Shown here piece by piece: positions 1 through 40,244 of a stretch of DNA of 40,244 nucleotides. This DNA comes from Bifidobacteriaceae bacterium (GTDB lineage Bacteria; Actinomycetota; Actinomycetes; Actinomycetales; Bifidobacteriaceae): contig JAQXZM010000034.1 in NCBI GenBank assembly GCA_029227215.1, positions 1 to 40,244 of the forward strand, in the 5' to 3' direction. Position 1 is the first letter of the stretch. Every line of letters starts with the position of its first letter. The translations under genes and the position numbers were made by a program. Under the pieces are notes generated by a model, which was not told where the DNA came from, did no database searches, and saw nothing but the letters and a program-made list of their open reading frames with translations.

Positions 1-18
1 GATAACCGAATCACAGTC

Positions 19-136
19 TTGCGGCGGCCATGGCCCGGGGGAAACGCCCAGCCCCATTCCGAACCTGGAAGCTAAGGCCCGGCACGGCGATGGTACTGCA
101 CCCGACAGGGTGTGGGAGAGTAGCACGCCGCCGCAC
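19..136 (+). rRNA. rrf: 5S ribosomal RNA
   Basis: Typical 5S sequence (GCGGCGGCCATGGCCCGGGGGAAACGCCCAGCCCCATTCCGAACCTGGAAGCTAAG...GGGAGAGTAGCACGCCGCCGC) with complementary ends; boundaries approximate. Confidence 0.95.
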
Positions 137-147
137 TAAACTTAACA

Positions 148-175
148 AACCCCAGACAATCGTCTGGGGTTTTTG
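148..175 (+). terminator. Rho-independent terminator of rRNA operon
   Basis: CCCCAGAC-aatc-GTCTGGGG followed by TTTTT. Confidence 0.9.
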
Positions 176-260
176 TATATTCGGATACAAGCCTTGAACC
201 GAATCTGGCTTTCGGCAAAGGCCGTCCTCTCATAAAGTGCAAGTCAGAAGGGCAGGTGTC

Positions 261-521
261 ATGGCGTACTACTTCGTACCCAAACGTTGCCCTTCCACGA
301 GCAAAATCATGTATGTACAGCGCCAGACGGCGTTGCAGGCCGCTGATCAGAGCGAGCAGGAGCGCGGCGTGCGCCTATGGGTTTACAAGTGCTCGTATTG
401 CGGCACCTGGCATCTCACGCACACCCCGCCTCGCGCAGACTTCGGTGCATCCGAATCCTTGAACTCTCGCGCCCACAAACCCCATTCCCGCAAGCGCGGC
501 TACAAGCCTCGTAGACGGTAA
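261..521 (+). CDS. Small conserved-looking hypothetical protein (MAYYFVPKRCPSTSKIMY..., one CxxC pair)
   Basis: ORF of the track with the internal ATG (MAYYFVPK) preferred; basic C-terminus; no overlap with neighbours. Confidence 0.6.
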   Translation: MAYYFVPKRCPSTSKIMYVQRQTALQAADQSEQERGVRLWVYKCSYCGTWHLTHTPPRADFGASESLNSRAHKPHSRKRGYKPRRR

Positions 522-759
522 GTTGCAAGAGGCAAATTCTACAGTCCGCTGTATCTCTTGGCGGCATCATCTCAAGCATCAGAAGCCAAAGTTCGGCTCA
601 CTATCTTCTGCCCAACTTGGCATATTGGCCAGCATTTGCCGGAATATTGGCCTCGGATGCTGGCTGGAACCGTAAGTTGGGCGGGGCTGAGCTCGCCCAA
701 CTTGGGGTCGCGTCCGGTTGGTTAGTGACCAGTTGATCACTGGCAGCAGATACGGCGGA

Positions 760-1092
760 TCACTTTTTGTTCTTGAGGCCTTTGCCGACGCCGATGATCG
801 CGTCCACAGCCATGCCGATGGCGACCGATGCGGCGGCGCTGGCGGCACCCGCGATCGCCGCCTGCACAATCTTGAGCCCCTTGGATTCGGGATTGAAGCC
901 GTGCTTGGCGACGCCTGCGCGCCATGCGCGGGTGGTGGCGGCATCCACGAGGATGGATCCCAACGAGGTCGCCACAAGGCTGAAAACGGTGCGCATGGGG
1001 CCGTTCGGATCGGCCTGGGCGCGCTCCGTACCGTCTTTCACGGCGTCATTGGCGTGATTGATCAGACGAATGATCTCTTCTTTGTGTTGCAT
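760..1092 (-). CDS. Hypothetical protein, Ala/Gly-rich C-terminal hydrophobic segment
   Basis: 110-aa ORF MQHKEEIIRLINHANDAVKD...; coherent protein composition and divergent from the downstream phosphatase. Confidence 0.65.
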   Translation of the reverse strand: MQHKEEIIRLINHANDAVKDGTERAQADPNGPMRTVFSLVATSLGSILVDAATTRAWRAGVAKHGFNPESKGLKIVQAAIAGAASAAASVAIGMAVDAIIGVGKGLKNKK

Positions 1093-1138
1093 AGGTTTAT
1101 TGTATGGCGATTCGTCGCGGGCTTGCTACAGTGGTGAT

Positions 1139-1816
1139 ATGTCGCAAGAACATTACGGTCGCATCGTTCTTCTCAGGCACGGCGAGACAGCCTGGAGCAT
1201 CTCCGGGCAGCACACGGGCCGCACGAACATCCCGCTGACGTTCACGGGCGAGGATCAGGCCCGTGATGCCGGCGAGAGGTTGCGTTCGCGCTTCCCCGAG
1301 GGGTTCCCGCCCGATCATATCTTCGTCTCCCCGCTGGAGCGCGCCCAGTCCACGGCGCAGCTCGCGGGATTCACCAATTACCAGGTCACGTCGCAAATCG
1401 CCGAGTGGGACTATGGCCCCGCGGAGGGGCGCACCCGTTCGATGATGGCACAGGCGCTGGGCGTGCCGTCGTGGAACGTGTGGGACACCGGCCCGCTGGA
1501 CCTGCCGGAGGACCTTCAGGGCGAGCACAACGAGATGCTGCCGGATGGCACGATGGTGCACGTCGTCAACGGCCGCGGCGAATCTGCGGAGGACGCAGCG
1601 CGCCGTACAAGTGGCCTGCTTGACACGATTGAGCCGATTCTGCTTGGCGGCGAGGACGTGCTGTGCGTGGCGCACGCGCACATCCTGCGCCTGCTCACCT
1701 CCGTGTGGCTCGGCCAGCCGGCGGATTTCGCCCGCCATCTCGAACTGGACACCGCGCATTTCGCAATCCTGGGCTTCCACAATGACGAACATGTGATTGA
1801 GGCCTGGAACCTTTAG
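1139..1816 (+). CDS. Histidine phosphatase family protein (phosphoglycerate mutase-like)
   Basis: N-terminal LRHGETAWS (RHG motif), SPLERAQSTAQLAG, C-terminal VAHAHILR; internal ATG at 1139 preferred over 1058. Confidence 0.9.
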   Translation: MSQEHYGRIVLLRHGETAWSISGQHTGRTNIPLTFTGEDQARDAGERLRSRFPEGFPPDHIFVSPLERAQSTAQLAGFTNYQVTSQIAEWDYGPAEGRTRSMMAQALGVPSWNVWDTGPLDLPEDLQGEHNEMLPDGTMVHVVNGRGESAEDAARRTSGLLDTIEPILLGGEDVLCVAHAHILRLLTSVWLGQPADFARHLELDTAHFAILGFHNDEHVIEAWNL

Positions 1817-1824
1817 AACCGCCG

Positions 1825-1884
1825 AACCGCAGAAGTCGAACACGTGTCGAACAAACGACATAACGTCGAACTTCTGCGGTTTTT
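1825..1884 (+). terminator. Putative terminator after phosphatase gene
   Basis: AACCGCAGAAG ... CTTCTGCGGTT followed by TTT. Confidence 0.7.
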
Positions 1885-2009
1885 GCCTCTTCTTCCGCCC
1901 ATCGTTCCCTTATTTTGTGTGTTGCGGGGCTATCTCGTGATAACCTAAAACAGGTAATAAGCTTTACTCCGTCCCTCAGTGCTGAGGGGTGGGAGGAGGG
2001 AAGAGGCAT

Positions 2010-2864
2010 ATGATCACTATGATCGGAAAGTCCATCCGACGGTGGTGGGCGTTATTCACTTTGCCTACGTTCTTGGCGTTCATTTTGGGGTTCCTCGCGC
2101 CATTCGTGATTGGCGTGTACCTGAGCTTCACGAAGTTCACGACCCTCTCGAACGCTAAGTGGATGGGTACGAGAAACTATCAGCGTGCATTGTCGGATCC
2201 GATTTTCTGGCACGCGCTGTGGTACACCACACTGTTCACGATCATCACCACGATCATCATCAACGTGGTGGCGTTCGCCATCGCCTACATGTTCACCAAG
2301 GCGCTCAAAGGCGCGACGCTGTTCCGCACGGTCTTCTTCATGCCGAACCTCATCGGCGGCATCATCCTGGGCTATGTGTGGCAGCTGCTGCTCAACGGCG
2401 TGCTGGCGCATTGGGGCGTCACGCTCACCTACTCTGAGGTCTACGGTTTCTGGGGCCTGGTCATCCTGCTGTGCTGGCAGCAGATCGGCTACATGATGGT
2501 CATCTATATCGCCGGCATGCAGGCGCTGCCGAGCGACGTGATGGAAGCCGCGGCAGTGGATGGCGCGTCCGGCTCGCAGACGCTGTTCCATGTGACGATT
2601 CCGCTCATGATGCCGTCCATCACCGTGTGCACGTTCCTCACGATCACCAACGGCTTCAAGCTGTTCGATCAGAACCTCGCGCTCACCAACGGCGCTCCGT
2701 CGAAGATGTCTGAAATGCTCGCCTTGAACATCTACAACACCTTCTATGGCCGCCCGGGCTTCGAAGGCGTCGGCCAGGCGAAGGCCGTGATCTTCTTCAT
2801 CATCGTCGCCATCATTTCTCTTCTGCAGAACAAGCTGACCACGCGCAAGGAGGTGGAAGCCTGA
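2010..2864 (+). CDS. Sugar ABC transporter permease (MalF/UgpA-type)
   Basis: Six-TM permease with EAAAVDGASGSQTLFHVTIPLMMPS (EAA loop); purine-rich RBS gggaggagggaagagg before ATG 2010. Confidence 0.92.
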   Translation: MITMIGKSIRRWWALFTLPTFLAFILGFLAPFVIGVYLSFTKFTTLSNAKWMGTRNYQRALSDPIFWHALWYTTLFTIITTIIINVVAFAIAYMFTKALKGATLFRTVFFMPNLIGGIILGYVWQLLLNGVLAHWGVTLTYSEVYGFWGLVILLCWQQIGYMMVIYIAGMQALPSDVMEAAAVDGASGSQTLFHVTIPLMMPSITVCTFLTITNGFKLFDQNLALTNGAPSKMSEMLALNIYNTFYGRPGFEGVGQAKAVIFFIIVAIISLLQNKLTTRKEVEA

Positions 2865-5203
2865 TGTTCAAGCCGTATCACCAGAACGATAACGACGATT
2901 CCCCCAAGGCAGATCCCAGCGAAGTGAACGGGATGTTCGACATCCTTGATGCCGCGGGCGAACACAAGGTGGAGCCTGCCGCTCCTGCGCAGCCCGCTGC
3001 TGGGGCTGCTGGTGCGGCTCAGCCTGCTGGCGAGCAGATCGATTTCGACGCAGCGCTCAAGCAGGCCGACATCAAGCCTCTTGACATGGCGGGTGCCAAG
3101 CCCGCTGGCGTGGAGACCGTTGATTTCTCCGCCGTGGGCAAGCCGGTGACGGTGGCCCAGGCCGTGGCGAACACGACGACGGCCGTGGTGGGCAATTCCG
3201 CTGCCGCCGCGCAGCCTGCCGCTGTGGCTGCCGCTGCCGTGGCGAATGGCGCGCCGATGACGCCGGCTGCCGCGCCGGTTGCACTTGGTGCTCCTGCTGC
3301 TCCGGTCGCCGCACAGCCTGTGGCTCCTGTGACTGCCGCTCAGCCAGGTGCCCCTGCTCAGCCGGCTCTCGCACAGCCGGCTGCTGCACAGCCGGTCGTT
3401 GCTCAACCGATTGCGCAGACCGAGAACTTCGCGTTCCCCGCGCCGGTGGCGACGCCGGCATCCGCGACCGTTCAGACGGATGTCTCCGACCTCCCGCCGG
3501 TCATTCCACAGCCTGCCGCGAATCAGCCTGTTGTGGCTCAGCCAGTTGCCGAGGCAGCCGCCAATGAGGCACCTGCGGCGGCAGTGAAGTTCGATCAGAC
3601 CGAGAAGCCGGTGGCGAATGTGCTCACGCCGGCCGCCAGCGCGCCGATTGCGTTCGATGCGGCTGAGAAGCCGGTGAATGAGGTTGCCCCGGAGCTTGCC
3701 AAGCCTGCGGAGCCCGTGGTTGAGGCGAAGGCTGAGAAGCCTGCTGCCGAGACCATCGATTTCACGGCTGCCGAGAAGCCGGCCGAGGGCGCCGCTGCTG
3801 CTCCGGCCGAGGTCGCTCCTGTGGCTCCCGCCGTGGATGCGCCCGCTGCGGCGCCCGCTGCCGCCAGCGCAGAGGCAGAGGCCAAGGCTGATGCCGCAAA
3901 GGCTGATGTTGCTGAGGCTGCTGCAGAGGTCAAGGATGAAGCCAAGGCAGAAGCAAAGGCGGCGGATGTCCAGACGGAGCCCGCAGCCCAGCCCGCGCCG
4001 GTCGCTGCTGCAGCGCCTGCGGTTCCCGTTGCGCCTGCAATCCCTGCGGTTCCTGCGGCTTCGGCGGCAAAGCCTGCCGCGGCGGTTGCCGCATCTATGC
4101 CCCCAGTGAAGGTCGCGCCTGCCGCCAAGCAGTCAACCGTCAAGCAGGCCGCTGCCAAGCCGGTCGTGGCGCCAGCCGCCGCTTCGGCCACGAAGACGGC
4201 TCCGACACCGGCTGCCGCTCCCGCACCTGCCGGCAACGCGGCGCCCGCCGCGGTCGTTGCCAAGACTCCGGCTCCCGCAGCCGGCAATGGCGGCGGCAAA
4301 GACGGTGGCAAGGGCAAGAAAGGCAAGAAGAAGAGCGATGACGAATCCTTCGGTCGCTCCGGCATGCTCAGCAAGGTGCGCCACGGCACCGCATGGACGG
4401 TGTTCTTCGCCATCCTCTCGCTGCTGTGGATCTACCCGATCGTGCTGGTCTTCATCAACTCGTTCAAGAAGAAGCAGTTCATCACGGGTTCCGCCACCTT
4501 CGAGCTGCCGAACGATGCGAACTGGGCGGGCCTCGACAACTACTATCGCGGTGTTGAACAGACGAACCTCTTCGCAAGCTTCGGCTGGACCGTGTTCATC
4601 ACGGTGGGCGCCGTCGCGCTGATCCTTGTGTGCACGAGCATGTGCGCATGGTGGATTGTGCGAGTCAACAACCTGTTCGCCAAGATCATCTACATGCTGT
4701 TCCTGTTCAATATGATCGTGCCGTTCCAGATGGTCATGTATCCGCTGTCGAAGATCGCCAACATGATGGGCCTCGACACCCCGTGGGGCCTGTGGATCAT
4801 CTACCTGGGCTTCGGCGCGGGCCTGTCGGTGTTCATGTTCACCGGTGTCATCAAGGGCCTGCCCGCCGAGATCGAGGAATCCGCCATGATTGACGGCGCG
4901 TCCGTGCCGCAGACGTTCTTCGGCATCGTGTGGCCGATGATGAAGCCGTCGATGGTGTCCGTTGCGATTTTGCAGACCATGTGGATCTGGAACGACTACC
5001 TTCTGCCGTACCTGATCCTCGACATGAAGAAGTACAAGACCATGTCGATCGCCGTGCAATACCTCAAGGGTGGCTTCGGCTCCATCGATATGGGCGCCAT
5101 GATGGGCTGCCTGGTGCTCGCCATGCTGCCAATCATCATCTTCTACCTTGTGTGCCAGAAGTACATCATCGCTGGTGTGACTGCTGGCGCAGTCAAGGGC
5201 TGA
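2864..5203 (+). CDS. Carbohydrate ABC transporter permease (MalG-type) with a ~500-aa Ala/Pro-rich N-terminal extension
   Basis: C-terminal ~270 aa is a classical permease (EESAMIDGASVPQTFFGIVWPMMKPS); overlaps the preceding stop as TGATG; extension is in frame throughout. Confidence 0.9.
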   Translation: MFKPYHQNDNDDSPKADPSEVNGMFDILDAAGEHKVEPAAPAQPAAGAAGAAQPAGEQIDFDAALKQADIKPLDMAGAKPAGVETVDFSAVGKPVTVAQAVANTTTAVVGNSAAAAQPAAVAAAAVANGAPMTPAAAPVALGAPAAPVAAQPVAPVTAAQPGAPAQPALAQPAAAQPVVAQPIAQTENFAFPAPVATPASATVQTDVSDLPPVIPQPAANQPVVAQPVAEAAANEAPAAAVKFDQTEKPVANVLTPAASAPIAFDAAEKPVNEVAPELAKPAEPVVEAKAEKPAAETIDFTAAEKPAEGAAAAPAEVAPVAPAVDAPAAAPAAASAEAEAKADAAKADVAEAAAEVKDEAKAEAKAADVQTEPAAQPAPVAAAAPAVPVAPAIPAVPAASAAKPAAAVAASMPPVKVAPAAKQSTVKQAAAKPVVAPAAASATKTAPTPAAAPAPAGNAAPAAVVAKTPAPAAGNGGGKDGGKGKKGKKKSDDESFGRSGMLSKVRHGTAWTVFFAILSLLWIYPIVLVFINSFKKKQFITGSATFELPNDANWAGLDNYYRGVEQTNLFASFGWTVFITVGAVALILVCTSMCAWWIVRVNNLFAKIIYMLFLFNMIVPFQMVMYPLSKIANMMGLDTPWGLWIIYLGFGAGLSVFMFTGVIKGLPAEIEESAMIDGASVPQTFFGIVWPMMKPSMVSVAILQTMWIWNDYLLPYLILDMKKYKTMSIAVQYLKGGFGSIDMGAMMGCLVLAMLPIIIFYLVCQKYIIAGVTAGAVKG

Positions 5204-5228
5204 TACGTTTCCCGAACCCTTCCTGATG

Positions 5229-5267
5229 GCGGGGCCTGTGGATTGCCACAGGCCCCGCTTTTTGCGT
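5229..5267 (+). terminator. Rho-independent terminator after permease genes
   Basis: GCGGGGCCTGTGG-attg-CCACAGGCCCCGC followed by TTTTT. Confidence 0.9.
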
Positions 5268-5352
5268 GCTGCGGGGTGGGGATGGGACGGAATGAGACTG
5301 GCCGCGGCGTCTGGCCGCGGTGTCTGCCCGCAGCGTCTGGGGAATCGGCACC

Positions 5353-5522
5353 GTGTGCGTGACGGCGCACCCAGTGGGCTGGTTGCCGGTTGCCGTCGCG
5401 GGAATCGGCCGTCGATCGGGTACCCGTGTGCGCGGTGGCGCACCCGGCTGGCGGATAGGTGGAGGAAAGGGTCTCGGCGGCTGCTTATCTCGGCTCTCGT
5501 GTGCGCGGTGGCGCACCCGGTG
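5353..5522. repeat. Three ~22-bp hairpin-bearing direct repeats at exact 73-bp spacing
   Basis: GTGTGCGTGACGGCGCACCC (5353), GTGTGCGCGGTGGCGCACCCGG (5426), GTGTGCGCGGTGGCGCACCCGG (5499); core GTGCGC-ggtg-GCGCAC. Confidence 0.85.
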
Positions 5523-5656
5523 GACGGATGGGAGGGGCAGCAGGGCGACGTGATGGCCGAAACGCGCCTTGCGACACACGCGGAATTGTGATGATTGTGT
5601 GAAGATGTGGATCCGAGCCAGCACCGATCCAAGGAAACCTCGACAGGCCGCCTGTG

Positions 5657-5722
5657 CCCGCTCCGCGCCCGCTCCGCGCCTGCCCCGCGCCTGCCCCGTG
5701 CCCGCTCCGCGCCCGCCCCACG
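5657..5722. repeat. 11-bp tandem repeat, 6 copies
   Basis: CCCGCTCCGCG/CCCGCTCCGCG/CCTGCCCCGCG/CCTGCCCCGTG/CCCGCTCCGCG/CCCGCCCCACG. Confidence 0.9.
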
Positions 5723-6065
5723 CCGCCATTTCCGCGCCATTCCTGCGCCGTCTCCGCCCCTCCGCACAGATGCCCCAACCGCCGCCTCCCTTGCACACGC
5801 GCCTTGCGGCAGGCTGGGTGTTCGATTATTTTTTCGGCGTGTCGTACAGCTCAAGGCGATTCACCCTGCTGGTTTGGGTTACAATGATTGCAGATTCGCG
5901 GGAATACCAGATGGGTTTGCAGCGAAAACATCGCGAACAGACCGGGGAGCGGTCTGGGAAAATGCAGATTCCGTTTGAGTGTTCTTGTGGATTGACGCAT
6001 AATAGGTTTGTGAAACAGTCAGGGGCGAGGTTGCCCCAGGCATTCATCGAGAGAAAGGTTCGACG

Positions 6066-7412
6066 ATGAATCGAAACGTGAAGAAGGCCGCCAGCGTTAT
6101 CGCTGTGGCCGCCATGTCCATGGCCGGACTCGCCGCGTGCGGTTCCAAGTCCAACGACGCCGGTGGCTCCTCCAAGGGCGGCAAGGTCTACTACCTGAAC
6201 TTCAAGCCTGAGGCAGCCGACGCATGGAACACCCTCGCGTCCAAGTACCAGAGCGAGACGGGCACCGAGGTCAAGGTCGTCACCGCAGCCTCCGGCACCT
6301 ACGAGTCCACGCTGAAGTCCGAGATGGACAAGGACGAGGCCCCGACGCTGTTCCAGGTCAACGGCCCTGTCGGCCTGGCGACCTGGGAATCCTACTGCGC
6401 CGACATGAGCGACACCGAGCCCTACGCTCAGCTCAACGACCAGTCCGTGGCCCTCAAGAATTCCGATGGCACCGTCGTCGCCGTCCCGTATGTGAACGAG
6501 ACCTACGGCATCATCTACAACAAGGACCTGCTCAACAAGTACTTCGCGCTCTCCGATGCGAAGGTCAAGTCCGTGGACGAGATCAAGTCCTTCGATACCC
6601 TCAAGGAAGTCGCTGATGACATCCAGGCCCACAAGACCGACCTGGGCGTTGACGGCGCCTTCACCTCCGCCGGCTTCGACAGCTCCTCCGACTGGCGCTT
6701 CAAGACCCACCTGGCGAACATGCCTCTGTACTACGAGTTCAAGGACGACAACGTCACCAACGAGCCCGCCACCATCAAGGGCACGTACCTGAACAACTAC
6801 AAGAACATCTTCGACCTGTACATCACCGACTCCACCACGGATCCGTCGCTCCTCAGCTCCAAGACCGAGACCGATGCCGAGACCGAGTTCTCCGGCAACA
6901 AGGCCGTGTTCTTCCAGAACGGCACCTGGGCCTGGACCAACCTGCAGAAGGCTGGCATGAGCGCTGACTCCCTGGGCATGCTCCCGATCTACATCGGCGT
7001 GCAGGGCGAAGAGAAGCAGGGCCTGACCACCGGTTCCGAGAACTACTGGTGCATCAACAACAACGCGTCCGATGCCGACAAGAAGGCCACCAAGGAATTC
7101 CTCAAGTGGCTCATCACCTCTGACGAAGGCAAGTCCGCCCTCACCAACGACATGGGCTTCGTGACCCCGTTCAAGAGCATGAACGACGAGGAGACCGACA
7201 ACCCGCTGGTGAAGATCGCCAAGGCTGATACCGCCAACACCGAGACGACCTCCGTCAACTGGGTGTTCAGCATGATGCCTTCCGAGAACTGGAAGAACGG
7301 CGTGGGTAGCGCACTGCTCAACTACGCTCAGGGCACCGGTTCCTGGGACGACGTCCAGAAGGCTTTCGTGGACGGCTGGGCAACTGAGTACAACCTGACT
7401 CACGAAAGCTGA
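6066..7412 (+). CDS. ABC transporter extracellular sugar-binding lipoprotein
   Basis: Lipobox MSMAGLAACGSKSND; family 1 solute-binding features (FQVNGPVGLATWESYCADMS, VPYVNETYGIIYNKDLL); RBS gagagaaagg. Confidence 0.93.
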   Translation: MNRNVKKAASVIAVAAMSMAGLAACGSKSNDAGGSSKGGKVYYLNFKPEAADAWNTLASKYQSETGTEVKVVTAASGTYESTLKSEMDKDEAPTLFQVNGPVGLATWESYCADMSDTEPYAQLNDQSVALKNSDGTVVAVPYVNETYGIIYNKDLLNKYFALSDAKVKSVDEIKSFDTLKEVADDIQAHKTDLGVDGAFTSAGFDSSSDWRFKTHLANMPLYYEFKDDNVTNEPATIKGTYLNNYKNIFDLYITDSTTDPSLLSSKTETDAETEFSGNKAVFFQNGTWAWTNLQKAGMSADSLGMLPIYIGVQGEEKQGLTTGSENYWCINNNASDADKKATKEFLKWLITSDEGKSALTNDMGFVTPFKSMNDEETDNPLVKIAKADTANTETTSVNWVFSMMPSENWKNGVGSALLNYAQGTGSWDDVQKAFVDGWATEYNLTHES

Positions 7413-7438
7413 ACGCGCTGATATCTCTTAACGCCTGA

Positions 7439-7473
7439 ACCGCTTGGGTGCATGAGGATGCACCCAAGCGGCG
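7439..7473 (+). terminator. Hairpin after solute-binding protein gene
   Basis: CGCTTGGGTGCAT-gagg-ATGCACCCAAGCG; second hairpin follows. Confidence 0.7.
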
Positions 7474-7496
7474 ACGGCAACTCCTAACCCCCTTCC

Positions 7497-7552
7497 TGAT
7501 GGTGGCGCTCGCGACTGCAAGGTCGCAGGCGCCACCATTCCGTTTGTTTGAA
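7497..7552 (+). terminator. Second hairpin/terminator-like structure
   Basis: GATGGTGGCGCtCGCGAC-tgcaag-GTCGCaGGCGCCACCATTC then T-rich. Confidence 0.65.
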
Positions 7553-7649
7553 GATCGACGGTAAGCTGAATCATTGACCAGTAAGCAGTGCAATCACGCG
7601 CACGTCGACGGATCGCGCACAGAAGACACAGAAAGGCGGCGGCACACCG

Positions 7650-8318
7650 ATGAGTTCCCTTTTCGATTACGATTCCCCCTTCATGCGGGGGCTCGAATGG
7701 CTCGTCGACGTCATCTGGGTCAACATCCTGCTCATCGTCACATCGCTGCCGGTCGTCACCATCGGCGCGGCGCTCACCGCGTCCTATGACTCGCTGCGCC
7801 GCATCCGCGAGGGCGAGGGGCACGTGACGCGCGCATACTTCCGCGCGTTCGCCGCGAACTTCGGCAAGGCCACGGCGCTGTGGGCGGTGTACGGGATCAT
7901 CGGCGCCGGGCTCGCCTACACGTGGATCGTGCTGCGCATCGACGGGCTGCTCATCCCCAAGATCGCGTTCAGCGTACTGTGGGTTATCGGCTTCGAATGG
8001 GTGTGGTACCTGCAGTCCCGCTTCGAGAACACGGTGGGCGTCACGCTGCGCAATTCCCTCCTTTTTGGGATTTCCTATGCGATGGCGACGATCGCGCTCG
8101 CCGCCATCGACGCGATTGCGATCTATGTGCTCTACGCCAGCTTCATGTACTTCATTCAGGGCCTGTTCCTGCTGGTGGTGCTGGGGCCGGGATTCGTGCT
8201 GTCGATCCATGTGCCGATTCTCGAACGGGTCATGAAACCGCAGATCCAGGCCGGGAAGCAGGCTCGCACACAGGCGGATGCCGAGGAGCCGACGCAGGCC
8301 GACGAATCGGGCGCGTGA
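7650..8318 (+). CDS. DUF624 / YesL family membrane protein
   Basis: FMRGLEWLVDVIWVNILLIVTSLPVVTIGAALTASYDSLRRIREGEGHVTRAYFRAFAANFGKATALW is the characteristic DUF624 pattern; follows sugar ABC genes. Confidence 0.88.
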   Translation: MSSLFDYDSPFMRGLEWLVDVIWVNILLIVTSLPVVTIGAALTASYDSLRRIREGEGHVTRAYFRAFAANFGKATALWAVYGIIGAGLAYTWIVLRIDGLLIPKIAFSVLWVIGFEWVWYLQSRFENTVGVTLRNSLLFGISYAMATIALAAIDAIAIYVLYASFMYFIQGLFLLVVLGPGFVLSIHVPILERVMKPQIQAGKQARTQADAEEPTQADESGA

Positions 8319-8596
8319 ATCGCCCCGTTCGTGCCGCCGTTGCGGTACGATTCAAATCGATGTGAGCTACGCTAGCGTCAGTCTCCCTCGCGGACCTTCC
8401 GTAGAATAATCCGCAGGACTATCCATGGAGCTTTTCGCGTGACCTTTCGCGGTGCTTTCTGCGGGATAATCCACGGGAATTTCTCGGGGCCGTATGACTT
8501 GGGGTTATTCGAGTTCAGGAGACACCTGGCGGGCGGGAACATGCGCGACAGCCATGCAACCATGAGCAACCATGCAACCATGAGAGGGGTGGTCCG

Positions 8597-10441
8597 ATGC
8601 CGAGGCATATTCAGAGTGCTTTGGACGCTGACTATTCGTACGACTATGCCTCCGACACTCTGCGCCGGAACCATCCGGGCCTGAAACGCGCCCAGACGGT
8701 GCTCGTCATCGTGCTGCTCGCCGTTATCTTCATTGGCGCGGGCGCCTCCTATTACTCTTACACGCGCTTGTGCTCGCAGGCACGCCGCATCCAGACGCTC
8801 GAGCAGAACGCCATCAAGTCCATGACGGCCGGCGCCTCCGGCACGCCATCCGACTACCTCACCGCGCTCAAGGGCAACCTTGCGGACGCGCAGAGCAGCA
8901 CCTCCCAGGCGCGCGCCATCACGCACAGCGGCCTGTGGGACGCCTACACGCACATCCACGGCTACAGCGCCGACGCAAAGACGCTGCGCTCCATGACCGA
9001 GATCATGGACTCCATCGCCACCGACACGCTGCCGCAATACACGACGGCGCTCGACGGCGTGAGCGGTGCCTCCCTGTACAACGCGGACGGCAGCCTCAAC
9101 GTGGCGCCCATCACCGATGCCGTGAACGGCATCGCTAGCATGAACAGCGGCCTTAAGCAGCAGCTCGACGACATGGGCGCGCTCGCCGAACCGCGCGACC
9201 AGACGCTGTACGACGTGTTCGAGGCCGTGATGAGCAGTTCGTCGTCCGTGCTCACCCAGATGCAGTCGCTCTCCGGCCTCTACGAGTTCCTGCCCAGCCT
9301 GCTGGGCGCCACGAGCTCGCGCACCTACATCGTGCTCGGCGAAGAGACCGGCATGGGCATGCCCGCGGGCGGCGACATCGAGTCGGTGGGCTGGGTGACG
9401 GCGAACGGCGGCAAGTTCACGGTCAGCGACTTCTACGCCTCCGACGTGTGGGCGCAGGACGCAGGCGTGGCGGACGTGACGGGCGATCAGAACAACCTGT
9501 TCAACGTCATCTCCGGCGTCAGCTACGGTTCGGACTTCTCCACCATCACCGCCAACCCGAACTTCCCGGACGTTGCGACGCTCGCCAACGACTTCTGGGG
9601 CGCCACCGGCTACGTGGGCACCAGCTCGAGCGCCGACGGCGTGATGATGTTCGACCCGTGGGCGCTCCAGCAGCTCGTGGCGGTGGGCGGCGACCTGACG
9701 CTCAACGGCGGCCTGAAGCTCACCGCGGACGACACCGCGCAGTTCCTCGCGCACGACATCTATGATTCCGTGGACGCGGATTCGTTCAAGACGTACTACA
9801 CCGAGATCGTGAGCGGCATCGTCAACAACGCGTTCTCCGACATGACGATGGACAAGCTGCTCAAGCTTTCCGACGTGCTCGTGCAGTGCGCCGAGGGGCG
9901 CCACGCCTCGCTGTGGTCGTTCCATTCGGAGGACCAGGCGACGCTGCGCGCCACGAAGCTCGCCGGTGAGGTCTCCTCAGACACGGCGAACCCGGTGGTG
10001 GGCGTGTACAACATGCAGAAGCACACGTCCGCGATGGACTGGTACCTCAAGCGCGTGAGCACCGTCACCAAGACCGCTGACGAGACGTACCACGTGCGCT
10101 TCGAGCTCAACAACACGCTTGGCAGCGCGGTGGGGATGTCCAGCGCGATCGTGGGCGCCGCGAACGGCGAGGCGCAGGTGGGTCACCAGCTGCAGCGCGT
10201 GTATGTGTACACGCCGGCGGGCGCCACGATCAGCGGTTTCAGCGTGCAGTCCGGCGCCGACGTGCAGACGGTGCCGATGGGCTCCACCACGGTCTACACG
10301 TTCCAGACCGACATCGGCATGGCGGCGAACGACGTGATCGAGTTCGACGTCACGTGCGCCAAGGGCGCGGCGAACCTGCTGCTCGACCAGACGCCCGGCA
10401 GCTCCGACGACCTGGGCGTGACGTATGACTACGGGCTGTGA
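8597..10441 (+). CDS. DUF4012-like membrane-anchored extracellular protein
   Basis: N-terminal TM, long Ser/Thr/Asp-rich extracytoplasmic region with LGEETGMGMPAGGDIESVGWVTANGGKFTVSDF; family assignment from pattern memory only. Confidence 0.7.
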   Translation: MPRHIQSALDADYSYDYASDTLRRNHPGLKRAQTVLVIVLLAVIFIGAGASYYSYTRLCSQARRIQTLEQNAIKSMTAGASGTPSDYLTALKGNLADAQSSTSQARAITHSGLWDAYTHIHGYSADAKTLRSMTEIMDSIATDTLPQYTTALDGVSGASLYNADGSLNVAPITDAVNGIASMNSGLKQQLDDMGALAEPRDQTLYDVFEAVMSSSSSVLTQMQSLSGLYEFLPSLLGATSSRTYIVLGEETGMGMPAGGDIESVGWVTANGGKFTVSDFYASDVWAQDAGVADVTGDQNNLFNVISGVSYGSDFSTITANPNFPDVATLANDFWGATGYVGTSSSADGVMMFDPWALQQLVAVGGDLTLNGGLKLTADDTAQFLAHDIYDSVDADSFKTYYTEIVSGIVNNAFSDMTMDKLLKLSDVLVQCAEGRHASLWSFHSEDQATLRATKLAGEVSSDTANPVVGVYNMQKHTSAMDWYLKRVSTVTKTADETYHVRFELNNTLGSAVGMSSAIVGAANGEAQVGHQLQRVYVYTPAGATISGFSVQSGADVQTVPMGSTTVYTFQTDIGMAANDVIEFDVTCAKGAANLLLDQTPGSSDDLGVTYDYGL

Positions 10442-10479
10442 TTTGACTGCGGGCTGTGGCCTGACGGCGGGCTGTGATT
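10426..10479. repeat. 18-bp tandem repeat x3 spanning the stop codon
   Basis: TGACTACGGGCTGTGATT/TGACTGCGGGCTGTGGCC/TGACGGCGGGCTGTGATT. Confidence 0.9.
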
Positions 10480-10511
10480 GATGGGCAGCCTCTCGTTCCT
10501 GGAGGGTGATG

Positions 10512-10556
10512 GCGCGGCGTGTTGCGGAAATTTCGCGACACGCCGCGCTGTTTTTT
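10512..10556 (+). terminator. Rho-independent terminator
   Basis: GCGCGGCGTGTtGCG-gaaattt-CGCgACACGCCGCGC then TGTTTTTT. Confidence 0.9.
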
Positions 10557-10635
10557 CCGATACTCACACTTTCGCCATATTTGAGCGGTTATGTTGGTAG
10601 GTAACAGAATTGACCCAGGGACAAGGAAGAGCGTC

Positions 10636-11520
10636 ATGGCGCGAAAAGTCACCTCGGGGGCCAAGGACGGCGCCGATGCCGTGACAGGGGAGTTCCCCAG
10701 CGTCCGTCGCGCCGAGGCCCGCCGCACCGAAGCCGGTGGCATGACGGCTACCGATTCCGGGGGCATGCATGCCTCCGACACCGGCTCGTACCCTGCCTAT
10801 ACCCCCATCACCATCACGACGAGCCAGCCGCTCGTGACCGATGCGATTGCCACTGATGCGCTGGCAACGGATGCGCTGGCCACCGATGCGATGGAGGTGG
10901 CGCGATCCGAGCAATCTGCGCGATCCGAGCAATCCGCGCGACCTGCAGTCTCCGCGCATTCTGAGAGACCTGTGCGTTTTGCACAACCTGGGCACTCTGC
11001 GCATTCCGGTCATCCAGACCGGCCGCACCGCGCGGCGCGTGAAGAACGCGCCACGTCCAGCGCCGCCAACAGCGCCAACAATACCGGTCTTCACGAGCCC
11101 ATCGATGAAAGCACCGGCAGCACGGGGCTCGTGGTGCTGCTGTGGGTGGCCGTCGTGGGCATCATCGCCGCGTTGGGCATCTGGTGGTTGTTGCCGTCGC
11201 TGCCGGCGCAGAATCGCAGCGCACTGCCCGCGTGGTACCAGCGCGCCGTGGACGACCCCGATTGGAGGGCGGAGGGCGCCGAATACGTCCCGCTTCTCGT
11301 GGGCGCCACCATCGTGGTGCTCTTGCTGGCGGTGCTGCTGCACCGGTGGATCCTCTCGGCGGTGTGCATCGCGTGCATCATCGTGGAGCTGGGCTGCGGC
11401 ATCGGCTACTTCGTGTCGGCGGGCACCAATCCGCAAGACACCGCGGTGTATCTGCGCAGTGGCAGCACCGAGCAGGCGATGGCGGTGCCGCATCCCTCTG
11501 GCTCCATTTCCCGTTCCTGA
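10636..11520 (+). CDS. Hypothetical membrane protein with repetitive N-terminal region
   Basis: C-terminal hydrophobic helices (GLVVLLWVAVVGIIAALGIWWLL, VPLLVGATIVVLLLAVLLH); RBS aaggaag before ATG 10636. Confidence 0.75.
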   Translation: MARKVTSGAKDGADAVTGEFPSVRRAEARRTEAGGMTATDSGGMHASDTGSYPAYTPITITTSQPLVTDAIATDALATDALATDAMEVARSEQSARSEQSARPAVSAHSERPVRFAQPGHSAHSGHPDRPHRAAREERATSSAANSANNTGLHEPIDESTGSTGLVVLLWVAVVGIIAALGIWWLLPSLPAQNRSALPAWYQRAVDDPDWRAEGAEYVPLLVGATIVVLLLAVLLHRWILSAVCIACIIVELGCGIGYFVSAGTNPQDTAVYLRSGSTEQAMAVPHPSGSISRS

Positions 11521-11561
11521 AATTTCTCTGTGAGTGTAAAGAATGGACTTGCGTTTTCAAA

Positions 11562-11582
11562 CTTGAGTGTAGTAGACTCAAG
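11562..11582. promoter_or_regulatory. HAIR element (HspR operator) overlapping dnaK promoter
   Basis: Exact CTTGAGT-GTAGTAG-ACTCAAG; overlaps candidate -10 TAGACT (11573) with -35 TTGCGT (11549). Confidence 0.95.
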
Positions 11583-11813
11583 TTTTGTAAACGGAAGTCA
11601 GGAAGAACCTGATGCAGGCAGACCGTGACGTAAGCCCGAGAGGCGGTCGCGGCACGGCGATGCAGCAGCGCTCCAATGGCATCCGGCAGGACGAATAGAA
11701 AACACAGAAAGACACAGAAACGCGCGGCGGCTGCGCGACGTGCCCGGATGCGCCACACACAGGCGCTCTGAAGCAGTCAACGAACGTGCAGGCCGTGCGA
11801 ATGGAGGAACAAT

Positions 11814-13718
11814 ATGGGACGCGCAGTTGGCATTGATTTGGGAACCACCAATTCCTGCATCGCAACCCTGGAAGGCGGTCAGCCGACCGTCATCGTGAAC
11901 GCCGAGGGCGCTCGCACCACGCCGTCCGTGGTGGCATTCAGCAAGTCCGGCGAGATTCTCGTCGGCGAAGTGGCAAAGCGCCAGGCCGTGACGAACGTTG
12001 ACCGCACGATCAGCTCCGTCAAGCGCCACATGGGCACCGACTGGACCGTCGACATCGACGGCAAGAAGTGGACCCCGCAGGAGATCTCCGCACAGATCCT
12101 CATGAAGCTCAAGCGCGACGCCGAGGCATACCTGGGCGAGCCGGTCACGGATGCCGTCATCACATGCCCGGCGTACTTCAACGATGCTCAGCGCCAGGCC
12201 ACGAAGGACGCTGGCACGATCGCCGGCCTCAACGTGCTGCGTATCATCAATGAGCCGACCGCCGCGGCGCTTGCCTACGGCCTGGAGAAGGGCAAGGAGG
12301 ATGAGCGCATCCTGGTCTTCGACCTTGGCGGCGGCACCTTCGATGTCTCCCTGCTGGAGATCGGCAAGGACGACGACGGCTTCTCCACCATTCAGGTGCA
12401 GGCGACGAACGGCGATAACCACCTCGGTGGCGACGATTGGGATCAGAAGATCATCGATTGGCTCGTCAGCGAAGTCAAGAACAAGTACGGTGTGGACCTG
12501 AGCAAGGACAAGATCGCCTTGCAGCGCCTCAAGGAGGCCGCTGAGCAGGCGAAGAAGGAGCTGAGCTCCTCCACGTCCACCAACATCTCGATGCAGTACT
12601 TGGCGATGACCCCTGACGGCACGCCTGTGCACCTCGACGAGACGCTGACCCGTGCGCACTTCGAAGAGATGACGTCCGACCTGCTCAACCGCTGCCGCAC
12701 GCCGTTCAACAACGTGCTGAGCGACGCGAACGTGTCGGTCTCCGACATCGACCACGTGGTGCTCGTCGGCGGCTCCACCCGTATGCCTGCCGTGCAGGAG
12801 CTCGTCAAGGAGCTCACCGGTGGCAAGGAAGCCAACAAGTCCGTGAACCCGGATGAGGTCGTGGCTGTCGGCGCCGCCGTGCAGTCCGGCGTCATCAAGG
12901 GCGACCGCAAGGACGTGCTGCTCATCGACGTGACCCCGCTGAGCCTGGGCATCGAGACCAAGGGCGGCATCATGACCAAGCTCATCGATCGCAACACCGC
13001 CATCCCGACCAAGCGTTCCGAGATCTTCTCGACTGCGGAAGACAACCAGCCGTCCGTGCTCATCCAGGTCTACCAGGGCGAGCGTGAGTTCGCGCGCGAC
13101 AACAAGCCGCTGGGTACCTTCGAGCTGAGCGGCATCGCGCCGGCTCCGCGTGGCGTGCCGCAGATCGAAGTCACGTTCGACATCGACGCCAACGGCATCG
13201 TGCACGTCTCCGCGAAGGACAAGGGCACTGGCAAGGAGCAGTCCATCACGATCACCGGTGGCTCCGGCCTGAGCAAGGACGAGATCAACCGCATGGTCGA
13301 TGAGGCCAAGGCTCACGACGCCGAGGACAAGAAGCGCCGTGAGGACGCCGACACCCGCAACCAGGCCGAGGGCTTCGCATACCAGACCGAGAAGGTGCTC
13401 AACGACAACAAGTCCAAGCTCTCCGATGACGTGGTCAAGGACGTGACCGCCAAGATCGACGCCCTGAAGACCGCTCTCAAGGGTGACGACATCGACGCCA
13501 TCAAGAAGGCACAGGACGAGCTGATGAAGTCCGCCCAGAAGATCGGCGAGGCCCTGTATGCGCAGGGTGGCGCCAATGGCGCTGCCGGTGCCGCGGGCGC
13601 GGCTGGCGCAGCAGGCGCCGCTGGTGCCGCAGGTGCTGCTGGCAACGCCAGCTCCTCCGATGATGACGTGGTGGACGCCGAGGTGGTGGACGACGACAAC
13701 AAGAAGGACGGCGAGTGA
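11814..13718 (+). CDS. dnaK: Molecular chaperone DnaK (Hsp70)
   Basis: [54 protein letters not shown]; (GAA)n C-terminal linker. Confidence 0.99.
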
Positions 13719-14554
13719 TGCCGGACTTCAACAAGGATGACTACCTGGCGGGGATGGGCGACGCCGACAAGCTCGCCCAGAACCCGCCGGCAGGCGGTGC
13801 TGCTGGTGCTGCTGGTGCCGGTGCGGTGGCTGATGATGCGGCGAAGGCCGCGGATGCCAAGCCTGCCGATGGTGCCACGGCCAATGGCGCTGCACAAGCC
13901 GCTGGCGCTGGCAAGGCAGATGCGAAGGCCGGTGCCGGTGGCAAAGCCGACGCTCAGCCGGATGCTCAGGCCGATGCCAACGCGGAATCCAATGCCGACG
14001 GAAGCCTGACCCCGCTGGGGCAGGCGAAGAAGGAAGCCGCGGATTACCTCGAGGCCCTGCAGCGTGAGCGCGCGGAGTTCATCAACTACCGCAACCGCAT
14101 GTCGAAGGAACTCGACCGCAACCGCCAGCACGGCATCATCGACGTGCTCACCGCGTTGCTGCCGGCGCTTGACGACATCGACCGCATCCGCGAGCATGAT
14201 GGCATGGACGATTCGTTCAAGGCCGTCGCCGCCAAGATCGACAAGACGTTCGCCAAGTTCGGCGTCGAGAAGTTCGGTGAGAAGGGTGAGCCCTTCGATC
14301 CGACGAAGCATGAGGCCGTGCTGCACCGGCAGGACGCCTCCGCGAAGACGGAGACCGTGGATGCCGTGGTCGAGGCCGGGTACCGCATCGGCGACCGCGT
14401 GATCCGCGCGGCGCGCGTCGTGGTGGTCGCCCCTGCGGACGACGCGCCTGCGGGTGGCGCTTCTGGCAACGGTAGCGCTTCCGATGCGGCGGCAGGCGAT
14501 GGCGCTGCAAACACCGCGAATGGCGGCGCTGCGAACGGCGCAGCCAACAACTGA
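13718..14554 (+). CDS. grpE: Nucleotide exchange factor GrpE
   Basis: YLEALQRERAEFINYRNRMSKE...LLPALDDIDR...FDPTKHEAVL; ATG overlaps dnaK TGA (TGATG). Confidence 0.97.
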   Translation: MPDFNKDDYLAGMGDADKLAQNPPAGGAAGAAGAGAVADDAAKAADAKPADGATANGAAQAAGAGKADAKAGAGGKADAQPDAQADANAESNADGSLTPLGQAKKEAADYLEALQRERAEFINYRNRMSKELDRNRQHGIIDVLTALLPALDDIDRIREHDGMDDSFKAVAAKIDKTFAKFGVEKFGEKGEPFDPTKHEAVLHRQDASAKTETVDAVVEAGYRIGDRVIRAARVVVVAPADDAPAGGASGNGSASDAAAGDGAANTANGGAANGAANN

Positions 14555-14559
14555 TTCCA

Positions 14560-14592
14560 ACGGGCGGCAATCCCCAGCCGGGTTGCCGCCCG
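14560..14592 (+). other. Intra-operon hairpin between grpE and dnaJ
   Basis: CGGGCGGCAA...TTGCCGCCCG with no strong U-tract. Confidence 0.7.
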
Positions 14593-14720
14593 GCATCATA
14601 TCCATAACCAAACAAGGACTTTTCAAGGACTTATTCCAATCGATGCACCTATTGATGCACTTATCGATGCAATGCAGCCGCGAACCCGGCAATGCCATCA
14701 CATGAGAAGGAGGAGTGGAA

Positions 14721-15803
14721 ATGGCAGAGCAAGATTGGCTCACCAAGGACTTCTACGCGGTCCTCGGTGTCAGTAAGGATGCCAGCGACTCCGATATCAC
14801 CAAGGCATATCGGAAGCTGGCGCGCAAGTATCATCCAGACCTTAACAAGACCCCTGAGGCGGAAGAGAAGTTCAAGGATATCTCCGAGGCCTATGACGTG
14901 CTGAGTAACAAGGAGCAGCGCCAGAAGTACGACGCGATCCGCTCCCTCGGCGCAGGCGGCGCCCGCTTCTCGGGCGGCAGCGGCGCCGGCGGGTTCGACG
15001 CCGGGCAGTTCTCGGACCTCTTCGGCTCGATGTTCGGCGGCTCCGGCTTCGGCGGCGGCCGCTTCAGCACGAGCGGCAACGGCGGCACCCATACCTACAC
15101 CTACAGCACCGGGGCGGGCGGGCCGGACCTGTCCGACATCCTCGGCGGCATGTTCGGAGGCGGCGCCGGGGCGGGCGCTCGCGGCGGCTTCAGCGCGGCG
15201 CAAGAGACGCGCAAGGGCCATGACCGCAACGCGCACATCACCCTCACGTTCCGCCAAGCGGTGGAAGGCGCCACGGTGAGCCTCTCTGCAGGCGGCAGTT
15301 CGTTTAAGACGCGCATCCCCGCGGGTGTGCGCGATGGGCAGAAGATCCGCATCCCCGGCAAGGGCGAGCCCGGTGTGGGCGGCGGCGCGAACGGCGACCT
15401 CTACATTGCCGTCACCGTGAAGCCGGACCCGGCGGGCGTGTTCACCGCCGAGGGGCGCAACCTGCACATGCGCATGCCGGTCACCGCTGCCGAGGCGGTG
15501 CTGGGCGGCACTGTGGAGGCGCGCGACTTCAACGGCCACACGTTCAAGATCAAGGTGCCGCAGGGCTCTGGCAACGGCAGGAAGCTGCGCGTGCGCGGCC
15601 GCGGCATCGACGACGGGCGCGAGACCGGCGACCTTATCGTGGAACTGGACGTGCAGCTGCCCCAGGAGCTCAGCGCCGAGCAGCGCAAGGCGCTCAAGGC
15701 GTTCGACAAGGCGAGTGCGGCGTTCAACACCGACGTGGCGCGTCGCCGCGAGACCGGCGAAGGCTTCGGTGCCGGCTCCGGCGCTGAGGGCGGTGCCCAA
15801 TGA
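14721..15803 (+). CDS. dnaJ: J-domain chaperone DnaJ, lacking the Cys-rich zinc-finger domain
   Basis: [33 protein letters not shown] (HPD motif), G/F-rich region, DnaJ C-terminal domain; no CxxCxGxG motifs; RBS gaaggaggag. Confidence 0.95.
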
Positions 15804-16558
15804 CGTCGCGCGTGGATCGCCAGATCAAGAAGGCGTACCTCGTGGCGGCGGCGGCGCTCGTGGAGGGCCGCGTGTCGCTCGACCAGATGGACGAGGCGGG
15901 GCTTAACGTGGAGCGGCCGATCTTCACGGTCGGCCAGGTGGCGCAGGTGGCGGACATCCACCCGCAGACGCTGCGCCAGTACGACAAGCTCAACCTCATC
16001 GTGCCCCGCCGCACGCCGGGCGGCGCTCGCCGCTACTCGCTGCGCGACGTGGACCGACTGACGCAGGCGCAGCATCTGGCGCAGGATGAGTCGATCAACC
16101 TGGCGGGCATCGCGCGCATTCTGCAGTTGGATGAAGAGAACCGCCAGCTGCGCCGCCAGATCGAGCGCCTTAAGCGCGGGGCGGATTCGTTCTTCGCTGC
16201 CGCCGTGGACGGCGAGGTGGTGGAGATCCGCCGCTCCCGCCGCGGCCACTCGTGGCGCAGGCCCCTGTTCAAGCCGCTCGAGCTCACCTCCACTGTGGAG
16301 GACCTCGACGATTACGACGAGGACGAGGATGATGGCGATGGCGATGGAACGGTGACGTATCGCGTTGTTGGTGGTGATAGTGCTGGCAAGAGGAATGCCG
16401 GTACTGGAAGTGCTGGCAGCAGCGGTCGCGCCGGCAAAGGCCGCACCTCCGTCATCACCGCCCAGTTGAACGATGATGACGATTCCGACGACGTTGATGA
16501 CGACGATGATTCGGATGTCGATTCCGCCGCAGACATCGACTTCGACGACGAGGAATAG
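15800..16558 (+). CDS. hspR: HspR, MerR-family heat-shock repressor with acidic C-terminal tail
   Basis: [52 protein letters not shown] overlap with dnaJ; matches HAIR upstream of dnaK. Confidence 0.95.
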
Positions 16559-16674
16559 GGGAGCGGTTCGCGATTCCCAAGGGCTTGCGTCCTTTCCCCG
16601 AGACCTCACGCACTCTCGAGACCTCGTGCCGTCCTAAGGCCCCGCGCCCTTCCGAGGCCTCGCATCTTTCCCGC

Positions 16675-16716
16675 AAGGCTGCTGACATGACTCACCTCAT
16701 GCCAGCGGCCTTTTCT
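16675..16716 (+). terminator. Terminator of dnaK operon
   Basis: AAGGCTGCTGACATG-actcacct-CATGCCAGCGGCCTT then TT. Confidence 0.75.
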
Positions 16717-16799
16717 TGTGCCGCTTGTGCCGAAGTCCCGCTAACAGCCGCGCCGTCAGCTGCCTCTCATGTTGCAAAAATAGTTGACCAACCTCACAA

Positions 16800-16874
16800 T
16801 GTACAAAATTTCATACATCGGATGTACAAAATTTTGTACATCCGATGTACATTTTTTTGTACATTGAATGTACA
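16800..16874. promoter_or_regulatory. TGTACA array with 36-bp perfect palindrome (candidate multi-site operator)
   Basis: TGTACA at 16800, 16823, 16835, 16846, 16858, 16869 (spacings 23, 12, 11, 12, 11); palindrome TACATCGGATGTACAAAATTTTGTACATCCGATGTA at 16814-16849. Confidence 0.85.
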
Positions 16875-16904
16875 AAAATGAAATCCGCCCGTATCATGGA
16901 AGCC

Positions 16905-18233
16905 ATGAGTGACTATATCGACAGGCCGCTGGCGGATTCGCTGTTGCACGCCCGGCGTAAGACCGTGATTCTCGAGGGTGCGCGCGCCGTGGGCAAAACC
17001 ATGATGATGCGCAAGCGCCTCGTGCCCGCAGGCTTTCGATACGAGACGCTCGCTGATGAAAACACCTATGCCTTGGCGAAATCCGATTTGCAGGGCTGGC
17101 TGGGCGGTCTCACGCTCCCCGTCGTCATCGATGAGGCGCAGCGCATCGCGGAGCTTCCGCTTGCCATCAAAGAAATCGTCGACGCGCTTACCGCCACAGG
17201 ACCGCAAGTCGTGCTCACCGGCAGTGCCATCATCAGTCGCGATGGGCTCGACGGCAGCAATCCGCTGGCGCGCCGCGTGCAACGATTCACGATGAGCCCG
17301 CTCACGCAACGCGAGATGCATGGGGTGCCGCGCAGCCTGGTGGACGACCTGTGGGATGCCGAGCCCAACATGGATTTCAACCAAGCCATCACCCGCGCTG
17401 AGCTGTTCGACCTCATGGCGGCGGGCGGCTTCCCCGAATACAGCGCCGAGTACGCCGAGTACGAGGATTGGGAACGCGAACGCCTGGTGCTCGACGACAT
17501 CCGAACGGTGCTGGGCGACACGATTCTGCCCGGGGAGAAGCTCGACGCCGCAATCGCGCAAAACGTGCTCGGCAGACTGCTCTCCACACCGGGCGGGATT
17601 TTGAACTCCAGTGCGCTCGCGGACCAGCTTTCGCTCGACCGCCGTACGGTGGACCGCTATGTGGGCGTCTTCATGAGGCGATTCCTCGTCACGGCGCTGC
17701 CGAATCTGCGCACCGCGCCGAATCGGCAGACGTTCTCCCGTTCGAAGATTCACCCGGTCGACACCTCGCTGAGCATCCAGACGCTGCTTTCCAAAGGTCG
17801 TGACCCACGCAAGAACCCGGTGGACTTCGGCAACACGCTCGAATCGTTCGTGGTCAACCAGGTCGTGCCGTCGGTCCAATGGTCCAAGACCCATCCGGAT
17901 TGCTTCTACTGGCGCGAAACCGGATCGAACGCCAAGGAAGTGGACCTCGTGATGCGCAGCCGGGGCAAGCTCGTGGGCGTCGAGGTCAAGTCCTCGTCCA
18001 AGGTCGACAGGGAAGACTTCAAAGGCCTCGCGGAACTTTCCACTCATGAAGGCTTCTACCGTGGATTTCTCGTCTACACGGGAAGCCGCATCCTGCGCTG
18101 GCGCGACGACCTGTGGGCCCTCCCCGTCACCGCCCTGTGGCAGCCGGAGGCATTTGTCGAGAGCGGCGGTGGGTCCTCTGGCGAAGAACCCGATAGGGGA
18201 AAGGCCGTCGAAGAGGGATCCGGAGAGAACTGA
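16905..18233 (+). CDS. AAA ATPase with DUF4143 domain
   Basis: Walker A-like LEGARAVGKTMMM, Walker B LPVVIDEAQRI, TGSAIIS, C-terminal NAKEVDLVMRSRGKLVGVEVKSSSK (PD-(D/E)xK-like region of this family). Start among ATGs at 16878/16896/16905 uncertain. Confidence 0.88.
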   Translation: MSDYIDRPLADSLLHARRKTVILEGARAVGKTMMMRKRLVPAGFRYETLADENTYALAKSDLQGWLGGLTLPVVIDEAQRIAELPLAIKEIVDALTATGPQVVLTGSAIISRDGLDGSNPLARRVQRFTMSPLTQREMHGVPRSLVDDLWDAEPNMDFNQAITRAELFDLMAAGGFPEYSAEYAEYEDWERERLVLDDIRTVLGDTILPGEKLDAAIAQNVLGRLLSTPGGILNSSALADQLSLDRRTVDRYVGVFMRRFLVTALPNLRTAPNRQTFSRSKIHPVDTSLSIQTLLSKGRDPRKNPVDFGNTLESFVVNQVVPSVQWSKTHPDCFYWRETGSNAKEVDLVMRSRGKLVGVEVKSSSKVDREDFKGLAELSTHEGFYRGFLVYTGSRILRWRDDLWALPVTALWQPEAFVESGGGSSGEEPDRGKAVEEGSGEN

Positions 18234-18546
18234 GCGCTATCGACGCGGCTGTGTCGCCGTTGATTCGCGAGAATCTGCAGTGGCACTTGCGATCCAAAAT
18301 CCCTCGTGTCGGTTATCGTGGGCAGGGAAATCACGTGCGCGTTCCGCTTGGCGGAGTGTGCACAAGGCTTGAGGATGGTGGTGCAATGGGAGAGGGACCC
18401 CGAGCAGCCTCGGTCGATGGCCTTGGCGGCGAGCGGGTGTGCTGCGACTGCCATAATGATGCTATGGTTTTTCTTGCAATCGCGATCGCGAATGGCGAGC
18501 TCGATTGCGCAGTTGGGGCAGAGGACCACAGGTAGGAGGGTAACCG

Positions 18547-20223
18547 TTGGGGTCACAAACACGTGGGCAGGATCCAACCAGGGGAATGCCAGCAGGGCAT
18601 GAGTCGGCACGCGGCAACGGCGATCGGCGGTCGCAGGCCGGTGCAGGTCGCGATGGCGGCAGCTATCGCTTCTTCGACGGATCGTGGCTCATCGATCCCA
18701 AACTGGAGGAAGCGCAGGACGACCGTCATTCCATGACAGGCGGCCTGTCTGCTCCGCGCTGGCAGGTCGCGTTCCAGTTCGTCGTCGTGCTGCTCGACGT
18801 GGTGGCGATGGCGGCTTCCACGCTCATCGTCTTTGCGCTGTGGCCGCGGTCCCGCGACACGCTGGTGCACTGGGGCGCCCAAGGGCCGCTCGTGTTCATC
18901 GCCCTATCAAGCGCATTGTGGGTTCTGTGCCTCTACCTGTGCGGCGCCTACAACCGCCATGTGATGGGGGAGGGGTATGACCTCTACACGAAGATTGCCA
19001 ATTCTTCGGTGATGAATTTTGTGATGGTGAGCGCTGCGTCATATTTCCTTGATGTCGACACCCCGCGATCCCTCGCGGTTTTCACAGCGATTCTGGGTGG
19101 GGTCCTTACCTGCGTGACCCGGTGGATGCTTCGCAATGTGTTGCGCAGGCAACGCAAGAGGGGTGAGTGCGCGTACAACGCTCTCATCGTGGGCTCCCCG
19201 GAAGGTATTCGCGCGTGCCTGAAGATGCTGCAAGACAACCCGATGGCAGGCTATCGCCCTGTCGCCGTGAGTGCGGTGAACCGGGGCGTGCCAACCACCG
19301 ATCCGTCAGGCAAGGTCATCAACCACTTCAGCCCAGCGGTCTTCGAGCCGCAGAACGCCCGTGAGGAGCGGTTGCGCCAGGTTCCGTTCAATTCCCACTT
19401 GGCCCAGGCGGCACGTCATTATGGTGTCAAGACCGTGCTCGTGGCGGATGCCATCGACCGCACGTCCGTGGCGATGCGCGCGCTCGCGCTGTCCGTGGAA
19501 TCGCAGGGCATCGAACTCGCGCTGAGCGTGGACGTGGCGGACGTTGCGGGCGCGGAGCTGCGTGTGCGCCAGGTGCCCGGCATGCAGATCCTCACCGCAC
19601 GGCTCTCGCAATACACGTCGTGGGCGCGTTTCTGGAAGCGTTTCTTCGACATCGTGCTGTCGGGCATCGCGCTGATCATCCTCGCCATCCCGATGGCAAT
19701 CGTGGCGATTCTTGTGCACCGCGAGGATGGCGGCCCCGCGATCTACACGCAGACCCGCGTGGGGCTGTATGGCAAGCACTTCACCATCTACAAGTTCCGT
19801 TCGATGCGCACGGACGCCGATGAGATTCGTGCGCGGCTCATCGAAGAGACGGGACAGCAAGACCGCTTCATCTTCAAGATGAAGGACGACCCGCGCATCA
19901 CGAAGATCGGCAAGTTCATCCGCAAGACCTCCATCGACGAGCTGCCCCAGTTCTTCAACGTGTTCAAGGGCGACATGAGCCTCGTCGGCCCGCGCCCGCC
20001 GCTGCCCGAGGAAGTCGCGCGCTATGGCTCGCTGTATTCCTCGCGTCTGCTTGTGAAGCCCGGTATCACCGGTGCCTGGCAGGTTTCCGGTAGGTCTGAC
20101 CTTTCGGCGGAGGAATCCGAGCGTCTCGATGTCTCTTATGTGGAGAACTGGTCGCTGACCGGCGATTTCGTCATCCTGTGCAAGACGGTCAAAGTGGTCT
20201 TGCTGGGAAGCGGATCGTACTGA
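18547..20223 (+). CDS. EPS priming polyprenyl-phosphate glycosylphosphotransferase
   Basis: N-terminal TM segments; C-terminal KRFFDIVLSGIALIIL...YTQTRVGLYGKHFTIYKFRSMRTDAD...SIDELPQFFNVFKGDMSLVGPRPPLPEEV; TTG start with RBS aggaggg. Confidence 0.95.
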   Translation: MGSQTRGQDPTRGMPAGHESARGNGDRRSQAGAGRDGGSYRFFDGSWLIDPKLEEAQDDRHSMTGGLSAPRWQVAFQFVVVLLDVVAMAASTLIVFALWPRSRDTLVHWGAQGPLVFIALSSALWVLCLYLCGAYNRHVMGEGYDLYTKIANSSVMNFVMVSAASYFLDVDTPRSLAVFTAILGGVLTCVTRWMLRNVLRRQRKRGECAYNALIVGSPEGIRACLKMLQDNPMAGYRPVAVSAVNRGVPTTDPSGKVINHFSPAVFEPQNAREERLRQVPFNSHLAQAARHYGVKTVLVADAIDRTSVAMRALALSVESQGIELALSVDVADVAGAELRVRQVPGMQILTARLSQYTSWARFWKRFFDIVLSGIALIILAIPMAIVAILVHREDGGPAIYTQTRVGLYGKHFTIYKFRSMRTDADEIRARLIEETGQQDRFIFKMKDDPRITKIGKFIRKTSIDELPQFFNVFKGDMSLVGPRPPLPEEVARYGSLYSSRLLVKPGITGAWQVSGRSDLSAEESERLDVSYVENWSLTGDFVILCKTVKVVLLGSGSY

Positions 20224-20252
20224 TCGCCACAACTTGCCACAACGGTGGCTTC

Positions 20253-20300
20253 AACGCCCTCTAGCGCGGGTTCCTGAAAGGAACGTGTGCAGAGGGCGTT
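20253..20300 (+). terminator. Hairpin after priming transferase
   Basis: AACGCCCTCT ... AGAGGGCGTT with nested GGTTCCtgaaaGGAAC. Confidence 0.7.
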
Positions 20301-20386
20301 CGCGTCTCTACTAAGACGCTACCAAGCTTCTGCCAAACCCCTGCCTTGCCTCTGCCAATGCTCTGCCGCGTACCTCGAACACCCCT

Positions 20387-20428
20387 TGCGAAACGGTTTG
20401 GTTGTGCTAGACAAAACGTAGTATTCTT
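20387..20428 (+). promoter_or_regulatory. Candidate amylase promoter with LacI-family-like operator
   Basis: TTGCGAAACGGTTTGG imperfect palindrome close to a possible -10 (TATTCT); no experimental support. Confidence 0.35.
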
Positions 20429-20578
20429 ATTGCTGATTGCCAGTGGCCTAAGGAGGTCACTGGTTCCCACCGTGCAACGGAGCCCATCCGCTGCACACCC
20501 ACCACGAGATCGCAAGGCAGCGATGCGGAGCGGTCTCCCAACCGAAATCACTTATTCATACCGTCTGAAAGGACAGTA

Positions 20579-23500
20579 ATGGAAGGGAATACTAGGCATC
20601 ACAGCCTGGCGAGGAAGGCCGTCGGCCTTCTTGCGTCTGTGGCGACGTTGCTCACTGGCGGCGTGATCGCCGCATCTGCAGCGTCCACTGCCTCCGCGAC
20701 CACCACGGTCAGCACTACCAGTTATGACAACACCCTGGGCAATGCCACGTTCGAAGCCGCCCGCAACCAGTACGGCCTCACGCGTGAGATGAAGGATGGC
20801 AACACCCTGCATGCGTGGATGTGGTCGTTCAACACCATCAAGAACAACATGAAGGCCATCGCCGAGGCCGGCTGGACGTCCATCCAGACCGAACCGATCC
20901 AGCTGTGCAAGCAGAACGCAGCGAACGGCAAGAAGTTCGCTGAGAACTGGTATTACGTGTACCAGCCCATCGACAACGATGAGATCGGCAACTTCGTGGT
21001 CGGCACGGAAGACGATTTCAAGGCGATGAACGAGGAGGCCCACAAGTACGGCATCCGCATCATCGTTGACGTCGTGGCCAACCACATGACGTCCGACTAC
21101 AGCGCCATCAAGGGTCGCTGGGTGAATTCGAGCCTCTACCGCGGTGGCGGCAAGAGCTACGAAATCAAGAATTGGTCCGATCGTTATGAAATCACCCACA
21201 AGGCCCTTCTCGGCCTGTGGGAGATTGATTCCAACAATCCGACCACCGGGCAGTACATGCAGGAGTTCCTCAAGAAGGCAGTCGCCGATGGCGCCGATGG
21301 CTTCCGTTTCGATGCTGCCAAGCACATCGAGCTTCCGGGCGAGTTCTCTTCTGATTCCAACGGCTCCCCGTACTGGAATTACATTCTTGACAATGGCGCG
21401 CAGTACCAGTATGGCGAAGTGCTGCAAGACAATGTCTCCCGTGATGCGGATTACGCGAACCTGTTCAATAGCCATTCCAGCAACGGCGGCGGCGTGACCG
21501 CTTCCGGTTACGGCTACACTGTGCGTACCGCCATCACGAGCGGCACAATGCGTGCCTCTGATTTGTCTAGCTATGCTGACGCAGCTTCTCCGGACAACAC
21601 CGTGCTGTGGGTCGAGTCCCACGACAATTACGCGAACTCCGACAAGCTGTCCGTGAAGATCACCGATGACCAGCTCAAGCTTGGCTGGGCGATTGTGGGC
21701 TCCCGTCAGGAAGGCATGGCGCTGTTCTTCGATCGTCCTGCAGGCTCCGGCGGCAACCACGATCAGTTCACTGAGCAGACGCAGCTGGGCGATGCCGGCT
21801 CCGACCTGTGGAAGGACAAGGCGATCACCGCCATCAATCACTTCCGCAACCAGATGGACGGCAACGTCGAGTACCTGCACAATGCAGGTGCCAGCGGCGA
21901 CAATTCCAAGTGCCTGCTCGTCGAACGCTACAACACCGACAACAGCTCGGCTGATGATGGTGTGACCGTTGCCAACTCTCAGGGCGATACCTCTCTCGTG
22001 GGCACGTCCGTCAAGCTTGATGACGGTACGTACCCGGATCAGGCGAATTCCGGCAATTCCATCACCGTCAAGGGCGGCAAGATCACCGCCGGCACCGCCA
22101 AGAGCGGCGTGAGCGTGTTCTTCAACCCCGGCAGCGCCAACGTGCACGGTTCCGTGAGCGCATCCCCGACGGATTCCTCCTTCAAGACCGACACCTACAC
22201 CGTGTCGCTCCACGCTTCCCAGGCGACGAACCTGAAGTACTCGACCTCCGAGGGCGCCTCCGGTTCCTTCGTTGACGGCGACAAGATCATCATCGGCGGC
22301 TCCACCGATGCCGGCAACACCATCACGCTGACGGTGACCGGTACCGATGCCTCTGACGGTGACAACAAGGGCAAGGCTCTGAAGAGCGTCTACACCTACA
22401 CGAAGGTGGAGGCCGGCGCCATGACGCTGGCATCCCAGTATCAGACGAACCCCACCAAGGGCGCCAAGAAGACCATCACCATTGATGGCGATATCTCGGA
22501 CTGGGATAGCACGATGAAGATCGCCCAGGGTGCCGCGAATGATGATCCGCGTGTCTATCGTGAAAACTCCATGTGGGAGGTTCCTATCGATCTGTATGCG
22601 CTGTATGGTGCATGGGACGACAACAACCTGTACCTCATGTGGGAATACACGAACGTGCAGGATGCTGTCGATCCTGGCGACGACTACCCGCTGAGCCAGG
22701 GTGTGCTGTACAAGAGCCAGAATCTTGCGCAGTGGATTGCCGTCAACACAGGAGACTCCTCGTCCAAGATCGGCAATGGCGCTGGCCTGCAGACCGGCGG
22801 CACCATTTGGGACAACGGCCTGACGTTCACTGAGCCGCTCAATCGTCTCATCGAAATGTCCACGAACGGATCCAATGGTCCGTGGGTGTACGGTGGTGAC
22901 TCAACCGGTCTCGACTCCAACGCCATGTACGGTCCCGGTGTCAATGCCACTACGAACACCCAGAAGTCCGGCATCACCATGAAGTACGGCCTGGGCATCA
23001 AGGAAAACAAGGTCATCGGCATCGACGGCGGCTGGGGCCCCACCGGCAACCCCGCCCGCAAGGTGGGCGACGTGTCGAGCGACAGTTCCAACTGGGTTGA
23101 TTTCAACACCAAGGGCCACAACTCCTCCACGATGGACTTCCATTACGAGATGGCAATCCCGTTGAGCGAGCTTGGCATGAGCTCCGGCGATATCGACAAG
23201 AACGGCGTCTCCGTGATGGTCCTCGGCACGATGGGCCTGTCCGCCATGGACTCGCTGCCTTATGACACCGCCATGAACGACAATGCCGATCAGCCCGACA
23301 CCAAGTCCAAGGCTCTCAATTCCTATGAGAAGTCCGACAAGGACGAGATGAGCGCCAAGTTCGCGTGCATCGGCAGCTGCCCCAACGAGGTGATCGTGGC
23401 CCCTGAGTCCGTGGCAATCTCTGGCACGGATGTCTCCAACGGCACCGTGACCCGCGACATCTCGAGCGGCAACACCACGACTCAGCTCAAGGCTAAGGTC

Positions 23501-25075
23501 TCTCCGAGCGGCGCAAGCCAAAGCGTGACCTGGTCCTCGTCCAACACATCCGTGGCGACGGTGGATTCCAAGGGCAAAGTGACCATGCTCAAGGCTGGCA
23601 CCGCAACCATCACCGCGAAGACCTCAAACGGCAAGACCGCGACAGTCAAGGTGAAGGTGACCGGTTCCATCACGGCAGTGACGGGCATCAGCCTCAACCA
23701 GAAGTCACTGAGCCTGGACAAGGGTGCCACCTCGCAGCTGACCGCTACGATTACGCCGAGCAACGCAACCGACAAGACGGTGACGTGGAAGAGCTCGGAT
23801 GACTCCGTGGCATCCGTGGATGCAAACGGTCTCGTGACCGCCAAGAAGGCTGGCACCGCGACCATTACGGCGACATCCTCGAACGGCAAGACTGCCACCG
23901 CTACGGTGACTGTGACCGCTCCGGTTTCGTCGAATCGTATTTATGTGTCGGCTCCGGGTTGGTCGTCGGTGTATGCGTATGTGTATTCGGGCGATGGTTC
24001 GAGTGCTGTGAGCAATGCGGCGTGGCCTGGCGTGGCGTTGTCGAAGGTCTCCGGGTCGGATGCGTGCGGCCAGTCGGGTTATTACTATGACGTTCCCGAT
24101 GGCCTGGCGTCCGGTTCGAGGGTGATCTTCAGCGACAATGGCAGCCGGTCGAACCGTTATCCGGCGGACAAGGCGCCGGGCATGGATTATGCCGGCGGCA
24201 CGGTGGGCTGGAAGGTGGGCGACGCGTCGCTCTCCGACGTGACGTGCAAGCCCGTGCCGGTGCCGGTGTCTTCGGTGTCTGTGTCTCCGTCGTCTGTGTC
24301 GTTGCAGGTGGGTGGTTCGCGGCAGTTGTCTGCGACGGTGAGCCCGAGCAACGCCACGGACAGGACCGTGACCTGGAGCAGTTCGGATGCCTCGGTCGCG
24401 TCGGTGTCCTCGTCTGGCGTGGTGAAGGCTTTGAAGGCGGGTTCGGCGACCGTCACGGCGAAGGCGGGCGGCAGGAGCGCGTCGGTGAGCGTGGTGGTGA
24501 AGGCCGCCGGCTCGGTGACGGTGCCGGTGTCGATGGTGTCCGTCACGGGTTCGAAGACCGTGTCGGTCGGTTCCACGACGAAGCTTTCGGCGACCGTCTC
24601 CCCGAGCAACGCGACGAACAGGACGGTCACGTGGGGCTCCACGGACCCGAAGGTCGCGACGGTCTCGTCGGACGGCACGGTGACGGGTGTGAAGGCCGGC
24701 ACCGTGAGGATTGTGGCGACTGCGGGGAACGTGTCGGCTGCGTTCGATGTGTCGGTGAAGGCTGCTGAGTCGATGACGGTGTGGTACCGTCCGGATTCGT
24801 CGTCGACGACGGGCGTGCGCCTGTGGTATCCGACGGCGTCGGGTTCCGCTTCGGTGGACATGGCGAGGGCGTGCGACGGGTATTACTCGGCGAAGGTGCC
24901 CGTGACCGGTTCGAGCATGAAGCTGGTGGCGCAGCTGAACCCGTCGTCTGGCTCGTTCACCCGTGACGCGAAGGGCTCGACGCCCGGCTGGGTCGTGTCC
25001 TCGGGCTCGGCGGTGACGCTCGCGTACGGCAACGTGTACAACGGCGCCCACACCACAAGCTGCAAAACCAACTAA
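20579..25075 (+). CDS. Secreted multidomain GH13 alpha-amylase with CBM74-like region, four BIG2 repeats, CBM26-like and C-terminal carbohydrate-binding-like modules
   Basis: Signal peptide; GH13 motifs DVVANH, GFRFDAAKHIE, GEVLQD, VESHDN; DGDISDWDSTMKI...YLMWEYTN region; Ig-like repeats (VTWSSSNTSVATVDSKGKVTMLKAGTATITAKT etc.); NRIYVSAPGWSSVYAYVYSGDG starch-binding pattern. Confidence 0.93.
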   Translation: MEGNTRHHSLARKAVGLLASVATLLTGGVIAASAASTASATTTVSTTSYDNTLGNATFEAARNQYGLTREMKDGNTLHAWMWSFNTIKNNMKAIAEAGWTSIQTEPIQLCKQNAANGKKFAENWYYVYQPIDNDEIGNFVVGTEDDFKAMNEEAHKYGIRIIVDVVANHMTSDYSAIKGRWVNSSLYRGGGKSYEIKNWSDRYEITHKALLGLWEIDSNNPTTGQYMQEFLKKAVADGADGFRFDAAKHIELPGEFSSDSNGSPYWNYILDNGAQYQYGEVLQDNVSRDADYANLFNSHSSNGGGVTASGYGYTVRTAITSGTMRASDLSSYADAASPDNTVLWVESHDNYANSDKLSVKITDDQLKLGWAIVGSRQEGMALFFDRPAGSGGNHDQFTEQTQLGDAGSDLWKDKAITAINHFRNQMDGNVEYLHNAGASGDNSKCLLVERYNTDNSSADDGVTVANSQGDTSLVGTSVKLDDGTYPDQANSGNSITVKGGKITAGTAKSGVSVFFNPGSANVHGSVSASPTDSSFKTDTYTVSLHASQATNLKYSTSEGASGSFVDGDKIIIGGSTDAGNTITLTVTGTDASDGDNKGKALKSVYTYTKVEAGAMTLASQYQTNPTKGAKKTITIDGDISDWDSTMKIAQGAANDDPRVYRENSMWEVPIDLYALYGAWDDNNLYLMWEYTNVQDAVDPGDDYPLSQGVLYKSQNLAQWIAVNTGDSSSKIGNGAGLQTGGTIWDNGLTFTEPLNRLIEMSTNGSNGPWVYGGDSTGLDSNAMYGPGVNATTNTQKSGITMKYGLGIKENKVIGIDGGWGPTGNPARKVGDVSSDSSNWVDFNTKGHNSSTMDFHYEMAIPLSELGMSSGDIDKNGVSVMVLGTMGLSAMDSLPYDTAMNDNADQPDTKSKALNSYEKSDKDEMSAKFACIGSCPNEVIVAPESVAISGTDVSNGTVTRDISSGNTTTQLKAKVSPSGASQSVTWSSSNTSVATVDSKGKVTMLKAGTATITAKTSNGKTATVKVKVTGSITAVTGISLNQKSLSLDKGATSQLTATITPSNATDKTVTWKSSDDSVASVDANGLVTAKKAGTATITATSSNGKTATATVTVTAPVSSNRIYVSAPGWSSVYAYVYSGDGSSAVSNAAWPGVALSKVSGSDACGQSGYYYDVPDGLASGSRVIFSDNGSRSNRYPADKAPGMDYAGGTVGWKVGDASLSDVTCKPVPVPVSSVSVSPSSVSLQVGGSRQLSATVSPSNATDRTVTWSSSDASVASVSSSGVVKALKAGSATVTAKAGGRSASVSVVVKAAGSVTVPVSMVSVTGSKTVSVGSTTKLSATVSPSNATNRTVTWGSTDPKVATVSSDGTVTGVKAGTVRIVATAGNVSAAFDVSVKAAESMTVWYRPDSSSTTGVRLWYPTASGSASVDMARACDGYYSAKVPVTGSSMKLVAQLNPSSGSFTRDAKGSTPGWVVSSGSAVTLAYGNVYNGAHTTSCKTN

Positions 25076-25094
25076 AACCAAGGAATAAGCAATG

Positions 25095-25155
25095 ACGATT
25101 GCCGGTCCGAGACGCGCCAAACATCGGCAGCGTCACGGGCCGGCAATTTGTGTCT
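25095..25155 (+). terminator. Terminator after amylase
   Basis: ATTGCCGGtCCG...CGGgCCGGCAATTT hairpin. Confidence 0.75.
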
Positions 25156-25308
25156 CTGACACACGGTTGGCCCTCAGCAGCGCATGGCTTATCATTATGA
25201 GTTAGCGGTTTGAGATTCCTTGATCTCGGATCTTTGGCTCGGTATCGCGATGATTGTTGGGCATCATCACCATTGTCCGTTCACACATCAGCAGAAAGAG
25301 GGGATGCT

Positions 25309-27045
25309 TTGAGCTTCCACTACACAGTCGAGAAGAATGTCCAGATGCTCGTTTACCTCATGAAGCAGCATGGTGTGAAGAAGGTAATTGCCAGTCCAGG
25401 TACAACGAATGTCACGTTCGTGGCAAGCATCCAAAACGACCCCTATTTTGAAATCTACTCTGCAGCGGATGAACGGTCGGCCGCATACATGGCCTGCGGA
25501 CTGGCAGCCGAATCACACGAACCTGTAGCTCTGAGCTGCACAGGCGCAACCGCTTCCAGAAACTATGTCCCAGGACTCACAGAGGCGTATTACCGCAAGC
25601 TCCCAGTACTCGCAATCACGAGCACCCAGCACACTGGACGCATCGGGCAGTTATGCGCCCAAGTTATCGATCGTTCGCAAGTCCAAAATGACATCGCGGT
25701 GAAGAGCGTTACCATCCCGCTCATTGGATCCGAGGAAGACGAATGGGATTGCAACATCAAGTTGAATGATGCCCTTTTGGCCCTCAGCCATCACGGCGGC
25801 GGCCCTGTCCATCTCAACTTGATGACGCAATATAGCAATGATTTCAGTGTCAACCCGCTGCCGGAATTTCGTATAATCAATCGAATCGGATTAAACGACG
25901 CATTCCCCGCCCTACCTACCGGTAAGATCGGCATCTTCGTCGGCGCGCACCTGACGTGGTCACAGGAACTGACTGAAGCGGTCGATGAGTTCTGTGCCAA
26001 GTATGACGCTGTTGTTTTTAAAGATCATACCAGCAATTTCAATGGCGAATACGGAGTCGAATACAGCCTTGTCGCTGCTCAGAATTATTCATATTCCACT
26101 CGGCAAATGGATTTGTTGATCGATATGGGCGAGATGTCTGGCGCATACATGAACCTCCAACCGAAGAGTGTCTGGCGGGTCAATCCAGACGGTGAGATTC
26201 GAGATCGATGGAAGAAACTCACCAAAGTCTTTGAGATGGAGGAAATCAATTTCTTCAAGCACTACAATGCTCTGCGGAGTGAAACCACCAAGACTACGTA
26301 CTATGCAGAGTGTTCTGCGGAATATGCCGATTTGTTGCGCCGCCTGCCTGAACTTCCGTTTTCTAACGATTGGATTGCTTCTGTCACCGCCGGAAGGATT
26401 CCGGAAGGCAGCGCACTGCATCTTGGTATTCTGAATACTCTTCGAAGCTGGAATTTCTTCGACGTTCCCAAGACCGTTGATTGCTTCTGCAACACCGGCG
26501 GTTTTGGTATCGATGGGCTCATGTCCACATGCGTGGGCGCTTCACTCGCAAATCCTGATAGGCTCCATTTCTTGGTGCTTGGGGACCTTGCGTTCTTCTA
26601 CGACTTAAATTCCATCGCGAACCACAACGTCGGCAAGAACCTGCGAATCCTGCTTGTAAACAATGGATGCGGCACAGAATTCAAAAACTACAACCACTTT
26701 GCAGCACAGTTCGGCGACATGGCCAATGAATACATGGCCGCGATGGGCCATTACGGCAACAAGTCTCCACAGCTGGTGAAGCACTACGCGACGGATCTTG
26801 GTTTCGAGTACCTTACGGCCTCTTCGAAGGAAGAGTACCTCGCTGTGTTGGATCAGTTCCTGACTCCAACATTGACCGATCGCCCGATGCTCCTTGAGAT
26901 CTTCACTGATTATCGTGACGAGAGCGACGCTCTTCAGAATCTCAACACCATGGAGATATCGACCAAGGAAAAGACCAAGCAGGTCGTGAAGAACTTGATT
27001 GGCGCCGACACTGCTCATAAGCTGAAGAAGCTCATCAAAGGATAG
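25309..27045 (+). CDS. Thiamine pyrophosphate-dependent enzyme (MenD/acetolactate synthase-like fold) in EPS cluster
   Basis: HGVKKVIASPGTTNVTFV...AADERSAAYMACGLAAES, C-terminal LVLGDLAFFYDLNSIANHNVGKNLRILLVNNGCG (TPP GD..NN motif); TTG start with RBS agaaagaggggatgct preferred over track start 25210. Confidence 0.88.
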   Translation: MSFHYTVEKNVQMLVYLMKQHGVKKVIASPGTTNVTFVASIQNDPYFEIYSAADERSAAYMACGLAAESHEPVALSCTGATASRNYVPGLTEAYYRKLPVLAITSTQHTGRIGQLCAQVIDRSQVQNDIAVKSVTIPLIGSEEDEWDCNIKLNDALLALSHHGGGPVHLNLMTQYSNDFSVNPLPEFRIINRIGLNDAFPALPTGKIGIFVGAHLTWSQELTEAVDEFCAKYDAVVFKDHTSNFNGEYGVEYSLVAAQNYSYSTRQMDLLIDMGEMSGAYMNLQPKSVWRVNPDGEIRDRWKKLTKVFEMEEINFFKHYNALRSETTKTTYYAECSAEYADLLRRLPELPFSNDWIASVTAGRIPEGSALHLGILNTLRSWNFFDVPKTVDCFCNTGGFGIDGLMSTCVGASLANPDRLHFLVLGDLAFFYDLNSIANHNVGKNLRILLVNNGCGTEFKNYNHFAAQFGDMANEYMAAMGHYGNKSPQLVKHYATDLGFEYLTASSKEEYLAVLDQFLTPTLTDRPMLLEIFTDYRDESDALQNLNTMEISTKEKTKQVVKNLIGADTAHKLKKLIKG

Positions 27046-27049
27046 ATAG

Positions 27050-28111
27050 ATGCGAATACTAGCTTTTGGCGGCACAGGTGCAATGGGCGTGCCGCTTGTC
27101 AACATCCTCGCGAACCAAGGCCATGATGTCTATGTGACGAGTCGCAGCCGGCGCGATAATAGGCCTAACGTCACTTATCTCCAGGGCGACGCACAAAGTG
27201 ACTTTGAATTCGTTAAGGAGATTCTTCGCGATAAATACGATGCCATTGTTGACTTTATGGTATACAGTTCCGAAGAACTGAAGAGAAGAATCTCCTTCTA
27301 CTTGACCCATACGGAGCAATATGCATTTTTCAGCTCGAGCAGGGTCTATGCACAATCCGAGACGCCGTTGACGGAGTCCTCTCCACGTCTTCTTGATGTC
27401 TCACAGGACCAGTCATATCTTGCTACGGATGAGTATGCTCTTGCGAAAGCACGAGAAGAAAATATCCTGCGAGAGTCTGGCTATCGGAATTGGACGATAA
27501 TTCGCCCATATATCACATACAACGAGCGACGCATCCAGCTTGGCGTATATGAGAAAGAAAACTGGCTGTACCGAGCGCTAGCCGGTCGTACGGTGGTTTT
27601 CCCGAAAGACATCGCCGACCGCTATACGTCACTCACCTACGGCCCTGACGTGGCAGCAACTGTTGTGAAACTTCTTGGTAACGATAACGCGCTTGGAGAG
27701 GCCTTCCACATCGTGAATGCCGAGAAAGTCACGTGGCGTCAAGTCGCCGAGCTTTACCAACAGGTAGTCTTCGACCGCATTCATCAAACTATCAGGATTG
27801 ATTATCCTGATAGTTCTACGGGACTGCAGCGAGTATGGAACCCTTGGCAAATCAAATACGACCGCTTATATGATCGGGTATTCGACAGTGGCAAGGTTGA
27901 AAGTGTGATTAGCGACATTACCTTCAGACCTACAAGAGACGGCTTGACGCAGTGTCTTATCCGCTTCTTGGATAATCCCAAGTGGTTGGATTACAGAATG
28001 AACTGGAAGTATGAGGCTTGGAGCGATAAACAGGAACACCAGTTCACCAACGTGTTTGCAATTCCCGGTAAGAGAACGAAGCTTAGCTATCTTAAGAATC
28101 GAATAGGCTGA
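27050..28111 (+). CDS. NAD(P)-dependent sugar epimerase/dehydratase
   Basis: MRILAFGGTGAMGVPLVNILANQGHDVYVTSR Rossmann motif; YALAKAREENIL; 4 nt after previous gene. Confidence 0.9.
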   Translation: MRILAFGGTGAMGVPLVNILANQGHDVYVTSRSRRDNRPNVTYLQGDAQSDFEFVKEILRDKYDAIVDFMVYSSEELKRRISFYLTHTEQYAFFSSSRVYAQSETPLTESSPRLLDVSQDQSYLATDEYALAKAREENILRESGYRNWTIIRPYITYNERRIQLGVYEKENWLYRALAGRTVVFPKDIADRYTSLTYGPDVAATVVKLLGNDNALGEAFHIVNAEKVTWRQVAELYQQVVFDRIHQTIRIDYPDSSTGLQRVWNPWQIKYDRLYDRVFDSGKVESVISDITFRPTRDGLTQCLIRFLDNPKWLDYRMNWKYEAWSDKQEHQFTNVFAIPGKRTKLSYLKNRIG

Positions 28112-28431
28112 TTTCCGTTTCTTAATCGGATCGTATATCGAAATTGACCAATGGCAGGGACCGATTCCTGGGATACTGTTTCGACGGGTTCTCGCATATC
28201 GAAGAATCGTCCCCTGCGGGCAATATCTGTTAAGGCAGAACCGAATCCTCCGAGAATGAAACACGACGAACATACCATGGTTCCAATAACGAATGTCTGG
28301 TTAATGGTGCCATCGTAAGTGAGCGCTGCTAAACGATAGAATCGCCTAAGGTTGGAAATCGCTAAGTGCATTTGGGAATCGCACAGAGCGGTAATACTGT
28401 CCAGCCGAAAAGGAATATGGAAGTGATAGAT

Positions 28432-29535
28432 ATGAAAAGAGTACTTGTAATCGGAATGACAGACAATCCTGGTGGCATGGAATCGGTCATTATGGCTTAT
28501 TACAGAGCTCTCGATAAGAATCGTGTCCAATGTGATTTTCTGGCAAATACTTCCCGCATTGCTTACGAAGATGAAATCTGCGGCTTGGGAGGACATGTAT
28601 ATCATCTCCCGCCTAGGCATACACATCCTTATTCGTTCTATCGTGCATTAAGACGTTTTTTTACGGATAATGCTACGAAATATACGGCGATTTGGGAGAA
28701 TGAATGCTCTCTCGCGAACATCAGTTACCTGTCGTACGCGAAGCGCTATGGCATCTCCAAACGAATTATCCATTGCCATAATTCTCAAAACGGTGAAGGC
28801 TTCATTCGTGGTGTCCTCCATTGTATTAATAGACATAGAATCCGCCATATTGCGACGACCTTTTGGTCTTGTTCCGACAAAGCCTCCGTTTGGTTTTTCG
28901 GGGATGATTTTGCGTCTCTTCCGAGTTATCGGTGTATTCCAAATGCAATTGATACGGAGCGTTTTGCCTTTGACCCATCTGCGCGAGAAAGAATCAGAAA
29001 GCGACTTGGCCTAAGTGAACAGACGATACTTGTGGGCAATGTCGGTCGTTTTGTTCCTCAGAAGAACCAATCGCAATTACTAGATATTTTTGCCCATATG
29101 CGCCAAAGGAATCACCGCTATTCTCTTGTGCTTATCGGCCAGGGAATTCTTGCAGATGAGCTACGCAAAAAGGTTGAAGCGCTGGATCTGTCTAGCAGTG
29201 TTGTCTTCCTAGGCACTGTGCGCGAAGTGGAGTTCTATTATGATGCAATGGATTTGTTCTTGTTCCCTTCGCTCTTTGAAGGTTTACCTGTTGCTCCGAT
29301 AGAGGCGCAATGCGCAGGTCTCCCAATTGTTTTCTCGGATCGCTGCCCAGCTAACGCCAATATTGATACTGAGAAGAATCTAGTGATCGATATCAGCGAA
29401 AGCGCAGATAGCTTGGCGGGGGAAATTGACAGCTGGTTTTCTTCGATGCCTAACAACCGTGCATCAAAAGTACCTACATCAATATACTCTATGTCGGCTC
29501 AGATTGATGCATTTACTTCAGAGCTTATTGGATAG
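28432..29535 (+). CDS. Glycosyltransferase family 4-like
   Basis: ILVGNVGRFVPQKNQSQLLDIFAHM, FLFPSLFEGLPVAPIEAQCAGLPIVFSD; internal ATG 28432 (MKRVLVIGMTDNPGGMESVIM). Confidence 0.93.
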   Translation: MKRVLVIGMTDNPGGMESVIMAYYRALDKNRVQCDFLANTSRIAYEDEICGLGGHVYHLPPRHTHPYSFYRALRRFFTDNATKYTAIWENECSLANISYLSYAKRYGISKRIIHCHNSQNGEGFIRGVLHCINRHRIRHIATTFWSCSDKASVWFFGDDFASLPSYRCIPNAIDTERFAFDPSARERIRKRLGLSEQTILVGNVGRFVPQKNQSQLLDIFAHMRQRNHRYSLVLIGQGILADELRKKVEALDLSSSVVFLGTVREVEFYYDAMDLFLFPSLFEGLPVAPIEAQCAGLPIVFSDRCPANANIDTEKNLVIDISESADSLAGEIDSWFSSMPNNRASKVPTSIYSMSAQIDAFTSELIG

Positions 29536-29652
29536 CATGTTGTTGTGTTCTCTAAAGGCCGTGGCGTCAGATATAGATAACGCTACCTTCCCAAGTCTTT
29601 GCGCGCATGGAGCGCTTTCTAAGCGTAAAAACCTAACGCGTGTCTCAATAAA

Positions 29653-30648
29653 TTGATATTGCCAAATGGGGTATTAGTGAAAGAACAGCCGATAGTCAGT
29701 GTGGTGGTGCCGGTGCATAACGGTGAGCGTTATCTGCGCGCATGCCTTACGAGCATTGCTCGCCAAACCTACTCCTTTCTTGATGTCATCATAATAGACG
29801 ATGGCTCAACCGACAGTTCTAACAAAATCGCAACTAGTTTTGCTAACAGTGACAGTCGCTTTAAGGTTATTCGGGAAAAGAATGGCGGACCATCGAAAGC
29901 GAGGAATAGGGGGTTGGCACTAGCAACTGGCCGATACCTACAATTTGTTGATGCCGATGATTTATTGGAACCCGAAGCGGTAGAAAATCTGGTATCAATT
30001 GCGGAGGAATCGAACGCTGATCTGGTGTGCTTTGGTTTCCAGGCCTTTAACGACGATGGTTTGCTCTCAAGATCTGCTTATTTGAGAGGGACATTTCCGC
30101 AAGAAAAACGAAGCGATGGGACGGAATGCCTCATGCAAATATACTCTGGAAACCTTGGTTATTTTTCATGGGCGTTTTTCTATAGACTTGCAGCTATTAA
30201 GCAGTGTGAGATGCGTTATCCTGAAAGCCTATGCCTGCTTGAAGATGCGTTAATGTTGAATCGTCTGTTACGACATAAACTTAATGTTGCATACCTCGAT
30301 AAGCCTTTGTACCGGTATCGTAAGGTTGACAATTCATTGAGTCATAGTTTTGATACGAAAAAAACTTCTGACGGGATTGAAGCAGTCGGCCAAATAATAG
30401 AGTTATGCCGCGAAGACGGGACTTTGCGTGATTTCGCTGTCTCAGGAATTGATTTGTTGCTTTATCTAGATGGAACACTGCCCCCGGTTCCAGCAACAAA
30501 GGCGCAACGTCTGCTGCGAAAGAGAATAAGGGAATTGCTCGTTCAACTTCTTCGGTGCGGTCACCTTAGCCGGATTCCATGGAAAACATCGATAAAAGCG
30601 ATTCTGTTGTATATAGGTGTCCTTGGTCCGCTTCGATCCCTTCTTTGA
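29653..30648 (+). CDS. Glycosyltransferase family 2
   Basis: PIVSVVVPVHNGERYLRACLTSIARQTYSFLDVIIIDDGSTDSS...FVDADDLLEP; start may be GTG 29677. Confidence 0.93.
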   Translation: MILPNGVLVKEQPIVSVVVPVHNGERYLRACLTSIARQTYSFLDVIIIDDGSTDSSNKIATSFANSDSRFKVIREKNGGPSKARNRGLALATGRYLQFVDADDLLEPEAVENLVSIAEESNADLVCFGFQAFNDDGLLSRSAYLRGTFPQEKRSDGTECLMQIYSGNLGYFSWAFFYRLAAIKQCEMRYPESLCLLEDALMLNRLLRHKLNVAYLDKPLYRYRKVDNSLSHSFDTKKTSDGIEAVGQIIELCREDGTLRDFAVSGIDLLLYLDGTLPPVPATKAQRLLRKRIRELLVQLLRCGHLSRIPWKTSIKAILLYIGVLGPLRSLL

Positions 30649-30745
30649 CAATTGAGTCTGAAAAATCAGATAGAGATTATTGATGACGTTAATCGAACAT
30701 CCGCTGTCGGCAGATGCACTTATCCTTATGTAGGTATTTAGTGCA

Positions 30746-31633
30746 ATGCAGAGCGGGAATCGGGGTGTTGGTTATGGGGTGGAAGGTACGTTGACTGCGA
30801 AGAATTCTACTGTGACGACAGTTGGAGTTGGCGGCACCATTTGTGTCGCGGTGGCGTCGCACAAGGCGTATCGCATGCCGGCCGACAGCATGTACATGCC
30901 TCTCCACGTGGGCAAGGCGGCGCACCCGGACGTGGACCTCGGCGCCGCGTTCGTGACGGACGATACGGGCGACAACATCTCTGACCTCAACAACTACTAT
31001 TCGGAGCTCACGGGACTGTACTGGCTGTGGAAGAACAAGCACACGCCCTACAAGGGGCTGGCGCACTACCGCCGCCACTTCGAGACGAAGAATGTGGCGA
31101 CGCGCCTTGGCAAGCGCGATCGCTTCGACAAGGTGGTGGGGCACGAGGAGGCGCTCGCGGCGCTGCATGACTGCGACATCATCCTGCCGCGCCATCGCAA
31201 CTATGTGATTGAGACCGTGTACAGCCATTACGCGCACACGTTCGACGCCCGTCAGCTGCATGAGATGCGCAAGATCCTGCAGGCGCAGCAGCCGGAGTAC
31301 GTGGCGGCGTTCGACACCGTGATGCGTGGTACGAAGGCGCATATGTTCAATATGATGATCATGAGCGAGGAGCGGTTCGATGAGTACTGCGCGTGGTTGT
31401 TCCCGTTGCTGTTCGAGCTGCAGAAGCGTATCGACCCGGCGCAGTACGACGCGTTCAACGCGCGTTACCCGGGCCGCGTGAGCGAGATGATGCTCGACGT
31501 GTGGCTGTTCACGAACGGCTACGCTTACAAGGAGTTCCCGGTCATCAGCCCCGAGCCGGTCAACTGGGTGAAGAAGGGCAGCGCCTTCCTCGCGGCGAAG
31601 TTCGGCGGCAACAAATACAGCAAGAGCTTCTAA
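30746..31633 (+). CDS. DUF4422 domain glycosyltransferase
   Basis: ICVAVASHKAYRMPADSMYMPLHVGKAA...GLYWLWKNKHTPYKGLAHYRRHF...DCDIILPRHRNYVIETVYSHYAHTF. Confidence 0.9.
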   Translation: MQSGNRGVGYGVEGTLTAKNSTVTTVGVGGTICVAVASHKAYRMPADSMYMPLHVGKAAHPDVDLGAAFVTDDTGDNISDLNNYYSELTGLYWLWKNKHTPYKGLAHYRRHFETKNVATRLGKRDRFDKVVGHEEALAALHDCDIILPRHRNYVIETVYSHYAHTFDARQLHEMRKILQAQQPEYVAAFDTVMRGTKAHMFNMMIMSEERFDEYCAWLFPLLFELQKRIDPAQYDAFNARYPGRVSEMMLDVWLFTNGYAYKEFPVISPEPVNWVKKGSAFLAAKFGGNKYSKSF

Positions 31634-31656
31634 TAACAATAACAGGGAGTGTAATT

Positions 31657-32952
31657 ATGCCGAGGAAGGGCTCAATACTGGAGTGCGTATCTGTCATACT
31701 ATTAATATTGTGCGCTCATAGCGTCTATTTCAAACACTCGACAACGTTCTCTGCTTTATTGGAAGCAGCACTCTTTTTTTCTTTCTTTCTGCTGGTCTTG
31801 CGGAGGACGGATCCGTATCGCTTGCTTCGCGTGCTTTCGCCTGGGTTGTTTCTCTCGGCCTTATCCTCTTTCGTCCTGGTTGCTGAAATCCTATTTGGTA
31901 ATGACTTTGTTCCTGGGTATTTGCTTCAGCGAATAATGCTATTATGTTTGATTTTGCCGATAGCTGTAGTTTATTTTTCTATAAGCGGTAAAGAATATAT
32001 ATGTAGCGTGTATCTTCCTCTTTGCACTCAGTTGTCTTCTGTTTTATGTGGAATTGGTCTCTGTTTATGGTTAGCAGGCACATTGCACTTAATACAGCCG
32101 AGTTTTGTATTGCCGGTTCAATGGGGAGGTCCTCAAAGATATCGTTCTTACTTCGGTCTTGTCTGCTTGACGCAATTGCAGATTGGAATGCATGGAGTTT
32201 GGCGATTCACTTCTATTTTTGTTGAAGCACCTTTGGCTGGCTTCTTTATTCTCACGATGCTTGCTTTTGAGCTATTCCTATGTAGCAAAACTCATTGGCG
32301 GCGTTGCGTAGTGTTTGTCATTGCTGCAGTATGTACATTCTCTACAACGACGATTGTGCTTCTTCCTATCTTATTGGCTGGCTATGCTCTTACGAACCCA
32401 TCAATAAAGTACTGGTTTAGACATAGTGCATTTCAGACTTATGCGAAAGTTCTATTTGTTGTCGCTATCGCTGTCTGTATACCTCTTTGGGGCCATTATG
32501 CTGTCTCTCATAAATCCAATGTCGCATCAACGACAGCGCATATTTCTCAGACAGCCCAAGGTCTCAACTCTTTTCTCGATAGTCCCATTGTGGGGAAGGG
32601 AATCGGGAATTACACTGCGGCTTTTGCTGATGGCGGACAGACAAGTGGTCTCCTTTCGACTTTGGCTCAGGGCGGATTGTTACTTGCGATACCGTATTTA
32701 TTGCCCATTTTTACTGGTTTTGCTCATGCCATTAAAAGCCGGAACATTCAGGGGCTTATTTTTGTAGTCTTTATTTCGGTTGAGTTTGCAATTGTTTTTA
32801 TAGATAGTAGTTGCTTATTCTGTATTGCACTTGCACTTTTATATTCATGGAAATTAACATCTAGAACGAATGATATTTACTCATCAGTTAGGGATATCTG
32901 CATTTCCTCACCCATAGCTCGAACTGTTGCATCTCGTGACGGTAACAGCTGA
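31657..32952 (+). CDS. Wzy/O-antigen ligase-like polysaccharide polymerase
   Basis: About 10 hydrophobic segments; LNSFLDSPIVGKGIGNYTAAFADGGQTSGLLSTLAQGGLLL; internal ATG 31657 with RBS cagggag. Confidence 0.8.
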   Translation: MPRKGSILECVSVILLILCAHSVYFKHSTTFSALLEAALFFSFFLLVLRRTDPYRLLRVLSPGLFLSALSSFVLVAEILFGNDFVPGYLLQRIMLLCLILPIAVVYFSISGKEYICSVYLPLCTQLSSVLCGIGLCLWLAGTLHLIQPSFVLPVQWGGPQRYRSYFGLVCLTQLQIGMHGVWRFTSIFVEAPLAGFFILTMLAFELFLCSKTHWRRCVVFVIAAVCTFSTTTIVLLPILLAGYALTNPSIKYWFRHSAFQTYAKVLFVVAIAVCIPLWGHYAVSHKSNVASTTAHISQTAQGLNSFLDSPIVGKGIGNYTAAFADGGQTSGLLSTLAQGGLLLAIPYLLPIFTGFAHAIKSRNIQGLIFVVFISVEFAIVFIDSSCLFCIALALLYSWKLTSRTNDIYSSVRDICISSPIARTVASRDGNS

Positions 32953-32970
32953 AGAAAATCAATCCAAGGA

Positions 32971-34053
32971 ATGTCTAAATTGATAAGTCCATCAATGCAA
33001 CTTGAGTCGTCGTGCTTACCACCTGAGGTAAGCATCATAATTCCTGTTTACAAAACGGATTCTAGGCAGGTGCAACGAGCTGTCGATAGCGCGCTGGCTC
33101 AGGATTCCGAAACTACGCACGTCGAAGTTATAGTGGTTTTTGATGGTTGGTCGGCACGCTATGCGTCACTATTCTCTAGTTTGCAACGACATCCAAATAT
33201 ACAAGCAGTGCAGCAGGAGCACGCTGGCGTTTCGTCGGCGCGCAACTATGGTATGGAATTGGCGCGTGGTGAATGGCTGATGTTCCTAGATGCAGATGAC
33301 TATTTGCCCGAGCATGTTGTAGATGGCTATTTTACATTTCTGCGAGAGCATAATTGCGATGTGGTGATGGGGGCATATCAGGCTTGGCTTAATCCCTCAA
33401 AGCATGAGACACATGAATACTGCAATGGCGACACAATATTCGAAGAAAGCAGTTTGGCTCGAGTCCAGGTGGATTCCATCCGCCCTCAGCGCGGGATATC
33501 GCTTGTTTGGGGACGTATCTATCGAAGAGAAATCATCGTCAAGAACAAGCTTTCCTTTAGGACAGACGTTCACTTTGGTGAGGATGCTCTCTTTAATTTT
33601 CTCTTTTTTCAGCATTCACAGAAAATCGGATATATGGACTCGCTAGTCTATGAGTACTGCAGGAACTCAGCTTCAACTGTCCGTAGTTTTTCGTCAGACT
33701 ATCTAATTAGGATGGAAGAATCTCTTAAGGCGATGCGAGAAGAACTAGCGGATTGTATCAATCTACCAGAATTTGCTAGTGCTTATAACGATTATGTATT
33801 GTTCCATCTATCTGTGCTTATTGTGAATTACGTATTCAATCCAGATTCGCAGTGGGAAAGACGCGAACGTGAGGAGATTTTCACGAAGATTCTTACAACT
33901 CCGGTTTTTGCAGATGCATTGGGTAAGTTTTCTTTGCGCAATTCTGGTTTTTCTGTGACACGAACGATTGCACTATTCGCAATGAAGCACCGGTTGTACT
34001 GGGGCTGCCAAGGGATTGCTTATGTAAGGCACAAGCAATTCGCAAACTCATAA
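32971..34053 (+). CDS. Glycosyltransferase family 2
   Basis: EVSIIIPVYKTDSRQVQRAVDSALAQD...VSSARNYGMELARGEWLMFLDADDYL. Confidence 0.93.
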   Translation: MSKLISPSMQLESSCLPPEVSIIIPVYKTDSRQVQRAVDSALAQDSETTHVEVIVVFDGWSARYASLFSSLQRHPNIQAVQQEHAGVSSARNYGMELARGEWLMFLDADDYLPEHVVDGYFTFLREHNCDVVMGAYQAWLNPSKHETHEYCNGDTIFEESSLARVQVDSIRPQRGISLVWGRIYRREIIVKNKLSFRTDVHFGEDALFNFLFFQHSQKIGYMDSLVYEYCRNSASTVRSFSSDYLIRMEESLKAMREELADCINLPEFASAYNDYVLFHLSVLIVNYVFNPDSQWERREREEIFTKILTTPVFADALGKFSLRNSGFSVTRTIALFAMKHRLYWGCQGIAYVRHKQFANS

Positions 34054-34135
34054 TTATACGATAATGACCTATAGGAGTTTATGAAATAGTTCGGCCTTTC
34101 GCTATTTGGTGTGGGTGACTCGGTTACCGGCATGG

Positions 34136-34530
34136 TCATGCGGTGACCGCCTCGAGGTCGAGCTTGCTGCATGTCAGGTAGGTCATGGTGCTGAAGTAAT
34201 CCATGTTGCGGAAGCCGCGGGCGCGTGTCTTGAGGTGCTGGATGACGCTGTTGAGTCCTTCGAGCAGCGCGTTGGTGCGCCGGTGGTCGAAGTAGGCGAG
34301 GATGTCGTCCCAGTGGCGGCGTATCAGGCGCGCGAACGACTTCATCGGCTCGAGCCGGGAGTGCATCATCCACGAGCACAGGCGCCCGAGCCCGTCCTCG
34401 GCCTCGGCGCGGGTGGCGCTGTCCTCGTAGATGTCCTGCAGCGTCTCGCGCATCTGGCAGGCGCGCGCGGTCCGCAGCCGCTGCAGCGTCAGGCTGCGCT
34501 TGGTCTCCAGCTTGTCTTTTGTCAAATTTA
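34136..34530 (-). pseudogene. ISL3-family transposase, C-terminal fragment
   Basis: LEPMKSFARLIRRHWDDILAYFDHRRTNALLEGLNSVIQHLKTRARGFRNMDYFSTMTYL; N-terminal two thirds missing. Confidence 0.85.
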
Positions 34531-34544
34531 TCTGCGTGTCGTCA

Positions 34545-34708
34545 TCAGTTGATTTGAACACCGTGGGCGTTCATTCTGGACGGGTTTGGCGATGGGGCTG
34601 GCTCCTTGGTTTTGTCTGGCTGTTTCATGAGGGCGTGTCTGTTGCGGTAGGACTCGCCCTTGAACCTGATGATCCTGCCGTGGTGGACGATGCGGTCTAT
34701 GGTAGTGT
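34545..34708 (-). pseudogene. IS21 helper ATPase IstB, C-terminal fragment
   Basis: My minus-strand translation gives IDRIVHHGRIIRFKGESYRNRHALMKQPDKTKEP...stop, typical IstB C-terminus; cut at IS256 end. Confidence 0.75.
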
Positions 34709-34753
34709 CCGATAAGTTGCGCACTTTCGACAGCGCGCGCCGTCGTACGGCTG

Positions 34754-35937
34754 TCAGTTCGCTGGGTTCAGGTTGTCATCGAGCCGGGACATGTCAAGGT
34801 AGCGGCGCGTGGACCACTCGTTGTCGGTGACGTAGCGGATCCTGGCGCAGACGAGCATCAGGGCGCTGTTGCCGTCCGGGAAACTGCCGACGACGCGCGT
34901 GCGGCGCCTTATCTCGCGGTCGGGGCGCTCGATCATGTTGTTCGTGCGGATCCTCGTCCGGTGCTCGGCGGGGAACTCATCGAGCAGGTAGGTGGTCGTC
35001 TCGCCGATGCCCTCGCGCAGGCACCTGGCGGCGGAGGCGAGCTTGCAGCCCTCCATCTCGCAGGCGACCTCCTCAGCCTTGGCAAGGGCCTTCTCCCGCG
35101 TCTCCATCGCGAACACGGCCTTGAGTGCGCGCGCGGCCCACGCCGAATGCCTGCTGCTGGTCTTTCCCAGCACGTTGCGCATGAAGTGCACCATGCACCG
35201 CTGGTATTTCGCCTCCGGCAGCATGGAGCCGACGGTGGACACCAGGCCGGCGCACCGGTCGCCCACGACCAGGCGCACGCCCTTCAGGCCGCGTTCGATC
35301 ATGGAGCGGACGAACGCCTCCCAGCTGGCGGCGTCCTCCTTCATGCCCTCGGCCACGCCGATGACCTCCCGGTGGCCGGTCGAGTCCACGCCGATGGCGA
35401 CGAGCACGCTCACGTTCTCCACGCTGCCGCCCCACGACCGCTTGTGCCACACGCCGTCCATGAACACGTACGGATCCCGCCCTCCAGCGGCCTGGTACGC
35501 CACCGCTCGATGTCCGCGTACACCTTCTTGAGCTTGTCGGACAGCGTCTGGGGCGCCATGCGCTCTCCCCACAGCAGCTGGCTGATGTCATCGACCTGGC
35601 GGGTGCTCACACCGGCCAGGTACATGTCCATGAGCGCCTCCTCGACGCTTTCCTCCCGCCGCCTGTAACGCTCGACCACGGCGGACTCGAACAGGGCGCC
35701 CTTGAGCTTGGGCACCCTCAGGGTGAGGGTGCCGGCCTTGGCGGTGAGCTTGCGCTCGTAGTGGCCGGCGCGGAAAGCCTTGCGCGAGCCGGAACGCTCG
35801 TAGCGCGCGGCGCCGGCGATCTGGTCGGCCTCCTCGTCGAGCATCGCGTTGAGGATCTCGGTGACCTTGTCGGTGACGAGCCGGTCGAGCCTGGTCTCGA
35901 ACATGTGCTGGTCGATCTGTATGATGTCTTCGGGCAT
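34754..35937 (-). pseudogene. IS256-family transposase, frameshifted
   Basis: N-part MPEDIIQIDQHMFETRLDRL...YADIERWRTRPLEGG and C-part DPYVFMDGVWHKRSWGGSVENVSVLVAIGVD... lie in different frames, joining near 35485 (GAGGGCGGGATCC). Confidence 0.88.
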
Positions 35938-35993
35938 GGTTGCGCCTCCTGTGTTTTCGTTTTTGTTTCGGCGAATGAAAACCATACACGGGA

Positions 35994-36127
35994 CGCGCGC
36001 CATGCCCTCCTGCTAGACAGGACGGGAGAACCGAAAGTGCGCAAGAATTCGGACGTTATCCGCGCGCCATGCCCTTCTGCTAGGCAAGGCGGGAAAACCG
36101 AAAGTGCGCAAGAATTCGGACGTTATC
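35994..36127. repeat. 67-bp tandem duplication of the IS256 right end
   Basis: 35994-36060 and 36061-36127: CGCGCGCCATGCCCTYCTGCTAG...CCGAAAGTGCGCAAGAATTCGGACGTTATC, ~5 differences. Confidence 0.92.
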
Positions 36128-36221
36128 TGTCTCAAATAGGGTTCAGTTCAGTTCCGATTCGATTGGCTATGCTTGTTAAGCAGGCGTTTTGCATTGTGGT
36201 TGTACCGAAAATCCTTGTTTT

Positions 36222-37264
36222 CTACTTGACGGGGCGCGGTTTGCCGATCGACCACCAAAGCCAGCGCTGGACGATTCGGTTCTCGATAGCGAGCAGTAAC
36301 AGAGCAGTCAATGTTACTGCTGCACCGACAGCGAACTGCACCAACCAGGGAAGAGCAGTTGCGTTTATTCCCAAGATGCGGAATACCAATAACTTGCAGA
36401 CATTCAAGGTCAGTGCGTTCAAGACATAGTAAACAAGGCTGTTTCTGCCAATTGATGAAAGGCTCTTGCTGTGTCCGATAAGAATGCTAAGGCCAATGAT
36501 AAGGAAAATGCCGGAGAGTGCTGCAAACATTCCAAGTATTATTCGACCGAATCCGTTGTGCCGAATAACAAACATTGCAGTAGGAGCTAACAAAGTTGCC
36601 GAGGTGAGGACGATCACAGCAGCGGACTTCCTTGGAGCAGAAAGTAGCCATGTTTTGGAGCAATACCCAAAACACATATAGCCAAGAACCTGCACACCTT
36701 GATCAGCGTCAAAAGGGAGCCCGACTAAACTCAAACCGTCATGGTAAATCGAATACAGCAACAAAGAAATAATGCCTATACAGAGAATGAAGAGCTTGCT
36801 GTTTTTCCCCTTCGATAATGACACTGTTCCATACATCAGCAATTCACCGACAAAATATGCCGTAAGAAACCATAATCCTTTGCCTAAGAACAATACATCG
36901 ATGAATTGCTTTCCAATATTCGCGTAATTTCTACCCGTTTGGAACTCCGCGTTCAGTTGCGGTAGCAATAATACGGCAATAGGTTTTGCTAAAAAGTAAC
37001 AGGAATATATGTAGTATGGAATTAGTAATGTTTTTGCTTTTTTCTTTGCGAATGCAAAGAAATCCTCATCTTCCTTCCGATGGAACGTTACCCCCCTAGG
37101 AAGAAGAATAGAGGCATATGAAACATATATATTGTTCCAATTAATGAGTCGATGGCGGGGAGCCACACGCTCTCTCCGTCTCCGTTGCGAAGATGTCCGA
37201 AACTGACTAGGACAATGCCTAGTCCCTTCGCAATATCGATCCACTCAATTCGATTCCGCTTCAA
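36222..37264 (-). pseudogene. Acyltransferase family 3 membrane protein, frameshifted at G6 tract
   Basis: Minus-strand reading from TTG 37264: MKRNRIEWIDIAKGLGIVLVSFGHLRNGDGESVWLPAIDSLIGTIYMFHMPLFFFLGG*; continues in another frame as VTFHRKEDEDFFAFAKKKAKTLLIPYYIYS... Confidence 0.9.
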
Positions 37265-37317
37265 ATCGGACCCCCTATCCTGAGCATGTAAGTTAAACCA
37301 GTGTAGCTTTCAGGACT

Positions 37318-38823
37318 CTACCCTTTGCGTGCTATGCGTCTGATGACGTTATTGCGTTCAACGTCGGTTAGCGATATTTTCCAAGTCAATCCACCAAACA
37401 GTAGGGAATAGAAGCCTCCCCACAGGATGAATGAGGGAAATGAATCCACGGGGAACAATGCAGAGCCAGCAAGGCACACCGCAGTTACTCCAACTGCAAG
37501 CGCAATGGTCGGGAACATATTCCGCCAGAAGTAGAACATATCAAGACCGATACGGGTCTGGTAGTACCAGTTCATGAACAGGCCAGTGCCGAGGGATGTG
37601 CCTACGACATAACCGATGGCGGTCGCCCAGTAGCCGATGCGAGGAATAAGCAACACAGAGATGACGATGTTTATCACAGAGGTCAGAATGTAAATCAGGC
37701 TACGCGTCTTATGGCGGTTCTTCGCGCGTTGGATCTCGATGCCCGTATTTTGCGTCAAGGGAATCATCACCGGCAGCACCATCATCACTGTTAGCCAATA
37801 TGCATCGGCATTGGCGTCACCGGCCCAAATGTGAACAAAGAAACGACCGAGCACGATGAACCCACCATAGATATACCAGAACAGTATCATCTGATACCTT
37901 CCAACCCTGGTCATCAGATGGGTCAACTCAGTATTGTCATCGGACTCGGCAACCATCCTGTTGATCTGCGGCACAAACACATTCGACATTGTGGTGCTCA
38001 TCGATACAAAAATGTTGCGAATCTGCATCGCAATGGAAAACACAGCCACTGCCGATGAGGATGCCATCGCGCCCAGCAGAAAGTTTGGCACGTTGTTATT
38101 GACCAGATCGAAGATTTGGTTAAGGAAGATCCAGAAGCTGAATACCAGGATTGCTTTGAAGAGCGAGCCTTCCAAACCTCGGAAGGTGAAGCGCATGCCC
38201 AGCTTCCGCAGCGAGAAAGAGATGTTGAGGAGCAGCAGCACTACCGTCACGACAAACTGCGCCGAAGCGACACCAACCGCGCCCAACCCAAGCATGAGCA
38301 GCAACACCGCCAGGAATGGCTGCACGATGGTGACAAGGAGCTGACGGGACTGCTGGAAAATGAACTGCTCATGCGCAGCGATATACGAGTCGAACGGCGA
38401 AGAGAGGAACTGCACAGCGATGTTCACGCTCATGATTGCCATGAGCTGGCGAGCCAGCACCAGTTCCGATGCCGTCAAGCCTCCGGAAAAAAGTCGCTGC
38501 ACATTCGCTACGAGCACTGCACCGCCGACAAGGCACAGCAACGCCACAGCAAGGTATGTCAGGAAGAAGATGCCATTGAGCTCTCGGATTCCTGCCTCAT
38601 CGTCTTTTGCGTTCTTCCTCATGTAGAAACGCACATAGGCGCCGGAAAAGCCCGCCTCAAGCAGCGTCAGCGCGAAAGTGACGCTCGCAGTCATCTGGTA
38701 GACACCGTAATCGCCTTGCCCAAGGAAATGGAGGAGCAGTGGTACATAGATGAGGTTAACGAGGTTCTTTGCACCAATGTTCAGATAGCCGAGGATGGCG
38801 CCTGCCTTCTTCTGAGAGTGCAT
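37318..38823 (-). CDS. Polysaccharide flippase (Wzx-like)
   Basis: 501 aa, ~12-14 TM; GYLNIGAKNLVNLIYVPLLLHFLGQGDYGVYQMTASV typical N-terminus. Confidence 0.93.
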   Translation of the reverse strand: MHSQKKAGAILGYLNIGAKNLVNLIYVPLLLHFLGQGDYGVYQMTASVTFALTLLEAGFSGAYVRFYMRKNAKDDEAGIRELNGIFFLTYLAVALLCLVGGAVLVANVQRLFSGGLTASELVLARQLMAIMSVNIAVQFLSSPFDSYIAAHEQFIFQQSRQLLVTIVQPFLAVLLLMLGLGAVGVASAQFVVTVVLLLLNISFSLRKLGMRFTFRGLEGSLFKAILVFSFWIFLNQIFDLVNNNVPNFLLGAMASSSAVAVFSIAMQIRNIFVSMSTTMSNVFVPQINRMVAESDDNTELTHLMTRVGRYQMILFWYIYGGFIVLGRFFVHIWAGDANADAYWLTVMMVLPVMIPLTQNTGIEIQRAKNRHKTRSLIYILTSVINIVISVLLIPRIGYWATAIGYVVGTSLGTGLFMNWYYQTRIGLDMFYFWRNMFPTIALAVGVTAVCLAGSALFPVDSFPSFILWGGFYSLLFGGLTWKISLTDVERNNVIRRIARKG

Positions 38824-38826
38824 GGC

Positions 38827-39945
38827 TTAGCCCCTTGCCGTGCTGTCCATTGCGTTATCAAGCCACTGCAAAGACTCTGCTCTGTGAACGGTCAACAATT
38901 CATCAACATGCGAATAATCGATTTCAGAAGCCACGCCAGAATCTGCAACCACTGAATCCAATTCAAATAAGCGAAAGAGTGTTTCCATTCGAGAATTCAT
39001 GCTGGCTGTTTTCGTGAAACCAGCTCGCGTGAACACTGTAAATTGTTTATGGAACAAAAGCGAAAAGCAGCACGCGTGATAGGAATCAGTGAATACATAC
39101 TGCGCTTTCGAAAAGAGTTCCACAAAATCCTCAGGTCCTGCAATATAGGTTTCTCGATCTGCAGAATCCAGGATTCTGCGAATTCGGCAGCCATGCTGCC
39201 TGGCGTAGTCATTAATGCAGCCCTGTTGCGCATCAGATGGTTTGCCCAAGAAGTAGGTCAGCACATAGCGGTCATCCCGCGGGACAAAAGACCGGGTAAT
39301 GGAGAGCCATTTCTCCGCTGGCACCATCAGCGTAGGATCCAGCACAACCGTCGCATCGCAATCCGCAAGCTCCCGCACTAGCCGTTGACCAGCGTCTTCA
39401 CGCACGGAAATATCTGCAATACGCGGGAGGTACTTCTGGAAGATGGCACGTTTGGTCGTATCTTGAATCGAGGCGACTCCGAAACTTGCTGCATACGAGA
39501 TAAGCTTCGCTGAGTTCGTAAAAGAAGCCCCAAGATGAAGTGTTAGTTCTCCAGTGGACATGAAATTCGGATTCCAAATTTGATCGGATCCCAGAACAAC
39601 GATTTGGTATTGACCTTTGAACTTCGGCTTCAATCCTGCAAACTCTGTGAACTCGAATCGATTAGTGGGAACATATCTGGATGTGAACTGCCGCATATGC
39701 TCCATCCGTATCCGATTGATATCTCTCGGATGAATAATGGATTGAAGTTTGTGTTTCCAAGTCGGCAAATGGAGAGCACGCTTAACCCTGTACATTAAGT
39801 AGCTTTTTTTAGTGGCAATTCCAAGTGAAAAGAATGCTGTGGATGGTTGTCCATATTTAGATAGCAGACAGGATAATGCATAGTTTTGTAAGCGATTGCC
39901 ATAATTGGTGTCATCTGAAATGGTTACGATTAAACTATTTGTCAT
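38827..39945 (-). CDS. Polysaccharide pyruvyl transferase family protein
   Basis: TISDDTNYGNRLQNYALSCLL...VVLGSDQIWNPNF...KAQYVFTDSYHACCFSLLFHKQF; start at MTNSLIV; 3 nt from flippase. Confidence 0.9.
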   Translation of the reverse strand: MTNSLIVTISDDTNYGNRLQNYALSCLLSKYGQPSTAFFSLGIATKKSYLMYRVKRALHLPTWKHKLQSIIHPRDINRIRMEHMRQFTSRYVPTNRFEFTEFAGLKPKFKGQYQIVVLGSDQIWNPNFMSTGELTLHLGASFTNSAKLISYAASFGVASIQDTTKRAIFQKYLPRIADISVREDAGQRLVRELADCDATVVLDPTLMVPAEKWLSITRSFVPRDDRYVLTYFLGKPSDAQQGCINDYARQHGCRIRRILDSADRETYIAGPEDFVELFSKAQYVFTDSYHACCFSLLFHKQFTVFTRAGFTKTASMNSRMETLFRLFELDSVVADSGVASEIDYSHVDELLTVHRAESLQWLDNAMDSTARG

Positions 39946-40007
39946 TACTGCCCCAACGCGTAAGCAATTCTTTCTGCCATTAGTATTAATGTTGGGTTTG
40001 ACAAGTA

Positions 40008-40052
40008 GCAACAGCGGCACGGTCATTCGGGCAATGACCGTGCCGCTGTTGC
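40008..40052. terminator. Perfect 20-bp-stem hairpin (terminator) between second amylase and pyruvyl transferase
   Basis: GCAACAGCGGCACGGTCATT-cgggc-AATGACCGTGCCGCTGTTGC. Confidence 0.85.
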
Positions 40053-40075
40053 CTATCTCTCATTGTTTCATTCGA

Positions 40076-40244
40076 TTAGTTGGTTTTGCAGGTGAGGGTG
40101 TGCGCGCCGTTGTACACGTTGCCGTACGCGAGCGTCACCGCCGACGAGCCCGAGGACACGACCCAGCCGGGCGTCGAGCCCTTCGCGTCGCGGGTGAACG
40201 AGCCAGACGACGGGTTCAGCTGCGCCACCAGCTTCATGCTCGAA
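40076..40244 (-). CDS. 3' end of a second amylase-type protein (partial, runs off window)
   Basis: Reverse complement encodes ...SSMKLVAQLNPSSGSFTRDAKGSTPGWVVSSGSSAVTLAYGNVYNGAHTLTCKTN*, near-identical to the C-terminus of the 20579-25075 amylase. Confidence 0.93.
   Translation of the reverse strand, partial: SSMKLVAQLNPSSGSFTRDAKGSTPGWVVSSGSSAVTLAYGNVYNGAHTLTCKTN

Follow-up and report, generated by a model that had tools for sequence, protein, structure and literature searches.

The window, that is, the whole stretch of 40,244 nucleotides analysed here, carries a gene for a 442-residue ATPase that is preceded by an array of TGTACA hexamers, with a MerR-type (HspR-like) gene as upstream neighbour and a sugar transferase gene downstream. 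The start of the ATPase was set at the ATG at 16905 (MSDYIDRPL) by the M(S/T)xYIxRPL sequence conserved in the alignment of its relatives. DnaJ and MerR-type (HspR-like) ORFs lie directly upstream of the array, with dnaK-like and grpE-like ORFs before them (11814-16558), and further along the window an ORF of 1498 residues (20579-25075) shows alpha-amylase, CBM26 and several Big_2 domains.

Pfam searches of the ATPase returned AAA_14 with 56.1 bits (cut-off 27) and DUF4143 with 71.7 bits (cut-off 28.1). Like the PDC-S01 candidate defence proteins of PADLOC, it matched the PDC-S01 profile, with 273 bits (E=8e-82) over residues 1-413, nearly its full length. PDC-S01 is described as ranking fourth in frequency among defences across prokaryotes, and most such candidates still await experimental validation (PMC12988326). 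The Walker A (GARAVGK), Walker B (IDEAQR) and PD-(D/E)XK-like motifs (ExD and ExK, E345/D347 and E360/K362) were intact and invariant across 17 aligned sequences. An AlphaFold model (mean pLDDT 75, 17 sequences) displayed an AAA+ core, a three-helix HTH at 215-259 and a C-terminal ExD/ExK domain; the internal HTH, LADQLSLDRRTVDRYVGVF, consists of helices 215-227, 235-241 and 246-259 in the model. RuvB and clamp loaders were the best PDB matches of this model in Foldseek, and the Can2 nucleases (low TM-score, high rmsd) and the archaeal Walker ATPase 2qen were also among the matches; because the TM-scores were low throughout, they support the domain types only. No match was returned by a PDB sequence search with the ATPase, no NCBIfam family by a search for the window protein, no relatives by a search of viral contigs and no orthologues by a search of three other genomes of the genus. 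A sister clade, about 50% identical to the ATPase, carries a fused C-terminal TIR domain; TIR-fused sisters with a further region and a degenerate TGTACA array were observed at L041-L047 (e.g. L041:1501-3912).

Table 1. Window coordinates of the array, the predicted promoter and the ATPase gene.
Feature	Position	Strand	Remarks
Outermost TGTACA half site	16800..16805		exact match; right half only of a possible fourth unit
Operator unit 1 (predicted), CATACATCGGATGTACA	16812..16828		-93 from ATG; 12/14 fixed positions of TGTACATNNNATGTACA
Perfect 36-bp palindrome of units 1 and 2	16814..16849		not conserved as such in orthologues
Operator unit 2 (predicted), TGTACATCCGATGTACA	16835..16851		-70 from ATG; 14/14 fixed positions
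Operator unit 3 (predicted), TGTACATTGAATGTACA	16858..16874		-47 from ATG; 14/14 fixed positions; 17 bp upstream of TATCAT
Predicted -10 box TATCAT	16892..16897	+	7 nt ahead of the ATG; predicted transcript leaderless
ATPase, AAA_14, winged HTH and DUF4143, 442 aa, PDC-S01 candidate defence protein	16905..18233	+	Pfam, PADLOC, orthologue alignment, structure model

An earlier note on this DNA had described six TGTACA hexamers with spacings of 23, 12, 11, 12 and 11. Recomputed positions (starts at 16800, 16823, 16835, 16846, 16858 and 16869) agreed with this description in full, the CATACA said to fill the 23-bp gap between the first two hexamers was present at 16812-16817, and the perfect 36-bp palindrome, TACATCGGATGTACAAAATTTTGTACATCCGATGTA, was located as listed in Table 1. 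The note had placed the array just upstream of the ATPase start or overlapping it; the upstream position holds and the overlap does not, since the last unit ends 31 bp before the ATG at 16905. When the region 16701-16950 was subjected to 5000 dinucleotide shuffles, any array-length stretch contained two TGTACA at most. The natural unit of the array is a 17-bp palindrome, TGTACATNNNATGTACA (TGTACAT-N3-ATGTACA), repeated with a period of 23 bp to give three units and one outer half site. The 36-bp palindrome arises from two adjacent self-palindromic units when the spacer between them is AAAATTTT.

Genome-wide checks were carried out as pattern searches. The pattern TGTACA-N5/6-TGTACA-N5/6-TGTACA was found nowhere else in the 2.0-Mb genome, and the exact TACAT-N3-ATGTA occurred three times, always inside the array. 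Equal arrays scattered at other sites, an observation that the earlier note had listed against its own reading, were thus absent from these searches, and a global TGTACA regulon was rejected since they returned no further array.

The array is conserved in orthologues. Bifidobacterium and Gardnerella orthologues, 60-76% identical and located at different genomic sites with different neighbours, carry the unit with its 23-bp period directly upstream, and arrays were present, in some cases in degenerate form, wherever upstream DNA was available. Lack of conservation among DUF4143 orthologues had been fixed beforehand as the main ground for abandoning the operator, and the opposite was found. A period of 23 was the best one in 24 of the 27 genes of the ATPase clade and its sisters. 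A two-unit pattern with at most 2 mismatches matched 25 of 189 family genomes, against 0 for the reversed control pattern, and in G000 it matched the array before the ATPase only.

The repeated palindromic sites overlap the predicted core promoter of the ATPase gene itself, an arrangement kept in orthologues. A -10-like hexamer was found 6-9 nt before the ATG in 24 of 24 relatives (the clade and its TIR-fused sisters); the search covered only a short region preceding the ATG and so partly determined where the hexamer was placed, but it had no such influence on how well the hexamer matched (5 or 6 of 6 under the applied weighting, 7 for three genes). A Shine-Dalgarno match was absent in 23 of these relatives, the exception being the window gene with a weak GGAA, and leaderless transcripts are indicated because the hexamer lies so close to the ATG and the Shine-Dalgarno sequence is missing in the 23. 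Counted from the ATG, the units take positions of about -25/-48/-71/-93, a 23-bp grid in register with the -10 box. One orthologue group has its last unit at about -25, with the -10 box inside it; in a second group, which includes the window, the last unit lies at about -47 and supplies the predicted -35 box, the last TGTACA of unit 3 (16869-16874) occupying the place expected for that box on the same grid as in the orthologues.

These data bear on the cruciform that the earlier note had considered as a means of controlling the gene. The perfection of the 36-bp palindrome speaks for a cruciform or RNA structure, but its symmetry across the spacer is not conserved: spacers are asymmetric in most orthologues and it is the direct 23-bp periodicity that is kept. 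Moreover, an array upstream of a leaderless transcript, as predicted here, would not be transcribed, and no Rfam family reached the gathering score, with sub-threshold matches only. Control of the gene by such a structure is therefore extremely improbable.

Tandem arrays were also detected across the PDC-S01 family. In distant Bifidobacteriaceae paralogues (21-31% identity) the arrays occupy the same position, with entirely unrelated sequences. Significant direct repeats (p<=0.02) occurred in 34 of 39 such paralogues against 6 of 91 controls (Fisher 7e-20), a p-value that, like those below, overstates the independent events because homologues from one genus are not independent. The best period was 22 or 23 in 36/39 of these paralogues and in 15/21 plasmid homologues, as compared with 16/113 control genes; among the 36 Bifidobacteriaceae paralogues scoring >=10 it was 23 in 31 and 22 in 5. 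The 21 plasmid homologues came mostly from Alphaproteobacteria, with further ones from Gammaproteobacteria (Marinobacter), Thermus, Mycobacterium and Runella. Among other Actinomycetota members only 22 of 63 had a best period of 22 or 23 (Fisher 0.002). A scan allowing loops of up to 14 bp detected a strong inverted repeat no more than 75 bp from the start in 20 of these 63 members, as compared with 5 of 91 controls (Fisher 3e-5). Some family members had no detectable array or inverted repeat. Control gene sets excluded P-loop proteins, and start codons were rule-based for the paralogues and for many of the control genes. All five distant homologues that were checked matched PDC-S01 profiles. 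Several actinobacterial DUF4143 ATPases (L141, L143, L144, L145, L149, L150, L155) share a promoter inverted repeat like TTATGCATTTATAATGCATAA, which in L141 sits between a TTGACA -35 and a CATAAT -10.

As to the protein that reads these sites, paralogues within one genome mostly carry unrelated units, which makes a single shared regulator unlikely. The HTH is conserved within the clade sharing the TGTACA unit and differs in clades with other units. Motif similarity followed protein similarity (Mantel r=0.57, p=0.001), a correlation weakened as evidence by the fact that linked inheritance alone would produce it. The array is thus probably a paralogue-specific dedicated operator through which the ATPase, binding by its winged helix, represses its own promoter. 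Self-binding is the simplest account of the data; the binder, the repression and the defence role are all inferred, whereas the array, its conservation and place on the predicted promoter, the period common to the family, the paralogue-specific sequences and the protein domains were observed. The multi-site operator proposed in the earlier note, probably an autoregulatory one, finds good support in its conservation, in its register with the promoter and in the occurrence of arrays with a 22-23 bp period across the family, with the ATPase as its putative binder.

The same array might be a real operator for a separate host transcription factor, a reading to which the indirect assignment of the binder and the solo arrays remaining after gene loss leave some room. 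However, the location and the neighbours of the ATPase gene vary, a genome uses the site roughly once, and the units of paralogues in one genome are mostly unrelated. A dedicated factor would have to exist for every single clade, although all clades have the 22-23 bp period in common. We consider a host factor unlikely.

According to the autoregulatory model, the three 17-bp palindromes, repeated every 23 bp, would cover the -35 box and the upstream DNA of a leaderless promoter, and in several orthologues the last site would cover the -10 box itself. The ATPase or its oligomer would bind its own array by means of the winged HTH located between the AAA+ and DUF4143 (PD-(D/E)XK-like) domains and, once bound, would repress its own transcription, so that a potentially harmful defence effector might be kept scarce and be released by infection or some other signal. 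The site sequence would be specific to each paralogue, with a constant 22-23 bp period set by the geometry of the protein and possibly reflecting that of neighbouring protomers. The earlier note had suggested an operator on one helix face, which would require spacings of whole helical turns (about 10.5 or 21 bp); with half sites 11.5 bp and units 23 bp apart (2.19 turns at 10.5 bp per turn), each unit is rotated by about 69 degrees from the last, and one-face phasing was therefore rejected. A helical arrangement of protomers would fit this value better than a same-face one. More generally, and tentatively, PDC-S01/DUF4143 ATPases could be self-regulating sensors whose HTH reads their own array or inverted repeat, the occupancy of which might couple the state of the AAA+ oligomer, and with it infection or foreign DNA, to expression.

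An ATPase bound to this DNA could also serve purposes beyond transcription, with the array acting as a platform (an assembly or storage site, a self-reference for the nuclease-like domain, or an iteron-like element) and any promoter effect being secondary. The iteron-like period of a tandem array beside an AAA+/PD-(D/E)XK-like gene is in keeping with this, as are the approximately 8 near-perfect 23-bp copies (TTATGCAAATCGTGGGTTAGACT) within 200 bp before the PDC-S01 gene of L099, which suggest rapid homogenisation of the array. Nevertheless, the units are in register with the -10 box and the start codon, and many relatives have one promoter-near inverted repeat and no array, which fits an operator better; a platform is, in our judgement, rather improbable.

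Repeats at the promoter of a candidate defence gene have parallels in known systems. The autoregulated operators of toxin-antitoxin systems and those of BrxR/CapW-type defence repressors contain repeats to which a product of the locus, or a partner of it, binds in its own promoter region. The binding role falls to a dedicated antitoxin or WYL-type regulator in these systems, whereas here the effector-like AAA+ protein itself has the HTH. Plasmid iterons are direct repeats in tandem, about 20-22 bp in size, and lie next to the gene of the Rep initiator that binds them, with autorepression. The present array resembles them in consisting of tandem direct repeats beside the gene of the presumed binder; it differs in that nothing points to a part in replication, neither the window nor its relatives lie on recognised replicons of the iteron type, and the ATPase is not a Rep protein. 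The closest documented precedent is RptR of an E. coli defence island, a 9-kDa repressor acting on three 9-bp TAGCTA direct repeats over its promoter, with autorepression and two or more sites needed for full repression (PMC12255303). Both systems have tandem short palindromes over the promoter of a defence locus (here a candidate one), with binding documented for RptR and proposed for the ATPase; unlike in that system, a separate repressor gene was not found here, the 17-bp unit recurs every 23 bp, and it is the ATPase itself that presumably binds. Identity with the RptR operator was rejected, since the site differs and the neighbours are a MerR-type gene and a sugar transferase gene, not rptR.

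A paralogue-specific operator suggests that the effector-like ATPase also acts as the repressor of its own gene, in contrast to defence loci under a separate regulator. A literature search on DUF4143/COG1373 ATPases and TGTACA in Bifidobacterium found no description of such an operator, and the available part of PMC12988326 contains no mention of promoter arrays of PDC-S01. Such an operator in front of many copies would supply binding and ATPase assays with a DNA ligand of defined sequence, and the array could serve as a reporter for what induces the PDC-S01 gene and as a signature separating intact regulated copies from decayed ones.

Approximately 9-10 solo arrays stand without an intact ATPase gene (around position 1501 in L063, L066, L068, L071, L075, L076, L078, L080, L081 and L085), and an array can therefore persist for some time without its presumed binder. 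Comparison of G119 with G115 showed that just the ATPase segment is missing in G119, where the array is kept, while in G047, as compared with G058, the ATPase segment is missing with the break inside the array. The G119 solo array (L075) adjoins a dnaK-like gene. Solo arrays look like remnants, although an independent role has room.

Solo arrays in about nine genomes, and differences at or in the array between these gene-bearing and gene-less relatives, would also be expected of a mobile-element footprint or recombination end that travels with the gene and has no regulatory role, and in Gardnerella loci two arrays flank a Fic-like gene. Against this, the 3' end of the gene as a rule showed no array, the array is locked to the predicted promoter and a 22-23 bp period persists even where the sequence changes, so that a mere footprint is very unlikely. 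In the Gardnerella loci (L130, L131) the Fic-family-like gene lies between two near-identical copies of the array, and its own upstream region contains 20-bp repeats, TTATTCCGATA.
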